Below are positions 1 to 64,000 of a stretch of DNA of 64,000 nucleotides, in pieces. Origin of the DNA: Oscillospiraceae bacterium (lineage in GTDB: Bacteria; Bacillota; Clostridia; Oscillospirales; Acutalibacteraceae). The notes under the pieces were generated by a model. It ran no database searches. It saw only the letters and a program-made list of their open reading frames with translations, and had not been told where the DNA came from. Location: NCBI GenBank assembly GCA_902802375.1, contig CADCLS010000016.1, positions 1 through 64,000 on the forward strand, given 5' to 3'. How positions within the stretch are numbered: position 1 is the first letter of the stretch; each line of letters opens with the position of its first letter. The position numbers and the translations under genes were made by a program.

Positions 1-385
1 AAAAGAATACCTGCATTTTTGAAACTTTTTTATTCCAAAAACCTATGGTTGCTATCGAGGATGAAATTACCGGAAAAACAGAAGCTATACCGTTATATGT
101 AAATATAAGTGAAGAAAAAAAAGCGGTAATAAAAAAATAAAGACACCATTTACCGGAAAATATTTTTTTATCATTATTAAGAAAGGCTATTTCCCTGAAA
201 ACAGCTATTCCTGTGGTTGTCATTGCGGTGTATCCGCCTATAAATGCAAAATGTATAATCCAAAGAAAATCCGTTATGAGTTTGAGAAATATAATACTTT
301 CACGTTTTTTTTGCTGATAAATAAAAAAAGATACACCCATCGCACCGAATCCTATAAGCTGACCGATAATTTTCATATAATTCAA
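1..385 (-). CDS. YgjV-family inner-membrane protein, 3' end off the left edge
   Basis: Minus-strand reading frame open from a TTG start at 385 to the window edge, so 128 residues are visible and the C-terminus is missing. The sequence begins MNYMKIIGQLIGF and continues with hydrophobic segments at about residues 5-20, 35-55, 85-100 and 105-120, ending in an FPVISSSIATIGFWNKK stretch that fits the Imp-YgjV family of small polytopic membrane proteins of unknown function. AGGAG at 391-395 sits 5 bases before the TTG but 14 before the ATG at 376, so TTG is preferred. It diverges from the AraC gene and has its own promoter. Family call from memory of the pattern; function unknown. Confidence 0.72.
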   Translation of the reverse strand, partial: MNYMKIIGQLIGFGAMGVSFFIYQQKKRESIIFLKLITDFLWIIHFAFIGGYTAMTTTGIAVFREIAFLNNDKKIFSGKWCLYFFITAFFSSLIFTYNGIASVFPVISSSIATIGFWNKKVSKMQVFF

Positions 386-402
386 AATAGCTCCTCTAAG
401 CC

Positions 403-431
403 TTTATACAATTCAAAGTTTCGATTTTCAA
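403..431 (-). promoter_or_regulatory. Promoter of the ygjV-like gene
   Basis: On the minus strand the sequence gives TTGAAA (426-431), 17 bases, then TATAAA (403-408). The -35 hexamer lies inside the first copy of the 22-bp tandem repeat, so a protein bound to the repeat would be expected to affect this promoter. Confidence 0.5.
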
Positions 432-459
432 CAATAAAAGTTTCGATTTTCAACAATAA
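416..459. repeat. 22-bp direct tandem repeat in a divergent control region
   Basis: Two exact copies of a 22-base unit containing TTTCGATTTTCAACAATAA occupy 416-437 and 438-459. The spacing is about two helical turns, as expected for side-by-side AraC-type half-sites. The repeat ends 6 bases before the -35 of the araC promoter and contains the -35 of the divergent promoter. It is a plausible operator for the adjacent AraC regulator (inference). Confidence 0.6.
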
Positions 460-465
460 ATTTAA

Positions 466-494
466 TTGACTTTTGAATTCTTTTGGTATATTAT
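466..494 (+). promoter_or_regulatory. Sigma-A promoter of the AraC regulator
   Basis: TTGACT at 466-471, a 17-base spacer and TATTAT at 489-494, pointing at the AraC gene. The tandem repeat abuts it upstream. Confidence 0.6.
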
Positions 495-571
495 ATCATA
501 AAAAAGCAAGACCGTTCAATGCATAAAATAAAACAAAAATTGCAAAAAACAAATATTATTACGGAGATGTG

Positions 572-1435
572 TTGCTCTTGAAAATATCTGAAATCAATCC
601 GTTTATACGATTTGCCGAATGCACAAATTACAATACATATTGTAATCCGGTAAATGTTTTCGACAGCAGAATTTTCTATATTACCTCGGGGGCATTATCA
701 ATATCAATAAGTGAAAAATGTTTTTCACTGTCAAAAGGTTCTCTGTTTTATTGTTGTGCCGGCAGTAATTACTCGTTAAAAGGTACTAAAGATTGCCAGC
801 TTATAATTCTCAACTTTGATTTGTCACAACGCAGAAACGGCATTAAAAGTTATGTTTCACCGCTGCTTATTTCTGATGTCGATCCTAAAAATCTTTATTC
901 TAATTGCGACCCAATAGAGGAAACTGGAATCTTTGAATCCCTAAATTCATACCTGACGATCAACAATTTAGACTTCGGTGACATTTTAAATTCCATAATT
1001 GCTGAATACTCGTACAAGAATATTCTTTACAGGGAAAGAGCGTCAGCTCTGCTAAAGGAATTGCTTATTGATATTTGCCGTACTTTAAATATCGCAACCT
1101 CAAAATCATCCGATTTGATTAAAAGCATTATACTGTACATCCGCAATCATTCAAATGAAAAAATAAGCAATGAATCAATCGGAAAAAAATACGGTTACCA
1201 CCCATATTATATTAATAAAATTTTTTTAAAGCAGACCGGAAAAACCATACATAAATACATCCTAACAGTGCGACTTGAAAATGCCAAACGCCAACTTATA
1301 AACACTGATAAACCAATAAACAGAATCGCCGAAGAAACGGGTTTTTATAGCGCATCTCATATGACGAATTCATTTAAATCTCATTTTCACTCATCTCCGC
1401 TGGAATTCAGAAAAAACGACAAAGGAATCATTTAG
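572..1435 (+). CDS. AraC-family transcriptional regulator
   Basis: About 287 residues: an N-terminal cupin-like sensor part (roughly residues 10-150) and a C-terminal double helix-turn-helix (roughly 185-285) with the typical IAEETGFYSASHMTNSFK second helix pair. GGAG at 563-566 favours the TTG at 572 (5-base spacing); GTG 569 and TTG 578 are also possible. The gene is convergent with the glycyl radical enzyme operon, the two stop codons being 3 bases apart, so it is the most likely local regulator of that operon and of itself. The sensor part gives no clue to the ligand. It ends with TAG, showing that TAG serves as a stop in this genome. Confidence 0.88.
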   Translation: MLLKISEINPFIRFAECTNYNTYCNPVNVFDSRIFYITSGALSISISEKCFSLSKGSLFYCCAGSNYSLKGTKDCQLIILNFDLSQRRNGIKSYVSPLLISDVDPKNLYSNCDPIEETGIFESLNSYLTINNLDFGDILNSIIAEYSYKNILYRERASALLKELLIDICRTLNIATSKSSDLIKSIILYIRNHSNEKISNESIGKKYGYHPYYINKIFLKQTGKTIHKYILTVRLENAKRQLINTDKPINRIAEETGFYSASHMTNSFKSHFHSSPLEFRKNDKGII

Positions 1436-1438
1436 GTA

Positions 1439-3658
1439 TTACATATTTGTTAAAAATCTATTCACCACAAGCTGCCTGAACTCGGGCGATAGGCTTGCAA
1501 AATATGCGGTAAAGCCCGTAACACGCACTACAAGATCGGGGTAAAGATCGGGGTTTTTATTCGCCGCCATAAGCTTATCACTGTCAAGTATATTTATATT
1601 TATAAGTGTTCCGCCCTCTTTAAAATGACCTAAAATAAGCTTAGTGATAATTTCTACGCCCTTTTCATCAAGCGCAAGCTGCGGGTCAAATTCAAGCTGT
1701 AAAGGAGCGGTATTTCCGTACCCGCACTGTACCGAAGCTATGCCGCTCGACTGTGCCGTAACAGAGCCGTCAACCCTGAAATGAGGATTTGGATTAGCAC
1801 CGTGAGAAATGGGCTCGCCGTCTTTTCTTCCGTTCGGCGTTGCTCCGACAACCGAGCCGTATTCGATTGTTCTTGACCAACTGAACCACCCGGGAATAAG
1901 CTGACGGTCATCGGGCATTGGCTGTGCCTTTATTTTACGCACCCAAACCTCGGTAAGGCGCTTTGCCCATTTATCCGAAACCGTGTTTCCGCCGCAATAT
2001 TTCGGAGAAGAATTAAGCATAAGCCTTACGCGTTCTCCCTTTACACCCTCGAAATTGTTTTGGAGGTTTTCGTATACCTCGTCCCAAGAGAGCCTTTTTT
2101 CCTGTTCCACCCTTGTTTCAAGTGCTCCAAAGGAATCGGCGACAACCGCAAGACCCGCTCCGTCAACGCCGATAGTGTAAAGCTTGGCACACTGAGAAAT
2201 ATCGAGCCCTTTTTCAAGAGTATCCTCCATCATAAGGTTCATTATAAGCTCCGGAGTAACTTCCCACTGATGGTCAAGGTGAAGGTTTATTCCTTTTGCA
2301 GTAACTTCAATTGCAACCGTAAGATGCTTTGTAAAGATTTCAAAAAGTTTCTCTGTGGATTTTTCATCTTCGCTTTTCATTTCGATCAGCGCTTGTTCAA
2401 GCACCTTGGCAATATTTATTTTTACCGTATCGTTCATCGGAAATTCCTTGCCGGGAACACACATCCAGTTGCAGCCCACCGCTATTCGTTTTCTGGCAAT
2501 TTCTTTAGAGATACCGTTTTTCATATATCCCTCGGTAAGGGTTTTATCACAGCAAAAACGAGGCCACGCATTTTTATTCTTAAGCAAATAGTATGCGGAT
2601 TTTTTAAGAAATTCCTTATCGCAGTTCTCATGTACCCGTACTGTGAGATTAGCTGAAATGTTTATCATATCCGCCGCCTCAAGCACGAGATATGAAAGGT
2701 GATTTGTAAGATCCTTATCGTTCTCGTCAACACCCGAAACCTGATAATAATGCGGGTCGATAAGCAAAAGGTTTGCTATAAGGAACTTAGCGGTCTCGTC
2801 GTCAAGCACACCGTTTTTAATATCATTTTCATAATACGGCAAAAGCAGAGTATCAAGCTGAAAGCCCGCGCCGTCACGGGTGTAAACTCTTGACGCACAG
2901 TTGAAATACGCCACCCACTGGCACGCCTGCCTGAAGGTCTTGGGTTTGTCTAAACGGATTGCAAGGTTGGTTTCAAGCATTTCTTCAAGATTTTGCCTGA
3001 TTTCTTCTCTTTCTTCGATCTCTAACTGCCGTTTGATTTCCTCAATATGTCTGTCAATAAACCTGATTATTGCGTTTACGCATTTTTCTTCAGCATCATA
3101 AAAACCCTTTTTATCCGGATTTACGGCGCGGTATTTATTTATCTTTTCAAGAAAGCCCCCGAAGCCTAACGAAAGTCCTATTGAATAATCGCATGCCAAA
3201 TGAGCGTCTCCGTCAATTCCGGTTTGGATATTATACTTTTTCTGTAACGGCTTCAATTCGTCATAAGGAAACCGTATTTCGTCCCAACGCTTGCTCCATT
3301 GATTTGTGACCCCCGCCAAATCCTCGTCACTAAGCTGTGCTTTTCTCCAATCAGGCATATAGTGAAGGTCTCCGCGGTAATTTACGAGCATATCGCGCCA
3401 ACGCCCGCAAAGCATTTCAAGCGGGTCAACATAGGGCGGATGTGCGTCCATAACGCGGCAGAAATTTTCGCTCATACCGTCATAGCCGTAAAAGCTACCG
3501 TTTTCGCTGTTAAACCACGGCTCAACCTTATAATTCTTCGGCAAAGGCACAGTACCGAAATCGTCAAGATCCGTATATCCGTTCTGTTCCCTTTTGAGCA
3601 GTGTATCTTTAATTTTTTTCTCTCTCAATATTTTGATTCTATCTATATAGGTCAGCAT
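1439..3658 (-). CDS. Glycyl radical enzyme (PFL/diol dehydratase superfamily), substrate unknown
   Basis: 739 residues, a little short for the superfamily (about 760-850). The glycyl radical motif RVTGFTAYF is near the C-terminus with the radical Gly at 715. The predicted thiyl-radical cysteine is C396 in GCNWMC (395-400). Diol, choline and isethionate lyases carry G-C-V/I-E, where Glu is the general base; here Asn-Trp follow the Cys and a second Cys stands at 400, so a classical dehydratase assignment is not supported. It is the last gene of the operon and overlaps its activase by 20 bases. GREs are oxygen-sensitive cytosolic enzymes activated by a radical SAM partner (family knowledge). The neighbouring oxidoreductases and isomerase suggest a carbohydrate-derived substrate (inference). 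Confidence 0.9.
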   Translation of the reverse strand: MLTYIDRIKILREKKIKDTLLKREQNGYTDLDDFGTVPLPKNYKVEPWFNSENGSFYGYDGMSENFCRVMDAHPPYVDPLEMLCGRWRDMLVNYRGDLHYMPDWRKAQLSDEDLAGVTNQWSKRWDEIRFPYDELKPLQKKYNIQTGIDGDAHLACDYSIGLSLGFGGFLEKINKYRAVNPDKKGFYDAEEKCVNAIIRFIDRHIEEIKRQLEIEEREEIRQNLEEMLETNLAIRLDKPKTFRQACQWVAYFNCASRVYTRDGAGFQLDTLLLPYYENDIKNGVLDDETAKFLIANLLLIDPHYYQVSGVDENDKDLTNHLSYLVLEAADMINISANLTVRVHENCDKEFLKKSAYYLLKNKNAWPRFCCDKTLTEGYMKNGISKEIARKRIAVGCNWMCVPGKEFPMNDTVKINIAKVLEQALIEMKSEDEKSTEKLFEIFTKHLTVAIEVTAKGINLHLDHQWEVTPELIMNLMMEDTLEKGLDISQCAKLYTIGVDGAGLAVVADSFGALETRVEQEKRLSWDEVYENLQNNFEGVKGERVRLMLNSSPKYCGGNTVSDKWAKRLTEVWVRKIKAQPMPDDRQLIPGWFSWSRTIEYGSVVGATPNGRKDGEPISHGANPNPHFRVDGSVTAQSSGIASVQCGYGNTAPLQLEFDPQLALDEKGVEIITKLILGHFKEGGTLININILDSDKLMAANKNPDLYPDLVVRVTGFTAYFASLSPEFRQLVVNRFLTNM

Positions 3659-4424
3659 ATTTTCTCAGCTCCTCCATTTTTTCTTTTGTCGGCACCTTAA
3701 ACCTTATTTCTTCAAGCCCCAGGGCTTTTTGCTTTGCAATGCCCAACGGGTGGTAAGGCAAAAGCTCATAACCTATAATATTCTTAAAGCCTTTAATGTA
3801 ATCCCTTATCTCCGTTATTTCTTCGATACTGTCGTTTACACCGGGTATTATAGGTGTTCTTACAAGAAACGGAACATCAAGCTTATCAAGCTTTAAAAAA
3901 TTCTTTTTTATTGCGTCGTTTGTGATACCCGTGTATTTTTTGTGTTTTTCAGAATCGAAAATTTTAAAATCCGCCATTACTAAATCAAGCTGTCCCAGTA
4001 ATTCGTCATCAAAAAGCGCTAAAGAAGTCTCTGCCGCGGTATTAATATTTTCGGCTTTGCACTTTTTTATCAGCTCTTTTATAACCTCCGGATATATAAG
4101 CGGCTCTCCTCCCGAAAATGTAACGCCGCCGTCCGAAAAATAATAAGCCTTGTCTTCAAGTATCTGCTCGAAAATTTCCTCTGCCGTCATTTCCCGACCG
4201 CAAATTATCCTCGCGCCCGAAAAACAGCCCTCTTTACACATTCCGCATCCTATACATTTCTCGGGATAAAACATTTCCTGAGGTTCTTTTTGTTTACACT
4301 CGGGATTGTGACACCACGCGCAATTAAGCGGACAGCCCTTAAAAAATACCGTTGTGCGGATTCCGGGGCCGTCGTGTATGGCGGCCCGTTCAATATCGGC
4401 AACAACGGCTTTATCAAAAGTCAT
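3639..4424 (-). CDS. Glycyl radical enzyme activating enzyme (radical SAM)
   Basis: 261 residues. The radical SAM cluster motif is C31-x3-C35-x2-C38 in GCPLNCAWC, preceded by the DGPGIRTTVF signature of PFL-activase-type enzymes. A ferredoxin-like insert has C57, C60, C63 and C67, enough for one further [4Fe-4S] cluster, with spare cysteines at 43 and 75; many GRE activases carry two such clusters. It would use S-adenosylmethionine to abstract the hydrogen from Gly715 of the GRE encoded just downstream. AAGGAG stands 10 bases before the ATG. The start overlaps the upstream oxidoreductase gene by 11 bases, indicating translational coupling. Confidence 0.93.
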   Translation of the reverse strand: MTFDKAVVADIERAAIHDGPGIRTTVFFKGCPLNCAWCHNPECKQKEPQEMFYPEKCIGCGMCKEGCFSGARIICGREMTAEEIFEQILEDKAYYFSDGGVTFSGGEPLIYPEVIKELIKKCKAENINTAAETSLALFDDELLGQLDLVMADFKIFDSEKHKKYTGITNDAIKKNFLKLDKLDVPFLVRTPIIPGVNDSIEEITEIRDYIKGFKNIIGYELLPYHPLGIAKQKALGLEEIRFKVPTKEKMEELRKYADLYR

Positions 4425-5520
4425 TATCGATCAGCTCCTTTTTACCGCTTGCCGCCGATTTTAGAGAAGCGTCAAGCAATGCCATAACGCGTATATTGTA
4501 ATCAAGCGTTACGGTTTTTATAAGAGGCAGATTATTCTTCCTACAGTATGCGTAATGATCGGCAATATTTGCAATGTGCTCGGTTATTTCATAATCTGGA
4601 AGCTCGATTTCATTGCCGTAAATATCCATTGCTTTTACATCCTTTTCAGGGGTGCAGTAAAGGACGCCGTCGGTACAAATATATATCGGACCCGTCGGCA
4701 GGGACGCCTGCGGGACGGTCCACGATCCCTCATAGACGCCGAGCGAATTTTTATATTCAATAATACCCGCTACATTATCAGGCGCGTCCATATAGGGAGT
4801 ATTATAATTTCCCGCAGACGCACAAACCGACAGCGGTAAATCATCGTCTTTCCTTGCCCAAGTGCTGAAGAAACAGCCGTAACACCCTATATCAAGAAAT
4901 GCTCCGCCGCCCGTATTTGATTTATACCACCATGTAGAGGCTCTTTCGTCATCGGTCATTTCCTGAGCCTTTTCGGTAACTCCGCGGTGCTTTGCGCCTT
5001 TACCCAGAGGACCTGTATGTCCGTTGATATAAAAGCTCTTAATAAGCTTACCGACGACGCCGCTTTCAAGCGCCGCCAACTGCTTATGTATATACGGTCT
5101 CCAGATGACGGGCCAGTTTACAATCGCCTCTATGCCGTATTTTTCAACAATATCCCTGATTTCAAGTGCCTTATCCAAGGTCATTGCCATAGGCTTTTCA
5201 ATGCTGACATTTACGCCCCTTTTAGCACATTCCAACACAATTTGAGGCTTAATATCATTCTCGCAAAGTATAAATGCCATGTCGGGCTTTAATTCATCAA
5301 GCATTTCTATATAATTACTGTGCGGTGTTATCTTATATTTTTCGCTGTTGTTTTTAAGATTCCAAGTTCTTGTATATCTCGCAGTCGTAGCTTCGGGCGT
5401 TTTGGGAGGAACATCGGCAAAGCCGACCAGCTCAAAATCCGGCTGTTCGCTTATATACAGTGCTATTTCGTTCACGTGCATATGCGCAAAGCCTATTATT
5501 ACCGCTCTGATTTTATCCAT
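4414..5520 (-). CDS. Gfo/Idh/MocA-family oxidoreductase (third of three)
   Basis: 368 residues from the ATG at 5520, chosen because GGAGG lies 7-8 bases upstream; a longer open frame to 5604 would begin inside the previous gene. N-terminal Rossmann fold (RAVIIGFAHMHVNEIALY) in which the usual GxGxxG is modified, then the catalytic-region motif IEKPMAMTLDKA that carries the family EKP lysine. The C-terminal half is the alpha/beta substrate domain. The family performs NAD(P)-dependent oxidation or reduction of sugars and cyclitols in the cytosol. The gene starts 2 bases after the preceding oxidoreductase stop and overlaps the activase start. Confidence 0.88.
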   Translation of the reverse strand: MDKIRAVIIGFAHMHVNEIALYISEQPDFELVGFADVPPKTPEATTARYTRTWNLKNNSEKYKITPHSNYIEMLDELKPDMAFILCENDIKPQIVLECAKRGVNVSIEKPMAMTLDKALEIRDIVEKYGIEAIVNWPVIWRPYIHKQLAALESGVVGKLIKSFYINGHTGPLGKGAKHRGVTEKAQEMTDDERASTWWYKSNTGGGAFLDIGCYGCFFSTWARKDDDLPLSVCASAGNYNTPYMDAPDNVAGIIEYKNSLGVYEGSWTVPQASLPTGPIYICTDGVLYCTPEKDVKAMDIYGNEIELPDYEITEHIANIADHYAYCRKNNLPLIKTVTLDYNIRVMALLDASLKSAASGKKELIDNDF

Positions 5521-5521
5521 A

Positions 5522-6610
5522 TCAAAACCTCCGTAATTCAGCAATTTTAACTTCGCGTTTTTCCTTTGCCGATAAATATGCCGCTTCAAGTATTGCGCTG
5601 ACATTTATAGTTTCTTCCGGCTTTACAAACGGCTCCTCGGCACCTGAAAGACAATTATATAAATTATCTGCAATACAGAAATGTCCGAAAAACGGCTCTG
5701 TCTTAAAACCGTTAGGTTCAAACAAAAGCTCATCAACCGTATCTGAGCCATAAAACACCTTACGGTTTTCTGTATCAACGCCCTTTTTGTTACCGACAAT
5801 AATTATGTTGTTTTGCTCCGGCAAATTGGCAGCCCAGGCAACCTTAAAGCTAAGCTCCGAACCGTTTTCAAACCTAACATTTCCCGCAGCAAATGATTCA
5901 ACATTCATCTCTTCAGGATTAAATCCGCTGCTTTCAACGCCGCCTTTTAACGCTCCTGATTGTTCGCTGTTTCCCAGTTCGTCGGTATGTGCTTTATTCA
6001 TAATTGCGCTCACCGAGATTGGCTTCGGATTACCCATAAGCCATATTGCACTGTCGATTCCGTGCACACCTATATCTATAAGTGCGCCTCCGCCGCTGAA
6101 TTCCTTGATGTGGAATTTTCCCCATGTAGGTATTCCTCTGCGACGTATACGAGACAGCTCGGCATAATAGATGTCACCGATTTCACCCTGCAATTTCATT
6201 TTTTCAACCGCCAAGCGCTCAGGCAAAAACCGTAATGTTTGGCATGCCATAAGTATTCTGTTATTTTTCTTTGCGGTTAAAAACATTTCTTCCGCGTCAC
6301 AAAGGGTTAATGCAAGAGGTTTTTCACACAGCACATTTGCGCCGTGCTCCAAAGCCGACATTACATATTTTTTATGCATCATATTAGGTGCGCAAACCGA
6401 AACTACCTCAGGCTTTTCCGTTTCAAGCATTTGAGTGGCGTCCGTGTAGTACCTTGCTATGCCGAATTTATCGCATAAACCCTTTGCACTGCTCTCAATA
6501 TTATCGCAAACTGCGGCAATTTCAAATCCGCCGTTAGCTAAATATGCAGGAATATGCGCACTTCGTGCTATCATTCCGCAGCCTATTATACAAACCTTAA
6601 TCTTCTTCAT
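5522..6610 (-). CDS. Gfo/Idh/MocA-family oxidoreductase (second of three)
   Basis: 362 residues from the ATG at 6610, preceded by AAAGGAT. The Rossmann motif is VCIIGCGMIARSAHIPAY (GxGxxA) and the EKP motif reads LCEKPLALTLCDAEEM at about residues 95-110. A GGGALIDIGVHGIDSAIW segment matches the substrate/cofactor histidine region of the family. The start overlaps the upstream oxidoreductase by 14 bases, so translation is probably coupled. The substrate cannot be read from the sequence; the position in the operon suggests oxidation of a hydroxyl on a sugar-like compound. Confidence 0.9.
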   Translation of the reverse strand: MKKIKVCIIGCGMIARSAHIPAYLANGGFEIAAVCDNIESSAKGLCDKFGIARYYTDATQMLETEKPEVVSVCAPNMMHKKYVMSALEHGANVLCEKPLALTLCDAEEMFLTAKKNNRILMACQTLRFLPERLAVEKMKLQGEIGDIYYAELSRIRRRGIPTWGKFHIKEFSGGGALIDIGVHGIDSAIWLMGNPKPISVSAIMNKAHTDELGNSEQSGALKGGVESSGFNPEEMNVESFAAGNVRFENGSELSFKVAWAANLPEQNNIIIVGNKKGVDTENRKVFYGSDTVDELLFEPNGFKTEPFFGHFCIADNLYNCLSGAEEPFVKPEETINVSAILEAAYLSAKEKREVKIAELRRF

Positions 6611-7940
6611 AATAATCCTTTTTTTCGTATGTAAGCCTTTCAAAATCAGCCGGTGCTTCCCCAAAATCCGGAATATCCATAAGTTCTCCGCCCTTTAAAG
6701 CCGACTCATGCGCTATAAGCCCCGGAATCATATATCTCGCAGCATCCCATGCATTGTTAGGCGGCAATTTGCCTTCAACTACAGCGCGGCAAAAATCATC
6801 CACCAAAAACGGGTGAGAGTTAAAATGTGAAAACGGCGGTATACTGCGAAAAGATTTCGGCAACCTGTCTTTATCTTGAATTTTGGCAAATCCCTCAATT
6901 GCAGCAATAGATACAGGCGATGTGTGGTCATCCCATTCCATTTTTAGAAGCCGCGGATCCATATTTCCGGCAGAGCAATTATTATCAGAGTCGCTCATAG
7001 TAGCTCCGGATTTGAATTTCAAATACGCTTCCGGCATCAGTTCATCGGAAACATCTTCTAAATACATTTCATGTTCGGTTCCGTTTCTGTCCACAAAAGG
7101 AGCGGTTTGGAAGAAATGCTTATCTGTCACCGTATCGTAAGCGGCATTTTCACCGTAAAAGCATGTAATATATGTTGAAGGCTTGTTAATACCTACGCGT
7201 CTGAATTCGTTTATTCTTACAACTCCACCGCCCGACATTCTGAAAACGGCTGTTTCGTTACTAAACGGATTTTCAAAATCGTTTTTCTCTTCACCGAAAA
7301 TCTCATCGGGATAATCATCTCTTAATCCCATACAGGAAACCTTAGTGGCGTACTGATCAATTGCGGAAAATACCATAGAAATCGAATGCGTTGGGTAATA
7401 CATCGGCGGTATACCGGCTACCCGTTTCCATTTGTCGCCTCCGCTGTGCTTAAAATCGTCATACATTTCTCTAATGTCATGATAATACTGAGCTTCAGCA
7501 TAGACAAATTTTCCGAAATCACCTTTTTGATATTTTTCTCTGCAATATATTGCACTGGGGTAATAGTAACAGGTTTCACCCATCATATAAACCAAATGAG
7601 TTTCTTCAACAAGCTTTACAATTTCTTTGATTTCCTCAATCGTACAGCCTATCGGAACAGCGCTGTAAACATGCTTGCCTGCCTTTAACGCCTTTATTAC
7701 CATAGGGCCGTGCAGTTGTCTTTGTGAAAAAACCGCCACGCAATTTATATCGGCATTTTCAAGCATCTCGTCATAAGATGAATAAACCGCGGCCTCGGGA
7801 TGAGCTTTTTTTATTTCTTCGCGCCTTTCTTCAACCAACTCCGCAACACAAACGTTTTCAACATCCGGATGTTTGCTGAATAAATTTACAAAGTCCTTTG
7901 AAAATAATCCATATCCCACGAATCCTATTTTAATCTTCAT
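6597..7940 (-). CDS. Gfo/Idh/MocA-family protein with altered EKP motif (first of three)
   Basis: 447 residues, longer than its two neighbours because of insertions in the C-terminal domain. The N-terminus has a Rossmann motif (IGFVGYGLFSKDFV). Where the family has EKP, this protein reads HVYSAVPIGCT (AVP at about 94-96), so the conserved lysine is replaced by valine. Bulky members with such changes occur among Gfo-like glycosidases and accessory proteins, so redox chemistry should not be assumed. GGAGG lies before the ATG, which overlaps the isomerase stop in an ATGA arrangement. Cytosolic; no signal peptide. Confidence 0.82.
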   Translation of the reverse strand: MKIKIGFVGYGLFSKDFVNLFSKHPDVENVCVAELVEERREEIKKAHPEAAVYSSYDEMLENADINCVAVFSQRQLHGPMVIKALKAGKHVYSAVPIGCTIEEIKEIVKLVEETHLVYMMGETCYYYPSAIYCREKYQKGDFGKFVYAEAQYYHDIREMYDDFKHSGGDKWKRVAGIPPMYYPTHSISMVFSAIDQYATKVSCMGLRDDYPDEIFGEEKNDFENPFSNETAVFRMSGGGVVRINEFRRVGINKPSTYITCFYGENAAYDTVTDKHFFQTAPFVDRNGTEHEMYLEDVSDELMPEAYLKFKSGATMSDSDNNCSAGNMDPRLLKMEWDDHTSPVSIAAIEGFAKIQDKDRLPKSFRSIPPFSHFNSHPFLVDDFCRAVVEGKLPPNNAWDAARYMIPGLIAHESALKGGELMDIPDFGEAPADFERLTYEKKDYYEED

Positions 7941-8713
7941 TCAATTATCCTCCTGATGTATTCTAAATTTTGACTGTTATAGTTATTTGCTCTGAATTCA
8001 AGTCCAACATAGCCGCCATATATATCATTTACAGATTTAAGAACATTGCCGTAGTTAATTTCGCCAGTTCCCGGTTCATGTCGCCCGGGCGCGTCCGCAA
8101 CATGGATATGTCCTATTATATCTATATTATCAGTAACAGTTGCTATCAGATTGCCTGCCATAAGCTGCTCATGGTACAAATCGAGCAACAGTTTAATATT
8201 TGGAGAATTTACCCTTCTTATAATTTCAATAACTTCCTTAGAACGGGGCAAAAAGTAATTTTTTCTGTCAAAATTGTTAAGAGGCTCAACAACAAGTGTT
8301 ACATTTTCCTTTTCAACAATAGGTTTTACAGACAACAGGCAATCAATTATGTTATTAATTTGTTTTTCGTATGATATATCCAAGGTTTCGCCTATTAAGA
8401 CTATCATTCCGGATGCTCTAAGTGAATTGTAGACCGGAATACTTTCTTCAAGAGCTCTGATTAAATCATTTTTTCTTCCGGAGTTTAAAATTCCGCGCGA
8501 TAAATCGTCTGAAAGCTTCGAATTTCGGCTGTCAATATTAAAAACAGAACAAGAAAGATTATTTTCAATCATTTTTTGCTTAATTCCATCGATGTCTTTA
8601 TTGCTCCATTTCCAAAATTCCACAGTATCAAATCCATTTTGTTTTGCTGCATTAAAACGGTCGTAAAATTCCATATTTGAATACAGCATTTCGATACATG
8701 CGCTAAATCGCAA
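7937..8713 (-). CDS. Hydroxypyruvate/2-oxotetronate isomerase-like TIM-barrel protein
   Basis: 258 residues from the TTG at 8713, which has six G's (8720-8725) 6 bases upstream; an ATG at 8740 has no ribosome-binding site. The sequence holds LVVEPLNNFDRKNYFLP, LLLDLYHEQLMAGNL, HIHVADAPGRHEPGTGEI and a final LEF, which are the metal-binding Glu, Asp/His and His positions of the xylose-isomerase-like fold in the hydroxypyruvate isomerase branch. It would interconvert a keto/aldehyde pair or epimerise a 3-keto sugar. It precedes the three oxidoreductases and overlaps the first by 4 bases. Confidence 0.85.
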   Translation of the reverse strand: MRFSACIEMLYSNMEFYDRFNAAKQNGFDTVEFWKWSNKDIDGIKQKMIENNLSCSVFNIDSRNSKLSDDLSRGILNSGRKNDLIRALEESIPVYNSLRASGMIVLIGETLDISYEKQINNIIDCLLSVKPIVEKENVTLVVEPLNNFDRKNYFLPRSKEVIEIIRRVNSPNIKLLLDLYHEQLMAGNLIATVTDNIDIIGHIHVADAPGRHEPGTGEINYGNVLKSVNDIYGGYVGLEFRANNYNSQNLEYIRRIIE

Positions 8714-8732
8714 AAAAATCCCCCCTATATGA

Positions 8733-9035
8733 TTATACATTCAGTATACATCTTATACCCAAAGCGTTTTTTCCGTTTTTGAGCATATCGGTAAGATCAT
8801 AGCTATCATAATAAATATAATGGTCTATATTGCTTCTGTAAGGAGCCATATGTCCCTTTGTTACTTCTTTACCGTTAATAAACGCCCTGTAAAAGCCCAA
8901 GCCTGTAATTATAAGAGTTGCCGCCGTAAGCTGAGGCCTCACCTCGAAGCTTCTGCGCAGATACGGTGCGGGCACTTTATTTTCAAGAGTACAATAGCTT
9001 TCGGTTGCTTTTATAAAGCTTTTCGGAAATTTCAT
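8733..9035 (-). pseudogene. Alpha-L-rhamnosidase (GH78) N-terminal remnant
   Basis: 100 residues only, against about 700-900 for GH78 enzymes. YLRRSFEV, LIITGLGFYRAFINGKEV and the segment ending in YIYYDSYDLTDMLKNGKNALGI are the classic N-terminal accessory (Bac_rhamnosid_N type) region. The frame then diverges (RCILNV) and stops, where the family would continue with a LGNGFYN-like stretch and the catalytic barrel. The catalytic domain is absent, so it cannot be an active glycosidase. It directly precedes the isomerase gene, suggesting a deletion brought the operon against the remnant. Confidence 0.8.
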
Positions 9036-9075
9036 TTTTATATCACTCTTATCTATATAAAACTTTTATTCCTAT

Positions 9076-9187
9076 AAAAAAACAGGGCTGTTCGTGTTAA
9101 ATGACTTTTCAAAGGATAATCCTGTATATCCGATAATAAAGATAATGCGGTATTATAAAAAACTCATCACAACACGACAGCCCCTGT
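9076..9187 (-). terminator. Intrinsic terminator with a very long loop
   Basis: Arms at 9171-9187 and 9082-9098 pair almost perfectly on the minus strand (ACAGGGGCTGTCGTGTT with AACACGAACAGCCCTGT, each carrying one extra base). They enclose about 72 bases and are followed by seven T's (9076-9082). It ends the GH16 transcript. The loop is unusually long for a terminator and could host an alternative fold. Confidence 0.6.
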
Positions 9188-9196
9188 CTTTGAGAT

Positions 9197-10048
9197 TTAT
9201 GCTAAGTATAAATCCCCGTATTCGTCTTTTTGATACAGACGGATATAATCAATCCAGTAATTAATCGGGAATGTTGTGCGTTCATCTATCGCACTGCCCT
9301 CGGGTAACCATGGACTGTTGTTTGTAAAAATATGATTATTAAACAAAACATATAATGTGTCATGGAAACCGCTCATATCGCTTAAACCGTCATAATTACT
9401 GTTAATATCGTAGGTGCAGTAAACCTCACCGTCAACCGACATAGACATATACTCCGGAGTCCACTCAAAGCCGTAGGTGTGGTATTCATTATTAAGGTTT
9501 GTTATATCCTTAAATACATACGGCTGTTTTTTGGTGGTCTTATCCATCATATCGCCGCCCTGAGTATGTTTTGTTGTTCTTCCGTCAGGATAGGTGTGTT
9601 CCTCTGCAAACCACTTGTGCAAATTCGGAATAGCGGTACTGAGGTCGGAAAAGACCTCAAATACATCAATTTCGGCCATATAGTCAGCTTTCGGCGGCGG
9701 ACAAATATCATCTTTAAGAGATTTCAGCCAAAATGACGGCCACGCGCCCTGCATATAGGGAACTCTTGCAGATATTTCGAGATAGCCGTATTTGTATCGC
9801 ATTTTGTTGTAGGTAGTAACCGAATAGCAGGTTGAGTACTGCTTTTCGTTTTCGTCTGCGTTTTTGATTACATTAAGCTTTAACTTTCCGTCCTCTAAAC
9901 GCATAACCTCGGGGTTTTCCTCGCCGCAAAGGGATAGGTCGGAGCGAACAGTCATATCCTCCCTAAGCGTCCATTTAGAGGGGTCGAGCTTATCTCCGTC
10001 AAACTCATCGTTCCAGACAAGCTTATAACCGTCTTTTTCTAAATTCAT
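9197..10048 (-). CDS. GH16 endo-beta-glucanase-type glycosidase, cytosolic
   Basis: 283 residues with no signal peptide. The N-terminus has LVWNDEFDGDKLDPSKW, the usual opening of GH16 laminarinase/lichenase-type enzymes. The catalytic motif is EIDVFE with nucleophile E126, D128 and acid/base E131. YGYLEISARVP and the C-terminal WIDYIRLYQ strand complete the jelly-roll. GGAGGAATAGAT precedes the ATG. The protein would retain the substrate-binding Trp residues and attack internal beta-1,3 or beta-1,4 linkages. Absence of an export signal implies action on imported oligosaccharides. The sub-specificity cannot be assigned. Confidence 0.9.
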   Translation of the reverse strand: MNLEKDGYKLVWNDEFDGDKLDPSKWTLREDMTVRSDLSLCGEENPEVMRLEDGKLKLNVIKNADENEKQYSTCYSVTTYNKMRYKYGYLEISARVPYMQGAWPSFWLKSLKDDICPPPKADYMAEIDVFEVFSDLSTAIPNLHKWFAEEHTYPDGRTTKHTQGGDMMDKTTKKQPYVFKDITNLNNEYHTYGFEWTPEYMSMSVDGEVYCTYDINSNYDGLSDMSGFHDTLYVLFNNHIFTNNSPWLPEGSAIDERTTFPINYWIDYIRLYQKDEYGDLYLA

Positions 10049-10086
10049 ATCTATTCCTCCAAAAATATTTTAACAGCATTTCATAA

Positions 10087-10123
10087 ATTTGTTTGCGCCG
10101 TTTTAAAATCGGCGGAAACAAAT
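10087..10123. repeat. Hairpin in the GH16 upstream region
   Basis: ATTTGTTT-G-CGCCG on one side and CGGCG-G-AAACAAAT on the other pair around a 9-base loop, with one G/G mismatch. No T-run follows, so it is not an obvious terminator; it may be an operator or an mRNA leader structure for the GH16 gene. Confidence 0.45.
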
Positions 10124-10126
10124 CAT

Positions 10127-10567
10127 TCATAGGTTACTTTTAAAAATCAAGCCGTTTTTAACAGTTACGGTTTCATCAGCAAAGCACTGGCTAATAACCA
10201 CACCATCGTCCTTATGATAATTAATAATTCCCGCTAAGGCACCCGCATGAGCATTGGTTCCTTCAGTATCGGAAATGGCTTTGATATACGAGTGAGCAAT
10301 ACCAAGCTTTTCAACCTTCGCGTTTTGGTTAAGTCTAATGAAAAGACCGGAAGCTCTTTTAGCGCTTTCATTTATATAGATTCCGTGAATAACATGACCG
10401 TCGCCGTCAAGCTTGCCCGAGAACATATTGTTATTTCCGATATTAGTATCTTTATCGCCTAATGTGCCGTAAACCCATTCGTTAGGATTTTTTGACATCC
10501 AATCAGGGTCGGAAACATCATTGAGATAAATATCAGCAGTGATATTGATTATCCAAAAAGACGGCAT
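10127..10567 (-). pseudogene. Fragment of a large surface or adhesin-like protein
   Basis: 146-residue open frame that looks like an internal piece. It begins abruptly (WIINITADIYLNDVSDPDW), contains a FSGKLDGDGHVIHGIYI stretch typical of repeated extracellular beta-helix/GLUG-like modules, and ends abruptly. There is no signal peptide, cell-wall anchor or convincing start. The upstream edge coincides exactly with the palindromic repeat block at 10568, so the gene was probably cut by insertion or recombination there. I cannot name the parent protein. Confidence 0.55.
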
Positions 10568-10980
10568 ACAATCATGACTACCGGCTAAGCCGGTAGTTTG
10601 CTCTGCGGCTGTAAGCCGCTGTTACTGGCCGGACTGAAAGTCCACTGAATAATCTGCCTTTTGCAAAAATGCCCCACTGCCGTATATACGGCAATCAGCC
10701 TCCATCTGATGAGGGAGGTGGATTTTTGCCATAAGGCAAAAAGACGGAGGGAGAGAAAAGGAAGCTCTCAAACTACCCCTCAGTCAACTTCGTTGACAGC
10801 TCCCCTGACAAGTGGAGCCCACCGCTGCGGCGGGATTGCCCATCGGCAAAAGCCTCTCTGGAACCACACGCTTAGCGTGTGGTTTTCGTTATACAAATAA
10901 CCGCCTTGTCTGCGGGAAACCCGCAGATAAGGCAAAAATTTCGATTAAAAACCTAAAATCATAGGTATTTACATCTAAAA
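10568..10980. repeat. Palindrome-rich non-coding repeat block
   Basis: About 410 bases without a credible gene but dense with short hairpins: CTACCGGC/GCCGGTAG, GCGGC/GCCGC, TTTGCC/GGCAAA, GTCAAC/GTTGAC, CCACACGC/GCGTGTGG and TCTGCGGG/CCCGCAGA. The stretch CAGTCAACTTCGTTGACAGC followed by a CTCC/GGAG hairpin is the kind of dispersed palindromic element I know from Faecalibacterium and Ruminococcus genomes. GTGGTTTTCGTTATACAAA near 10880-10899 recurs at about 58405-58423 beside the IS3-family element. It separates two truncated genes. Confidence 0.6.
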
Positions 10981-10984
10981 GCTA

Positions 10985-11824
10985 TTATTTTGTCCACAAT
11001 CCGCCCTGTTCGGGAATCTGATACAGTCTTATCCAGTCTACACTGAGAGTGCAGTCAACCTCGCCTGTACCGGAAACACCGGTAAGAGGAGAAGCTTCCC
11101 AACCGTTTGCCGCTGTGGAGATACCGTTACCGATTCTAAGGTAGTGCGGGCTTCGGAATCCTTCCATACCCGATTCCTCATCAAAGCTTTCGGTCAAATC
11201 AGCAGTGTAACAAAGCGCACCGTCAACATAAACAGACATTTCTTCGGGAGTCCATTTAAAGCCGTAGATATGATATTCACCGTCGAAGGTATAGGTGGAG
11301 TCATTGTCTGATGATACCGGTCTTGCTCCCGGATACCACTTATGCAGGTGGGTAGAGAATGTATCCGTTGTTCGATACTGCTCTAAAATATCAACCTCAG
11401 TGCCGTAGGTACTAAATTCATCTCTCGTTAAAGCCTTGGCGACATCAGCGCTCCAAGGACCGTTAAGACCGGAAAGCCAAACCGTAGGCAATAAACCGCC
11501 CTGCACAGGAGTTTTCATCTTCATTTCAAGATAGCCGTATTTAAAATTCATTGTTGTAAGGGTTTTTAATCCTGACGCAGCGTAGTAGGTGAGGGTGCCG
11601 TCTCCGTTATCAACGCTGTGAACTCTCATATTAAGCGCGTTATTATCAAGCGTAAGATTTTCCGCGTTAGAGCTGATTCTGTCGCTGTACGCTGTGCCGG
11701 CTTCCTCGTCCTGCCATTTGCTTGTGATAGTTACAATACATAATTTATGCACTATGCTTCGGAATTTTTCTTGCTCCCTAAACACACATATATGCATAAA
11801 ACATATATTCCTAATCAACCACAA
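10985..11824 (-). pseudogene. N-terminally truncated GH16 glycosidase
   Basis: Open frame of 279 residues, but GH16 similarity starts only at about residue 36 (KWQDEEAG). The preceding residues are rich in Cys, Met and His and look like translated non-coding DNA. The EVDILE catalytic motif (E143, D145, E148) and the C-terminal SVDWIRLYQ strand are intact. The front beta-strands, with the WxDEF region seen in the intact paralogue at 9197-10048, are missing, as is any signal peptide. Folding is doubtful. A good promoter lies upstream, so it may still be transcribed. Confidence 0.7.
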
Positions 11825-11853
11825 GAAACGGTAAATTACTTCGATTTTAATTT

Positions 11854-11882
11854 AATATAGCACATAAATATCTTTTTGTCAA
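11854..11882 (-). promoter_or_regulatory. Sigma-A promoter upstream of the truncated GH16 gene
   Basis: Minus strand TTGACA (11877-11882), 17 bases, TATATT (11854-11859). A consensus -35 in front of a broken gene suggests recent decay. Confidence 0.55.
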
Positions 11883-12021
11883 GTGCAAAAGTATATTTTT
11901 AAAAATTATTTTTAGACACCCGAATAACTAATGCTATCGAGTGCCTTATTTATAATACGGAGCGTGACATTCAAATTTTTAGGAGGCTCAAACATCATTC
12001 TCCATATTTGATAAAGTATTT

Positions 12022-12978
12022 TTATATATGACTATATAATATTTCAGCGTTCCCTTTGAGTTTTGTTTTGAGATTTGCAGGTATAAAAATACTATCACCT
12101 TTTTTAGCATTTATTTCGCCATCGTTCCACTTAATAATGGCGTTACCATCAAGTACAATAAGTGAAACAAAGCTGTCTGACGAATAAATATCCATACGCT
12201 CGTTAAGATTTAAAAGTTTTGCAGAAAACTTGTTACATACGGCTAATTCTCTAATGATATTTTTACCGCTTGTAATTACTTTTCCAATATTACCGTAAGG
12301 AATTTGGGGCTTTTCACATTTAGTTACATCTAATGCCTTTTTAATATGTAATTCTCTCGGTTTACCATCTGCACCAAGACGTCCGTAATCAGATACTCTA
12401 TAAGTAGTATTTGAATTCTGTTGTACCTCGGCTATGAGTATTCCCTCACCTATTGCGTGAAGCGTTCCAGCAGATATAAAGAAAACATCTCCCTTATGTA
12501 CAGGAACGGAATTGCAAACATCCGTCAGGGTGTTATCCTTAATTCGTCTTTCAAATTCTTCTTTCGATATATTTTCTTTAAAACCGTAAACAAGTTCGGC
12601 TCCTTCTTCACAGTCAACAACATACCACATTTCAGTTTTGCCGTATTCACTCTCGACTGATAATGCATAATTATCATCAGGATGAACCTGAACCGATAGT
12701 TTTTGTTTGGCATCAATAAGTTTTATGAGTATTGGAAAATATGTAAACTTTTCTGCATTTTTGCCAAGCGCGGATTTACCCCATATCTCTAAAACATCAT
12801 TGATAGTTTTGCCTTTATGCTCGCCGTTAAGGACTATATTCATTCCATCCTTATGTGCTGATAACATCCAAGCCTCAGCTGTAATATCTTTATCGGTTTC
12901 AAATCCGAAATCTGCTTTAAGTTTTGTGCCACCCCATAAATAATCTTTAATGGGTGGTTTTAATAATAGCGGATACAT
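12022..12978 (-). CDS. manA: Class I mannose-6-phosphate isomerase
   Basis: 318 residues, the normal length for the short Firmicute form. It interconverts mannose-6-phosphate and fructose-6-phosphate. The Zn ligands are visible: Q97 and H99 in SVQVHPDD, E116 in KTEMWYV and H174 in GTLHAIGEG; the N-terminal DYLWGGTKLK motif is also typical. AGGATGG precedes the ATG at 12978. The upstream gene is a truncated phosphohexomutase ending 9 bases before, so the pair once linked mannose-6-P to mannose-1-P or glucose-1-P. Both genes are visibly more A+T-rich than the mobile-element genes next to them. Confidence 0.93.
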   Translation of the reverse strand: MYPLLLKPPIKDYLWGGTKLKADFGFETDKDITAEAWMLSAHKDGMNIVLNGEHKGKTINDVLEIWGKSALGKNAEKFTYFPILIKLIDAKQKLSVQVHPDDNYALSVESEYGKTEMWYVVDCEEGAELVYGFKENISKEEFERRIKDNTLTDVCNSVPVHKGDVFFISAGTLHAIGEGILIAEVQQNSNTTYRVSDYGRLGADGKPRELHIKKALDVTKCEKPQIPYGNIGKVITSGKNIIRELAVCNKFSAKLLNLNERMDIYSSDSFVSLIVLDGNAIIKWNDGEINAKKGDSIFIPANLKTKLKGNAEILYSHI

Positions 12979-12987
12979 ATAACCATC

Positions 12988-13840
12988 CTACTCTAATTCT
13001 AAAATATTACAAACATTTTCAATTAAATTTTTCTCAACAATAATTGCATTTTCCTTTGTAGATGCCAAAACAGAAATATAAATTTTAATCTTAGGTTCTG
13101 TACCGCTAGGTCTTATTACAACAGAACAACCATCATCTAATAAATATTTTAAAACATCAGATTTCGGAAGTCCGTCGATACCCTTGTTATAGTCTAAAAC
13201 TTTCAAAATATTCTTATTAGCAAAGGAATTAATTTTAAGATTATTACCAACGCTTTCACGGAAAGTCTTCATAATATTCTGCATTTTATCGAAGCCTAAT
13301 GCACCTTCAAACTCGTAAGAATGCAAAGTATTCATACAGTATCCATACTTTTGGAATAACTCATTGAGTTTTTCTATTAAACTGATACCTTTACTTTTAT
13401 AAAAACTAAACATTTCGCATATCATACATGCAGCATTGACAGCATCCTTATCTCTAACGTATGTACCTGTTAAATAGCCATACGATTCTTCAAAACCGAA
13501 TATATAGGATTGCTCGACATTTTTACTTTCCAAAAGTCCAATTTGCTCACCAATAAACTTAAAGCCTGTCAATACATTTATAGTTTTAACACCATAATTC
13601 TCTGCGATTTTCTCAGCCATATCCATAGTTACAACTGTTTTTACCATAATAGGATTTTCAGGCATATTATTATGCTTTATTCTTTGTGAACAAATATAAT
13701 CGAAAAGCAAAAGCCCTGTTTCGTTTCCTGTCAACAGAACAAACTCACCTTTTTCATTTTTAACCGCAATACCAACTCGGTCACAGTCAGGATCGGTAGC
13801 TAAAAGCAAATCTGCATTTTGCTTTTTATAAAACACGATA
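12988..13840 (-). pseudogene. Phosphohexomutase (PGM/PMM) lacking its N-terminal domain
   Basis: The conserved part starts at about KKQNADLLLATDPDCDR, whose DPDCDR loop binds Mg, and continues with FGFEESYGYLTGTYV (sugar binding) and RPSGTEPKIKIY (phosphate binding) to a normal C-terminus. The N-terminal domain with the phosphoserine catalytic motif (TASHNP type) is absent, so the product cannot cycle phosphate. The open frame runs on to 13887 through unrelated sequence. The break at about 13838-13845 coincides with the end of a DNA methyltransferase fragment, so this is a recombination scar. Confidence 0.82.
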
Positions 13841-13960
13841 GACGGCAATGGCTGTGGGGTCAATGTCGCAGTAACCCACAAACTCAAAGCCGCCTATCTG
13901 TTCCGCTGCACTGCGAAATGCGCTCATTCCGCAGAACATATCCAATACTCGGATTGCCAT
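13826..13960 (-). pseudogene. Truncated C5 DNA methyltransferase, N-terminal fragment
   Basis: A 44-residue frame from ATG 13960: MAIRVLDMFCGMSAF, then EFVGYCDIDPTAIAVYR and a stop. This is the SAM-binding motif I (normally DLFAGIGGFR) and motif II acidic residue of cytosine-5 methyltransferases. Everything after motif II, including the PCQ catalytic loop, is gone. The frame runs into the phosphohexomutase remnant at the same point where that gene loses its front, so one event truncated both. It belongs with the mobile-element genes upstream. Confidence 0.72.
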
Positions 13961-13999
13961 AGCAAATCCGACCGTTTCCTATTTATTTTCCGTTTCACC

Positions 14000-14599
14000 T
14001 CACATTCCCATGACGGGGCCGTTATCCTCGTCAATTTCATTTTCCTGTTCCTGTTCCTGTGCCAGTTCCTCGGCGGTCAGCTTGCGGAAGGAATCCACAT
14101 CGCTGTTAAGCGGGAGAGTTCTTCCGTTATCCCAATGCATGAAGATTTGAGCCATATCGTCGACAAATTCAACCGAACCTCTCGTTCCCGGCGGGACGGG
14201 TGAATACGGATCGTCCATGCTCAAAAGCATAAGCCTTGTACCTTTGGGATAGGATTGTCTGTGTCTTTCGGCAAGGCGCCGTAAGCGTTCGTATTCGTTC
14301 ATTTTTGTCATCTCCGTTTCTGTTTTTTGATAATCATCGTTATCCTTTGTACCATCCAACTCCATCTGCATCGGTATCAGCACCTTCAGCAATTCTTCAC
14401 GATAATCCATATCTGCAATTTTATTGATATAGATACCGAAGGTGTCAAGAAAAGGTGTACCGTCTTTTTGCGTTATGGTAAGATCACCGCATTGTCCGTG
14501 TACGCAGATGAAATTCGCTACCTCATAAATATTGCGCAGACGGGTTCTGCCTGCAAGCGAATGCCCGATTAGCAAAGGATATTTTTCTTCTGCCGTCAT
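14000..14599 (-). CDS. Mobile-element protein with C-terminal DUF4314-like domain
   Basis: 199 residues. The N-terminal half (IYEVANFICVHGQCGDLTI, then an acidic linker) is not recognised. Residues about 115-175 (YPKGTRLMLLSMDDPYSP, then a VPPGTRGSVEFVDD stretch and LPLN) match the DUF4314 domain, a small beta-rich module common in integrative conjugative elements of Firmicutes. The tail is acidic and Gln/Glu-rich. It overlaps the preceding gene by 4 bases (ATGA). G+C is visibly higher than in the flanking chromosome. Function unknown. Confidence 0.7.
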   Translation of the reverse strand: MTAEEKYPLLIGHSLAGRTRLRNIYEVANFICVHGQCGDLTITQKDGTPFLDTFGIYINKIADMDYREELLKVLIPMQMELDGTKDNDDYQKTETEMTKMNEYERLRRLAERHRQSYPKGTRLMLLSMDDPYSPVPPGTRGSVEFVDDMAQIFMHWDNGRTLPLNSDVDSFRKLTAEELAQEQEQENEIDEDNGPVMGM

Positions 14600-14940
14600 A
14601 ATTCCATCTCCATTCCGTATGATTCTTCGGGCGACCGTGTAAAAGTGAAATCGCTGTGTCCGGCATCTTTACAGTGGTCATAGAAGAAGTCGTCGTCTGC
14701 CTCTGCTCTGCGGGTAAGGTATGCAATTTCTTCGGGGGTTGCATTAAACGGTTCTCCTTCGCCATAAAGACAAGCCGCCACATGGACTTGGATTTCCTGT
14801 TCTGAATCAACCGTGTTCATAAGGTTATCAAAGGCGGTCCAGCCCTCAAGCTCGGAATAGGTTTTCGGGATTCCTCCAACAAGGAATTCCGCCTGATCGT
14901 CCTCCGAGGTTACTGTAACCGCCGAAAATAGCAAGGCCAT
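14596..14940 (-). CDS. Hypothetical acidic mobile-element protein
   Basis: 114 residues, not recognised. Strongly acidic, with TPEEIAYLTRRAEADDDFFYDHCKD in the middle, no membrane segment and no signal peptide. It sits between the DUF4314 gene (4-base overlap) and the larger acidic protein upstream (3-base gap), so it belongs to the same element operon. High acidity is common in element-encoded anti-restriction and DNA-mimic proteins, but nothing here proves that role. Confidence 0.65.
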   Translation of the reverse strand: MALLFSAVTVTSEDDQAEFLVGGIPKTYSELEGWTAFDNLMNTVDSEQEIQVHVAACLYGEGEPFNATPEEIAYLTRRAEADDDFFYDHCKDAGHSDFTFTRSPEESYGMEMEL

Positions 14941-14943
14941 ATC

Positions 14944-15798
14944 TCACATCACTCCCATCTGCTGTCCGTGCTGATTTTGTATATACTCGTCCATTTCGGA
15001 CTCGGTATATAGAAAGTAATCGCTACTTGAGTTCCAAAAGGAGACATACAGCTCGCCGTCCTCGGTTTTAATGGCGCGCTGTTCAAATGACTCGCCGAAT
15101 CCATCTGAATTTTGACCGCAAACTGCTTCCCTCAATTTCTCGGTTTCCTCGGCATTCAGTGCTTCGGTCAGATAGCAGTCAATCTTCCCGTATACCTCTC
15201 CGCAGATTTCCTCCAATCCCCAAACGGCGTATATGAGCTTATTGCCGATACCGCTGTGTTCTCCGACATATTCCGCCATATCTCCGAGATCGGGAAGCTG
15301 TTCTATTCCAAGCATATCTTCGATTTTGTCGCGGTTATCCGAAATCGTATAATTTGATGCGGGACTGTAATAGCCTTCATCGTCATAGATCGTCGCTTCC
15401 AGAGGGCAGAAAAAGGTTAGCTTTGTTTCGGCCGCCGCGATTTTCATTTGATTGATATCATCGAGAACCTCTGAAAAGGTTGTATACTGTCCATGCAGTA
15501 AATTCTGTTCGAGGTCTGTTTTAATTTCCTCTCTTGCGTTTGTAACCGCAAGGTCAAGCAGATAAGCGTCATAGAGACTGACCCTTTCGTTCAGAAGCAG
15601 AATCATACTGTTCCCGATATCGCTGTCGGAATAGAGCTTTACGCTGTATTCCTCATCTTCCTCGTCTCTCAGAAACAGTCGCTCCGGCGAGCCGTAATAG
15701 CCAAGGCTCTGTAATTCCTTATATATTTCGTGGTAATGGACGGTCAAATCAATGACCGCAGTCTCTCCTTGTTTGTTTTGTACGATAGCGTTAATCAT
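14944..15798 (-). CDS. Acidic mobile-element protein, possibly anti-restriction type
   Basis: 284 residues beginning MINAIVQNKQGETAVIDLTV. The segment WGLEEICGEVYGKIDCYL and the tail reading SFWNSSSDYFLYTESEMDEY are of a kind I associate with hypothetical and ArdA-like proteins of Clostridial conjugative elements; I cannot assign a family firmly. Very rich in Asp and Glu throughout and without membrane segments. AAAGGA precedes the ATG, which overlaps the stop of the 23-residue gene upstream as ATGA. The ArdA idea rests on acidity and context only. Confidence 0.65.
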   Translation of the reverse strand: MINAIVQNKQGETAVIDLTVHYHEIYKELQSLGYYGSPERLFLRDEEDEEYSVKLYSDSDIGNSMILLLNERVSLYDAYLLDLAVTNAREEIKTDLEQNLLHGQYTTFSEVLDDINQMKIAAAETKLTFFCPLEATIYDDEGYYSPASNYTISDNRDKIEDMLGIEQLPDLGDMAEYVGEHSGIGNKLIYAVWGLEEICGEVYGKIDCYLTEALNAEETEKLREAVCGQNSDGFGESFEQRAIKTEDGELYVSFWNSSSDYFLYTESEMDEYIQNQHGQQMGVM

Positions 15799-15866
15799 TG
15801 CAAAGATTCCTTTCTTGTGACCGCTTCGCCGAACAACTCGCGGTGTTTTTCATTTTTGTAGTTCAT
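15795..15866 (-). CDS. 23-residue leader-type small ORF of the mobile element
   Basis: MNYKNEKHRELFGEAVTRKE and three more residues. AGGAGG lies 7 bases before the ATG and the stop overlaps the next start as ATGA, so the frame is well placed for translation and coupling. Larger element proteins with similar MNYxNEKHRELF starts are familiar to me, so it may be a truncated version of such a protein or a genuine small gene. Confidence 0.5.
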   Translation of the reverse strand: MNYKNEKHRELFGEAVTRKESLQ

Positions 15867-15882
15867 ACGGTATTTCCTCCTG

Positions 15883-16626
15883 TTACATTGATAAAGAAAA
15901 ATCGGAGGTCATATCCTGATCCTCCGTAATATCTGTGAGATATTGGGGATCAAGAACGACTTCCGATTCGTTTCGTCCGTTAAATATTGCAAATATATGC
16001 TTTTTGTCAATCTGCGCTTCATAGACCGTTCCGTCCCCGTCAAATCGATGGGCAAACCATTTCGCTGTTTCCTTGTTCAGAGTCCATGAAAGGGCTTTGA
16101 CATTGTCTGCGTTATATGAGGTCACTCCGCGGTAAACGGTCAGGGTGTCCTCCAATTCCCGGAGTTGTTCATATTCCTCGTCCTCCATAAGTGCTTTAGG
16201 ATCGGCAGATTTGAACATGAAAAGTAAATCGGCTTTGCTGAGATCAGGATCGTTGTGAGGCGCTTCGCAATTTATCCACGCAGAGGCAAGGATTTCTGCG
16301 AAGTCCTTTCTTGAAAGGTATGGAGATGCGAGCTTGAGAAAGGTCAGGGCGTAAGGCGGATTGAGCAGCATATATATGTGATATGGGTTTTCCGTTTCGT
16401 CTATTATTTGACCTACAGATTCCTGCCATCTCTTTAGGTTTTCTTCATTGAGCGTTATATCTATCGGTTTGAAATTATCACTCCTATCTGTCGGAAGCGC
16501 AACCAAACCGGAGGAGGTGAACGGATGCTGTACGAGCATTGGTGAGTATGGCGTTTGATTGACGGCGGTCATAAGCAGGGTTTTTGCGATTGCTTTCACA
16601 CCGCCCAAATCAGTTTCTTTTCTCAT
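15883..16626 (-). CDS. Putative mono-ADP-ribosyltransferase of a mobile element
   Basis: 247 residues. The C-terminal half shows the R-S-E order of ADP-ribosyltransferase exoenzymes: VYRGV with R166, a LSWTL strand with S180/T182, and ESEVVLDP with E220 and E222 in an ExE arrangement. Between them lies KETAKWFAHRF followed by GTVYEAQI, as in folds where the second motif precedes a helix. The N-terminal half (about 1-155) is helical and unassigned. No signal peptide, so it would modify an intracellular target using NAD. It is the first gene of the element operon, transcribed away from the tRNA-Ser genes. Fold assignment is by motif reading, not by alignment. Confidence 0.55.
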   Translation of the reverse strand: MRKETDLGGVKAIAKTLLMTAVNQTPYSPMLVQHPFTSSGLVALPTDRSDNFKPIDITLNEENLKRWQESVGQIIDETENPYHIYMLLNPPYALTFLKLASPYLSRKDFAEILASAWINCEAPHNDPDLSKADLLFMFKSADPKALMEDEEYEQLRELEDTLTVYRGVTSYNADNVKALSWTLNKETAKWFAHRFDGDGTVYEAQIDKKHIFAIFNGRNESEVVLDPQYLTDITEDQDMTSDFSLSM

Positions 16627-16657
16627 GGGTACTCCTTTCTTAAATAGGCAATAAAAA

Positions 16658-16697
16658 AGGGCAGACTCTATGAGAATTAACTCGTAAAGTCTGCCCT
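16658..16697 (-). terminator. Intrinsic terminator
   Basis: AGGGCAGAC (16658-16666) and GTCTGCCCT (16689-16697) form a 9-bp stem. On the minus strand it is followed by a T-run broken only at 16651-16652. It ends transcription arriving from the tRNA side before the ADP-ribosyltransferase gene. Confidence 0.6.
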
Positions 16698-16794
16698 AAA
16701 AGCTCGTATTATAATGGGTGCGGTAGTTCAAATCCCTCCTATCACTGTTTTTGCGGTTGAGGTATCTTTTTTTCCTAAGTTGTTTTTAGAGACG

Positions 16795-16830
16795 AAAAAA
16801 CCCACCAAACCGTGATGGTTAGTGGGTTTT
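16795..16830 (-). terminator. Intrinsic terminator after the tRNA-Ser genes
   Basis: CCCAC..AACC (16801-16811) pairs with GGTT..GTGGG (16817-16826) around a 5-base loop. On the minus strand six T's follow (16795-16800). It lies downstream of both tRNA-Ser genes. Between this and the previous terminator (16698-16794) I see no gene, only a tRNA-3'-end-like sequence at 16725-16745. Confidence 0.65.
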
Positions 16831-16861
16831 CGGGGTGGGTATCTATTTTGCACCCACAATA

Positions 16862-16951
16862 TGGCGGAGTAGGAGAGATTTGAACTCTCGCGCCGGTTGC
16901 CCGACCTACTCCCTTAGCAGGGGAGCCTCGTCACCACTTGAGTACTACTCC
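16862..16951 (-). tRNA. tRNA-Ser(GCT)
   Basis: Acceptor GGAGTAG pairs with CTACTCC, discriminator G and encoded CCA. The anticodon loop CTGCTAA gives GCT, and the long variable arm marks a class II serine tRNA. Its 3' end faces the mobile-element remnant, a typical integration geometry. Confidence 0.95.
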
Positions 16952-17000
16952 ATAATGATAATCATTCATTGATATATATTAAGTTTACAAAAAATCTAAA

Positions 17001-17089
17001 TGGCGGAGAGGATGGGATTCGAACCCATGTGGCATTGCTGCCAAACGGTTTTCAAGACCGCCTCGTTATGACCGCTTCGATACCTCTCC
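17001..17089 (-). tRNA. tRNA-Ser(TGA)
   Basis: Acceptor GGAGAGG pairs with CCTCTCC, discriminator G, CCA encoded. The anticodon loop CTTGAAA gives TGA; long variable arm present. It lies 49 bases upstream of tRNA-Ser(GCT) and is probably co-transcribed. Confidence 0.95.
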
Positions 17090-17159
17090 GTGTGACCAAA
17101 CTATTCTAACACAAACGGTCTTAATTGTCAACACCGCAAATACATTTTTTGTGTTTTTT

Positions 17160-19337
17160 CTAAATCACCTTTTTTAGCACAATAATTTCACTCTTATAAT
17201 CTGCTTCATAGCAAATCCCAATACCGAAATTCATAAGATACTCGCCTGAGTATCTTTTGCCGTTTTGGTCAGTATATTCAGCGTCCGCCTCAAGGGATGA
17301 AAGCTTGACATAATGAATAGGAGCATTTGGGATGCCCTTAAGTATATAAGTGCAAACAATTATTGTTTCTTTATTTTCCGATATAAACTCATTAACCGCC
17401 GCGTTATTGCCTACGGGTGTCAAAAGTCTATAAAGCTCACCTTTATGAAAAACTTCGCTTAAATCTTTATAATCCGCAATTTGTTTTTTTACATATGCTA
17501 TGTCTTCATTATTGAGCTTATTAAGGTCGAGCTCATAACCGAGCTGACCGCAAATTGACACATCGCCGCGCATTTTCATAGGTGTAGTCCTATACACCTG
17601 ATGATTAGGCACAGCCGAAACATGCGCACCCATAGCGGAATACGGATAGCACATACTTGTGCCGTATTGTATGTAAATTCTCTCTAAAGCATCGGTATCA
17701 TCGCTTGTCCATATCTGCGGAAAGTAGTGGAGAATGCCACCGTCAAACCTACCTCCGCCGCCTGAGCAACCCTCAAACAAAACATCAGGGTATGTTTTTG
17801 TTACATAGTCCATAATACTGTAAAGCGCTAAAACATAAGCGTGGTATACTCTGCCCTGCGCCGCACCGACCGCAGACGAACCCACTTCTGTCATACTGCG
17901 GTTCATATCCCACTTTATATATGAAATATCTCCGCTTTCAAGCAGACGGTCAAATACAGATTTAATAAAATCCACAACTTCTTTTCTTGTAAGGTCTAAA
18001 ACGAGCTGATTTCTGCCGAGTGTGCAAGCTCTGCCGTCAATATGCAAACACCAATCAGGATGAGCGCGATAAAGGTCACTGTCAGGTGATACCATTTCAG
18101 GCTCTACCCACAGACCAAAGCTCATACCGAGTTCTTTTACCTTTTTGGCAAGACCTCCGACGCCGTTCGGCAGTTTTTTTCTGTTTTCGGTCCAGTCGCC
18201 GAGCGAACTATTATCACTATTTCGCGTGCCGAACCAACCGTCATCAAGGACCATAAGCTCAACGCCCACGCTCTTTGCGGTTTTAGCAATACTGAGTATC
18301 TTTTCCTCGTCAAAATCAAAATATGTGGCTTCCCAGTTGTTTATAAGCACAGGCCTGCGTATATCTCTGTATTTACCACGGCATAGACGCTCTCTGTAGA
18401 GTTTATGGAATTTTCTCGACATTTTGCCAATTCCGTTATCGGAATAAACCAAAACAGCTTCGGGCGCAGTAAAGCTCTCCCCTGCATCAAGGCCCTAAGA
18501 AAAGCCGTGAGGATTTATTCCCAAAAATGCGCGCGTGACATCATAAGCATCACGCTGAGCGCCTGCAATAAAATTGCCTGAATATATAAGATTAAAGCCG
18601 TAAGCCTCACCCGAAAACTCATCGGTTTTTTTATCTACAAGCGCAAAAAACGGGTTTTCGTGGTGTGAAGTAATACCCCTCATACTTTCAACCTGATGTG
18701 TACCGAAGCTCATCGGTGTGCGCTCCGGTATACGCTCTCTCGCCCACGCGCCGTTTAATGTAATAATATCAAAATCGGCGCGGCGAAAATCAATACTAAG
18801 GCTAAGCACCTTAGTAATATCAAAAGGCTTTTCACCCGAATTGATTATCTTAACGCTTCTTGTAATAGCATTATATTTTTCAAAAACGGCGTAGTGAAGT
18901 TCCGCAACAACACCATACACATTATCTTTAAGAATAATTTTAAGTGATGATACTTTATCGCTTTCTTCTGCGTATACTGAGGGTAAACCGCAAAGTTTAT
19001 ACTTGCCATTTACTATTTCATAGTCCTCATAGCTGAAACGAGTTACGAAAGTACCGTCACTATATTTTGCACAAAAAGCAGGCGTGCGAAGGTCCGCACT
19101 GCCAAATGTGGGATATTCCATAGTAAGGTTGTCGGTCGAACAGCTAAACCCCCGGGTAAAAATATCATTGCAGGAAAAAGACCTGCAAAATTTAATCGGG
19201 AGCATGTCCTCTAAATCAGGAACATTGTTTATTTGTTTTCCGAAATAGAGGTTCAAAAGCTGACCGTCAACAACACCTATTATGTAACTTGTATCTTCAG
19301 TAGCAAGATGAAAAACATTATTATTAAATGAAATCAT
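17160..19337 (-). pseudogene. GH36 alpha-galactosidase interrupted by one amber codon
   Basis: One continuous frame of 725 codons is broken only by TAG at 18495-18497, between HGFS and GLDAGESFTAPEAVLV. GH36 enzymes have a Trp at this place (FxW), so TGG to TAG is the simplest change. Everything else is intact: N-terminal beta-sandwich, LMVLDDGWFG, nucleophile Asp in YIKWDMNRS, GCSGGGGRFD and acid/base Asp in SDDTDALERI. No signal peptide; the enzyme would split imported alpha-galactosides such as raffinose or melibiose in the cytosol. Without suppression only a 280-residue sandwich domain is made. A sequencing or assembly error is possible. Confidence 0.85.
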
Positions 19338-19349
19338 ACAGTACCTTCA

Positions 19350-20306
19350 CTATTTTTTATTGCTTTTTTGTTGCCGAATATCATTTCCCAAAAATCTTTT
19401 AGCGGTATACTCGCCGAGAAGCCTTGACGCAACACGAGGAGTGTATATACGGTTTATTTCCGACATAGAAAGATTTGTATTTATAACCGTAGGCTTTCGA
19501 GCTAAAAGACGGGTATTGATTATATTATAGACAAGACTTTGTATATAAGGTGATATAAACTCTCCGCCGAGGTCGTCAATTATCAGCAAATCACACCCTA
19601 CCGCTTCAAGATAGCTTTTATCACTATGCTCTCCGAAATGCTCGCTCTCCATTCGGGCAAAAAGATTATATGCACTACCGTATATCACATTGTATCCGCG
19701 CAGAATAAGCTCGTGCGCGAGAGCGAGAGATAAATGCGTTTTCCCGAGCCCCGTATTACCCATAAATAGGAGGCTTTCGGAACCCTTCGGGTCAAATTTA
19801 AGTGAATACTCACGAACGAGCTTTAACACTTCGGTCATACGCTTTTTCGGGTTTCCACTCTCGGTATCTACATTCGGATAATAGCTTAAATCAAAATTAT
19901 CAAAAGAGCACTTATCAATGGGTGCGGTATTAGAGATATTCTTTATATAAAGCTCGGTAGCGGCGAGTTTTATACAGTCACAAACTTTGCCGTCGGCATA
20001 TCCTGTATCCTTGCACTTTTCGCAGTCATACTCAATTTCGCTTATTCCGGCATTTTTCAAAATCTGTTCGCGCTCTTCGTTTAAGCAAAAAAGCGTTCTC
20101 TGAAGCTCGGCAAGCTTGCCTTTATCACCGGAAATAGCTGTAAGAGCAGTTTTAGCCCCCAGTGCAGACATAAGATTTTTAATCTCGGCAAAACGGGCGT
20201 TTTCTTTTTCAAGACGGGCTATTTCGTTTTCTCTTTTGGTATTCTTTGCCGAAAGGCTGTTTCGCTTGTTTTCAAAACAAATATCAAAACAATCTTTTTT
20301 TGTCAC
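19350..20306 (-). CDS. DnaI/DnaC-like helicase-loader ATPase
   Basis: 318 residues. A coiled-coil N-terminus is followed by a Cys cluster (CEKCKDTGYADGKVCDCIK, about 95-115) likely to bind zinc, then the AAA+ domain with Walker A GNTGLGKTHLS, Walker B LLIIDDLG and an RLLGEY C-terminus. It would load the replicative helicase during primosome assembly. It lies 11 bases downstream of the DnaD-like gene, an arrangement common in Clostridia, and 12 bases before the GH36 gene. Confidence 0.88.
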   Translation of the reverse strand: MTKKDCFDICFENKRNSLSAKNTKRENEIARLEKENARFAEIKNLMSALGAKTALTAISGDKGKLAELQRTLFCLNEEREQILKNAGISEIEYDCEKCKDTGYADGKVCDCIKLAATELYIKNISNTAPIDKCSFDNFDLSYYPNVDTESGNPKKRMTEVLKLVREYSLKFDPKGSESLLFMGNTGLGKTHLSLALAHELILRGYNVIYGSAYNLFARMESEHFGEHSDKSYLEAVGCDLLIIDDLGGEFISPYIQSLVYNIINTRLLARKPTVINTNLSMSEINRIYTPRVASRLLGEYTAKRFLGNDIRQQKSNKK

Positions 20307-20317
20307 AACCGTCCCCC

Positions 20318-21235
20318 CTAATCGCTATTGAGCTTTGCCTCGAAGGCATCTAAATCAAAGCCTGCAAAATCGTTTTTATCAGTTTTTATCTTTTGTTTAT
20401 TTGATTTCTCTGCATTCTTAACATCTTCAACCGTTTTATATCCTGCCGAGTGCCATTTTTCGAGTATCTTTGCAATATACGGAAACGATATTTTAGCCTT
20501 GCTGTCTATACACGCGTCATACGCGGCTTTAAGCATCTCCGCAGAAAGCCCCCACTCGTTGACCCAAAGATTTGAAAGCTCGGCTTCCTTACTGCTGGGC
20601 ATTCTCTGTTCTATCCCGAATGCACGGCGGACTACACTGAAAGCGAGCTTGCCCTTTGCCTCTTGGGCAATTACCTTTTCACCGTCGCTGACTGACTCGA
20701 CCCCTGCTTTAAGCCATTTTACCGCTGTAGTCTTTATGTTGGTTAAAGTAGCCTTATTTTCAGCGGCAACATGATGTAAAAGCAAAAGTATTACCGAAAC
20801 ATCCATACCGTAATCATCATAAAGTGATACCAGCAGACGGCTCTCATTATTTTTGAGATTTCTGCCGAATTTAAGCTGAGCTTCTCTAAGCAGAAGCCTT
20901 ACTTTTTCATCCTCCATACCGCGCATTATTACATCTTCACGCGTTGGAAGTTCGGTGCTTATAACTACATTTTTAGTGGGCTTTTCCTCAACGGTTACCT
21001 CCCTTTCAAGGATGCCGAGCCTTGCCCAGAAAAGCAGCGCGTCCTCAGCTTCTGTTTTTCCGATGCCGAGCTTTTCAGCAATAGTATCGGCGCTTATTAT
21101 GCTTGATAGGTCACGCATAACCAAAAGTAAAACCTTAATTTGTTCACCTGAAGCGAGTTTTATGTATTTATCCGCAACATCGCACGGTATGGGAAACGAC
21201 GAAGACATACTCTTAAAATTAAGCGAAAATTCCAT
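20318..21235 (-). CDS. DnaD-domain primosome protein
   Basis: 305 residues. The N-terminus has a winged-helix-like segment (MRDLSSIISADTIAEKLGIG). Residues about 175-260 are the DnaB2/DnaD domain, with RAFGIEQRMPSSKEAELSNL and WVNEWGLSAEMLKAAYDACID, ending in the YIAKILEKWHSAGYKTVEDV signature that binds single-stranded DNA. GAGGAGGTGG lies just before the ATG. With the downstream DnaI-like ATPase it should form the replication restart or initiation machinery. Confidence 0.88.
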   Translation of the reverse strand: MEFSLNFKSMSSSFPIPCDVADKYIKLASGEQIKVLLLVMRDLSSIISADTIAEKLGIGKTEAEDALLFWARLGILEREVTVEEKPTKNVVISTELPTREDVIMRGMEDEKVRLLLREAQLKFGRNLKNNESRLLVSLYDDYGMDVSVILLLLHHVAAENKATLTNIKTTAVKWLKAGVESVSDGEKVIAQEAKGKLAFSVVRRAFGIEQRMPSSKEAELSNLWVNEWGLSAEMLKAAYDACIDSKAKISFPYIAKILEKWHSAGYKTVEDVKNAEKSNKQKIKTDKNDFAGFDLDAFEAKLNSD

Positions 21236-21279
21236 AAACCCACCTCCTCAGGTTTTAATATTATAACAGTTAATTTTCG

Positions 21280-21363
<84 letters not shown>

Positions 21364-21411
21364 GTTGCCTCTCAGACAACAATAAGATTATAATACATAT
21401 ACTTAAATTTG

Positions 21412-22200
21412 TCAAGCATTATTTTGAAATTTTTCAAAAATTTTCTTATATGAGGCGTAAAGCTCATTTTCGCTTGCAAATGCGTCGCGATAAACCTCAA
21501 TGATAGCGTCACCCATATACCCCACTTCTTTAGCATCGGCAAAAAACGAGGCAAAGTTAAAATTGCCTGAGAGAGGAAGCATACAGTCTTTGTCCGTAGT
21601 ATTATCGCTTATATGTATATGCTTAATGGTATACCCAAGCGCACGCAGAGCATCAAACGGAGAATATCCGCCTCTGATACACTGTTTAATATCAAGGCAA
21701 AAGCCTGAGCTTTCACCCAAATAATCTTTCATTTGCTTTAACACTTCAAGATTCCCGGCTCTGTATTTTGCAACATTTTCCTGAAGAAGTACGGCGCCGT
21801 TTTCTCTGACCGTTTGAGCTATCTTGGCAAAACGGGAAAAATATCCTTCATTATCAAGAACTTTATTAGGCTTTCCGCCATGCATTATTATATACTTTGC
21901 ACCAAGCTCGCCCGCAATTTCAGCATATCTTTTATACTGAGATATCCCCTCTTCGTATCTTCTTTCGTAAGCCGAAAAAAGCATAAAAGACTCAGCCAGC
22001 GACATAGTGGGATGAATGGAAGTAACTGTAATACCGTACTCATCTATTATTTCTTTGAGTACTCTTACGAAGCCCGGTTCAAGCTCGCAGTTTGCATTAA
22101 AGAATATTTCGGTAGTCTTTACCCCGGCTCGCGCCACGCTTAAAAGCGACTTTTCCGTTTCAAGTGGGTAAAAGCAGGATGTTGAAACTCCTATTTTCAC
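21412..22200 (-). CDS. Xylose-isomerase-like TIM-barrel protein
   Basis: 262 residues from the GTG at 22200, with GGGAGGA 6-7 bases upstream; the gene begins 2 bases after the rqcH stop. KIGVSTSCFYPL, ITVTSIHPTMSL, YIIMHGGKPNK, VLLQENVAKYRAGN, GFCLDIKQC, IKHIHISDN and a final IIEVYRD give the Glu/Asp/His/Glu metal-ligand pattern of the AP-endonuclease-2/sugar isomerase fold. The substrate is unknown. Placement in a translation and nucleic-acid operon leaves open whether it is a sugar isomerase or a nuclease-like enzyme. Confidence 0.8.
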   Translation of the reverse strand: MKIGVSTSCFYPLETEKSLLSVARAGVKTTEIFFNANCELEPGFVRVLKEIIDEYGITVTSIHPTMSLAESFMLFSAYERRYEEGISQYKRYAEIAGELGAKYIIMHGGKPNKVLDNEGYFSRFAKIAQTVRENGAVLLQENVAKYRAGNLEVLKQMKDYLGESSGFCLDIKQCIRGGYSPFDALRALGYTIKHIHISDNTTDKDCMLPLSGNFNFASFFADAKEVGYMGDAIIEVYRDAFASENELYASYKKIFEKFQNNA

Positions 22201-22201
22201 G

Positions 22202-23902
22202 CTATTCCTCCCACGGTGTAACAAAAACCGTTTTATTTGTTGTGTAAATGACCATACCTGCCTTAGCGCCTGCAGGCTTTTTTACAAACTTTACAGGCGT
22301 ATAATCAACGGGAACATTCGATGAATTTTTAGCTCTCGAATTTCTCGCGGCAAGTCGCGCGGCGGCAAGTATTGTGTCATCACTTAAATCGGCGCCGCCG
22401 TTTTTCACCACTATATGACTGCCGTGTATATTCTTAGTGTGAAACCACATATCGTTTTTATCGGCAAGACGGGTAGTAATATAATCGTTTTGTATGTTGT
22501 TATGCCCTACAAGTATTTTATATCCTTCAATGGATGTGTGCTGTTCTATAGCTGTATTCTGATTTGTTTTTTTAACTGAACGCTTTTCTTTTATATAACC
22601 GCCGCTTACAAGCTCCTGCCTTACACCCTCAATATCAGCCGTATTCTTTGCGCGTTCAAGGCTTTCAAGAACTGAGTCAAGATAATCTATCTCTTTTAAG
22701 TCGGACTCTATTAAATCTCCCAAACTCGCTGCCGCCGCACAGCTTTTCTTATATTCCTTAAAGTATTTTGCGGCGTTTGCGGCAGGACTTAAAGCAGGGT
22801 TCAACTTTATTTTCACAAGCGACAAATTCTCATCGTAAAAATTCTGCACTTCGCAGTATGTGTCGCCCGAATTGATAGCGTGAATATTCGCTTTTATAAG
22901 CTCGCCCGATATACGAAGTCCCTCGCGATTTTTCGTGCTTTCAAGGTCCTTTTCTCTTAAGGACATACGGCGTTTAGCTCTGGATAAAAGATTATTAACA
23001 GTCCTTAAAACATCACTGCTTTGCTTTTTTATTCGAGCCGCGTTATCGCGTTCGCGGTAGAACGCTTCGAGCATTTCACTCCCTTGTGAAAACTGCTTTT
23101 TATCGTAAGTGTTACCGTATTGGTTTATATCTATGAATGAAAAATCTTTAGGTACACCCGTTTGATATAATGCAGTATACCGGGGTTGAGCGTTCATAGC
23201 GTTTATACATATTTCAAGCGGTTTTTTAAGCTTGCAGAAATCAGCGCCGTCCCCGTCAACCCTGCCAAAGGCCATAAATGCTATTTCTCTGCATACAAGA
23301 GGAGAAAAGCCGTCAAGCACGCTAAGCAGTGCGTTTGATACTTCACCGCCTTTAGAGCTTACAGCCGAAATAATATCCTCGATATCGGTTTCGAGTATAT
23401 TAAGTTTGCCTTGATTTTCGGGATATATATATTCAGCACCCGGCATAATAATTCGGTTTGCCGTAATATCGCTGCGGTTTAGCGCGTCAAAAATCCTGTA
23501 GTTTTCGTCAGCTAAAACAATATTATTACTTCCGCTTATAAACTCGCAGATAATTTTGGGACTAACACTATCGCCCATCTCGTTTACCGCACTGAAGTTG
23601 AGCTCAATTATTCTTTCAAGTCCTTTTTGAGAAGCCGAGATAAACCGAGCACCCGAAAAGATTTTACGCGCGAGCATACAAAACATCGGCGGTGTTTGCG
23701 GATTTTCAAACTGTGCGCTTGTAAAGCCTATTCTGCCGGCTCCGTTTCGCGCCGTAATATGAAGTTTAGACGAAAAATCTTTCTTTTTAAGGTGAATGAC
23801 AAGCTCGTCTTTCGATGGTTGATATATTTTTTCTACATGGGATAATTCGGCCTTTTGAAGCTCAAATAAAACCGTATGTAAAAAAGCACCGTCAAATGCC
23901 AT
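22202..23902 (-). CDS. rqcH: RqcH/NFACT ribosome quality control factor
   Basis: 566 residues. Starts MAFDGAFLHTVLFEL, the NFACT-N opening. The middle has helix-hairpin-helix and long coiled-coil segments (about 290-430). The C-terminal NFACT-R domain carries YKILVGHNNIQNDYITTRLA, DMWFHTKNIHGSHIV and an AARLAARNSRA helix. It should bind obstructed 50S subunits and add C-terminal alanine tails. Older annotations call this family fibronectin-binding protein. It begins 1 base after trmK ends, in the purA-yhaM-trmK operon. Confidence 0.93.
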   Translation of the reverse strand: MAFDGAFLHTVLFELQKAELSHVEKIYQPSKDELVIHLKKKDFSSKLHITARNGAGRIGFTSAQFENPQTPPMFCMLARKIFSGARFISASQKGLERIIELNFSAVNEMGDSVSPKIICEFISGSNNIVLADENYRIFDALNRSDITANRIIMPGAEYIYPENQGKLNILETDIEDIISAVSSKGGEVSNALLSVLDGFSPLVCREIAFMAFGRVDGDGADFCKLKKPLEICINAMNAQPRYTALYQTGVPKDFSFIDINQYGNTYDKKQFSQGSEMLEAFYRERDNAARIKKQSSDVLRTVNNLLSRAKRRMSLREKDLESTKNREGLRISGELIKANIHAINSGDTYCEVQNFYDENLSLVKIKLNPALSPAANAAKYFKEYKKSCAAAASLGDLIESDLKEIDYLDSVLESLERAKNTADIEGVRQELVSGGYIKEKRSVKKTNQNTAIEQHTSIEGYKILVGHNNIQNDYITTRLADKNDMWFHTKNIHGSHIVVKNGGADLSDDTILAAARLAARNSRAKNSSNVPVDYTPVKFVKKPAGAKAGMVIYTTNKTVFVTPWEE

Positions 23903-24583
23903 TTATTTTCTCCTGTCGAGTAGTTTTTTAAGTTCTGTAGAAAGTCTCATGCTCTCAAAGTAAGCAAAAGTATTTTTATCCGTGTTTTCGAGTTCTTCGG
24001 CACGCTTTAATGCTATATTATACTGCTTTTCAATATAGGCTCTGCCTTCGTCATAATCAGGCGTTATAAGACCTACCGCCTTACGCGTTAAATCAATAGG
24101 GTAAGGAATTCCTGCAAAGTGACATTTCATAACCGAATATATTTTTCCGTTATCTTCAACTGCCCTCTCGGTTACAACCACAAAACCGATTTCAGATAAG
24201 TATTCTCGCAGTTTATCGGCGGATGTTGTAGGCTGTATAATCAATGTAACGGTATCATCCCTTAAAAATTGTGCGCGCTCGATTATACCTGAAATCACTT
24301 CTCCGCCCATACCTGCAATAATAATTGTATCAGCCATATCACGCGTTATACTTTCGAGTCCGTCACATAAAAATAACTTTATTTCGCTTATGCCTGCAAC
24401 TTCAATATTTTTGCGCGCATTCTCATAAGGTTTTTCTCTTATATCGGTGGCACACACGCTCGCGCATTTGCCGGATTTATATAAAAACACGGGCAGATAG
24501 CCGTGGTCCGTTCCGACATCACAAACCTTACTGCCCGATTGTACCATACCGGCAATTAGTGCCAGCCTTTTTGAAAGTCGCAT
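23903..24583 (-). CDS. trmK: tRNA (adenine(22)-N1)-methyltransferase
   Basis: 226 residues from ATG 24583 (MRLSKRLALIAGMV); the longer open frame to 24619 overlaps the DUF1858 gene. The SAM-binding motif is VCDVGTDHGYLPVFL, followed by ATDIREKPYENA and TIIIAGMGGEVI, all characteristic of TrmK (YqfN/DUF633). It methylates N1 of A22 in tRNA. Translation is probably coupled to the preceding small gene, whose stop is 1 base upstream. The C-terminal part is helical and charged, as usual. Confidence 0.92.
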   Translation of the reverse strand: MRLSKRLALIAGMVQSGSKVCDVGTDHGYLPVFLYKSGKCASVCATDIREKPYENARKNIEVAGISEIKLFLCDGLESITRDMADTIIIAGMGGEVISGIIERAQFLRDDTVTLIIQPTTSADKLREYLSEIGFVVVTERAVEDNGKIYSVMKCHFAGIPYPIDLTRKAVGLITPDYDEGRAYIEKQYNIALKRAEELENTDKNTFAYFESMRLSTELKKLLDRRK

Positions 24584-24584
24584 A

Positions 24585-24785
24585 TTACTTGTCTGCGAAA
24601 TGTCCGTTAAGCTTTTCAACTAAAGCTTCACAGTCCGTACCGTGAGCAGCACAAGCCTGCTCAATAGTTTCACCTCTCGATACGGGACATCCAAGGCAGT
24701 GCATACCTATCTCTAAAAAGTATTTGCCTGCATCCATATCCATATCAAGTATATCGCCTATTACCATATCTTTAGTGATTTTCAT
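24585..24785 (-). CDS. DUF1858 redox-disulfide small protein
   Basis: 66 residues. The DUF1858 signature is GKYFLEIGMHCLGCPVSRGE, a CxxC pair at a helix start, seen in small proteins and in domains attached to hybrid cluster proteins. ATG 24785 is preferred over an ATG 18 bases earlier because GAGGAAG lies 9 bases upstream of it. It is wedged between yhaM (15-base gap) and trmK (1-base gap). A thiol redox or iron-sulfur sensing role is inference. Confidence 0.85.
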   Translation of the reverse strand: MKITKDMVIGDILDMDMDAGKYFLEIGMHCLGCPVSRGETIEQACAAHGTDCEALVEKLNGHFADK

Positions 24786-24799
24786 AAATTTACTTCCTC

Positions 24800-25771
24800 T
24801 CAAAAAAGTTTTGTATCTTCGTCAAGATTTTTTCTGTCGTGATTATAAAGCTTTCGATTATCAAGCGCCCAAAGACGCGCGGAAAACTCGTCCGCTTTAA
24901 CCGAGCCTACCGCCTCGCGCATTTCATAAATACGCGAATCCATAAGGTCAAGCTCGGAAAGAATTTCCGCTTCGATAAACATAGGCCTTACCGCCGCGCC
25001 AAACTCCGGCTCGCCGTGGTGTGATAATATCATATGCTGAAGCAAAACCGAGGTTTTACGGCTGATGCCGAGCTTATTGGCATAATCATTTACCTTTGTA
25101 GCTCCCATAGCCAGGTGACCGAGCAGATTACCCTCAACAGTGTATCCGTCTGCTATACCGAATTTGCCAACGCTGAATTCTTCAAGTTTAGATATATCGT
25201 GAAGAATAGCACCTGAGATAAGCAACTCGCGGTCAATAAACGGATAAATCTTTGCAACGCTTTCACACAATCTTACAATGGAGAGCGTGTGCATAAGCAG
25301 TCCTCCCCGTACTGCGTGATGAAGCTTGAATGCCGCAGGAAAATAGAGAAGCTGTTCTTTATTGTCCTGCAAAATCGCAGTTACTATCGTTTTAAGTTCA
25401 TCATCAGAGAAGCCTTTTGCAACGGTAATCAGCTCATTGAACATCTCCTCGCCCGAATAGTTTACACTGCGGACTAAGTCGTTTATATTTACATTGTCCC
25501 CGTCATAAACGGTTCTTATTCTTTCAATTCTCAGTTGGTCTGCACCGCCGTAAACACTCACCGTGCCCCTGACCTTTACAATATCCTGAGCATTATATTC
25601 GCCGTGCTCAGCAGGACTGTACCGCCAAAGCTTAGCGTTAATTTCACCTGCCGCGTCCGAAAGGGTAAAATCAAGGTATGTATCGCCCTTTGTCGAGGTC
25701 TTTTTTTCAACGCTTTTTACAATGCAAAAGCCCTCTACCCTGCCGGTATCGTCAATAGTCTTAAAATTCAT
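24800..25771 (-). CDS. yhaM: YhaM-like OB-fold/HD-domain 3'-5' exoribonuclease
   Basis: 323 residues. An N-terminal OB-fold (about 15-90, with DTYLDFTLSDAAGEINAKLW) is followed by an HD phosphohydrolase domain: HHAVRGGLLMHTLSI, AILHDISKLEEF (HD pair) and LLQHMILSHHGEPEFGAAVR. This architecture is that of YhaM/CBF1, which trims RNA and single-stranded DNA from the 3' end. It lies 4 bases downstream of purA. Length matches the B. subtilis protein (about 314). Confidence 0.9.
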   Translation of the reverse strand: MNFKTIDDTGRVEGFCIVKSVEKKTSTKGDTYLDFTLSDAAGEINAKLWRYSPAEHGEYNAQDIVKVRGTVSVYGGADQLRIERIRTVYDGDNVNINDLVRSVNYSGEEMFNELITVAKGFSDDELKTIVTAILQDNKEQLLYFPAAFKLHHAVRGGLLMHTLSIVRLCESVAKIYPFIDRELLISGAILHDISKLEEFSVGKFGIADGYTVEGNLLGHLAMGATKVNDYANKLGISRKTSVLLQHMILSHHGEPEFGAAVRPMFIEAEILSELDLMDSRIYEMREAVGSVKADEFSARLWALDNRKLYNHDRKNLDEDTKLF

Positions 25772-25775
25772 CTGT

Positions 25776-27053
25776 TTATTCCTTTATGATTATATTTTCT
25801 CTGTCCGGTCCGTTGCTTATCATTGCAAATTTATAGCCGATTTGCTCTTCGATAAACTCAATATACTTTCGGCAGTTCTCAGGTAGTTCTGAATACTTCT
25901 TTATACCTGAAATATCGCACTTCCAACCCTTTAATGTTTCAAGAACGGGCTTCGCCTTTTCAAGCTTGTTTGTAACGGGGAAATCTTTTGTTATTACACC
26001 GTCTATCTCGTAACCTACGCAAACCTTTATCTCGTCAAGATAGCCGAGAGCATCGACAACTGTGAGTATCGGATGAGTAGTACCCTGAACATCACAACCG
26101 TAGCGCGTAGCGACACAGTCAAACCAACCCATTCTGCGAGGTCTGCCGGTAGTAGCGCCGTACTCGCCTCCATCACCGCCGTGGTCACGCATCTGCGCCG
26201 CCTCCTCGCCGAATATCTCACTTACAAATGCGCCGGCTCCCACCGCGGAGGAATATGCTTTTATAACCGTGTATATTTCCTTAATTGAATACGGCGGAAG
26301 TCCTGTTCCCACTGCACCGTACGCCGCGATAGTATTAGAGGATGTAACCATAGGATAAATACCGTGGTCTGTATCCTTGAGAGTACCGAGCTGACCCTCT
26401 AAAAGAATGGTCTTACCTGCCTTATCCGCTTCAAAGCAAAGCTTTCTTACATCGCCTACAAAATCCTTGATACCTTCACGCCAGGACATCATTTTTTCAA
26501 ATAACTCATCAGCGTCAATAGGTGGTTTATGATAAAGATTTTCAATCATAATATTCTTGACTTCAAGCACGCGGTTTATCTTTTCTTTAAGTGCTTTCTC
26601 ATCGAAAAGCTCACATACCTGAAAACCTATTTTAGCATATTTATCCGAATAAAACGGCGCAATACCCGATTTTGTCGACCCGAAGCTCGCCTTGCCGAGA
26701 CGCTCCTCCTCGTAAACATCAAAAAGAACATGATAAGGCATTACCATTTGGCAACGCTCACTTATGACCAGCTTCGGCTTAGGAACACCGCGAGATATTA
26801 TCTCGTTATACTCTTTTAGAAGCTTATCAACATCAAGCGCCACACCGTTGCCTATGCAGTTTATAACACCCTCGTTAAAAACACCCGACGGCATAGTATG
26901 AAGGGCAAATTTGCCGTACTTATTATGTATCGTATGCCCTGCGTTTGCGCCGCCCTGAAAACGCACTACAATATCGGCGCCTCCTGCAAGCATATCGGTT
27001 ACTTTACCTTTTCCCTCGTCGCCCCAATTAGCGCCGACTACTGCTTTTACCAT
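25776..27053 (-). CDS. purA: Adenylosuccinate synthetase
   Basis: 425 residues, full length. The N-terminal GTP-binding motif is GANWGDEGKGKVTD, followed by RFQGGANAGHTI and GNGVALD. Later come GATTGRPRRMGWFD and FAMISNGPDRE at the C-terminus. It makes adenylosuccinate from IMP, aspartate and GTP in AMP synthesis. It heads the operon continuing with yhaM, DUF1858, trmK, rqcH and a TIM-barrel gene, and has its own consensus promoter. Confidence 0.97.
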   Translation of the reverse strand: MVKAVVGANWGDEGKGKVTDMLAGGADIVVRFQGGANAGHTIHNKYGKFALHTMPSGVFNEGVINCIGNGVALDVDKLLKEYNEIISRGVPKPKLVISERCQMVMPYHVLFDVYEEERLGKASFGSTKSGIAPFYSDKYAKIGFQVCELFDEKALKEKINRVLEVKNIMIENLYHKPPIDADELFEKMMSWREGIKDFVGDVRKLCFEADKAGKTILLEGQLGTLKDTDHGIYPMVTSSNTIAAYGAVGTGLPPYSIKEIYTVIKAYSSAVGAGAFVSEIFGEEAAQMRDHGGDGGEYGATTGRPRRMGWFDCVATRYGCDVQGTTHPILTVVDALGYLDEIKVCVGYEIDGVITKDFPVTNKLEKAKPVLETLKGWKCDISGIKKYSELPENCRKYIEFIEEQIGYKFAMISNGPDRENIIIKE

Positions 27054-27085
27054 ATTAAAACCCCTAACTGATTATTTACCTGATT

Positions 27086-27114
27086 ATTATAATATAACTA
27101 TCATTCATTGTCAA
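27086..27114 (-). promoter_or_regulatory. Consensus sigma-A promoter of purA
   Basis: Minus strand TTGACA (27109-27114), 17 bases, TATAAT (27086-27091): a perfect match. The -35 overlaps the last codons of tcdA. Confidence 0.75.
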
Positions 27115-27820
27115 CAAAAGCCAAATCTTTTATTACCTCACCTGCAACTATCAGTCCACAGACTGACGGCACAAATGAAACAGAGCCGGGCGTTTGCCGC
27201 TTCTCATCATTTTTTACAAGCGGTTCAGGCTTAATCGGCTGTTCTTTAGAATATACAACCTTAAGGCTCTTTATACCGTTTTCCTTGCAAATACCGCGCA
27301 TAACACGGGCAAGCGGACAAACGCTTGTTTTGTATATATCCGAGACCTCAAAGGCAGTGGCATCAAGCTTATTTCCGGCGCCCATAGCGGAGATTATCGG
27401 CACATTTTCTTTGTTACAGGAAATGACAAGCTGTTTTTTGCCTGCTACGGTATCTATTGCGTCTACCACATAATCATAAACCGAAAAATCAAATTCATCC
27501 GCCGTATCGGGGGTGAAAAAGGTTTTATGGGTTTTTACCACACAATTCGGATTTATATCAAGTATACGCTTTTTTGCTACATCAACCTTAAAAAGCCCAA
27601 CCGTGCTTTCAAGCGCTATAATTTGGCGGTTGATATTGCTTATATCAACTTTATCGTTATCAATTATATCAATATACCCGATGCCTGCGCGTGCGAGCGC
27701 TTCCACAGCAAAGCCTCCAACGCCCCCTACGCCAAACACCGCAACGCGAGAGTTTTGAAGCTTTTTTTGAGATTTTTCGCCTATAAGCATTTCGGTTCTG
27801 ATAAATCTGTTATCATCCAC
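27101..27820 (-). CDS. tcdA: tRNA threonylcarbamoyladenosine dehydratase (E1-like)
   Basis: About 239 residues from the GTG at 27820, giving VDDNRFIRTEMLIGEK, close to the usual start of this family; the frame is open to 27865 but that part coincides with a promoter. ATP-binding VFGVGGVGGFAVEALAR, IDNDKVDISNINRQI and the adenylation region SAMGAGNKLD identify a ThiF/E1-fold enzyme of the TcdA (YgdL) group. It cyclises t6A at position 37 of ANN-decoding tRNAs. A single-gene unit between htpG and purA. The exact start is uncertain. Confidence 0.87.
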   Translation of the reverse strand: MDDNRFIRTEMLIGEKSQKKLQNSRVAVFGVGGVGGFAVEALARAGIGYIDIIDNDKVDISNINRQIIALESTVGLFKVDVAKKRILDINPNCVVKTHKTFFTPDTADEFDFSVYDYVVDAIDTVAGKKQLVISCNKENVPIISAMGAGNKLDATAFEVSDIYKTSVCPLARVMRGICKENGIKSLKVVYSKEQPIKPEPLVKNDEKRQTPGSVSFVPSVCGLIVAGEVIKDLAFVDNE

Positions 27821-27836
27821 TTTAATCACCGATTTT

Positions 27837-27865
27837 ATTTTACCATTATTATTCTCAAATAGCAA
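27837..27865 (-). promoter_or_regulatory. Probable promoter of tcdA
   Basis: Minus strand TTGCTA (27860-27865), 17 bases, TAAAAT (27837-27842). The implied transcript would have a very short leader before the GTG at 27820. Confidence 0.45.
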
Positions 27866-27870
27866 GAAAA

Positions 27871-27896
27871 GGCTGTCTTATAATAACAAGACAGCC
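27871..27896 (-). terminator. Terminator downstream of htpG
   Basis: GGCTGTCTT and AAGACAGCC form a perfect 9-bp stem around 8 bases; TTTTCTT follows on the minus strand. Confidence 0.75.
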
Positions 27897-27904
27897 ATTA
27901 ATCA

Positions 27905-29794
27905 TTACTTCGTCATAAGCTCGCAGACAAGGTTTGAATGCTCAAGCGCGTTATCAAGTCCTTTACCCGAAATGAGGCACGCCTCATCGTATAAAAGCTT
28001 GGTATACTTGCCGAAAGTATCCTTGTCTTCTTCAAAGAGTGTTTTAAGCTTTTCGGTGACAGGATGTTCCGCATTGATTTCAAGCACTAATGTTGCTTTG
28101 ACTGCGTTCTCTTTTGCACCCGGCATTGAGTTTAATACCTTTTCCATTTCGAGAGAAATACCTCCCTCGCTTGTAAGGCATACGGGGTGATTATTCAGCT
28201 TGCCGGTAAAACGGACATCGTTCACCTTGCCGTCAAGCAAAGTTTTCATCTCACCGAGCATATCCTTTGAGGCTTCGTTTTTCTCGGTAAGTTCCTTTTT
28301 CTCATCCTCACTGCCTAAATCAAAATCGTTATCACAGATGTTTACAAACTTTTTACCGTCATACTCACCGAGCATTTTAAGCGCAAATTCATCCACATTA
28401 TCGGTAAGATACAGCAGTTCATAGCCTTTCGACTTTACGGTATCGGTCTGTGGTAGAACATCTATTTTTTCTTTTGTTTCACCGCAGGCGTAGTAAATGG
28501 CAGTCTGGCTTTCAGGCATTCTCTCGGTATACTCTTTTAGAGTTACAAACTTATTTTCCCTGCTTGATACAAATAAAAGCAAATCCTTTAGATTTTCCTT
28601 ATTTGCACCGTAGCCGTCATAAGCGCCGAATTTAAGCTGAACACCGAAAGAAGTAAAGAATTTTTCATAAGCCTCACGCTCGTTTTTGAGCATTTTTTCA
28701 AGCTCGTTTCTAATCTTCTTTTCAACTGTTTTAGCAATAAGCTTTAATTGCGCGTCGTGCTGAAGCACCTCACGCGAAATATTGAGGGATAAATCCTCGC
28801 TGTCAACTATACCCTTTACAAAACCGAAATAATCGGGTAAAAGGTCGGCGCATTTATCCATAATAAGCACACCGCGGGAATAAAGCTGAAGTCCCTTTTC
28901 GAATTCTTTTGTATAGTAATCAAACGGCGGTTTTTCAGGGATAAAGAGCAGAGCGCTGAATGTTGCCTGACCTTCGGTTTTAGTATGTATAACCTTTATC
29001 GGGTCTGTAAAATCAAAGAATTTTTCCTTATAAAAGCTATTGTAGTCCTCAGCCTTTATATCCTTTTTATCCTTTTTCCAAAGGGGTATCATACTGTTAA
29101 GCGTTCTATCCTCAATAACATCCTCGTACTCACCCTCTTTGCCCTCTACCGGCTTTTTAGTGGTAAACTGCATCTTAATAGGATGACGGATATAGTCGGA
29201 ATATTTGCGTACAAGTGAGCTTATGCGGTATTGGTCTAAAAACTCGTCATAGTTTTCATCATCTGTAGACTCTCTGATTTTAAGTGTTACAACAGTACCT
29301 ACTGTATCTTTTGTGCAAGGCTCTATTGTGTAGCCGTCAGCACCTTTTGATTTCCAGCAAAAAGCAGTATCGCTCCCAAACGCTTTCGATTCTACAGTAA
29401 CCTCATCGCTTACCATAAACGCAGAATAAAATCCTACGCCGAACTGACCGATAATATCAACATTCTCGGTTTTTTCGTTATCCTTTTTGAAGTTGAAAGA
29501 ACCGCTTTTAGCGATAGTGCCGAGGTTGCAGTCTAACTCCTCCTCGGTCATACCGCAACCGTTATCAATTATTTTTAATATACGATTCTCCTTATCAACC
29601 TCAATACGGATGACAAAATCCTCAGCCTTAATGCCTACAGAATTATCGGTAAGCGACTTAAAATAAAGCTTATCGAGTGCGTCTGACGCATTTGATATAA
29701 GCTCGCGCAAAAATATTTCTTTATGGGTATAGATAGAGTTTATCATCATATCCATAAGTTTTTTTGATTCCGATTTGAACTGTTTAGTCCGCAT
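27905..29794 (-). CDS. htpG: Molecular chaperone HtpG (Hsp90)
   Basis: 629 residues, normal length. The N-terminal GHKL ATPase shows ELISNASDALDKLYF, IIDNGCGMT and GQFGVGFYSAFMV. The middle domain has the YSRGVLIMDKC stretch and the catalytic-loop region ISREVLQHDAQLK; the C-terminal dimerisation domain is complete. It starts 16 bases after clpC ends with no terminator visible between, so it is probably read through from the CtsR operon, joining Hsp90 to the clp heat-shock response. Confidence 0.96.
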   Translation of the reverse strand: MRTKQFKSESKKLMDMMINSIYTHKEIFLRELISNASDALDKLYFKSLTDNSVGIKAEDFVIRIEVDKENRILKIIDNGCGMTEEELDCNLGTIAKSGSFNFKKDNEKTENVDIIGQFGVGFYSAFMVSDEVTVESKAFGSDTAFCWKSKGADGYTIEPCTKDTVGTVVTLKIRESTDDENYDEFLDQYRISSLVRKYSDYIRHPIKMQFTTKKPVEGKEGEYEDVIEDRTLNSMIPLWKKDKKDIKAEDYNSFYKEKFFDFTDPIKVIHTKTEGQATFSALLFIPEKPPFDYYTKEFEKGLQLYSRGVLIMDKCADLLPDYFGFVKGIVDSEDLSLNISREVLQHDAQLKLIAKTVEKKIRNELEKMLKNEREAYEKFFTSFGVQLKFGAYDGYGANKENLKDLLLFVSSRENKFVTLKEYTERMPESQTAIYYACGETKEKIDVLPQTDTVKSKGYELLYLTDNVDEFALKMLGEYDGKKFVNICDNDFDLGSEDEKKELTEKNEASKDMLGEMKTLLDGKVNDVRFTGKLNNHPVCLTSEGGISLEMEKVLNSMPGAKENAVKATLVLEINAEHPVTEKLKTLFEEDKDTFGKYTKLLYDEACLISGKGLDNALEHSNLVCELMTK

Positions 29795-29810
29795 AGTTTA
29801 CCACCTTTTT

Positions 29811-32276
29811 TTATTCCTTTGTGAATGTAAATTCATTATCTTTGAAGTCACATATTACAGTATCGCCGTTTTTAATACTGCCGTCAAGTATTTTTTCACT
29901 TAATTTATCCTCAATATCATTTTGGATTTCACGGCGCAAAGGACGGGCACCGTAGGTGTCGTCGAAGCCTTTTTCGGAGAGCTTATCTATAAGCTCATCA
30001 GTAAATTTCGCCGTGATATTGAGATTTGAAAGGCGCCTATTTAGATTTTCAAGCATTTTTGAAGCTATAATCTTTATTTCGTCGCGCTTAAGTCTTGAGA
30101 AAACTATTATATCGTCAACGCGGTTAAGAAATTCAGGTCTGAACGCGCCTTTAAGCTCAGATAAAACCTTGTCTTTAATATCCGATTTGTCGCTATCATC
30201 AGCTGAATTATCTCCAAAACCGAAGCTTACCTTCTTTTCGGTAATAAGCCGTGCGCCGATATTTGAAGTCATAATAATTACGGTGTTCTTGAAATCAACC
30301 TTCCTGCCCTGAGAATCGGTTAAAATACCGTCTTCAAGAATTTGAAGAAGTATATTGAAAACATCGGGATGAGCTTTTTCTATTTCGTCAAACAAAACAA
30401 CTGAATACGGATTTCGGCGCACCTTTTCCGTAAGCTGACCGCCCTCATCGAAGCCCACATATCCCGGAGGCGAGCCTATAAGCCGAGATACCGTATGCTT
30501 TTCCATATATTCGGACATATCGAGCCTTATCATCATATTCTCACTGCCGAACATAGCCTCAGCCAGCGCCTTGCAAAGTTCGGTTTTACCTACACCTGTA
30601 GGACCTAAAAATATAAACGAACCGATAGGTCTTTTCGGGTCTTTAAGACCGACTCTGCCTCGTCTTATTGCACGCGCAACAGCGCTTACTGCTTCGTTTT
30701 GACCTATAAGACGGTTGTGCAGCTCGCTTTCAAGGCGTAACAGTCTTTCGCTTTCCTCTTCGGTAAGCTGGGAAACGGGAACGCCCGTCCAGGACGACAC
30801 TATCTCTGCTATCGTCTCAGCTGTTACTTCACCCGAAGTATGCGCGTTTCTCGCGTGCCATTTCTCTTTTTTATCTTCAAGCTCTTTAGTCTTTTCGGTA
30901 ATAGTATCGCGGATACCTGCCGCGCGCTCAAATTCCTGAGATTTTATAGCGTCCTCTTTTTCAGCCTGAAGTGCTGAAATCTGATTTTCAAGCTCTTTTA
31001 AGTCCTCAGGCGGCGCAGAAGCGGTGAGCCTTACTTTGGACGCCGCTTCGTCAATAAGGTCGATGGCTTTATCAGGTAAAAATCTATCGTTAATATATCT
31101 TGACGAAAGCTTAACCGCTGCATTAACCGCTTCATCGGTTATATTAACTTTATGGTGCGCTTCATACTTATCTTTTAAGCCTTTAAGAATAAGTATCGCG
31201 TCTTCTTCACTGGGTTCAGCTACAGTTACAGGTTGAAAACGGCGCTCAAGAGCTGAATCCTTTTCAATATTTTTGCGGTACTCGGTAATTGTTGTAGCGC
31301 CTATAACCTGAAAATCTCCGCGCGCAAGTGACGGCTTTAATATATTCGCCGCGTCTGTTGAACCCTCGGCAGAACCTGCGCCGATTATGGTATGCACTTC
31401 ATCAATAAACAGGATTATATCGTTTGACTTCTTAACTTCGTTAATTACCGATTTAATGCGTTCCTCAAAATCGCCTCTGTACTTAGTACCTGCTATCATC
31501 CCCGTAAGGTCAAGAGAAAATACCCTCTTGCCCACAAGTATCTCAGGCACATCGCCCGAAACAATTTTCTGCGCCAGGCCTTCAACAACCGCAGTTTTAC
31601 CTACACCCGGCTCGCCAATCAAACAAGGGTTATTCTTAGTTCTCCTGCAAAGTATCTGTATTACTCGCTCAATTTCTTCTTCTCTGCCGATTACAGGGTC
31701 AAGCTTGCCTTTTTTTGCCTGCTCGGTAAGGTCGGTACCGTACTTTGATATTCCGCCTTTTTTTCCCGGTCTCGAACTTGACTCAGGCATATCAAAATCA
31801 CCGTTAGAGCTATTATCTGCCATATCCTCTACACTGATACCGGCTTCACTTAAAGCCTTTGCGGTAAGAGCAGAAACATCCACGCCAAGCTCGCTTAAAA
31901 ACTTAATGGCAAAGCTTTCGCCCTCACTTAAAATAGCTATCAGAATATGCTCGGTACCCACAAACTTTTTGCCGAGTGAAGCACAGCCTGATATTGCAGA
32001 CTCAATTACCCTCTTTGCCCTGGGTGTAAAATAATCGGGCGAGAGCCTTGTCGGCGTGCCGACGCCGATATTTTTCCGCATAGCTTCCTCAATATTCTCG
32101 GCGGTAACACCGTTTTCGTTCAGTATTGCCGCGGCAACTCCGCTGCCTACTCTGAGCAGTCCTAAAAGCAGATGCTCACTGCCGACATAGGTGTGTCCTA
32201 AAATCTGCGCGGAATTTATTGCCTGATTTAACGCCTCATTTGCTTTTTCTGTAAATCCCGTAAAATTATATCTCAT
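29811..32276 (-). CDS. clpC: ClpC AAA+ unfoldase of the Clp protease
   Basis: 821 residues. Two Clp-N repeats (about 1-150), first AAA+ domain with Walker A GEPGVGKTAVVEGLA and Walker B ILFIDEVH, a coiled-coil linker with a UVR-like segment (SQEFERAAGIRDTI, about 430-460), second AAA+ domain with GPTGVGKTELCKALAE and VVLFDEIEKAHPDV. The linker is the docking site for the McsB and MecA adaptors in this family. It delivers unfolded or arginine-phosphorylated proteins to ClpP. Last clp gene of the ctsR-mcsA-mcsB-clpC operon, 11 bases after mcsB. Confidence 0.97.
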   Translation of the reverse strand: MRYNFTGFTEKANEALNQAINSAQILGHTYVGSEHLLLGLLRVGSGVAAAILNENGVTAENIEEAMRKNIGVGTPTRLSPDYFTPRAKRVIESAISGCASLGKKFVGTEHILIAILSEGESFAIKFLSELGVDVSALTAKALSEAGISVEDMADNSSNGDFDMPESSSRPGKKGGISKYGTDLTEQAKKGKLDPVIGREEEIERVIQILCRRTKNNPCLIGEPGVGKTAVVEGLAQKIVSGDVPEILVGKRVFSLDLTGMIAGTKYRGDFEERIKSVINEVKKSNDIILFIDEVHTIIGAGSAEGSTDAANILKPSLARGDFQVIGATTITEYRKNIEKDSALERRFQPVTVAEPSEEDAILILKGLKDKYEAHHKVNITDEAVNAAVKLSSRYINDRFLPDKAIDLIDEAASKVRLTASAPPEDLKELENQISALQAEKEDAIKSQEFERAAGIRDTITEKTKELEDKKEKWHARNAHTSGEVTAETIAEIVSSWTGVPVSQLTEEESERLLRLESELHNRLIGQNEAVSAVARAIRRGRVGLKDPKRPIGSFIFLGPTGVGKTELCKALAEAMFGSENMMIRLDMSEYMEKHTVSRLIGSPPGYVGFDEGGQLTEKVRRNPYSVVLFDEIEKAHPDVFNILLQILEDGILTDSQGRKVDFKNTVIIMTSNIGARLITEKKVSFGFGDNSADDSDKSDIKDKVLSELKGAFRPEFLNRVDDIIVFSRLKRDEIKIIASKMLENLNRRLSNLNITAKFTDELIDKLSEKGFDDTYGARPLRREIQNDIEDKLSEKILDGSIKNGDTVICDFKDNEFTFTKE

Positions 32277-32287
32277 ATAATTACCTC

Positions 32288-33295
32288 CTATTTGAGTGCA
32301 TTTCTCACCATTTGAGCGCGGTAAATATCACGCTCATCCTCAGTCATACTGCCGTATGTTTTCATAAGCATATACGGTTGACCCTCAATAAGTATTTTTA
32401 TCGGGTTAATACTTTCATTTATTACCCCTATATTCATACCAAGTTTAACTCTGCCTATAAGCTTTATAAGCTCTGCGCTTGTAAGCACACGGGCATAACG
32501 CAAAACACCGAGCGCACGCATACATAAATCTTCTGTTTTTATTTTATTGAGATTTTTTTGCAGTTCGCGTTCTTTGTTTATAATCTGCTCAGAAATAACC
32601 TTAAGATTATCAACGGCATTTTTTTCACTGATGCCGAGTGTAATCTGATTTGATATCTGGTAAAGCGAACCCTCAGCACCCGAGCCTTCTCCGTACATTC
32701 CTCGAACGGTAAAGCCTATTTTATTTACCGATTTTGTGAGCCTTAGTATATCACCCGTGCTCTCACTAACAGGCAGATGAAGCATTACCGACGCGCGAAG
32801 TCCCGTGCCGAGATTTGTAGGACATTCGGTTATAAAGCCTAAATTTTCATCAAATGCAAGGTCAAGCTTTTCACAGAGAATATCATCTATCCTATTTGCA
32901 ATTTCGTAAGCTTTTTCAAGCTGAAGCCCCGGTAAAATCACCTGAATTCGAATGTGGTCCTCCTCGCCTATCATAATGCTCACAGATTCATCCTCAGATA
33001 AAATTATCGCCTTATTATCTGAATTTAATACAAACTCACGGCTTGCAATATGTCTTTCAAGCATAGAATACCGTTCATTTTCGGGAACGGCACTCATTTC
33101 TATATATTTAAGCTTCCCTATTGACGGAATATCGCACTGACTTATCGCCTCTTTAACCTTACTGTTTACTTCTCTCTTTTGAGTATCATTCATAAGAGCC
33201 GGAAACGGAAATCCGTTGATATTCCTCGCAAGTCTCACACGCGTACTTACGGCTATATCGCTTTGGGGCCCTTCATTGTTAAACCAATAACTCAT
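32288..33295 (-). CDS. mcsB: Protein arginine kinase McsB
   Basis: 335 residues, typical length. It has the phosphagen-kinase fold without the N-terminal domain of creatine kinases: STRVRLARNINGFPFP at the start, IMIGEEDHIRIQ and ECPTNLGTGLRASVMLHLP around the active site, then VRGMYGEGS. It phosphorylates arginines to mark proteins for ClpCP and to inactivate CtsR. The start overlaps the end of mcsA by 4 bases. Confidence 0.96.
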   Translation of the reverse strand: MSYWFNNEGPQSDIAVSTRVRLARNINGFPFPALMNDTQKREVNSKVKEAISQCDIPSIGKLKYIEMSAVPENERYSMLERHIASREFVLNSDNKAIILSEDESVSIMIGEEDHIRIQVILPGLQLEKAYEIANRIDDILCEKLDLAFDENLGFITECPTNLGTGLRASVMLHLPVSESTGDILRLTKSVNKIGFTVRGMYGEGSGAEGSLYQISNQITLGISEKNAVDNLKVISEQIINKERELQKNLNKIKTEDLCMRALGVLRYARVLTSAELIKLIGRVKLGMNIGVINESINPIKILIEGQPYMLMKTYGSMTEDERDIYRAQMVRNALK

Positions 33296-33783
33296 TGTCT
33301 GCCCTCCAATTCGCGTATCCTATCGCGCACTTGTGCCGCTTGCTCAAACTTTTCTTCGCTAATAAGCTTTGAAAGCTTTTCTTTAAGTGACGACACGGTA
33401 TCAGGCTGTTCTTTCTTGGTTTCAGCTTCGATTATCGGGGTTTTTCCTATGTGTTTAACCGAACCGTGCACCCTTTTTATATACGGCAAAAACTCGCCGT
33501 AAAATGTCTTATAACATTCAGGGCAACCGGCTTTTCCTTTATTCGCTATATCTGAAAATGTACTTCCGCAGCATTTACAACGATTCTCACTGTCCGGATG
33601 ATTAACCGAAAGAACATCCCCAAACATCGAAGCGAGCATACCGCTTAAGCCGTTATCGCCGAGTGCGGCGATATTTTCATTCTTTGCGCACTCTGAGCAT
33701 AGGTGTTTTTCCGTTGATACTCCGTTTACAACAGTACGAATATGTGTTGTAGCAACATTTTTTCCGCATTTTTCGCACAACAT
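33292..33783 (-). CDS. mcsA: McsA, zinc-binding activator of McsB
   Basis: 163 residues. Two zinc modules: CEKC...CSEC at about 3-31 and CKCC...CPEC at about 68-90. The C-terminus is a UVR motif (EEKFEQAAQVRDRIRELEG) like those of UvrB/UvrC. McsA activates McsB and can sense thiol or metal stress through its cysteines. It lies 16 bases after ctsR. Confidence 0.94.
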   Translation of the reverse strand: MLCEKCGKNVATTHIRTVVNGVSTEKHLCSECAKNENIAALGDNGLSGMLASMFGDVLSVNHPDSENRCKCCGSTFSDIANKGKAGCPECYKTFYGEFLPYIKRVHGSVKHIGKTPIIEAETKKEQPDTVSSLKEKLSKLISEEKFEQAAQVRDRIRELEGRQ

Positions 33784-33799
33784 AAAATCATCTCCTAAG

Positions 33800-34252
33800 T
33801 TAAAGTTGCACTAAAAGCATTTCTTTTAGAATGGACGCACGCACACTATTTTTTATCTCAGGCGGCAGTGAATGCATTACATTTTTGGAAATCGCCGAGC
33901 TCATAAGGTGCGCACTCTGTTTATCGATAAGACCTGACTCATAACAGTTTTCTATAAGTATACGGGCGCTAAGCGCGTCAATTTCCTCGCCTATTGAATT
34001 TATTATGTGCATTATGGCAGACGAACTATCCAAAACAACTCGCTTAATTTTGATATAACCGCCGCCGCCGCGCCTGCTTTCAATAATAAATCCGTGCTCA
34101 GGCGTAAAGCGTGAGGATAAAACATAATTTATCTGACTTGGCGCACACCCTATACCGTTTGCAAATTCATTTCTTTGAATTTCTGCGGTACTCTCCTCTG
34201 ATTCGTTGAGCATTTCAAGTATCCGTTCGGTAATCAAATCGCTTATTCTCAT
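33800..34252 (-). CDS. ctsR: Heat-shock repressor CtsR
   Basis: 150 residues from ATG 34252 (MRISDLITERILEML), matching the usual CtsR start; GTG/ATG codons at 34258-34264 are possible alternatives. The winged-helix wing region ESRRGGGGYIKIKRV contains the RGGGGY arginine-glycine signature that contacts DNA and is phosphorylated by McsB. The C-terminal dimerisation helices follow. Its own promoter and CtsR box lie directly upstream, so the operon is autoregulated. Confidence 0.95.
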   Translation of the reverse strand: MRISDLITERILEMLNESEESTAEIQRNEFANGIGCAPSQINYVLSSRFTPEHGFIIESRRGGGGYIKIKRVVLDSSSAIMHIINSIGEEIDALSARILIENCYESGLIDKQSAHLMSSAISKNVMHSLPPEIKNSVRASILKEMLLVQL

Positions 34253-34265
34253 ATTCATCACCACA

Positions 34266-34313
34266 TTTGACCTTTCCTGACCTTAATTATACATCAAAGT
34301 CAGTAAAAGTCAA
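34266..34313 (-). promoter_or_regulatory. ctsR operon promoter with CtsR operator
   Basis: Minus strand TTGACT (34308-34313), 16 bases, TATAAT (34286-34291). Immediately downstream stands GGTCAGGAAAGGTCAAA (34266-34282), matching the tandem CtsR heptad consensus (A/G)GTCAAAnAn(A/G)GTCAAA except for two bases at the inner end of the first heptad. Repressor there would block initiation. Confidence 0.85.
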
Positions 34314-34397
34314 TAGTAAAATTAAAATTTTTTGTGTAACACAGAAAGAAGGATTTACATAGTATGTGTTGAAAGACAAAAAGGAGGTCTTCATATT

Positions 34398-34520
34398 ATG
34401 TGTAATAATGGTTTAGGCGGAAATTGTACTTGGATTATAATCCTCATCCTCTTGCTCACCTGCTGTGGCGGTTGCGGCAATGATAACGGCTGCGGTTGCG
34501 GCTGCGGTTGCAGAGATTAA
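34398..34520 (+). CDS. Cys/Gly-rich membrane micropeptide
   Basis: 40 residues from ATG 34398, chosen because AAGGAGG (34381-34387) lies 10 bases upstream. MCNNGLGGNCTWIIILILLL gives a short N-terminus and one membrane segment; the tail is CCGGCG followed by repeated Cys-Gly, with nine cysteines in total. Clostridial genomes often carry such peptides, annotated as chorion class high-cysteine protein; no function is established to my knowledge. A strong terminator follows at once, so it is a single-gene unit. Confidence 0.75.
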   Translation: MCNNGLGGNCTWIIILILLLTCCGGCGNDNGCGCGCGCRD

Positions 34521-34533
34521 TAAATCCATAAAA

Positions 34534-34559
34534 GGCGGCGCCCAAAATTGGGCGCCGCC
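34534..34559. terminator. Strong bidirectional terminator
   Basis: Perfect 12-bp G+C-rich stem GGCGGCGCCCAA / TTGGGCGCCGCC around two A's, with GATTTTT after it on the plus strand. It separates the micropeptide from the convergent SOS-type gene. Confidence 0.85.
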
Positions 34560-34578
34560 GATTTTTGCGTTTAATAAA

Positions 34579-34743
34579 TTATCTGTATGTATCGCTTCTT
34601 ATGACCTTGAAGCGCTTTCTTCTGAACGCCGAAGCTATGCGCTCCTCTATTACAATAAACATATCCTCGTGGAATACTGCCCAAATTGCAAGTACCACTA
34701 ATCCGATTTCAAATACCGTTCTTATTATCTGTGTTGTATTCAT
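34579..34743 (-). CDS. Small SOS-type membrane protein
   Basis: 54 residues from ATG 34743, chosen for GGAGGG just upstream; the longer open frame to 34812 runs through the promoter. MNTTQIIRTVFEIGLVVLAI begins a single membrane segment (about 8-26) followed by a basic cytoplasmic tail (RRKRF). The promoter is a perfect sigma-A site with a LexA box over the transcription start, so expression should be tightly repressed and high during DNA damage. Size and topology recall SOS division inhibitors such as SidA or YneA, but there is no sequence match I can claim. Confidence 0.75.
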   Translation of the reverse strand: MNTTQIIRTVFEIGLVVLAIWAVFHEDMFIVIEERIASAFRRKRFKVIRSDTYR

Positions 34744-34756
34744 ATTTTCCCTCCGC

Positions 34757-34812
34757 CGAACATTTGTTCGTTTCCGTAGTTTTATTATAGTACCCTTCAT
34801 TAAATTTGTCAA
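34757..34812 (-). promoter_or_regulatory. Perfect sigma-A promoter with LexA box
   Basis: Minus strand TTGACA (34807-34812), 17 bases, TATAAT (34784-34789). From 13 bases further down, CGAACATTTGTTCG lies at 34757-34770 (written on the plus strand; the outer CGAAC and GTTCG arms are palindromic), matching the Firmicute LexA/DinR consensus CGAAC-n4-GTTCG. The operator spans about +7 to +20. Confidence 0.8.
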
Positions 34813-34967
34813 GTACTTTTTTCATTTTTTATTTTAAGAGCTAAAGTGTACAGAAAAACGGACAGTTAAAAAATTATTAAATATTTGAATGTGGTATTGT
34901 ATTTTTTTTTCATGTATGGTAATATATACTGGTCTGTGAAACTTTGTTTTTAAGGAGAGTTTTTATA

Positions 34968-36074
34968 ATGAATGTTTTGATACTTTCCTGCAATACGGGA
35001 CAAGGTCATAACTCCGCCGCAATAGCGATATCAGATTATTTCGAGAGTCGCGGTGTTCATTGTGATATTAAGGATGCTTTAGCTTATTGGTCGCCTAAGA
35101 ACTCTGACATTATAAGCAAAGGTCATATTTTTATATACAGGAATCTGCCTAAGCTTTTCGGTATAGGTTACAAATTTGAGGAAAATCATCCGCCAAAGGA
35201 TGATGAGACCTCGATTATGTACAACCTTGTCACTAAGGGTTGCAGAGAGCTTACAATCGACCTTAAATCGTCCGATTACTCTGCAGTTATTTGCACACAT
35301 ATTTTTTCGGCTATGATGATGACAAAAATCAGGAAAACAGGGTTTTGTAATATTCCATTTTACCTTGTGGCAACAGATTACACCTGCAGTCCCGGCGCCG
35401 GAGAGACTAAACCTGACAAATACTTTATACCGCGCGCAGATTTGAACGAGGAATTTACCAACGTGGGAATTGATAAAGAAGCCATAGTTGTTTCCGGTAT
35501 CCCGGTAAATCCGAAGTTTTCAAAAAAAGTTTCATGCGAATATGCAAAGGGTATGCTAAAGCTGCCTGAAGACAAAAAAATAGTTTTGCTTATGTGCGGC
35601 AGTATGGGGTGCGGTCCCATTAAGCAACTTTGTGAAATATTGCCTGAGGTTATGCCCGATAGTGCTCATTTGGTTGCTATATGCGGAAATAACCGCCGCC
35701 TGTATTCTTCCCTCATAAAAGATAAAAAACCGAATGTGACGGTTGTAGGATATACCTCGCGTATGCCGGTATATATGGATGCTGCAAGCTTAATCTTAAC
35801 AAAACCGGGAGGACTCAGCTCAACCGAAGCTGCAGCAAAACATCTGCCTATGATATTTATTGACGCGGTACCCGGATGTGAAACAAGAAACCTCGATTAT
35901 TTCATCTCACACGGTTTTGCAGATACAGCGCAGGGCGCAAAGGCGCTGTCATCAATGGTGGTTGATTATTTAAGTGATGATAAGAAAATCGAAAAAATGC
36001 GCAATCAACTCAAAAACAATTTTAATATCTGCTCTGCAGAAATAATTTTTAATACAGTTTGCAAAGGAAATTAA
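34968..36074 (+). CDS. MGDG-synthase/UgtP-like lipid glycosyltransferase
   Basis: 368 residues from ATG 34968, with AAGGAGAG upstream. The N-terminus MNVLILSCNTGQGHNSAA is the GxGH motif of monogalactosyldiacylglycerol synthases and processive diacylglycerol glucosyltransferases; the C-terminal GT28 domain has LTKPGGLSSTEA for UDP-sugar binding. It would transfer a sugar from a UDP donor to diacylglycerol or a similar lipid at the membrane surface. The PAP2-type gene starts 1 base after its stop, suggesting a two-step lipid pathway. Confidence 0.87.
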   Translation: MNVLILSCNTGQGHNSAAIAISDYFESRGVHCDIKDALAYWSPKNSDIISKGHIFIYRNLPKLFGIGYKFEENHPPKDDETSIMYNLVTKGCRELTIDLKSSDYSAVICTHIFSAMMMTKIRKTGFCNIPFYLVATDYTCSPGAGETKPDKYFIPRADLNEEFTNVGIDKEAIVVSGIPVNPKFSKKVSCEYAKGMLKLPEDKKIVLLMCGSMGCGPIKQLCEILPEVMPDSAHLVAICGNNRRLYSSLIKDKKPNVTVVGYTSRMPVYMDAASLILTKPGGLSSTEAAAKHLPMIFIDAVPGCETRNLDYFISHGFADTAQGAKALSSMVVDYLSDDKKIEKMRNQLKNNFNICSAEIIFNTVCKGN

Positions 36075-36075
36075 A

Positions 36076-36726
36076 ATGTCACCTATAAGTTACAAAGGAT
36101 TTCGGCTTTCAAAGCTCAACGAGCCTCGTTTCAGGCATATATGGTTTTTACTTTATTGGCTTTTTTACGGAATAGTTTTTTGGACGCTTGAGCAAGGCGT
36201 CAAAATGAATTATCACACCGTTTGGTGTCCGCTTGACGATAAAATACCGTTTTGCGAGCTATTCGTAATACCATATTACTTTTGGTTTTTCTTCATTTTC
36301 TGGATTATAATATACGGATTTTTCTATGATATTAAAGCGTTTAATAAGTTTCATATGTTTGTAATACTTACATATACCGTAACGCTGATAATATACATAG
36401 CATATCCTAATCAACAGCTTTTAAGACCTCAGGAATACGCACGCGATAATATACTTGTGGATATAGCAAAGCTTTTATATTCTTATGATACAAACACTAA
36501 TGTATGCCCCTCGATTCATATTATCGGTTCAATGGCGGTTATGTTTACAGCTTGGCATTCGGAAAAATACAGCACTAAAAAATGGCGTATTGCGTTTGTT
36601 ATAATGACATTTGTAATTTGTCTGTCCCCCCTGTTTTTACGCCAGCACTCAATAATAGATGTGGTTTTAGGATTAATAATTTCTTTTATCGCATATCCGT
36701 TAGTATTCAAAAGGAAAACAAAATAG
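36076..36726 (+). CDS. PAP2-superfamily membrane protein, IPC-synthase-like
   Basis: 216 residues with about six membrane segments. The PAP2 motifs are NVCPSIHIIGS (central His) and RQHSIIDVVLG (catalytic His with Asp four residues on), similar to the inositol-phosphorylceramide/phosphoinositol transferase branch. Either a lipid phosphatase or a headgroup transferase is possible. It is cotranscribed with the lipid glycosyltransferase, so it may supply or remodel its acceptor lipid. Confidence 0.78.
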   Translation: MSPISYKGFRLSKLNEPRFRHIWFLLYWLFYGIVFWTLEQGVKMNYHTVWCPLDDKIPFCELFVIPYYFWFFFIFWIIIYGFFYDIKAFNKFHMFVILTYTVTLIIYIAYPNQQLLRPQEYARDNILVDIAKLLYSYDTNTNVCPSIHIIGSMAVMFTAWHSEKYSTKKWRIAFVIMTFVICLSPLFLRQHSIIDVVLGLIISFIAYPLVFKRKTK

Positions 36727-36734
36727 CATATAAA

Positions 36735-36759
36735 AAGCGCTCGGAAAAACCGAGCGCTT
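36735..36759. terminator. Bidirectional terminator between convergent genes
   Basis: AAGCGCTCGG / CCGAGCGCTT, a perfect 10-bp stem with an AAAAA loop. It is followed by TAAATTTT on the plus strand and by a run of T's (from AAAAA before the stem) on the minus strand. Confidence 0.85.
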
Positions 36760-36764
36760 AAATT

Positions 36765-37748
36765 TTATCTTTCTTCTCTGAAATATGAAAGTCCCAAAGA
36801 TGCCGGAGGTTGATTTTCGCGTTTTTTACGCATACTGATAATCACAAGCACCAAAATCGTAACAACATAAGGAAGCATATTAATAAGCTCCTTAGCACTG
36901 CTTGAAAGCCCCGGAATATAAATGCAAAGGATGTAAAGACCGCCGAAAAGGAACGAGCTGAATATCGCGGTTGTAGGTCTCCAGATAGCAAAGATTACTA
37001 TTGCTATAGCAAGCCAGCCTCTGTCACCGAAACCGTTATTAGTCCAAGCGCCGCCGGTATAATCCATAACAAAGTAAAGACCGCCAAGCCCTGCTATTGC
37101 ACCGCCTATAAGAGTAGACAGATATTTATACTTTGTAACATTTATACCTGCCGCATCCGCTGTTGCCGGGTTTTCGCCTACCGAACGGAGACTCAAGCCG
37201 GCTCTGGTACGATTAAGGAAATATGAGGTGACAAGCGCTATAATTATCGCAAGATATGTTAAGAAACCGAAAGACAAGAATGTCTTACCAAAAAGTCCCA
37301 ACTTATTGGCAAACGGCAGGCTTGCTTTGAAGCACTGACCTGTTTTGATAAGAGAAATAGAACCTGTTTCCCCAAAGAAACTTAAAAGTGAGCCGCCGAA
37401 GAAGTTACCTATACCTATACCGAAGGTGGTAAGAGCAAGACCTGTAACATTCTGATTAACTCTGAGCGTAACCGTGAGGAAACTGTAAATCAGCGCCAAA
37501 AGAAGCGAACCTACAATAGACGATAAAAGCGGTATTATTATACAAAGTGCCGCATTCGGAGAAGCAGTGGAATGTTCATAAATATATCCGCCTATTATTC
37601 CGGAAATACCGCCCATATACATAATACCGGGTATTCCGAGATTAAGGTTACCGCTTTTTTCGGTGATTATTTCGCCCGTTGCGCCAAACAGCAGCGGAAT
37701 AGACTGAATTATCGCCGCATTAATGAAAGCAAATATCGTACTAATCAT
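36765..37748 (-). CDS. BMP-type nucleoside ABC transporter permease 2
   Basis: 327 residues, about nine membrane segments. GEIITEKSGNLNLGIPGIMYMGG is the BPD_transp_2 signature, with GENPATADAAGINVTKYKY as the coupling loop to the ATPase. It corresponds to YufQ/NupQ of the B. subtilis guanosine importer. It overlaps permease 1 by one base and is the last gene of the transporter, before a terminator. Substrate inferred from the upstream purine riboswitch and xpt. Confidence 0.9.
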   Translation of the reverse strand: MISTIFAFINAAIIQSIPLLFGATGEIITEKSGNLNLGIPGIMYMGGISGIIGGYIYEHSTASPNAALCIIIPLLSSIVGSLLLALIYSFLTVTLRVNQNVTGLALTTFGIGIGNFFGGSLLSFFGETGSISLIKTGQCFKASLPFANKLGLFGKTFLSFGFLTYLAIIIALVTSYFLNRTRAGLSLRSVGENPATADAAGINVTKYKYLSTLIGGAIAGLGGLYFVMDYTGGAWTNNGFGDRGWLAIAIVIFAIWRPTTAIFSSFLFGGLYILCIYIPGLSSSAKELINMLPYVVTILVLVIISMRKKRENQPPASLGLSYFREER

Positions 37749-38863
37749 TATTCCGCCTCCTTATGCTTCGAGCGCATATTGATTTTATAGTTTATAAAGA
37801 ATTCACTGCCGATTATGAAGAATATTATTATTCCGGTGAGAATATCCGAGACACTTTCATTAAGTCTGAAAGCTGTTGCTATCTCGCCTGCTCCCTTTTG
37901 CAGGAAAACTATAAACATCGAAGTAAAAATCATCATAGACGGCTCAAATTTAGCAAGCCACGACACCATAATAGCAGTAAAGCCCATACCGCCTGCGAGC
38001 TCTTTCGATACAGTATGATTAGTACCGGAAACAAGCAAGAAGCCTGTAAGTCCGCAAATTGCGCCGGAAATTACCATAGTCCTAATAATCACCTTTTTAA
38101 CATTAATACCTACATATCTTGCGGTATTCTCGCTCTCGCCGACAACCGATATTTCATATCCCTGCTTGCTGAAATGCAAATATACAAACATTACCACAGT
38201 AAGAACGGCAACTATAATGATATTAAGCGCATACTTTTGACCGAAAATCGTCGGTAGCCATCCACACTCAGAGCGCTGATTCAAAACGCCCATTACACTC
38301 GAGCCGTTAGGCACCCAAACCATTATAAAAAATGACACAAGCTGCATTGCAACATAGTTCATCATAAGGGTAAATAGGCTTTCATTCGTTCTCCAAATCG
38401 CCTTAAATACGGCCGGCAAAACGCCCCAAATAACGCCGCTTAAAATACTTGTAACAAGCATTATTATTATCAAAAGCCAGGAAGGCAGGCTATCCTTTGC
38501 ATAGAACATACAAGCGGCACTGCTGAGTCCACCTACAAGAACTTGTCCCTCAGCGCCTAAGTTCCAAAACTTCATTTTGAATGCCGGAGTTACCGCTAAA
38601 GACACACACAAAAGCATGGCGGTATTTTGAAGAAGAATAAAGAATTTGCGTTCTGAGCCAAAGCTGCCCTCAAACATCTTTATGTAAACCTCTATGGGAT
38701 TGTAACTTGTAATTGTAACTATTACAAGAGCACTGACTATCAATGCCGCAAGTACCGCAATAAGCCTTATTCCCCACGCAGTAAGCTTGGGAATATCAGT
38801 CCGTTTTGTTATATGAAACAGCGGCTCTTTTATATGCTTTTCGTTAACAGCCACTTTCTGCAC
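37748..38863 (-). CDS. BMP-type nucleoside ABC transporter permease 1
   Basis: 371 residues with a hydrophilic N-terminal 30 and about ten membrane segments. It includes KMKFWNLGAEGQVLVGGLSS and the EAA-like loop VVGESENTARYVGINVKKV. It corresponds to YufP/NupP. The start overlaps the ATPase gene by 20 bases, a coupled arrangement. It forms the membrane channel with permease 2. Confidence 0.9.
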   Translation of the reverse strand: MQKVAVNEKHIKEPLFHITKRTDIPKLTAWGIRLIAVLAALIVSALVIVTITSYNPIEVYIKMFEGSFGSERKFFILLQNTAMLLCVSLAVTPAFKMKFWNLGAEGQVLVGGLSSAACMFYAKDSLPSWLLIIIMLVTSILSGVIWGVLPAVFKAIWRTNESLFTLMMNYVAMQLVSFFIMVWVPNGSSVMGVLNQRSECGWLPTIFGQKYALNIIIVAVLTVVMFVYLHFSKQGYEISVVGESENTARYVGINVKKVIIRTMVISGAICGLTGFLLVSGTNHTVSKELAGGMGFTAIMVSWLAKFEPSMMIFTSMFIVFLQKGAGEIATAFRLNESVSDILTGIIIFFIIGSEFFINYKINMRSKHKEAE

Positions 38864-40394
38864 CCCCGTCTACCTTAGTCATCATAAGACCTATCTCACC
38901 CTTATCAGCGCCACGACCCTCTACAATTCCGCTGACCTTGCCTGAGCTGATAACCAATATTCTGTCGCAAAGCTCGATAAGCACATCCAGGTCCTCACCT
39001 ACAAATACTACGGCAACGCCGTTTTCTTTCTGCTCATTCAAAAGATTGTATATCGCGTAAGACGAGTTAATATCAAGTCCTCTCACAGGATACGCCGCCA
39101 TAAGCACAGTCGGCGCTGCGGCAATTTCACGCCCTACAAGCACCTTTTGAACATTACCGCCCGAAAGCTTGCGGACCGGCGTCTGTGCGCTCGGTGTCAC
39201 AACCTCTAAATCTTTTATAATTCGCTCTGCAAGGTCCTTAGGCTTCTTTCTTTCAAGGAACATTGATTTACCCTTGCGATAACTTCTGAGCATCATATTG
39301 TCGATAATATCCATATTTCCTACAAGTCCCATACCGAGCCTGTCTTCGGGTACAAAGGAAAGGCGAACTCCGAGTTCTCTTATTTGAATAGGCGATTTGC
39401 CGCGAAGCTCATCTGTTTTACCTGTTTTAGGATTGTGATATATAATCTCGCCGCTTTCTATCGGCTGAAGTCCTGCGATAGACTCTAAAAGCTCGCGCTG
39501 ACCGCTTCCGGCAATTCCGGCAATTCCGAGTATCTCGCCCGAACGCACTGTAAACGAGACATTATCAAGTGTTTTTATACCCTCTTCGCTTACACAGTTA
39601 AGATTTTTGATTTCAAGGCGGTCAACAGAATCTTTAGGCTCACTTCGATTGATATTAAGGTCGATTTTTTTACCCACCATCATTTCGGTAAGCTCTGATT
39701 CGTTGGTTTCGGCGGTATTTACCGTACCTACATACTCACCTTTTCTGAGTACGGCAACCTTATCCGAAAGCGAGAGAACCTCGTGAAGCTTATGTGTGAT
39801 TATAATAATTGCTTTGCCGTCCTCACGCATACGGCGCAGAACTGCGAATAGCTTTTGTGTTTCCTGTGGGGTAAGCACTGCGGTTGGCTCATCGAGGATA
39901 AGAATATCCGCGCCCCTGTAAAGCACCTTGATTATCTCAACAGTCTGCTTTTCGGAAACCGACATTTCATATATCTTTTTATTCGGGTCTAAATCAAAAC
40001 CGTACTGTTCTGTTATTGCCTTAACACGAGCCGTTACTGTTTTAATATCGTATTTTCCCTCTTCCTCAAGACCTAACACAATATTCTCAGCGGCGGAAAA
40101 AACATCAATCAGCTTAAAGTGCTGATGTATCATACCTATTTTGTACTTAAAAGCGTCTTTAGGCGAACGGATAACTACCTCTTCTCCGTTTATGAATATC
40201 TGACCCTCATCAGGATAGTAAATACCGGATATCATATTCATAAGAGTAGTTTTTCCGCTTCCGTTTTCACCAAGAAGTGAAAGAATTTCACCTTTGTAGG
40301 CAGTAAGACATACATTTTTGTTTGCCACAACCTTAGTGCCGAAACGCTTAGTAATATTCTTAAGCTCTATCGCGGCAACTGCCATATCATCCAC
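38844..40394 (-). CDS. BMP-type nucleoside ABC transporter ATPase (duplicated)
   Basis: 516 residues with two nucleotide-binding domains. The first has Walker A GENGSGKTTLMN and Walker B ILILDEPTAVLTPQE. The second has GIAGSGQRELLE (degenerate Walker A), signature LSGGNVQKVLVGREIAAAP and a degenerate Walker B (VLMAAYPVRGLD), typical of the RbsA/YufO type where only one site is fully active. AAAGG lies before the ATG. It energises purine nucleoside uptake with the two permeases and the BMP lipoprotein. Confidence 0.92.
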   Translation of the reverse strand: MDDMAVAAIELKNITKRFGTKVVANKNVCLTAYKGEILSLLGENGSGKTTLMNMISGIYYPDEGQIFINGEEVVIRSPKDAFKYKIGMIHQHFKLIDVFSAAENIVLGLEEEGKYDIKTVTARVKAITEQYGFDLDPNKKIYEMSVSEKQTVEIIKVLYRGADILILDEPTAVLTPQETQKLFAVLRRMREDGKAIIIITHKLHEVLSLSDKVAVLRKGEYVGTVNTAETNESELTEMMVGKKIDLNINRSEPKDSVDRLEIKNLNCVSEEGIKTLDNVSFTVRSGEILGIAGIAGSGQRELLESIAGLQPIESGEIIYHNPKTGKTDELRGKSPIQIRELGVRLSFVPEDRLGMGLVGNMDIIDNMMLRSYRKGKSMFLERKKPKDLAERIIKDLEVVTPSAQTPVRKLSGGNVQKVLVGREIAAAPTVLMAAYPVRGLDINSSYAIYNLLNEQKENGVAVVFVGEDLDVLIELCDRILVISSGKVSGIVEGRGADKGEIGLMMTKVDGGAESGC

Positions 40395-40477
40395 AACCTT
40401 TCGTTAATAACTCTGTTCTTAAAAAAGCACGCAAGCGATTGTATGTTTTCTTAAAAACGGATAGTAAGAACAGATTG

Positions 40478-40500
40478 AGGCGGAGTTTATAACTCCGCCT
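40478..40500. repeat. Intergenic hairpin between the BMP lipoprotein and ATPase genes
   Basis: AGGCGGAGTT / AACTCCGCCT, perfect 10-bp stem with a 3-base loop and no T-run. It could protect the 3' end of the lipoprotein mRNA and give it higher levels than the transporter genes, a common arrangement for binding proteins. Confidence 0.6.
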
Positions 40501-40521
40501 TATATCCGTTAAATCTTGTAA

Positions 40522-41730
40522 TTAAAGAGCGCTTATACCGTCGATGTACTTAATATCGAAGTAAGGAGCAGATCTCTTTGAAGACTCGGCAAACTGACCG
40601 TTCTCAATCGCCTCTGTTTCAGGCTTGAAGTCGCCCTCATCAACAACATCAGCAGTGTAAGAAGTAAGCTCTTTGCCGCCTACTGTAAAGGTCTTAGTAT
40701 CAAATACTTTGATTTCGCCGTTTTCAAGCTTAGCTTTGATTTCATCAATCTTTGCCTGTGTGCCGGCAGCAGCAGCCTTCTCATTAAGCTCAGTAAGCTT
40801 AACAGCGCCCTCTTTCATAGTGCCGCAGTAGTCAGTCGGGATTTCTTTACCTTCAATAACAGCGTTGATAGCGAGCTTGAAGTATACGCTCCAGTCAATC
40901 TTTGAAGAAATAAGAGCAGTGTTCGGACCCATAGGAATGGTGCTGATGTTATAAGCAACATTCGGAACGCCTTTCTCTTCGCAAGCTTTCGGAGCACCCT
41001 CAGAGTCAGCGTGCTGGCTTATAAGAACGCAACCTGAATTGATAAGGTTAAGAGCTGACTCTTTTTCCTTAGCAATATCAAACCAAGAGTTAGTATAAGT
41101 AACCTTCATTGTAGCGCTGGGGCAGATGTAACGAGCGCCGAGGAAGAAAGAAGTCATACCGGAAACAACTTCTGCATAATCAAAAGCTCCAACATAACCG
41201 ATAACAGCTTTATCAGCAGTTATTTTGCCGGTTTCAATCATTTCATTGAGCTTCATACCTGCGGCAACACCTGCAAGGAAACGACCCTCATATATAGCAG
41301 CGAATGCATTGTGATAGTTTTTAAGACCCTCTGTCTGTGATTTTGTACCTGTAGCGTGGCAGAACTGAACTTCAGGGAACTCCTTGGCAGCCTGAATCAT
41401 AAATGACTCATGACCAAAAGAATCGGCGAAGATTATATCGCAACCGGCGTCAACAAGCTCAGCAGCTGCATTGTAGCAAGCATCGCTCTCATCAACATTG
41501 GTCTTGATAAGAACCTGATCGTCTTTAAGACCGAGATCCTTCTGAACCTCTTTAAGAGCCTGGATGAAGTTGTTGTCATAGGTTGAGTTTTCATCATGAA
41601 GACAAATAAGACCAACCTTAACATCTACATCAGCAGTATTGGCTTTGTCAGATGTTGTGTTTGCGCTGCCGCAAGCCGCAAGGGCAAATACTAAAACGAC
41701 AGCAAGGATTGCACACAGAATTTTTTTCAT
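40522..41730 (-). CDS. BMP-family substrate-binding lipoprotein
   Basis: 402 residues from ATG 41730, with GGAGG 8 bases upstream. Signal peptide MKKILCAILAVVLVFALAAC with lipobox LAAC and lipidation at C20. The mature part contains VKVGLICLHDENSTYDNNF, CDIIFADSFGHE and VIGYVGAFDYAEVVSGM, as in the BmpA/Med/YufN family of nucleoside-binding proteins. It should capture purine nucleosides outside the cell for the ATPase and permeases encoded downstream. It lies 48 bases after xpt and may share its riboswitch control. Confidence 0.92.
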   Translation of the reverse strand: MKKILCAILAVVLVFALAACGSANTTSDKANTADVDVKVGLICLHDENSTYDNNFIQALKEVQKDLGLKDDQVLIKTNVDESDACYNAAAELVDAGCDIIFADSFGHESFMIQAAKEFPEVQFCHATGTKSQTEGLKNYHNAFAAIYEGRFLAGVAAGMKLNEMIETGKITADKAVIGYVGAFDYAEVVSGMTSFFLGARYICPSATMKVTYTNSWFDIAKEKESALNLINSGCVLISQHADSEGAPKACEEKGVPNVAYNISTIPMGPNTALISSKIDWSVYFKLAINAVIEGKEIPTDYCGTMKEGAVKLTELNEKAAAAGTQAKIDEIKAKLENGEIKVFDTKTFTVGGKELTSYTADVVDEGDFKPETEAIENGQFAESSKRSAPYFDIKYIDGISAL

Positions 41731-41778
41731 TTTTGTTTCCTCCAATTTTTTTATATGTAAATTTTATTTACACCAAAG

Positions 41779-42351
41779 TTATTTACGGAACTCAATATTT
41801 CCCGGACTCATTTTTTCAATTACGGCGAGAGACTCTACTTTATAGCCTTTTTTGCGGAGCTTGTCCCCACCGCCCTGAAAGCCTTTTTCAATAGCGCAGG
41901 TGCAGCCTGCAACCTCAGCGCCTGCCTGTTCTACTATATCTATAAGTCCTTCAAGCGCCTTGCCATTAGCAAGAAAATCGTCAATAATGAGTATCTTATC
42001 GTTAGCGTCAATATAATCTTTCGGAACGGTTACCAAATAATCGGTACCGTGGGTAAAAGAGTGAACATTTGCTGAATAAACCTCACCGGATACATTAGAA
42101 GTTTTATTCTTTTTAGCAAATACTACATTCACCTTCATAACTGCCGCGGCGGCTACCGCTACCGCTATGCCGGAAGCCTCGATTGTAAGTATCTTCGTAA
42201 CACCAGCGTTTTTATAAATTTTGTCTATTTCCTCGCCCATTTCCATAAGGAAAGCAACATCAATCTGCTGATTCAAAAAAGAGCCGACTTTAAGAATATC
42301 GCCACCGAGAACAGTGCCTTCATTTAGAATTTTCTGTTCGAGCGCCTTCAA
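41779..42351 (-). CDS. xpt: Xanthine phosphoribosyltransferase
   Basis: 190 residues, full length. It starts at TTG 42351 (MKALEQKILNEG), with AAGGAGG 7 bases upstream. The PRPP-binding motif is ILIIDDFLANGKALEGL; the N-terminal FLNQQIDVAFLMEMGEE is typical of Xpt. It converts xanthine plus PRPP to XMP. The 5' leader holds a guanine-type purine riboswitch and a terminator, so excess guanine or hypoxanthine should stop the transcript. Confidence 0.94.
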   Translation of the reverse strand: MKALEQKILNEGTVLGGDILKVGSFLNQQIDVAFLMEMGEEIDKIYKNAGVTKILTIEASGIAVAVAAAAVMKVNVVFAKKNKTSNVSGEVYSANVHSFTHGTDYLVTVPKDYIDANDKILIIDDFLANGKALEGLIDIVEQAGAEVAGCTCAIEKGFQGGGDKLRKKGYKVESLAVIEKMSPGNIEFRK

Positions 42352-42375
42352 AAAATCGCCTCCTTAAAATCAAAA

Positions 42376-42397
42376 AAGCAGACTCTAAAGCCTGCTT
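42376..42397 (-). terminator. Riboswitch-controlled terminator of xpt
   Basis: On the minus strand AAGCAGGC and GTCTGCTT form a stem followed by T's, ending just before the xpt ribosome-binding site. It is the expression platform of the purine aptamer upstream. An additional hairpin (CACTGC/GCAGTG, 42415-42434) lies between them. Confidence 0.75.
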
Positions 42398-42443
42398 ACC
42401 AAAACGACAACCCTCACTGCAAAACGATGCAGTGATATATTAT

Positions 42444-42516
42444 CTTAACCAATAGTCGTAGCTGTGGCGCTACGGTAGAAACATTTGGGCCATTTATCCA
42501 AAACTATACTGGTAAG
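42444..42516 (-). promoter_or_regulatory. Purine riboswitch aptamer, guanine-type
   Basis: Minus strand shows the core ATGGCCCAAATGTTTCTACC, the P3 hairpin GTAGC/GCTAC and the J3/1 strand GACTATTGG, with P1 formed by CTTACCAGTA and its partner TATTGGTTAAG. The base at the specificity position (74) is C, as in guanine/hypoxanthine/xanthine-sensing aptamers, not U as in adenine ones. Confidence 0.88.
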
Positions 42517-42645
42517 CTATTAAATTGACATGCTTATCGTAACACATAAATCTACCTTTGTCAACAAAATATGCGCCGTTTCCTTTACTTTGTATACCCT
42601 GACAATTTATATTAAAAATATTTGCAATTATTGTGTAAAAAACAC

Positions 42646-42672
42646 AAACCCCCGATTAGAAATCAGGGGTTA
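42646..42672 (-). terminator. Terminator of the FAD-enzyme gene
   Basis: On the minus strand TTAACCCC-TGAT pairs with ATC-GGGGTT around a short loop, followed by TTGTGTTTTTT. Confidence 0.6.
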
Positions 42673-42677
42673 AACCA

Positions 42678-44069
42678 CTATACATTGAGGTTATTTAGTA
42701 TTTGGTCCGCTACATATATACCCATAGCACCGGACTGAGAAAGTCCTCTGCAAATACCGCTGCCGTCACCTATTATATACACGCCGTCTATAAGCTCAAA
42801 CTTATCATTCATAAATACGGGGCGTATCGAATAATACTTACTCTCACATCCGTAAAGTAGTGTGTCGACGTTTGCCGTTCCCGGCGCCACCTTATCAAGG
42901 GCGTATATTGTTTCAATGATATTGGTAAGTATTCTATGCGGCAAAACAAGCGATATATCACCTGCCGTGGCTTTAAGAGTAGGTATTACGGTGTTTTGGG
43001 AGAGCCTATGTTCATTTGTTCTTCTGCCTCTTATTAAATCTCCGAATCGCTGAACAATAACATTTCCCTTACCTATCATATTGGCAAGACGAGATATATT
43101 CTCAGCATACTCAGTAGGCTGATTAAACGGTTCGGTAAAACGGATACTTGAAAGAATAGCAAAATTGCAGTTGTCGGTCTTTTTATCCGACTGAGCGAAC
43201 GAATGACCATTAGCTGTGATTATGCCGTGGTTATTCTCCGCCGACACAAGACCACCCTGGTTAAAGCAGAACATACGGCATCTATCCTCAAAGGTCTTGG
43301 TTTTGTAGAGAATTTTAGGCTCATATATCTTTGAGGAAAATTCACGCCAGATAATATCCTTCATTTCAACACGAACGCCTATATCAATATGATTAGACCG
43401 TGTTTTAACGCCGTGTTCCTTACAAAACGCGGCAACAAAATTCGCACCTGAGCGTCCCGTGGCAATTATTACTCTATTTGCATATAATATTTCTCCGTTT
43501 GCATATAAAAGCTTATATCCGCCGCCGTTTTTTTCAACACTTGTGCACTCATAAAAATGGAAAAGGTCAACGCCCATTTCACTAAGAGCTTTTATGAGGT
43601 TTTGCATTGTGAGAAAATTATTGTCAGTACCCAAATGCTTTACATTCATATCAAGAAGACGCAAATTATTCTGTATACATTTAAGGCGCAGTTCATCATT
43701 GGACTTATACACCTTAGGAATACCTGAAGTGCAGTACTCATTAAGTATATTGTCAACCTCGTTTATATACTTATTAGCCGTATCCTCGCCAAGCTCTTCA
43801 CCAAGTGTACCACCATATGCCGTGCCTAAATTAAACTTACCGTCCGAAAAAGCGCCGGCACCGGCAAAGCCGTTAGTTATGCTACAGATTTTACAGTGGG
43901 CACAAGTGCTGTTTTTGCCTGCCGGGCAAACGCGCTTCTCCATAACATTACCACATTCAGTTATTGCTATTTTAAGGTTGGAATTATTCTTTTGTAAACG
44001 GTAGGCGCTCATAAGACCGCCAATTCCTCCGCCGATTATAACAATATCATATTTTTTATTGTCGGGCAT
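42678..44069 (-). CDS. NAD(P)/FAD-dependent dehydrogenase with cysteine cluster
   Basis: 463 residues from ATG 44069, with GGAGG 10 bases upstream. N-terminal dinucleotide fold DIVIIGGGIGGLMSAYRL, then a Cys-rich stretch CPAGKNSTCAHCKIC (about residues 49-63) that may hold an Fe-S cluster or a redox thiol pair, ANRVIIATGRSGANFV, and a C-terminal GVYIIGDGSGICRGLSQSGAMG FAD motif. This is a widespread Firmicute family usually annotated only as FAD-dependent oxidoreductase. Substrate unknown. Single-gene unit between two terminators. Confidence 0.82.
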   Translation of the reverse strand: MPDNKKYDIVIIGGGIGGLMSAYRLQKNNSNLKIAITECGNVMEKRVCPAGKNSTCAHCKICSITNGFAGAGAFSDGKFNLGTAYGGTLGEELGEDTANKYINEVDNILNEYCTSGIPKVYKSNDELRLKCIQNNLRLLDMNVKHLGTDNNFLTMQNLIKALSEMGVDLFHFYECTSVEKNGGGYKLLYANGEILYANRVIIATGRSGANFVAAFCKEHGVKTRSNHIDIGVRVEMKDIIWREFSSKIYEPKILYKTKTFEDRCRMFCFNQGGLVSAENNHGIITANGHSFAQSDKKTDNCNFAILSSIRFTEPFNQPTEYAENISRLANMIGKGNVIVQRFGDLIRGRRTNEHRLSQNTVIPTLKATAGDISLVLPHRILTNIIETIYALDKVAPGTANVDTLLYGCESKYYSIRPVFMNDKFELIDGVYIIGDGSGICRGLSQSGAMGIYVADQILNNLNV

Positions 44070-44092
44070 AATATAATAACCTCCGTAAAAAA

Positions 44093-44115
44093 GGCTGTAC
44101 ATATTGCGTACAGCC
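44093..44115 (-). terminator. Terminator of the ispH-rpsA operon
   Basis: GGCTGTAC / GTACAGCC, perfect 8-bp stem with a 7-base loop. Six T's follow on the minus strand. Confidence 0.85.
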
Positions 44116-44140
44116 TCTTAAAAACAAATTTGAACTCAGC

Positions 44141-46108
44141 TTATTCAGCCGATTCCTCTATGGGAGCTTCCGCATCTGCTGCAGGTGCCTCTATAACCTC
44201 TTCAGTCGTAGCAACGACCTCGTCAGGCTCTTCTAAGCTTGCTACAGGCTCCTCGGGAAGTAAAGCACGAATAGAAAGACTTACGCGCTTCTTTTCAAGG
44301 TCAATAGCGGTGATTTTAGCATCAACCTCTTGACCCACCTTAAGTTCATCCTGAGGCTTCGCAATACGCTTATTAGCAATTTGAGAAATATGAATAAGGC
44401 CGTCAACACCAGGAATAATTCTTGCAAATGCACCGTAAGAAGTCATACTAACTATTGTAACGGTAACGACATCACCAACAGCGTATTTATTCTGGAATAT
44501 AGTCCATGGGTTGTCCTCAGCTTTTTTATAGCCCAATGATATCTTTCTCTTTTCGGTATCAAGAGCCTTTACATAAACCTCTATAGTATCGCCGACACTT
44601 AAAACCTCGGAGGGGTTCTTAATGCGTGTCCACGAAAGCTCCGAAATGTGAACCATACCATCCACACCGCCAATGTCAACAAACGCACCGTAGCCTGTGA
44701 GAGACTTAACGACGCCGGTAAACCTATCGCCTACCGCTATATTGCTCCAAACCTTTTCTATAGCCTCTTTCCTTGCTTCACGGAGAACGCTCCTGATAGA
44801 GCCTATTGCTCTGCGACCGCGGCCGATTTCAATAATTCTGAAGTCAACTTCCTTGCCCTTAAGGTCCTCAAGAGAATCGTTTCTTGAGGCAGTAGCCTGG
44901 GAAGCAGGGATAAAGATACGAACATTATTTGAGTATACGGTAACGCCGCCCTTTACGACGTCATTAACCGTACCGTGTAAAATCTCACCGGACTCTTTAG
45001 CGGAAACGATATTATCCCAACCGGCAATAGCATCATAGCGACGCTTCGAGAGCATAGCGGTTCCTTCCTGGTCGTTAATCTTCATAATGATAAGGTTAAA
45101 CTCATCATTTACCTTAACCTCGCTTAAAAGATCCGCGTTTGGATTAGAAGAATATTCGTCCTTAGTAATATAGCCCGTAACGCCCCTACCGATATCAACG
45201 GTGATTTCAGAAGGATTTACCGCAATTACAGTACCTACTACCTTCTGGTCTCCGGTAAGAGAATTAAGCGACGCTTCGAACGCTTCCTCATCCGTCATTT
45301 CCTCAAAGCTTTTTTGAACAGTTTCATTTACCTCCACCTGTTCTTCAACCGGTTGTAAAATTTCCGACATGGTTTTAATAACCTCCTTTATTATACCGGC
45401 AGGTGTAGATGCACCCGCCACGACTCCTACCGTAAAAACGCCTTCAAAGAATTCCGGTTTTATCTCTGCCGCCGTTTCAACCGCATAGGTCCGTTCACAA
45501 ATTGAAGCGCAAAGCTCAGTAAGCTTTCTCGTATTAGAGCTGTGCTTTCCGCCGATAACAACCATAGCGTCATTATCCTCTGCCAAAAGCTTTGCTTCAT
45601 TTTGACGATCGGCCGTCGCACTACATATTGTATCAAATATTTTAAGATTTGTACATACTTTTTTTAATATTTTTTGCGATTTTTTCCACTTTTGGGCATT
45701 AAAAGTAGTCTGTGACACCGCAGTTATGCTCTTTTTTGTTATCTCGGGATGAATTTCAAGCAATTTTTCGAGGTCATCATCGGATGAAAAAACATAATAA
45801 TCATTATATGTATGACCTATTATTCCTTTAACTTCCTGATGCTGCTCGTCACCGGCTATAAGTACAGTATCGCCTGCTTTAGAATTTTCGCTCACTATTC
45901 TATGGATTTTAGCAACAAACGGACAGGTCGCATCAGAAACCTCTGCACCACTCGCGGCGGCTTGCCTGTATATTTCCTCACCAACACCGTGTGAACGGAT
46001 AACAAGTACTTCTACCTTTTTGCCGTTTTCAAGCAAATCATATACCATATTGACCGCCCTATTTACGCCAAAGCAAAATCCGGCAGTCTTTGCGAGTGTT
46101 ATTTTCAC
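44141..46108 (-). CDS. ispH: IspH-ribosomal protein S1 fusion
   Basis: 655 residues with two functions. Residues 1 to about 280 are HMBPP reductase (last step of the MEP isoprenoid pathway): AKTAGFCFGVNRAV with the first Fe-S cysteine, SDATCPFVAKIH and TICSATADRQNEA with the other two. From about 300 follow four S1 RNA-binding repeats (VVGTVIAVNPSEITVDIG; LHGTVNDVVKGGVTVY; FTGVVKSLTGYGAFVDIG; VTVTIVSMTSYGAFARI) and an acidic tail. The fusion is known from Clostridia, so it is real and not an assembly artefact. The start overlaps the end of cmk by 4 bases. Confidence 0.94.
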   Translation of the reverse strand: MKITLAKTAGFCFGVNRAVNMVYDLLENGKKVEVLVIRSHGVGEEIYRQAAASGAEVSDATCPFVAKIHRIVSENSKAGDTVLIAGDEQHQEVKGIIGHTYNDYYVFSSDDDLEKLLEIHPEITKKSITAVSQTTFNAQKWKKSQKILKKVCTNLKIFDTICSATADRQNEAKLLAEDNDAMVVIGGKHSSNTRKLTELCASICERTYAVETAAEIKPEFFEGVFTVGVVAGASTPAGIIKEVIKTMSEILQPVEEQVEVNETVQKSFEEMTDEEAFEASLNSLTGDQKVVGTVIAVNPSEITVDIGRGVTGYITKDEYSSNPNADLLSEVKVNDEFNLIIMKINDQEGTAMLSKRRYDAIAGWDNIVSAKESGEILHGTVNDVVKGGVTVYSNNVRIFIPASQATASRNDSLEDLKGKEVDFRIIEIGRGRRAIGSIRSVLREARKEAIEKVWSNIAVGDRFTGVVKSLTGYGAFVDIGGVDGMVHISELSWTRIKNPSEVLSVGDTIEVYVKALDTEKRKISLGYKKAEDNPWTIFQNKYAVGDVVTVTIVSMTSYGAFARIIPGVDGLIHISQIANKRIAKPQDELKVGQEVDAKITAIDLEKKRVSLSIRALLPEEPVASLEEPDEVVATTEEVIEAPAADAEAPIEESAE

Positions 46109-46773
46109 ACTTCTACCTCTTTTTCAATAATACTCATAAGTGCTTTAAGCGACTCTTCAAAATTAAGATTATCTGTATCAAATACAATTCCGCCGTCCGC
46201 TACTTTAAGCGGCGCTACTTCCCGGTGGGTATCATTATAGTCACGGGTTTTTATATCCGAAAGAATATCGGCATAGTTTACATCCATACCCTTTTCAGTG
46301 AGTTCTTTATACCTGCGGTCAGCACGCGTTTCAGGCTTGGCGGTAACAAATAATTTAAGCGTAGCATCAGGTAAAACTACCGTGCCTATATCTCTTCCGT
46401 CCATAATAACATTATGCTCACTCGCAAGCTTTCTTTGAAGCTCTAAAAGGAACGCTCGCACCGCAGGCTTTGCGCTCACCGCCGATGCCATCATAGAAAT
46501 TTCAGGTGTGCGGATAAGGGCGTTTACATCCTCACCGTCTAAAAACACATGCTGTTCCTCGCCTATAAACCGTATATCTACCGCTGTATCGGAAAGTAGA
46601 CCTGCAATATCGCAGTTAAGCTCGGTATCATACCCTTTGCGGCTAAATTTCAGACCTACCGCACGGTAAAGTGCGCCGGTATCGACATATATAAACCCAA
46701 GCTTTTTTGCCGCCGCGCGCGCGAGGCTGCTTTTTCCTGCACCGGCAGGACCGTCAAGTGCTATCGAAATCAT
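46105..46773 (-). CDS. cmk: Cytidylate kinase
   Basis: 222 residues from ATG 46773 (MISIALDGPAGAGKSSLARA); a GTG at 46782 is possible but sits only 3 bases after AAAGGA. P-loop DGPAGAGKS, NMP-binding IYVDTGALYRAVGLK, and MDGRDIGTVVLPDATLKLFV identify CMP/dCMP kinase. cmk followed by ispH-rpsA is a common Firmicute order. It overlaps ispH-rpsA by 4 bases. Confidence 0.94.
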   Translation of the reverse strand: MISIALDGPAGAGKSSLARAAAKKLGFIYVDTGALYRAVGLKFSRKGYDTELNCDIAGLLSDTAVDIRFIGEEQHVFLDGEDVNALIRTPEISMMASAVSAKPAVRAFLLELQRKLASEHNVIMDGRDIGTVVLPDATLKLFVTAKPETRADRRYKELTEKGMDVNYADILSDIKTRDYNDTHREVAPLKVADGGIVFDTDNLNFEESLKALMSIIEKEVEV

Positions 46774-46788
46774 ACTTTTCACATTCCT

Positions 46789-48015
46789 TTATAACTTGTT
46801 AACCGCACTTCTCCCGGCAAGAAAGCCGGTTGAAAAAGCAATTTGCAGATTAAAACCGCCGGTATAAGCGTCAACATCAATTATTTCACCGGCAAAATAT
46901 AAGTTTTTTATTAGTTTAGAAGACATATCCGATGAGTTTATCTCTTTAGTTGAAATGCCGCCCCTCGTTACAATGGCTTCTTCGATTGGTCCCAAATCTA
47001 TAACATTAAGATGCATATTCTTAATAGCGGATATAAGCGAGGCTCTATCTTTTTTGCTTATCTGATTTACCTTTATATGCGGGTCAATACCTGCATTTTT
47101 AATTATAACTGGTATTAAGCTTTTAGGCATAAGCTTATCAAGTGCATTTATGAGGTCACGGTTCTTTTCTTCGGAAAAATCACGCAACAGTCTGCAATCA
47201 AGCATACTTTCATCGAGCGCAGGTTTAAGGTCGATACACACAAAATAATCCTTCGGGTCGCCGTCAATATGCGCGGAAGCCGAAAGGGTTAGCGGACCTG
47301 AAATTCCTGTATGTGTAAAAAGCATTTCCCCAAGCTCTTTATATACAGGTTTTTTTGCGCCCGATTTATAAAGCGATAACATTATATTTTTTAGCGTAAG
47401 TCCTGAAATCCGGGTACAAAAGCCCTCTTTTAATTCAAGACCTATAAGCGATGGTCTGATATCAGTAACTGTATGCCCTAAACGCTTTGCAATTTCATAT
47501 CCGTCGCCGGTAGAGCCGGTACGAGGATACGATTTTCCGCCGGTGGCGAGTATAACTGCATCTGCCGGGATTATCTCACCCGTACTAAGCTTTACTCCGC
47601 ATACTGCGCCGTTTTCAGTTAAGATTTCTTCTGCCGTACCGTTTTTTATACTTGCATTTTCTTCAGCCGCACGAGTGAGAGCATCTACAATATCTACAGC
47701 CTTATCAGAAACCGGAAAAACCCGATTTCCGCGCTCGGTTTTAAGCGGCACCCCTCTATTTTCAAAAAAACTCATTGTATCAGAGGAATCAAAGGTGTTA
47801 AATGCCGAATACAGGAATTTGCCACCGCTGGCAACATTTGATATAAGGGTTGGCACATCGCAGTTATTCGTAACATTACATCTGCCCTTGCCGGTAATCA
47901 TAACCTTTCGCGCCGGGCGCGCATTCTTCTCTATGACAGTGATTTTCCCGCCTTTGCAGGCCACAGCCGCCATAAGTCCTGCCGCGCCTCCGCCTATTAT
48001 CACTACTTTTGCCAC
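46789..48015 (-). CDS. BaiN/HI0933-type NAD(P)/FAD flavoprotein
   Basis: 408 residues from GTG 48015 (VAKVVIIGGGAAGLMAA); the frame extends to 48033 through a TTG. After the FAD fold come ARKVMITGKGRCNVTN, ILATGGKSYPRTGSTGDGYE and the C-terminal VTRGGISTKEINSSDM and LYFAGEIIDVDAYTGGFN, all diagnostic of the HI0933/YhiN family. BaiN in this family reduces bile-acid intermediates, but most members are uncharacterised. It ends 16 bases before cmk, forming an operon with cmk-ispH. Confidence 0.9.
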   Translation of the reverse strand: MAKVVIIGGGAAGLMAAVACKGGKITVIEKNARPARKVMITGKGRCNVTNNCDVPTLISNVASGGKFLYSAFNTFDSSDTMSFFENRGVPLKTERGNRVFPVSDKAVDIVDALTRAAEENASIKNGTAEEILTENGAVCGVKLSTGEIIPADAVILATGGKSYPRTGSTGDGYEIAKRLGHTVTDIRPSLIGLELKEGFCTRISGLTLKNIMLSLYKSGAKKPVYKELGEMLFTHTGISGPLTLSASAHIDGDPKDYFVCIDLKPALDESMLDCRLLRDFSEEKNRDLINALDKLMPKSLIPVIIKNAGIDPHIKVNQISKKDRASLISAIKNMHLNVIDLGPIEEAIVTRGGISTKEINSSDMSSKLIKNLYFAGEIIDVDAYTGGFNLQIAFSTGFLAGRSAVNKL

Positions 48016-48080
48016 ACTCTCACCGCCTTGCAAACAACCAATTAAAACATAGTGGGAGATATCTAATCTCCCACAAAGAA

Positions 48081-49685
48081 TTAAAGCTTAGGTCCTGCGC
48101 TGACAAGTGCTTTGCCGGCTTCGTTACCCTCATATTTTTTGAAATTGTTAATAAAACGCCCTGCAAGGTCTTTCGCCTTTTCTTCCCAAATTTCAGCGCT
48201 CTCATAGGTATCACGCGGATCGAGAATACCGGTATCAACGCCGGGAAGTGATGTAGGCACTTCGATATCAAATATCGGAATTTTCTTTGTAGGAGCTTTA
48301 AGTATGTCGCCGTTTAGAATAGCGTCAATTATACCACGGGTATCCTTAATTGAAATGCGCTTGCCGGTACCGTTCCAACCGGTGTTAACCAGATATGCTT
48401 TTGCACCGCTTTTCTGCATACGCTTTACAAGCTCTTCGGCATACTTTGTCGGATGAAGCTCAAGAAATGCCTGACCGAAGCAAGCCGAGAATGTAGGCGT
48501 GGGCTCAGTAATTCCACGCTCTGTGCCGGCAAGCTTTGCGGTAAAACCGGAAAGGAAATAATACTGTGTCTGCTCCGGGGTAAGGATTGACACCGGAGGC
48601 AAAACACCGAAAGCGTCAGCCGAAAGGAAAATAACATCCTTTGCCGCAGGTGCCGCAGATATCGGGCGAACAATATTTTTAATATGTGTTATCGGGTATG
48701 ATACACGGGTATTCTCGGTAACACTCTTATCATTGAAATCAATAACACCGTTTTCATCAAGCGTTACATTTTCAAGAAGCGCATTACGCTTGATAGCATT
48801 ATAAATATCCGGCTCAGCGTCTTTATCAAGGTTTATAACCTTTGCATAACAACCGCCCTCGAAATTGAACACGCCGTTATCATCCCAACCGTGCTCATCG
48901 TCACCTATAAGAAGACGCTTAGGGTCGGTTGAAAGCGTGGTCTTACCGGTACCCGAAAGACCAAAGAAAATAGCGGTGTTTTCCCCGTTCATATCGGTAT
49001 TTGCAGAGCAGTGCATTGAGGCAATACCCTTAAGAGGCAAGTAGTAGTTCATCATTGAGAACATACCCTTTTTCATTTCGCCACCGTACCAAGTATTAAT
49101 AATTACCTGCTCACGACTTGTGATATTAAATACAACTGCAGTTTCAGAATTAAGACCTAATTCTTTATAGTTTTCAACCTTCGCCTTTGAAGCGTTGTAA
49201 ACTACAAAGTCAGGCTCAAAGTTTTTAAGCTCCTCATCGCTAGGTGCAATAAACATATTTTTAATAAAGTGTGCCTGCCACGCCACTTCTACTATAAAGC
49301 GAATAGCCATACGGGTATCCTTATTTGCACCACAAAAAGCATCTACTACAAAAAGGCGCTTATTTGAAAGCTCTTTAACAGCAATATCTTTCAGAACTTT
49401 CCATGTTTCCTCGCTCGCAGGATGATTATCATTCTTGTAATCGTCACTAGTCCACCAAACAGTATCCTTTGAGTTTTCATCCATAACGATAAACTTATCT
49501 TTAGGAGAACGACCTGTATAAATACCGGTCATAACATTAACTGCACCAAGCTCGCTTACCTGACCTTTTTCAAAGCCTTGAAGCTCCGGGCGTGTCTCTT
49601 CTTTGAACAGTTCTTCATAAGAAGGGTTGTGTACTATTTCGGTAGTACCCGAAATGCCATACTTCTCTAAATTAATATTTGACAT
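48081..49685 (-). CDS. pckA: Phosphoenolpyruvate carboxykinase (ATP)
   Basis: 534 residues, full length. The P-loop is [12 protein letters not shown]; metal and substrate residues lie in [31 protein letters not shown] and [11 protein letters not shown]-like sequence near the start ([13 protein letters not shown]). Adenine-binding region [14 protein letters not shown]. It converts oxaloacetate plus ATP to PEP, or runs in reverse to fix CO2 in fermenters. GAGGTGATATT precedes the ATG; it has its own promoter. Confidence 0.96.
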
Positions 49686-49712
49686 AATATCACCTCTAAA
49701 AAACTAAAATGT

Positions 49713-49741
49713 ATTATACCATATTATATACGCAATTTCAA
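49713..49741 (-). promoter_or_regulatory. Promoter of pckA
   Basis: Minus strand TTGAAA (49736-49741), 17 bases, TATAAT (49713-49718). Confidence 0.6.
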
Positions 49742-49785
49742 GTCAAAAACTGACATTGTTTTTGCATAATATAAAAATATTTTTG

Positions 49786-49813
49786 TTGCAAAAACCAAAA
49801 ATCGTGGTAAAAT
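49786..49813 (+). promoter_or_regulatory. Promoter of tRNA-Val
   Basis: TTGCAA (49786-49791), 16 bases, TAAAAT (49808-49813), ending 15 bases before the tRNA. Confidence 0.55.
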
Positions 49814-49828
49814 GAATATATAAAACTC

Positions 49829-49905
49829 GGAGGCATAGCTCAGCTGGTTAGAGCGTACGGTTCACATCCGTAAGGTCGCGGGTTCGAGCCCCTCTGTCTC
49901 CACCA
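49829..49905 (+). tRNA. tRNA-Val(CAC)
   Basis: Cloverleaf with acceptor GGAGGCA/TGTCTCC (one G-U pair), anticodon stem TACGG/CCGTA and loop TTCACAT giving CAC, discriminator A and encoded CCA. The T-stem GCGGG/CCCTC contains a C-U mismatch, unusual for an essential tRNA. Promoter and terminator are in place. Confidence 0.88.
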
Positions 49906-49907
49906 TG

Positions 49908-49944
49908 AAAGAAGCGTCTTTTGTCTACCAAAAGACGCTTCTTT
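49908..49944 (+). terminator. Terminator of tRNA-Val
   Basis: AAAGAAGCGTCTTTT / AAAAGACGCTTCTTT, perfect 15-bp stem with a 7-base loop. Confidence 0.85.
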
Positions 49945-49949
49945 CAATG

Positions 49950-50120
49950 ATATCCGTTCCTGCCAGAACGGATGGTATATGCTTCGCATATGATATCCCC
50001 TTCGGGGATGATATACGCCTGCGGGCGTATCAGGAACGGATATTATATCATATTGCGACGAAGGAGCAATATATCATACTGGGCGTCAGCACGGTATATC
50101 ATATCGCCGCAAGGCAATAT
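49950..50120 (+). repeat. Hairpin array 1, upstream of the four-helix-bundle gene
   Basis: An outer 13-bp stem (ATATCCGTTCCTG 49950-49962 with CAGGAACGGATAT 50031-50043) encloses hairpins ATATGC-TTC-GCATAT (49977-49991), ATCCCC-TTC-GGGGAT (49995-50009) and ATACGCC-TGCG-GGCGTAT (50013-50030). The left outer arm can alternatively pair locally with GAACGGAT (49966-49973). After the outer stem come ATATTGC/GCAATAT (50050-50072), a GTCA-loop hairpin (50076-50097) and a GCAA-loop hairpin (50101-50120), joined by ATATCAT spacers. The array is transcribed towards the following gene or belongs to its leader. Confidence 0.8.
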
Positions 50121-50183
50121 ATCATTGACTTTTTCTAACGATGTGGTATATTTTTTAGAGAAGAAACGTAAGGGGTACATAAT

Positions 50184-50546
50184 ATGTCCGATAATAAATT
50201 GCTTGATCTTTCTGTTGAATTTGCAATTTCTGCCGTCAATCTTGCAGACAACATCAAGACGCCGAAAAGTTCATATTTGATCGATCAATTTGCCCGCGCG
50301 GGAACATCAGTCGGCGCTAATATTCACGAAGCCCAATATGCACACAGTAAAGCGGATTTTATCGCTAAGCTTGAAATTGCTCTGAAAGAATCAAACGAAA
50401 CAAGTTATTGGCTAAAGTTAATGTTTGAAACCGGAAGGATTAATGAAGAACAGTATAAAAACACCGAAAGATTATGCGGTAATATTCGCAGACTTCTGAT
50501 CGCCTCATGTTCTACTGCGAAAGGAATCAATAAAAATGGTCAATAA
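50184..50546 (+). CDS. Four-helix-bundle protein (S23/IVS family)
   Basis: 120 residues. LLDLSVEFAISAVNLADNI, LIDQFARAGTSVGANIHEAQ, HSKADFIAKLEIALKESNET and YWLKLMFETGRINEEQY are the four helices of the family first seen in proteins encoded by 23S rRNA intervening sequences; the diversity-generating accessory protein Avd shares the fold. AAGGGG lies 9 bases before the ATG. It is flanked by hairpin arrays and overlaps the methyltransferase by 11 bases. Molecular function unknown; a basic pentameric nucleic-acid-binding bundle is the family model. Confidence 0.88.
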   Translation: MSDNKLLDLSVEFAISAVNLADNIKTPKSSYLIDQFARAGTSVGANIHEAQYAHSKADFIAKLEIALKESNETSYWLKLMFETGRINEEQYKNTERLCGNIRRLLIASCSTAKGINKNGQ

Positions 50547-51132
50547 TGTTTCAGCCCATTACGACTCATTGATCGATGAAAACAACGATCCTGTTTTTGA
50601 TCCCGAACCTTTAAAGATATACATGGATCGTTGGGATGGCGCCGCGTTCTTTGATTTGTTGGACTTAAATGTTAGCAAATCGGTGCTGGAGATTGGCGTT
50701 GGTACGGGCAGATTGGCAATACGTACCGCTCCTCTTTGCGGAGCATTTACAGGAATAGATATATCTGAAAAAACCGTTGAAAAAGCAAAACAAAACTTAA
50801 AAAGATTCAACAACGTTACATTGATTCACGGTGATTTCAGCACGTTCGTTTTTTCCGAAAAATATGATGTGATCTATTCCTCGTTAACTTTTATGCATTT
50901 TAATAACAAAGCCGATGCTATTGTAAAAATCCATTCGTTGCTAAATCTCAACGGAATCTTTGTTTTATCAATCGATAAAAGCAGAAATAAATATATTGAA
51001 TGCAACGGAAGAACTGTTGAGATATATCCGGATGATCCGGATACCACAAAAACATACCTGCAAAAAGCCGGATTTGAAATTGAAAGCATAACGGAAACAG
51101 TTGCCGCTTATTTGTTTTCGGCAAAGAAATGA
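50536..51132 (+). CDS. Class I SAM-dependent methyltransferase
   Basis: 198 residues. Motif I VLEIGVGTGRLAI (about 50-62), motif II acidic residue in GIDISEKTVEKA, post-I LIHGDFSTFVF and motif IV-like YDVIYSSLTFMHF. No target-recognition domain, so a small-molecule, tRNA or protein substrate is more likely than DNA. The start overlaps the four-helix-bundle gene, and the pair is bracketed by the two hairpin arrays, so it may be cargo or a working partner of that unit. Confidence 0.85.
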   Translation: MVNNVSAHYDSLIDENNDPVFDPEPLKIYMDRWDGAAFFDLLDLNVSKSVLEIGVGTGRLAIRTAPLCGAFTGIDISEKTVEKAKQNLKRFNNVTLIHGDFSTFVFSEKYDVIYSSLTFMHFNNKADAIVKIHSLLNLNGIFVLSIDKSRNKYIECNGRTVEIYPDDPDTTKTYLQKAGFEIESITETVAAYLFSAKK

Positions 51133-51194
51133 TTCGGCGGTGTACTTTTGGGCGCTTTTAGCTTGGATTTGTACCTTTTAGGCGTTCTTATACA

Positions 51195-51227
51195 GAAAAA
51201 AGCACTTGCGAAAGCAAGTGCTTTTTT
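51195..51227 (+). terminator. Terminator after the methyltransferase gene
   Basis: GCACTTGC-GAAA-GCAAGTGC, flanked by six A's before and six T's after; a strong GNRA-loop terminator usable on both strands. Confidence 0.88.
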
Positions 51228-51231
51228 CAAC

Positions 51232-51390
51232 TATATTCGTTCCTTCGGAACGAGTTATATTGCTTCGCAGTGATATTCGTCCTGCGGACGAGTGAAGGAA
51301 CGAATATAATATCACTTTTCGCGTCAGCGAAAAATATCACGTTTGCCGCAAGGCAAACATATCACATCGAGCGCAAGCGAGATATATCAC
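51232..51390 (+). repeat. Hairpin array 2, downstream of the methyltransferase gene
   Basis: Same plan as array 1 with different stems. The outer 15-bp stem TATATTCGTTCCTTC (51232-51246) pairs with GAAGGAACGAATATA (51294-51308); the left arm has a competing local partner GGAACG (51247-51252). Inside are TATTGC-TTC-GCAGTG (51258-51272) and ATTCGTCC-TGC-GGACGAGT (51275-51293). After it come TTTTCGC-GTCA-GCGAAAA (51316-51333), GTTTGCC-GCAA-GGCAAAC (51341-51358) and a weaker GCAA-loop hairpin (51366-51383), joined by ATATCAC spacers. Confidence 0.8.
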
Positions 51391-51500
51391 TTTTGCGATT
51401 TCATTCGTTTAAGATGGGTATTTCATAAGGAGCCGAAATCAGGCGAAAAACACAGTTTTTACCTAATTATATCCGTTTTGCGTATTTGTTCTGTAAGCAC

Positions 51501-51544
51501 AATAATACTCAAATTGAGCCGCAAGGTTTGATTTGAGTATTATT
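51501..51544 (+). terminator. Long-stem hairpin, terminator-like
   Basis: AATAATACTCAAAT (51501-51514) and ATTTGAGTATTATT (51531-51544) pair perfectly over 14 bp; CTTTTG follows. Confidence 0.55.
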
Positions 51545-51700
51545 CTTTTGAGAGTGGCTCGAAAAGGACGGTTTTGCCGTAAGGCAAAATTGCAACCTTT
51601 CAGTGAACGGTTGCAAAGTCCGTGGGCGTGTAGCCGCGGCATTCGCGGCGTAGCGAGCCCCCCGCCTCCTCCACCAAGTGGGTATTGGACGAACGCCTTG
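51545..51700. other. G+C-rich structured non-coding block
   Basis: About 155 bases with no credible gene but strong secondary structure: TTTTGCC-GTAA-GGCAAAA, TTGCAACC/GGTTGCAA and GCCGCG/CGCGGC, followed by a pyrimidine-rich CCCCCCGCCTCCTCC run. Composition is unlike the A+T-rich surroundings. The open frame across it has low-complexity content and no ribosome-binding site. It may be a dispersed repeat or a structured RNA. Confidence 0.45.
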
Positions 51701-51750
51701 TTTTTCAGAGAGTTACTTTTTAATAAGTTCAAAACACTGATACAGATTAC

Positions 51751-51786
51751 AAAAGCACCGCTTCGAAAAATCAAAGCGGTGCTTTT
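51751..51786. terminator. Bidirectional terminator
   Basis: AAAAGCACCGCTT (51751-51763) pairs with AAGCGGTGCTTTT (51774-51786), perfect 13 bp. It ends the minus-strand DUF3737 gene. Confidence 0.8.
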
Positions 51787-51803
51787 GCATTCATCACTCA
51801 TTT

Positions 51804-52679
51804 TTATAAAATTCTATTTTGCAGTACGATTGGCGGCGCTTTACCGACGATAATCTGAGCCTTACTTTCATAGACCGATTCTTCCGTTATAACCGCGCCA
51901 ACCTCACCAACTCTGATTATGCCGGACTTCGGGTTTTTGATAGATTCGACATCACCATTGACCGTAGCGTCAACATCTGAATACTCAAATGACAAATCAC
52001 AGTCAATCATCTCACAATCAATCAACTTCAGGTCCTTGCAGTAACAAAGAGGTTGTGTGCCTATTATTTTGCACCTGATAAGAGTAAGCCCTTCAGAAAA
52101 CCATGCTAAATACTCACCTTTAATGACAGAGTCCTTTACCGTTACATTTTTTGAATGCCAAAACGCATCCTTAGTATCGAGATTAGAATTACTGATTTCA
52201 AGGTTTTCGACATATTGGAACGAATACTTACCTTTGAATTCAACATTATTTAATGTGATATTCTTTGAATCAAAAAAGACATACTCCGATGTTAATTTAC
52301 TGTTTGTAAGATTAGTGCGGTCTGTCTTCCAACCGAACTCAGGAGACTCAATCTCACACCCATCAATTACAGTATCAGCACATTCGCGCAGCGCCTTTAC
52401 ACCCGTAATCTTAGTATCCTTTATGACACCGTCGGTTGAATACCAGATTGGTGCTCTTGTTTTTTCGTCAAGATTTGAGGCGGTTATCCTATATCCTTTT
52501 GCGTGCCAAATCGGATACCTCAACGAAAAAGTGCAGTTGTCAACGAGGATATCTCGTGTCTCTTTCAGTACAGATTCGCCGTCTGCCGGGCCTGCAAATA
52601 TACAGTTTCTGACCTGAGTATCTTTTATATTATATAAAGCCCTTTCGGTATCAAAGGTTTGGTTTTCTATAGTTTTCAT
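51804..52679 (-). CDS. DUF3737 parallel beta-helix protein
   Basis: 291 residues from ATG 52679 (MKTIENQTFDTERALYNIKD), with AAGGAACTGAT upstream. The whole protein is short repeating strands (VRNCIFAG, ILVDNCTFS, TVIDGCEI, ITLNNVEF, LRCKII-like turns), the pattern of a right-handed beta-helix. This matches DUF3737, a soluble family common in gut anaerobes and without known activity; some annotations call it pectate-lyase-like. It begins 26 bases after the aldo/keto reductase. Confidence 0.85.
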   Translation of the reverse strand: MKTIENQTFDTERALYNIKDTQVRNCIFAGPADGESVLKETRDILVDNCTFSLRYPIWHAKGYRITASNLDEKTRAPIWYSTDGVIKDTKITGVKALRECADTVIDGCEIESPEFGWKTDRTNLTNSKLTSEYVFFDSKNITLNNVEFKGKYSFQYVENLEISNSNLDTKDAFWHSKNVTVKDSVIKGEYLAWFSEGLTLIRCKIIGTQPLCYCKDLKLIDCEMIDCDLSFEYSDVDATVNGDVESIKNPKSGIIRVGEVGAVITEESVYESKAQIIVGKAPPIVLQNRIL

Positions 52680-52705
52680 ATCAGTTCCTTCTTTTTTTAT
52701 GAGTG

Positions 52706-53557
52706 TCATATGGTTTTAAGTTTTATTCGTCTTTGTGGCGATTTGAATAACTGTGATAAAGCGCAGTAATGCTCTTCGGTAATAGGAGAAAACACATTTT
52801 GCATATTAACGAAAAGCCTATCTTTTTTTGATGTCTTGAATACGGTTACAATGTCCTTATCCCTGATAACAAAGGACAGCATAAGAGACTCCGACGTTTT
52901 GTTCTCTAAGGCGGCAATATCTTTCACAAGCGGGTTTTCAACAACTGTAAGTCTATCACTACATCTGTGACATAGTGGAGAATATGCCATTACAAGCACG
53001 CCGTGACCTTTGCACCACGGTATCAGTTCATACTCAGCGCCTCTTGTGCTAATATTGTAAAGTATCTGATTGCAAAAACAGTTGTCTCCGTTTTCGCAGT
53101 CAAACAGTTCTTTCATATCGTCTATGTCAAAATTGGATACGCCCCAATGTTTTATCATACCGCTATGGACAAGGTTTTCCATTCCGTCAACAACACTTTG
53201 AAGTTTAAGTCCTTCTCTCCAATGAAGCAGGTACAAATCTATATAGTCAACACCAAGACGGTCAATAGATTTACGGCATGAGGTAAAAAATCCGTCTTCA
53301 AAAGCATTTTCCGGCAGTATTTTGTCGACTATGAAAAATCGCTCTCTGTCATAGTTTTTTATTATGCGTCCGATAAACGACTCACTCGCACCGTTTCCGT
53401 AAGATTCGGCGGTATCTATAAGCGTCATATCAAAGCGCTCTATACCGGCTTTAACAGTATTTTCTTCCTCTGCTGTGATTTCGTCATATAATCCTAATCC
53501 GTATGTGCCAAAACCTATAAGCGGTATTTTTATACTCTTATGTATCAAATACTCCAT
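52706..53557 (-). CDS. Aldo/keto reductase
   Basis: 283 residues from ATG 53557, or 287 from a TTG at 53569. It shows the catalytic tetrad of the family: Asp and Tyr in LIDTAESYGNGASE, Lys in FIVDKILPE and His in YLLHWREG. The cofactor end is VFKTSKKDRLF, near the usual nicotinamide phosphate-binding region. NAD(P)H-dependent reduction of a carbonyl in the cytosol; substrate unknown. Co-transcribed with DUF3737 downstream and following the MBL-rubredoxin gene. Confidence 0.9.
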   Translation of the reverse strand: MEYLIHKSIKIPLIGFGTYGLGLYDEITAEEENTVKAGIERFDMTLIDTAESYGNGASESFIGRIIKNYDRERFFIVDKILPENAFEDGFFTSCRKSIDRLGVDYIDLYLLHWREGLKLQSVVDGMENLVHSGMIKHWGVSNFDIDDMKELFDCENGDNCFCNQILYNISTRGAEYELIPWCKGHGVLVMAYSPLCHRCSDRLTVVENPLVKDIAALENKTSESLMLSFVIRDKDIVTVFKTSKKDRLFVNMQNVFSPITEEHYCALSQLFKSPQRRIKLKTI

Positions 53558-53579
53558 TTTTATATGCAACCTTTATTTA

Positions 53580-54521
53580 TTATGCCGGATTAAACACGCT
53601 CTTAGGTTGTCTGCAACGCGGACATTTCCAATCATCCGGAAGTTCTTCAAAGGCAACGCCGTCATTCTCAGCAGGATCGTAAACATATCCGCATATAGAG
53701 CAAACATATTTACCGCTTGCTGTCTTTTCAGAAAAATCCACTTCCGCAAGAACGGTCTCAACAGGATTATCAAGGTCAATCACGCGACTCGCTTCAAGAT
53801 TTTCATATCCCTGCGGCGTATGTGTTCCGCAATAGACCGTTGGATGATTCTTTACAAAGTCGCGCACACGGTCCAGCGTTTCACGCGCGGCGAAAAGATC
53901 ATCAAATACAACTGAGAGCTTGTTCTCATACAGTGCTTCGTCCACATAGGTTATATCGCCGTGAAGCATATAGAACAAGCCGTCTTTCTCCGCTACAACA
54001 ATACTGTTTCCGTTAGTGTGACCTTTGGCTTTGATAAAGTAAATGCCGTCGCTAATCTTCTGACATGCCGGGAAATTGTAATATGCGCCATCGGTAAATT
54101 CTACGGGAACGATGTTGTCGAGTCCTTTTAGTTCTTCAGCCGACAATTCATCTGAATTTATATATATTTTCGCATTCGGGAAAGACTTCAACTCACCCGA
54201 ATGGTCAATATGCTTGTGCGTCAGCAATATCTTCGTAATCTGTTCGGGCTTATATCCCAGTGCTGACAAAGCATCCATATATGAACATATATCTTTGCCT
54301 GTAAACGCAAGACTGTTCCCGTCGGGGTTTTCTTCCGGCGTTCCTGCAGGAAGTCCTGTATCAACGAGGATGACTTCGTCACCCGTATCAATCAGGTAAT
54401 TCTGTAGACTGCCGCGATAGCGAACATTCTTATCGAATTTATCCATTCCTTCTTCGCCGCCAAATACAAATGGCTGGGTATAAAATCCTTCTTTTCTGAA
54501 TTTTACTGCTTTAATCTGCAT
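53580..54521 (-). CDS. Metallo-beta-lactamase-fold hydrolase fused to rubredoxin
   Basis: 313 residues in two parts. Residues about 35-255 form an MBL domain of the lactonase/glyoxalase II type with THKHIDHSG (HxHxDH), [12 protein letters not shown] and MLHGDITY. Residues about 268-313 are a complete rubredoxin: [18 protein letters not shown] and CPRCRQP supply four Fe-binding cysteines. Such a fusion suggests a redox-linked hydrolase or an oxygen/nitric-oxide or peroxide defence enzyme. AGGAGAG before the ATG. The OhrR-like regulator gene lies 24 bases upstream. Confidence 0.88.
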
Positions 54522-54545
54522 AATAAGTCTCTCCTTTATTATAGT

Positions 54546-55016
54546 TTATTTGTTGGCTTGTTTTGAATCCATTCGGGAAAGCGCCTTATCGAGAAGGCGT
54601 TTGAGTTCAAGTAAATCTTCCCTCGGCAGGTCAATACATTCACTCATTGCTTCAGGAACGGATAGCGCTGTTTCCTTGAGTGCCTCTCCCGTTTTTGTGA
54701 GGGCAATCACAAGTTGCCGTTCGTTGCTCGCAGGGCGTGTTCGGCTTATATACCCCTGCTTTTCAAGGCGTTTAAGTAGCGGTGCGAGAGTACCTGAGTC
54801 AAGATGAACAATTCTGCCAAGTTCCCCCTCTGTCATACTACCGTGTTCCCATAAAACCATCATAACGATGTATTGCGTATATGTCAGGTTTAGTACCGCA
54901 AGCGGCGTTCGATACTGACGAACTATTTCTTTTGCGCACGCGTAGAGTGGAAAACATAGCTGATTGCCCAGTTTTAATGACTCATAATTCTTTTTGTTCG
55001 TCTGCTCTTTCATCAC
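54546..55016 (-). CDS. MarR-family regulator, OhrR-like
   Basis: 156 residues. GNQLCFPLYACAKEIVRQY places a Cys at the position of the reactive thiol of OhrR peroxide sensors. The winged helix reads MTEGELGRIVHLDSGTLAPL, LKRLEKQGYISR and RPASNERQLVIALT. Binding is expected to be relieved by organic hydroperoxides (inference). It overlaps the ABC ATPase gene upstream by 4 bases and precedes the MBL-rubredoxin gene, so it probably controls this whole unit. A 24-bp palindrome at 56825-56848 is a candidate operator. Confidence 0.87.
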   Translation of the reverse strand: MMKEQTNKKNYESLKLGNQLCFPLYACAKEIVRQYRTPLAVLNLTYTQYIVMMVLWEHGSMTEGELGRIVHLDSGTLAPLLKRLEKQGYISRTRPASNERQLVIALTKTGEALKETALSVPEAMSECIDLPREDLLELKRLLDKALSRMDSKQANK

Positions 55017-55681
55017 ATACTCCTTAATTTTCCGTCTGTTAAATGCAAGACGCGATCAGTTAGGTCAAGGACTCTTTCATCGTGCGTTACCATAAGCGCC
55101 GCCTTGCCGCGCTTTTTTGTTTGATTGCGAATAAGCTCCACTACATACCTGCCTCTTGTCGCGTCAAGACTTGCCGTTGGCTCGTCGGCAAGAATAATAT
55201 CAGGATCGTTTATGAACGCTCTTGCGATTGCTACACGCTGTCTTTCGCCGCCTGACATATTGGCAGGATATTTGTTTGCGCATTCCAAGATTCCTAAATC
55301 CTCAAGCAGATCGTTCGCCGTTACAGAGTCGTTATACTCTTTGTCCTGAAAAAGCAGCAGCTGATCTTTTGTCTTCAGATACGGAAGTAACTGGTGAGTT
55401 TGAAAGATAAATCCAATGTGTTTTCGTCTGAAAGCAGTGCGTATATTGCTTTTACTATTTAACATAGTATTACCGCCAATAATTACATCACCACTATCAG
55501 GAGACAGCAGTAATCCTGCTATTGACAGCAGAGTGCTTTTGCCGGAACCTGAGGGACCGACTATTGCAACAAATTCTCCCGCTTTGACTGCAAGTGAAAT
55601 GTCATCCAGAACAGTCTGTGTACCGTTGCCGTCCGCAAAAGACTTTGTAACATTATTTAACTGTAATAAAATGTCACTCAT
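55013..55681 (-). CDS. ABC transporter ATPase, LolD/MacB type
   Basis: 222 residues. Walker A GPSGSGKSTLLS, Q-loop FIFQTHQLLPYL, signature MSGGERQRVAIARA, Walker B IILADEPTASLDATRG and switch His in MVTHDERVL. It would pair with the FtsX-like permease encoded upstream (4-base overlap) to form an exporter or mechanotransmitter rather than an importer. It overlaps the MarR gene by 4 bases. Confidence 0.93.
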   Translation of the reverse strand: MSDILLQLNNVTKSFADGNGTQTVLDDISLAVKAGEFVAIVGPSGSGKSTLLSIAGLLLSPDSGDVIIGGNTMLNSKSNIRTAFRRKHIGFIFQTHQLLPYLKTKDQLLLFQDKEYNDSVTANDLLEDLGILECANKYPANMSGGERQRVAIARAFINDPDIILADEPTASLDATRGRYVVELIRNQTKKRGKAALMVTHDERVLDLTDRVLHLTDGKLRSM

Positions 55682-56769
55682 TCGTCATTTCCTCCAATCG
55701 CCTGAATAGGGTCAACGCGTGAGATGTGTATGATAGAAATCAAACTGCTGACAATCGAGATTAAAACGAACCCGGCAGAAACGGAAACAGCATCAGCCGG
55801 CAACAGATGAAATGGCATTTTCTGTGGTATAACGGCACTCATTGCAAATGTAAAAATATTCGCAACAACCGCTGCAAAAACCGAAAGTAGCGACACCTCT
55901 GAAACCACGATTGCAGATAGCTTCCCCATCCCGAATCCAACTGCTTTCATAACACCGAACTGTCTGCGTTTCTGTATCGTCATAATATAGTAAAAAACCC
56001 CGATAACGATTGCAGATACGATCACCAGCACATAGATTATCATCGTAATCGTTAGATGCTCTGCTCTATAAGACGGAATGTTATCGATTATATCCTGTTT
56101 TTTAACGAGCTCTTTGCCGTCCATATCAAGGTCATCGGGCTTGCCTTTGAACGCTAACGCGTGAATAGTAGTCCCGTATTGCGGATTCAATCTTGTTCTG
56201 ATTTGTGTATAAGAATCTCTCGTTATAAAGCCGACTGATACATGTCCGTACATTTCGTCTTTTGCAAACCCAACCACATTAAATTCAAACCCGGAAGCAG
56301 AATCAATTATAATGTCACCAACATGAATATCCTCAGCCATAAAATCATCATCAAGAACGATCGGATTATCTTTATCGCTATATTCTAATGTTTTTCCTTC
56401 AATTACGGAAGGCGCCAAAAAGCTATTTGCATCAATCGCAAAATAGATCACATTGAGCTTGCGTTCTTCTCCTTGCTTTTGCAGATACATCCGCTGGATA
56501 TCAAGCGTTGTCACCTCGGAGTTTGTCTTTTCTCTAACTTCATTTATAATTCCGTCAGGCAGCTCTGATACCGTGATAAGTTTTTCAGCTGAATCGCTTA
56601 AAATATAATAATCAGCGACTCGATTATCAATAGCCGATGTCACTGCTCTGCCAAGTCCCTCAACAAGACCGCAAAGAAACAACACCATAAACATAAGCAA
56701 GACAAGTAACAGTTCAATCAATATGTATTTCTTTTTTCCATATAGCAGTTCTCTTAAAGCAAATTTCAC
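55678..56769 (-). CDS. FtsX/MacB-like ABC permease
   Basis: 363 residues. One N-terminal membrane segment (about 15-35), a periplasm-facing or extracellular domain (about 45-235) and three C-terminal membrane segments (about 240-350), the usual MacB-type topology in one-half form. DYYILSDSAEKLITVSELPD and KAVGFGMGKLSAIVVSEVSL fit this group. It is first of a four-gene overlapping unit (permease, ATPase, OhrR-like regulator, MBL-rubredoxin), suggesting export of a toxic or oxidised compound. Confidence 0.9.
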   Translation of the reverse strand: MKFALRELLYGKKKYILIELLLVLLMFMVLFLCGLVEGLGRAVTSAIDNRVADYYILSDSAEKLITVSELPDGIINEVREKTNSEVTTLDIQRMYLQKQGEERKLNVIYFAIDANSFLAPSVIEGKTLEYSDKDNPIVLDDDFMAEDIHVGDIIIDSASGFEFNVVGFAKDEMYGHVSVGFITRDSYTQIRTRLNPQYGTTIHALAFKGKPDDLDMDGKELVKKQDIIDNIPSYRAEHLTITMIIYVLVIVSAIVIGVFYYIMTIQKRRQFGVMKAVGFGMGKLSAIVVSEVSLLSVFAAVVANIFTFAMSAVIPQKMPFHLLPADAVSVSAGFVLISIVSSLISIIHISRVDPIQAIGGNDE

Positions 56770-56824
56770 GGTTTAAGTCGTCTCCTAATCTTTTCTAAAA
56801 ACTTCGTTTTCCTCTTCGCGCACT

Positions 56825-56848
56825 ATATTTTATTCTTAAATAAAATAT
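56825..56848. promoter_or_regulatory. 24-bp palindrome, candidate regulator operator
   Basis: ATATTTTATT-CTTA-AATAAAATAT, perfect 10-bp arms, 56 bases upstream of the permease start. A near OhrR-like site TTCAATAATTGTA lies at about 56863-56875. The remainder of 56770-57054 is A+T-rich without a gene. Confidence 0.45.
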
Positions 56849-57140
56849 CTGGATTAGTATTTTTCAATAATTGTACGCAGTATAATTGTGCACAATCTTT
56901 TATTCATTATAACAAATTCCAAATACATTTGCAACAAAAAATATATATTTGGTTTTTGAAATTAAGATAACATCAGTTAACTTTATCAAAAGCTGTAAAT
57001 ACAAATAATCCAGTCGTGATAATAAACAAAAGAATAAATATCCACCCGCTACGTTGCAATAGTAAAATAAAGGTAGACACATGGAAAACCACCATGCATC
57101 TACCTTTTTCTTATGCTAAAATATATCGGGAGGTATCAAA

Positions 57141-57506
57141 ATGAAAAAAGGACAGAAAAGACGAATATGGACTAAAGAACAAAAATTAGAAATCATAGGC
57201 AGACACATAAACGAGCACATCTCTGTTCGTACGCTCGAAAAAGAATATAACGCAGATAGAAGTATGATCTGCCATTGGTTAAGGGATTATGTTAAGTATG
57301 GTGAAGTGGCTTTAAATCCTAAAGGACATCCGGGAAATCCATTTGCAGCATTACACACAAGTAAAACATTAACAGAAACAGAAAGATTACGGTTGCAATT
57401 AGCAAAATTAGAAATAGAAAATGAACGGTTAAAAAAAGGATACCGAGTGAAAGGAGTTGGTGCAAACAAGGAATTCGTTATTTTAAGAGATGTGAATACG
57501 AAATAA
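57141..57506 (+). CDS. IS3-family transposase OrfA
   Basis: 121 residues. Helix-turn-helix KLEIIGRHINEHISVRTLEK and SMICHWLRDYVKYGE bind the transposon ends; a leucine-zipper-like stretch LRLQLAKLEIENERLKKGY follows. The A7G run at 57431-57438 (A-AAA-AAA) is a -1 slippage site leading into the OrfB frame, as in other IS3 elements. GGGAGG lies upstream of the ATG. Confidence 0.9.
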   Translation: MKKGQKRRIWTKEQKLEIIGRHINEHISVRTLEKEYNADRSMICHWLRDYVKYGEVALNPKGHPGNPFAALHTSKTLTETERLRLQLAKLEIENERLKKGYRVKGVGANKEFVILRDVNTK

Positions 57507-57553
57507 TATATTCCCTTAAAAATAAATATAGTGTCAAAGCTCTGTATGAGATA

Positions 57554-58357
57554 ATGTCAGTTAACCGTTCCGGATACTACAAATGGTTGGCAAGAAAAGA
57601 TAAGCCGAATAGATATGAAAAGGATAGAATAATACTTACAGAACTACTATTAGAACAATATAAAAAGCATAAGACAAAGGGTTACCATTATCTTGCTAAC
57701 TTAATTCGTAATGAAACGGGTTGGGTTTTCTCGGACAACTTAGCACATAAATGTTGTAAAATAGCAGGCATACGTTCTAAAACTAAAAGAGGTAGAAAAA
57801 TTGCAGGTAGAGAAAGCATTAAGTTTCCCAACATTATTAGAGGTAATTGGAATGCTACAAAACCTTTGGAAATCGTAGTATCAGATATGACCTGTATTAA
57901 ACACAAGGGAATTCTATGGGAATGGACATATCTTTTAGATGTATTCAATAATGAGATTATCGCAAGCTCTGTAACAAATAAAGTTGGGAGTAATTTACCG
58001 TATTATCATTGTTTAGAATGTTTAATAGAGAAAAAGAAAGAGCAGACATACCCGGTCACACTTCACACCGACCAAGGTAGTGTCTACTCATCAGAGGGCT
58101 TTTATCAAGCCCACAAAGATTATACTAATATTATACGCTCAATGTCAAGAGCAGGAACTCCTACAGACAATCCCATTATTGAATCTTTGAATGGTTGGAT
58201 AAAAGAAGAAATGAAAATTGATTTCAATCTCAAATCCGCCGAGGGTATACCCTCGTTCATTGAAAAGTATGTTCGTTACTTCAATAACGAAAGATTGTCA
58301 TACAAACTTAATTACAAAACCCCTGTTCAATACAGAATCGAACAAGGGTTTAAGTGA
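57554..58357 (+). CDS. IS3-family transposase OrfB (DDE integrase domain)
   Basis: 267 residues from ATG 57554, but the frame is open from 57425 and reads CEYEIIYSLKNKYSVKALYE before it, so the working product is probably the OrfAB fusion made by -1 frameshifting. Catalytic residues: first Asp in VVSDMTCI, second Asp in VTLHTDQGSVY, Glu in NPIIESLNGWIKEE. The HTH_21 region (YKWLARKDKPN, KTKGYHYLANLI) is present. No interruption, so the element may still be active. Confidence 0.93.
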   Translation: MSVNRSGYYKWLARKDKPNRYEKDRIILTELLLEQYKKHKTKGYHYLANLIRNETGWVFSDNLAHKCCKIAGIRSKTKRGRKIAGRESIKFPNIIRGNWNATKPLEIVVSDMTCIKHKGILWEWTYLLDVFNNEIIASSVTNKVGSNLPYYHCLECLIEKKKEQTYPVTLHTDQGSVYSSEGFYQAHKDYTNIIRSMSRAGTPTDNPIIESLNGWIKEEMKIDFNLKSAEGIPSFIEKYVRYFNNERLSYKLNYKTPVQYRIEQGFK

Positions 58358-58390
58358 TTGGTGGTTTTTATTGTCTACTTTTACTTGACA

Positions 58391-59005
58391 AGTTCAACTA
58401 TCGCGTGGTTTTCGTTATACAAAAAACTGTATCTGTTGCACTACTGCAACAGATACAGCTACAACCGACAAATAATTCTTATATAGTTGTCAGCCTTGCG
58501 AAAAACAGATTTCATCAAAGCATTGCTTTCGAAAATACAATGCTTGATAAGACTTTAACGGGATGGTAGGGGCCGAAGGTTTATCTATTCCAAAAACCTC
58601 ATATGGAATTTTGCTAATAGCATCCGCCTTTGTCAAAAATCACAAATCAACTGCCATATTATTTATAGTTATTATAACATTATCCGTTACACCATTCCAT
58701 ATATTTTATTGTCGAACTATATGTGTTTTTTTGCTGTTTTGGAATTTTTCCATTTATTTCAATATTTTGCCATTTTGATTTTTTTACCCAATCACATTAT
58801 TTTTTAATGGTTTCTTATATTAATAGAATAAATTATCGCAATTTTACTCCTGATATTTTATAATTTCTTCCAAAACATTAATAAATCGTTAATAAACGCA
58901 AAAACATAAAAAACGATTGTATTTATCCTAAATTCCAATTGATATTATACAATATCTATGTTATAATAATATTGCTTCAAAAAACAATTGCAGGGAGGTA
59001 ATAAT
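58391..59005. other. Gene-free stretch with one strong hairpin
   Basis: No credible gene. CTGTATCTGTTGCA (58427-58440) and TGCAACAGATACAG (58445-58458) form a perfect 14-bp stem; on the minus strand T6 follows, so it is a minus-strand terminator with no visible gene left to serve. GTGGTTTTCGTTATACAAA at about 58405-58423 repeats a piece of the palindromic block near 10890. The rest is very A+T-rich up to the promoter at 58939. Confidence 0.5.
58939..58967 (+). promoter_or_regulatory. Promoter of the AraC pseudogene
   Basis: TTGATA (58939-58944), 17 bases, TATAAT (58962-58967). GGGAGG stands at 58993-58998 before ATG 59006. Confidence 0.6.
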
Positions 59006-59746
59006 ATGTCACTGACAGCCGGTGTTATCGACTTATTTAACGATTATGAATCAAATGAATACCTATATATAACTTCCTGCGGTATATTTGAAAATAGCGG
59101 TAAGCCTAACTGATGCATCCGTGAAAACGGATGCAAAACCTATCAAATCATTATTTCATTAGCCGGAAGAGTTATCTTTAAAATACACGGCGAGACCTTA
59201 ATTCTCAAACCGAATGAAATGCTTGTAATTCCCCCTAATTTTCGTAACGAATATGCTTATGACCATTCGGACGCTATATTTGTTCATTTTTCGGGATATT
59301 ATTACGCCGAAAAAATAATAAACGAATTGCTTCTTAAAAAGATAGGATTTATGAACAATTGAGAAGCGTATTTATTGAATATTTTCACCGCAGTAAAACG
59401 CGGAATAGAATCGTTGGAAAATAAAGAAAAGACCTCAAACCTACAAATTGTTGTAGAGGATATGAATATGAATTATTCCTCGAAAAAATCGATCGATGAA
59501 TACGCAAAATTGTTAAATATCAGCACATCACGCTTTTGCCATCTATTTGCCGAAGTGTACGGAATATCGCCGCATAAAATGTTGCTTAATATTAGAATAC
59601 AGAATGCAAAGCACTTTCTGTTGGAAACCGATTTAAGTATTTCGGAAATTGCCAAGCAAGTAGGCTACTATGATGCGCTGTACTTCAGTCAGATATTTAA
59701 AAAGCATACCGGTTTTTCACCTAAACTATACAGAAGCAATAACTAA
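59006..59746 (+). pseudogene. AraC-family regulator with two in-frame TGA codons
   Basis: One frame of 246 codons from ATG 59006 encodes a whole AraC protein: cupin part (YQIIISLAGRVIFKIHGE, LILKPNEMLVIPP) and C-terminal helix-turn-helix pair (SISEIAKQVGYYDALYFSQI, FKKHTGFSP). It is interrupted by TGA at 59111-59113 and about 59360-59362. Both sit where Trp is plausible (SGKPN-x-CIREN; MNN-x-EAYL). TGA is used as a stop elsewhere in the window (ATGA overlaps), so this is decay rather than recoding. A downstream start at about 59375 could still give the DNA-binding half alone. Confidence 0.8.
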
Positions 59747-59815
59747 GCACAACAGAGATTTTTTTGGAAAAAGCCTTATCTTACTTTTGCAAGCCTGTAA
59801 AACAGTAAATCTGTT

Positions 59816-59860
59816 AAAAAGCGAATGAAGCACTTAACTGTTAAGCCTCATTCGCTTTTT
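59816..59860. terminator. Bidirectional terminator between convergent genes
   Basis: AAAAAGCGAATGA (59816-59828) and TCATTCGCTTTTT (59848-59860) pair perfectly over 13 bp. Confidence 0.8.
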
Positions 59861-59874
59861 TATAAATACAATTA

Positions 59875-61497
59875 TTAATTAAAGGCTATTTCAAAACTCA
59901 GTTTCTTCTCGCCCGAGACTTCAAAATTAACATACGAAGATTTTTCAATATGTTCAATTTCAAAATCATTTTTATTACCGTTTACAAGCAGCTCCTTACA
60001 TTCTTTACCCTTTGGCAACAGAATATGAGCTTTGATTTTCTTCGCAGGAGAATAAATGTCATAACGCATACCCGCCTCTGTAAGGATATAGCGCACATCG
60101 ACCATAGCGCCCGAAACCTCATAACCTGTTATATAACGCAGCTCAGTATAGTGAGTAACAGGAAATTTCGGTGCAAAGAATATTTCGTCGTAATTAACAC
60201 CTATATCATTAATTCCGGCGAGTCCCTCGTCAACAGCACTGATAAACGCGGCGGCACCCCATGCGCTCGGTCCGCCTTCCGGCTGCGGTGCAGAATCGGT
60301 GTCGTAAAGGAAATATGCTACACCGTCGCGTTCAACAAGCTTCATAAAGCGTGTGATAATATCCCATCCGTATTCCTCAAAGCCGTTATTAAATGCCGCC
60401 TTAGCAAGCTCACCGGCAGTAAACGGAGATATTGCGCCGTTTACATACCGTCCCGGTTCGTAAGAAAGGAATTTTTGATATGGAGGGTCAATAGAAAACC
60501 ATTCTGCAAAAAACTTCGTTGTCTTGCGTCTTTCCATATATTCTTCAATAATACTCTTAGTTTGAGCATGATTGGTAACGCCACGGTTAATATCATAAGT
60601 ATTAGAAAGCGAGAGGCGCAAATTTTCCTTGTCGTCAAGACCTGTATGATTAATATGGAGTTGGTGAACAAAGAATTTACCGTTCCACAAATACTTAAAC
60701 ATATTGCCTTTAAGGGTTTCTGCACGGGTTTCCCACTCTTTTGCCGCTTGCTTATTACCAAGTCTGCGATTTAACCAAGCCAACTGATTCATTGCCTGAT
60801 ACACGCCCGAATTATCTCCGTGCATTATGGACATAGGTTCGTTAGGATTGATTCTGCGATTATAGCTTGAATCGGGAGCGTTAGTGAAGTCCCAGGTGTC
60901 TATGGTAAAGGGACGTTTAACAAGTCCGCGCTCGCTGTCCCAGCGCTTTTCATCGGATGTTATATAATTTATCCCCTTTTCCAATTTAGGAAGTACCTTT
61001 TTAAGCCAGTCATTATCGCCTGTTGTTTTGTAAATATAAACAGCGCCCTCGACCATAAGATATTCAATATCCGCTTCAAGCTCAAGCCTCACAAGCGACA
61101 GATTATCATCAGGATATAAAACACGGCAATCTTCATTAACCATTTTCCAGTGGGTATCGTCCATCTGCTTTATAAGCTCATAGAACTGTCCGTCCTCACG
61201 CTGGGTATCCGCAATAAAATCGTAAAAGGGTCTTAAAGCATATTCCCAATGGCGCATACCCTTCATTATATGAACATAGTCACGAATCCAGTTCTTATTA
61301 ACCATCAATATTTTACCGTCAATAAAAACAAGTGATCTTTCATCGTTTATGCTATTGCGAAGCTGTCGGATAAAGAGTCCGAGTTTTGGATCGTCCGTAG
61401 TCATCACCGACGGAAAGCCGAGTTCTATATTGTTGTAGGTTCCGTTTCGTTTCCCGTCAATATTCATAGCGGGAAGCTTGTGTTTAAATTCAATCAT
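59875..61497 (-). CDS. Six-hairpin (alpha/alpha)6 glycosidase, specificity unknown
   Basis: 540 residues without signal peptide. Tandem helical hairpins run through the protein (DYVHIMKGMRHWEYALRPFY, LVRLELEADIEYLMVEGAVY, DNSGVYQAMNQLAWLNRRLG, PFTAGELAKAAFNNGFEEYG, GPSAWGAAAFISAVDEGLAG), ending with a small beta domain (about 460-540). The pattern fits the GH78/GH63/GH37-type six-hairpin superfamily; I cannot assign the family. Acid residues in RDYVHIMKGM and WDFTNAPDSS are candidate catalytic positions. GGGAGA precedes the ATG. It is co-oriented with the EamA transporter upstream and sits between two AraC genes. Confidence 0.78.
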   Translation of the reverse strand: MIEFKHKLPAMNIDGKRNGTYNNIELGFPSVMTTDDPKLGLFIRQLRNSINDERSLVFIDGKILMVNKNWIRDYVHIMKGMRHWEYALRPFYDFIADTQREDGQFYELIKQMDDTHWKMVNEDCRVLYPDDNLSLVRLELEADIEYLMVEGAVYIYKTTGDNDWLKKVLPKLEKGINYITSDEKRWDSERGLVKRPFTIDTWDFTNAPDSSYNRRINPNEPMSIMHGDNSGVYQAMNQLAWLNRRLGNKQAAKEWETRAETLKGNMFKYLWNGKFFVHQLHINHTGLDDKENLRLSLSNTYDINRGVTNHAQTKSIIEEYMERRKTTKFFAEWFSIDPPYQKFLSYEPGRYVNGAISPFTAGELAKAAFNNGFEEYGWDIITRFMKLVERDGVAYFLYDTDSAPQPEGGPSAWGAAAFISAVDEGLAGINDIGVNYDEIFFAPKFPVTHYTELRYITGYEVSGAMVDVRYILTEAGMRYDIYSPAKKIKAHILLPKGKECKELLVNGNKNDFEIEHIEKSSYVNFEVSGEKKLSFEIAFN

Positions 61498-61522
61498 TTT
61501 CTGTCTCCCTTTTCTATACTGA

Positions 61523-62383
61523 TTATAATATACCGATAATACAGATACCGGCTATACCCAATATAATACCAATCGCTGTTTTAGGCTTAAGCTTTTCTTT
61601 AAGCAGAAGAACACTTAAAACCGCGGAAAGAAATATAACCCCACCGTTAAAAGACGGGAAAAAGACAACTGCATCAATAGCAGAAGAAAGATAAATATTT
61701 AATCGGTTATACGCACAGCTAAGACCGCCTGAAAGCAATGCATAAATTATAAATTCCTTTTGTATTTTGAAGCTTTCGCCCGAAATATTGCGTTTTTTCA
61801 CCAACAAACAAATAACGGCATAAGCGATAAGCATAACAGCAGAAGCAATAAACATCATATCTCCGGCATAACTTACTTTGCCTGTTTTTCCAAAAGCCTT
61901 GAAGGAAATGCCTACGCTCGCCGCAAAGAGCAGGAAAAATATTGAATATACAACCCATTTACGGCGTATACTTCCATTTTTCTTTTCATAAGTTGACAAA
62001 ACGATACCCAACAGCAAAATCACCAAGCCAATTATATCTGCCGCGTTTATCGGCTCTTGCCAAACAAAATAGCAGAAAAATACAGATACTACAAGCGACA
62101 TATTACCAATGAGCGTAGTAACAGAAACAGCACCGCAATTCATCGCTAAAGTTTTAAAAAGAATGAAAAGCGCTTGGGTTATGCCATATATGACACCCCA
62201 AAGCAAGACCGTTTTATCTATATGAAGTTTAAAACCGTTCACTGCAAAAAGACAAACGCACCAAACAGCCGCACCGACTATATTGAATTTATATACGGCG
62301 TTGCTTCCCGAAAAATTAACCTTATGTAACAGAACGCTGTTAAGAGAAGCAAAAACAATTGAAAGTAAAATTAAATAAAGCAT
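61523..62383 (-). CDS. EamA/DMT-family transporter
   Basis: 286 residues with ten hydrophobic segments in two repeats of five, as in EamA drug/metabolite transporters. The ends of the repeats (VSVFFCYFVWQEPINAADIIG, LGIVLSTYEK and ILSVLLLKEKLKPKTAIG, LGIAGICIIGI) are typical. It probably moves a small metabolite across the membrane; in this place a sugar or glycoside role is possible. It lies 25 bases upstream of the six-hairpin glycosidase and probably forms an operon with it. Confidence 0.88.
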   Translation of the reverse strand: MLYLILLSIVFASLNSVLLHKVNFSGSNAVYKFNIVGAAVWCVCLFAVNGFKLHIDKTVLLWGVIYGITQALFILFKTLAMNCGAVSVTTLIGNMSLVVSVFFCYFVWQEPINAADIIGLVILLLGIVLSTYEKKNGSIRRKWVVYSIFFLLFAASVGISFKAFGKTGKVSYAGDMMFIASAVMLIAYAVICLLVKKRNISGESFKIQKEFIIYALLSGGLSCAYNRLNIYLSSAIDAVVFFPSFNGGVIFLSAVLSVLLLKEKLKPKTAIGIILGIAGICIIGIL

Positions 62384-62494
62384 CTTTTCCTCCGTAAATC
62401 TATTGTTAAGAGTTTATCATTTAAATAACATATTGTAAATATGATTCACGGACATAAAAATGCGATTTTTAACCATAATTACAAAGATTTATAC

Positions 62495-62523
62495 TTGTAA
62501 AGCCTTGGTAAGTAATGTATAAT
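62495..62523 (+). promoter_or_regulatory. Promoter of the 62.5-kb AraC regulator
   Basis: TTGTAA (62495-62500), 17 bases, TATAAT (62518-62523). The leader before ATG 62541 is only about 10 bases. Confidence 0.55.
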
Positions 62524-62540
62524 TATTACAGGTGAGAATA

Positions 62541-63365
62541 ATGAAACTTATCCATTACGAATTTAACAGAATACAAAACGTCCAAGAAACAAATTATATT
62601 TTTCAATTAGTAAAAGGCAGAAAGCTTTCAAGAATTTATCATTCACACGATTTTTATGAAATAGTATACTTTTTACAAGGCGAAGCAACACAGTTTATAA
62701 ACGAAAAATCATATTGTTGCACTGCAAATCTTATGGTTCTTCTGCGTCCGAGCGACAGACACTGCTTTACAAATCAGTCTAACGATGTTGTTCTTCTCTC
62801 GCTTTCCGTACAAAAAGAAGAATTTGAAGCCATTGTCGACATATACAGCAAAGATTTTTTCAATCAGATATTAAACTCCGATAATCCGATTTTTTGCGAA
62901 AATTGTTCACTTTTAAACTATTCATTGCTTGATTATGAAAATATGTCAGCCAATCTGAAAGAATATGACTGTAAATTTTTACTTTCTTGTATTTTGCACT
63001 ATTGCATACAGCACAGCGAATCAAAATCGGCAATACCTCCGTCTCTTTCGTTCGCGATTAATGAAATTAAAAAAACAGAATATCTCAGTGAAGGCATTGA
63101 AGCAATGGTAAGGCTTTCAAATTATTCGCAAACCCATCTTGCGCGAATGATGAAAAAGTATTATAATACGACACCAAAGCATTACATAAACGAGTTACGC
63201 CTTCAAAAAGCCTATAACTACATTATTTTAACGCAAAAATCCGTAGAAATCATTGCAGAAGAGCTTGGGTTTAAAAGTTACAGCCATTTCAATAAAATAT
63301 TTAAGGAGCGTTTTTCGGTTACTCCCGCTTCACTTCGCAAGCAGAGAGAAATATGGACTGTATAG
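62541..63365 (+). CDS. AraC-family transcriptional regulator
   Basis: 274 residues from ATG 62541 (MKLIHYEFNRIQNVQ), with AGGTGAG just upstream. N-terminal cupin: HSHDFYEIVYFLQGEATQFI and LMVLLRPSDRHCF. C-terminal helix-turn-helix pair: IEAMVRLSNYSQTHLARMMK and VEIIAEELGFKSYSHFNKIF. It diverges from the EamA transporter-glycosidase pair, so regulation of that pair by a sugar-like ligand is the natural guess. Complete and uninterrupted, unlike the AraC pseudogene on the other side of the pair. Confidence 0.92.
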   Translation: MKLIHYEFNRIQNVQETNYIFQLVKGRKLSRIYHSHDFYEIVYFLQGEATQFINEKSYCCTANLMVLLRPSDRHCFTNQSNDVVLLSLSVQKEEFEAIVDIYSKDFFNQILNSDNPIFCENCSLLNYSLLDYENMSANLKEYDCKFLLSCILHYCIQHSESKSAIPPSLSFAINEIKKTEYLSEGIEAMVRLSNYSQTHLARMMKKYYNTTPKHYINELRLQKAYNYIILTQKSVEIIAEELGFKSYSHFNKIFKERFSVTPASLRKQREIWTV

Positions 63366-63412
63366 CATAATAAAAAACCACCCATCCGTCGTTTCTCATT
63401 TCTTTAATCTAC

Positions 63413-63450
63413 AAAAATCCCGCAAACCACTTTAGGCTTGCGGGATTTTT
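63413..63450. terminator. Bidirectional terminator
   Basis: AAAAATCCCGCAA (63413-63425) and TTGCGGGATTTTT (63438-63450), perfect 13-bp stem with a 12-base loop, between the convergent AraC and SGNH genes. Confidence 0.88.
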
Positions 63451-63475
63451 AGTTTCTTAAATTATACCTGTTATA

Positions 63476-64000
63476 TTACTTTTCGTTGTACATTGTGCCG
63501 GAGATAGACTTTATAATCTCCGGTTTATCTTTAAATATTAGATTAAATAAACTATCGGCAAACAGCTCGTGCATCTCATTTGTCGGGTGATTTATTCTGT
63601 TTGCAAGCAACAGGGTTGTATCCTCGGTTTTACCGAGTTCTTTCCACCTTGAATAACAGTCGCAAAGCTCAACACCCATACCGCTTGCCAAATCGCACGC
63701 CGCATTCATATATTTGTCCATTCTGCCGCTGTTCTGCATTTCTGCCGTTTTTGCAGCATAATCCAAAACACATTTCTCGGTGTCCTCGGCAACATAAGTA
63801 TTAAGCATATTGGGCGTCATAAATATTGTCTGTATTCTGCGATTATTACATTCCTCAAATATTGTTCTCAGCGAGGAAATATAATCCTCAAGCGTCCCGT
63901 TTACATCATTAAGCCCGAAACATACGATTATCAAATCGGGGTTGTGGGTAAAAACCTGAGCTTCCATTCTTTGCAGGGATTCTTTGGCTGTAGTTCCGCC
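63476..64000 (-). CDS. SGNH/GDSL-family hydrolase, 5' end off the right edge
   Basis: 174 residues visible; the frame runs through the right edge (GGTTAKESLQRMEAQVF), so the N-terminus with the catalytic Ser block is outside the window. Block III is IIVCFGLNDVNG (oxyanion Asn) and block V is NRINHPTNEMHELFAD with the catalytic His, though the usual Asp three residues before His is replaced by Arg-Ile-Asn. Members deacetylate polysaccharides or hydrolyse esters. A carbohydrate esterase role would suit the neighbouring glycosidases. Confidence 0.85.
   Translation of the reverse strand, partial: GGTTAKESLQRMEAQVFTHNPDLIIVCFGLNDVNGTLEDYISSLRTIFEECNNRRIQTIFMTPNMLNTYVAEDTEKCVLDYAAKTAEMQNSGRMDKYMNAACDLASGMGVELCDCYSRWKELGKTEDTTLLLANRINHPTNEMHELFADSLFNLIFKDKPEIIKSISGTMYNEK

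Follow-up and report, generated by a model that had tools for sequence, protein, structure and literature searches.

Hairpin arrays and S23/IVP genes mark a probable family of mobile gene cassettes behind tRNA genes

Within the window, the 64,000-nucleotide stretch of Oscillospiraceae DNA that we analysed, the segment from 49906 to ~51499 is probably a mobile gene cassette, a member of a widespread and undescribed system that is integron-like but integrase-less. Its architecture, its recurrence, its placement behind tRNA genes of 16 isotypes and the exchange of its passenger genes are shown by sequence comparison. The recurring order is a tRNA gene ending in CCA, a terminator, a hairpin array, a promoter, an S23/IVP gene, a passenger gene and right-end repeats; no recombinase gene lies in the unit, and we found no earlier description of this layout in the literature searched.

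Results

Layout of the locus

The cassette lies behind a tRNA-Val gene (anticodon CAC, encoded CCA; 49829–49905, plus strand, as are all features below except the arrays, which have no strand), called by ARAGORN and scoring 61.1 bits against the Rfam tRNA model; this is its apparent landing place. Directly after the CCA begins a terminator hairpin (49906–49946), an inverted repeat with a perfect 18-bp stem and a 5-nt loop, and then hairpin array 1 (49947–50127), an inverted pair of Gut-1-like halves with ATGATAT in the left half and ATATCAT in the right. A putative promoter (TTGACT-16-TATATT, 50125–50152; 10/12 consensus matches, TG ahead of the second hexamer) begins inside the last bases of array 1 and precedes the gene for the cassette's constant protein, an S23/IVP four-helix bundle of 120 amino acids (50184–50546; PF05635, 86.3 bits against a cut-off of 33.8, 2e-24). 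By eye, the 3′ end of this gene (50520–50546) holds a Shine–Dalgarno-like AAAGGA, and the passenger ATG at 50536 overlaps the IVP stop; the passenger (50536–51132) encodes a class I SAM-dependent methyltransferase of 198 amino acids (PF13847, 7.5e-18).

The right end (51143–51194) consists of two imperfect direct repeats of ~20 nt, TACTTTTGGGCGCTTTTAGC and TACCTTTTAGGCGTTCTTATACA, whose starts lie 29 nt apart and which were called by eye, in alignment with the right ends of relatives (TACTTTTGCTTACTCTTACC...). A second terminator hairpin with a perfect 15-bp stem (51195–51228, an inverted repeat) stands ahead of array 2 (51231–51392), which was recognised by its fold and its Gut-1 matches, carries GTGATAT and ATATCAC, and has no IVP gene of its own; locus L134 has 70 nt at 94% identity in common with the second-terminator region and the start of array 2. 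A tail (51393–51499) reaches the right edge that we infer, to within a few bases, from comparison with G269 and G066. Outside the cassette follows a separate ~180-bp repeat, repeat X (51500–51680; by eye), in which we discern a terminator of its own, a T-arm in inverted orientation and a degenerate tRNA 3′-end copy, likewise by eye. The sequence-only reading of this locus had placed both arrays where inverted-repeat search, folding and Rfam also find them, while overlooking the tRNA-Val(CAC) gene, both terminators and the promoter-like site.

Structure of the hairpin arrays

The outer stem of array 1 spans 16 nt at 94% complementarity (arms 49947–49962 and 50031–50046) and that of array 2 spans 15 nt at 100% (51232–51246 and 51294–51308). 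Folded as single-stranded DNA, the arrays reach −38.5 kcal/mol (z = −4.7) and −33.8 kcal/mol (z = −5.3), respectively, and none of 200 dinucleotide shuffles of either folded as well. The spacer recurs as its reverse complement in the left half, as ATGATAT in array 1 and GTGATAT in array 2, which makes each array an inverted pair, a feature that the sequence-only reading did not notice. It had been claimed that stem bases change between the arrays with pairing retained and that the spacers are ATATCAT in one and ATATCAC in the other, and this is what we see; blastn found no plus-strand self-match of at least 40 nt at E 1e-5 in the window region, so the two arrays are dissimilar in sequence at that level. 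The proposed covariation test was passed: when 12 arrays were aligned, 21 of the 41 predicted pairs had both partners altered in one array or more. The further claim that loops of fixed identity follow in the same order is inexact, since comparison by eye gives array 1 an additional TTC hairpin at its left and, at its right, a GACGAAGG loop, and gives array 2 one more GCAA hairpin. Arrays with GTGAAG, GTGATG, AGTTAT or further spacer words follow the same plan.

Every array half matches Gut-1 (Rfam RF01706): the left half of array 1 (49945–50019, plus strand) at 50.8 bits, above the curated cut-off of 50, and the others under it, namely 51228–51303 on the plus strand at 44.9 bits and, on the minus strand, 50040–50127 at 44.9 bits and 51304–51392 at 41.9 bits. 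The sequence-only reading had not recognised that half of each array belongs to a known Rfam family. Rfam files RF01706 as an sRNA, and a paper of 2010 names Gut-1 as one of the noncoding RNA candidates that are known from environmental (human gut) sequences alone, whereas in the present arrays it forms one half of an inverted, DNA-like structure linked to tRNA ends and to an IVP gene.

Array stems contained 17 G–T against 16 A–C oppositions in 1000 pairs, in contrast to 112 against 10 in 1380 pairs of a tRNA control; the 85 other mismatches in the array stems reflect imperfect register. These counts supersede an earlier, under-powered test whose tRNA control gave 2 against 2. Given no G–U excess, we read the arrays as DNA structures, so that the original suggestion of RNA or single-stranded DNA leans to DNA; transcription of both strands would also give a 1:1 ratio of G–T to A–C.

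The IVP protein

The window IVP also matches TIGR02436 (2e-25) and PDB 2rld (2e-25). Its AlphaFold2 model has four helices (pLDDT 89.8) and finds 2rld and 2gsc as its top PDB structure matches, with weaker matches to Avd (4dwl and 8ub7). When mapped onto an IVP tree, spacer class changes 8 times, against an average of 26.6 and a minimum of 22 in 300 shuffles; linkage alone could explain this co-segregation of spacer word and IVP.

Recurrence across genomes

A repeated association between arrays and four-helix-bundle genes had been proposed, and it held when tested. A strict detector found an array just upstream of 48 of 114 IVP genes of the window's family, some of these calls (L073, L141, L116 and L101) being weak or of another type, and at 63 of 72 eligible loci of a second set, which remained from 80 fetched after 8 with less than 300 bp of upstream sequence were dropped and which overlaps the first set slightly (at least L238 and L252 repeat first-set loci). 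Order and spacing of array and IVP gene are fixed in both data sets. A looser form of the detector called no array in 570 mononucleotide shuffles, and with the strict form only 4 of the 66 loci with no array upstream had one up to 4 kb downstream. By the strict detector, the 30 best-scoring PF05635 loci (L039–L068) included only 5 with arrays, because the top-scoring IVPs belong to other subfamilies; the fraction of 48/114 therefore varies with sampling. Of 250 family genomes, 110 contain Gut-1 and 120 contain PF05635, with 92 containing both (odds ratio 20, p 6e-25, uncorrected for phylogeny). Control genomes gave a sub-threshold Gut-1 match in 1 of 14 (E. coli). Gut-1 is multi-copy, with several copies at contig ends.

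Placement behind tRNA genes

CCA-ended tRNA genes of 16 isotypes lie within 330 bp of the array at 67 loci, the window included; in the second set such placement was found at 38 of 63 loci with an array against 1 of 9 without. A hairpin begins 0–1 nt past the CCA at 60 of the 67, against 64 of 139 tRNAs that a crude pattern classed as lacking an array. With terminators directly after CCA so frequent in array-less tRNAs, the terminator may be the tRNA's own, and the case for it as a cassette part is weakened; at L148, an identical 41-nt terminator occurs twice, behind the tRNA and behind the right end.

The left edge is sharp in G137 and G002, whose alignment, 2168 bp at 91% identity, breaks off exactly at the CCA. 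In G045 a cassette stands behind tRNA-Glu, and three congeners have a different terminator and flank at that position; synteny there comprises two tRNAs, and a search for the host right flank did not find it. For the right edge of the window cassette, sequence from ~51500 (repeat X) directly follows the tRNA-Val CCA in G269, and sequence similar to repeat X stands directly behind tRNA-Val in G066; the window holds 1.6 kb more than either between these points. The G137 and G045 comparisons have no common right flank, and the window comparison no clear target duplication. Ahead of the terminator stands a partial tRNA 3′ end at L016, L024, L124, L131 and L136, and a copy of the tRNA tail was found downstream of the IVP gene at 1 of 32 loci searched, the window included (L132, a weak copy with 5 mismatches in 22).

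Passenger genes and their exchange

The methyltransferase gene that had been noted beside the bundle gene is present, and is one of many interchangeable passengers: 45 cassettes carry 34 passenger families. A passenger family is held in common by only 2 of 35 pairs of cassettes whose IVPs are at least 90% identical and by 7 of 187 pairs at 70% or more; these are the strict counts, a looser count of downstream ORFs, some perhaps not passengers, giving 13 of 620. Conversely, L119 and L135, whose IVPs are 67% identical, have the same passenger stretch, 134 nt at 97.8% from AAGGAGAAT, with the join at the IVP 3′ end in this one pair read base by base. Like passengers also accompany unlike IVPs in L077/L258 (73% against 47%) and L144/L203 (66% against 47%).

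Many relatives couple IVP and passenger in a similar way (AAGGAGAAT...ATGA). A passenger ORF runs over the IVP stop at 24 of 48 loci with an array against 2 of 66 without in the first set, whereas in the second set overlap is as frequent without an array (3 of 9) as with one (21 of 59); half of the array-bearing IVPs have no overlapping passenger. The L136 ORF (FUR), whose start is doubtful, was left out of the evidence. Direct repeats of 197–256 bp (89–96%) surround L148, L076 and L219, and L114 has tandem units; a downstream direct repeat of at least 50 bp of the array region occurs at 9 of 89 loci with arrays against 3 of 49 without. Passenger exchange, tandem copies and the many different tRNAs support the earlier suggestion of a mobile unit.

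Candidate enzymes and known systems

PADLOC searches with the window's IVP and methyltransferase matched the methyltransferase to part of mad2 (7.5e-27) and gave no match for the IVP, on which ground we set aside a known anti-phage defence system as the less likely reading. Y1 transposase (PF01797) has 5 matches in the window's own genome and is absent from 47 of 110 Gut-1 genomes, some of them incomplete (p 0.10); we rejected it as the missing enzyme, there being no clear association with Gut-1 in 250 genomes. A reverse transcriptase primed by the tRNA CCA was rejected in turn: RVT_1 was not matched in the own genome and is absent from 68 of 110 Gut-1 genomes (association p 0.18), many array-rich genomes among them. 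An integron proper was rejected because the integron integrase model (TIGR02249) has no match above cut-off in any of the 250 genomes, the own genome included, and no attC core pair was found; weak matches to that model, from tyrosine recombinases, occur in 242 of 250 genomes, all under cut-off. The attC core motif is RYYYAAC / GTTRRRY, and it occurs in 0 of 50 arrays, an absence as expected by chance since shuffles average only 0.6 in 50.

Integron cassettes resemble these units in their small, diverse, sometimes tandem genes and structured-DNA bounds, and they carry passengers of similar classes (GNAT, phosphatase, nucleotidyltransferase, methyltransferase), but every unit here has an IVP gene of its own. 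REP/RAYT elements and BIMEs likewise pair short hairpins in inverted orientation beside a conserved word; here, however, Y1 transposase does not track Gut-1, the protein gene is of another fold, and there are passengers. Avd of diversity-generating retroelements has the four-helix fold in common with the IVP, whereas the window unit lacks a reverse transcriptase and none was found in its genome. The intervening sequences of 23S rRNA encode the S23 protein family (PF05635) and lie in a stable-RNA gene within complementary bounds, and an old proposal treats their ORF as a mobility factor; by contrast, the window unit lies behind a tRNA, carries an array and a passenger and leaves the RNA uninterrupted, and no 23S rRNA is among the Rfam matches listed for the window.

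Discussion

Four other explanations deserve weighing. There is some chance, though a minor one, that homologous recombination by any RecA system swaps passengers through the constant flanks, the IVP gene upstream and the array downstream, with arrays as mere homology and no special enzyme or binding protein; this partly overlaps our preferred explanation and accommodates both the unrelated passengers behind near-identical IVPs and the units flanked by direct repeats, but leaves unexplained the arrival behind 16 tRNA isotypes, the conserved hairpin plan with changing stems and the join between 67%-identical IVPs. It seems unlikely that the array is a noncoding RNA bound by the IVP, in the way that Avd acts with RNA in diversity-generating retroelements, with passengers as effectors of a system that senses or regulates and does not move. 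Retrons, too, set a constant RNA/protein pair beside variable effectors, a likeness in favour of such a system, and the relatives of the IVP fold include Avd of the ribonucleoprotein structures of diversity-generating retroelements; the Rfam filing and the 2010 listing also speak for it. Yet the array sits between the tRNA terminator and the promoter-like site of the IVP gene, so that the IVP messenger would exclude it, the wobble excess is absent on either strand, and the same plan appears on both.

That an unlinked tyrosine recombinase, supplied by an ICE or a phage, integrates the cassette in trans, as a satellite, at tRNA 3′ ends is rather improbable. Such ends are classic attachment sites, partial ones precede the terminator at the five loci above, and such enzymes are nearly everywhere; tyrosine integrases are, however, mostly specific for a single tRNA, whereas the cassettes use 16 isotypes, and a tRNA-tail copy is all but lacking downstream. 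We give still less credence to REP/BIME-like selfish palindromes that gather behind terminators, with IVP and passengers as trapped bystanders. The multi-copy Gut-1 with copies at contig ends and the Y1 matches in the own genome would fit, and the window IVP has a tblastn match (E 1e-3) at only 4 of the 30 best Gut-1 loci (L009–L038, read for ~1.5 kb to left and right, though several run into a contig end). Against this stand the fixed order and spacing of array and IVP gene, the presence of IVP in most Gut-1 genomes, an IVP tree followed by spacer class, and a Y1 transposase that does not track Gut-1.

In the mobile cassette that we favour, terminator, hairpin array, promoter and IVP gene form the constant part; the variable part is the passenger, whose translation is coupled to the 3′ end of the IVP gene and which ends in the right-end repeat pair. 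The array may act as folded DNA, as single-stranded hairpins or a cruciform, and may be where cassettes enter, leave or replace one another; the IVP, which probably assembles into an oligomeric ring as its crystallised relatives do, would bind the array through the class-specific spacer word, and catalysis would fall to an unlinked enzyme or to host recombination between arrays. Arrays with no IVP gene would be docking sites left empty; G283 has such an array, with no IVP in the 2.3 kb read behind it.

More tentatively, S23/IVP proteins may be the factors that bind structured DNA in a large superfamily of elements that carry genes and reside within or behind stable-RNA genes. One branch of this superfamily would dock behind any tRNA CCA end through class-specific arrays and swap passengers without an integrase of its own, an integron analogue of gut Clostridia. 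Because the parts are small (about 1.2–1.6 kb in L148 and the window), binding, excision and exchange are directly testable. The idea joins three loose ends, the function-less Gut-1, the S23/IVP proteins without a settled function and the fast-changing small genes of gut Clostridia; if true, it would give one answer for the 23S rRNA intervening sequences and the orphan Gut-1 'RNA', and gut Clostridia would have a gene-exchange platform, integron-like in effect but built of other parts, with every tRNA gene a landing site.

A tRNA-linked locus with two inverted hairpin arrays

The two hairpin arrays that the sequence-only reading had placed around a four-helix-bundle gene and a methyltransferase gene (array 1, 49947-50127; array 2, 51231-51392) were borne out by inverted-repeat and DNA-folding analysis. 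The two halves of each array form an inverted pair. The left one, closed by an outer stem of 15-16 nt, carries a spacer word (ATGATAT or GTGATAT), the right one its reverse complement. Rfam Gut-1 (RF01706) matches all four halves, on the plus strand in left halves and the minus strand in right halves, with one of the four passing the curated cut-off; blastn found no match between the two arrays.

In tRNA-Val(CAC) (49829-49905), the CCA end is followed directly by a terminator hairpin and then array 1, within whose last bases a promoter-like TTGACT-16-TATATT begins; downstream lie the S23/IVP gene (50184-50546; PF05635, 2e-24) and a methyltransferase gene (50536-51132) whose start overlaps the IVP stop; beyond it come a pair of short repeats, another terminator and, last, array 2. 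An AlphaFold2 model of the IVP has four helices (pLDDT 89.8); its best structure matches were 2rld and 2gsc, both S23-family proteins and each represented by five chains in the match list, and a weaker one (E 0.02) was Avd of a DGR (4dwl, 8ub7). Elsewhere in the window, 16862-17089 and 42433-42531 hold two minus-strand tRNA-Ser genes and a purine riboswitch, all ordinary.

Arrays recur with IVP genes across the family

We searched 250 genomes from the window's family for Gut-1, present in 110 (89 above cut-off), and PF05635, present in 120; the predicted association of arrays with four-helix-bundle genes held, both occurring together in 92 of the 250 (odds ratio 20, p 6e-25, kinship ignored). 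Gut-1 was found in 49 of 291 genomes sampled from the class and, below cut-off, in one (E. coli) of 14 controls. A motif-blind detector, which looks for any 6-letter word that recurs on the left side and whose reverse complement stands on the right, was run on 110 fetched loci (30 + 80, drawn only from high-scoring matches; 114 IVP genes). In strict form it found arrays upstream of 48 of these genes, a few of the calls being weak or belonging to a different type (L073, L141, L116, L101); of the 66 loci counted as lacking one, 4 had an array elsewhere, on the downstream side. Run in a looser form on 570 mononucleotide shuffles, it called no array. A second set comprised the 80 top-ranking related loci from GTDB genomes (titles nearly all Clostridia, Oscillospiraceae or related Firmicutes MAGs, many animal-gut, and two Lentisphaerae/Lentisphaeria) and had arrays in 63 of 72 eligible loci. 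It is not fully independent, because the first set already contains, as L098 and L075, the IVP and passenger (the variable gene after the IVP) found in L238 and L252. The array plan is constant while the spacer word varies by locus (GTGAAAT, GTGAAG, GTGATG, ATGATG, GTGATA, AGTTAT and others).

On a tree of 112 rows, a single supported group of 72 takes in all 48 array-bearing IVPs counted, the window's included; in its other 24 rows the strict detector calls no array. The number of spacer-class changes on this tree is 8, against a shuffle mean of 26.6 and minimum of 22 (300 shuffles; 47 rows, words grouped by us into six classes, L073 relabelled by hand and L141 left out), a pattern that would fit either recognition or plain linkage. 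We consider it somewhat probable that the IVP binds the arrays.

Several related arrangements were seen. TATTCA/TGAATA word repeats with few hairpins lie between terminator and IVP in L073, L108, L109, L112, L137, L132 and contig C13 of the window's own genome (L186), where the IVP of this class is truncated. Arrays or word repeats with an IVP also occur on phage- or viral-labelled scaffolds from unverified human fecal phage records and IMG/VR (L303, MT835815.1; L304, MT835590.1; L269; L270), either through phage carriage or as mislabelled host DNA; L303 has the order of the cassette loci, with a tRNA-like end, terminator, array and IVP. In the own genome, a solo array (L185, contig C8 near 58700; spacer ATGATAT/ATATCAT) adjoins a terminator and lies directly upstream of an IS30-like transposase gene, named by eye.

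Many arrays lie close behind tRNA ends

Across both sets and the window, 67 array-bearing loci have a CCA-ended tRNA at most 330 bp away, of 16 isotypes, and in 60 a hairpin starts 0-1 nt past the CCA. In the second set such a tRNA accompanied 38 of 63 array-bearing and 1 of 9 array-free loci. The terminator alone says little, since 64 of 139 tRNAs taken as array-free also have a hairpin there. The left edge is visible in three comparisons. Genomes G137 and G002 are 91% identical across 2168 bp to the CCA and diverge beyond; G045 has a unit after its tRNA-Glu, a place occupied by different sequence in three congeners (with two tRNA genes as the basis for synteny); and in G269 tRNA-Val is followed directly by sequence matching the window from about 51500, G066 having a similar one. 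None of these comparisons revealed a clear target duplication, and the right edge is less sure than the left. In G283 an array resembling array 1 lies behind tRNA-Val, and the stretch read beyond the array contains no IVP gene.

Repeats of about 150-210 bp also lie behind tRNAs ('X', or 'Y' in L150: window 51500-51680, L150, L170, L124, L131, L136, L016, L024), each made up of a terminator, an inverted T-arm, a body and, in direct orientation, a copied tRNA 3' end; L150 (G269) has a stack of three of them, with tRNA-Val on one side and a half array on the other. Another kind of tRNA-associated IVP element is formed by array-free IVP genes lying just upstream of intact tRNA-Leu(TAG) in 4 of 5 such loci examined (L052, L061, L062, L069; not L091). 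Inverted repeats of about 30 nt bound these elements, and a copy of the tRNA 5' part precedes the element in L052 and L061 (shorter in L062).

Passengers are exchanged between cassettes

Among 45 array-bearing cassettes with an overlapping ORF of at least 60 aa, window included, we counted 34 passenger families. Passengers were related in 2 of 35 pairs whose IVPs share 90% identity or more (pairs at 100% excluded), in 4 of 117 pairs at 80% or more and in 7 of 187 at 70% or more. The nearest full-length relative of the window IVP with a downstream ORF (L189, 83%) carries a histidine phosphatase, while L191, with a 77% identical IVP, carries a methyltransferase 52% identical to the window's. Conversely, L119 and L135, whose IVPs are 67% identical, have a 134-nt stretch of passenger DNA in common (97.8% identity), which starts at AAGGAGAAT, and passengers are more alike than IVPs in L077/L258, L144/L203, L193/L260 (L193 IVP truncated at a contig end), L097/L127 and L082/window.

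An ORF overlapped the IVP stop in 24 of 48 array-bearing versus 2 of 66 other loci of the first set, a contrast not seen in the second (21/59 versus 3/9). The IVP 3' end is often AAGGAGAAT followed by ATGA, so the passenger's ribosome-binding site lies within the IVP gene. Pfam scanning of the window passenger and 37 downstream ORFs, some without IVP overlap, identified methyltransferases (window, L191), an AAA ATPase (L076), pyrophosphatases (L123; L086 below cut-off), nucleotidyltransferases (L098, L214), GNAT proteins (L108, L144, L202, L203), a cytidine deaminase and a nucleoside phosphorylase (two units of L114), WapI-like (L120) and AAA kinase-like (L148) proteins, a histidine phosphatase (L189) and a GDSL lipase (L215); 19 of the 37 had no match, the L141 ORF matched weakly and the L136 start is doubtful. 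By eye, L221 is NUDIX hydrolase-like and L204 glyoxalase-like; a NUDIX-like gene similar to that of L221 (by eye) follows the second array of L148 without an IVP gene.

Arrays as boundaries and the nature of the system

In L148 a 209-bp direct repeat (92%) of terminator and array flanks the IVP and kinase-like gene on both sides; L076 (256 bp, 89%) and L219 (197 bp, 96%) also have direct repeats, and L114 comprises two tandem units and a third array. Array-region direct repeats of at least 50 bp occurred in only 9 of 89 array-bearing loci with enough sequence versus 3 of 49 without an array.

Covariation, expected by the sequence-only reading, was graded strong, with both partners changed in one or more of 12 arrays for 21 of the 41 predicted pairs. 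Paired changes could also arise without selection when palindromes are corrected during replication, so that covariation alone is no proof of function. Selection on a one-strand RNA would favour G-T on that strand. Array stems had 17 G-T and 16 A-C pairs (184 hairpins, 1000 pairs; 85 other mismatches reflect imperfect hairpin register, and transcription of both strands would likewise yield 1:1), against 112 and 10 among the 1380 pairs of control stems, taken from tRNAs in the fetched loci. That the arrays are DNA sites of docking and exchange is about an even call. Gut-1, filed as RNA, has been described as a noncoding RNA candidate from human gut only (PMC2864571).

As to the mover, neither a Y1 transposase (five matches in the own genome, none in 47 of 110 Gut-1 genomes) nor a reverse transcriptase nor an integron integrase fits as a general partner; the candidates left are recombination between arrays by the host and some other unlinked enzyme. 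The Y1 matches count in favour of arrays being REP/BIME-like selfish palindromes with IVP and passengers as trapped bystanders, an account we consider improbable. An older idea, reported in PMC4990558, has the S23/IVS ORF serving mobility; the literature searched, largely outside subscription journals, showed no description of the tRNA-array-IVP-passenger layout. There is good support for a system of cassettes whose passengers can be exchanged; in effect it resembles integron cassettes, yet it is not an integron.
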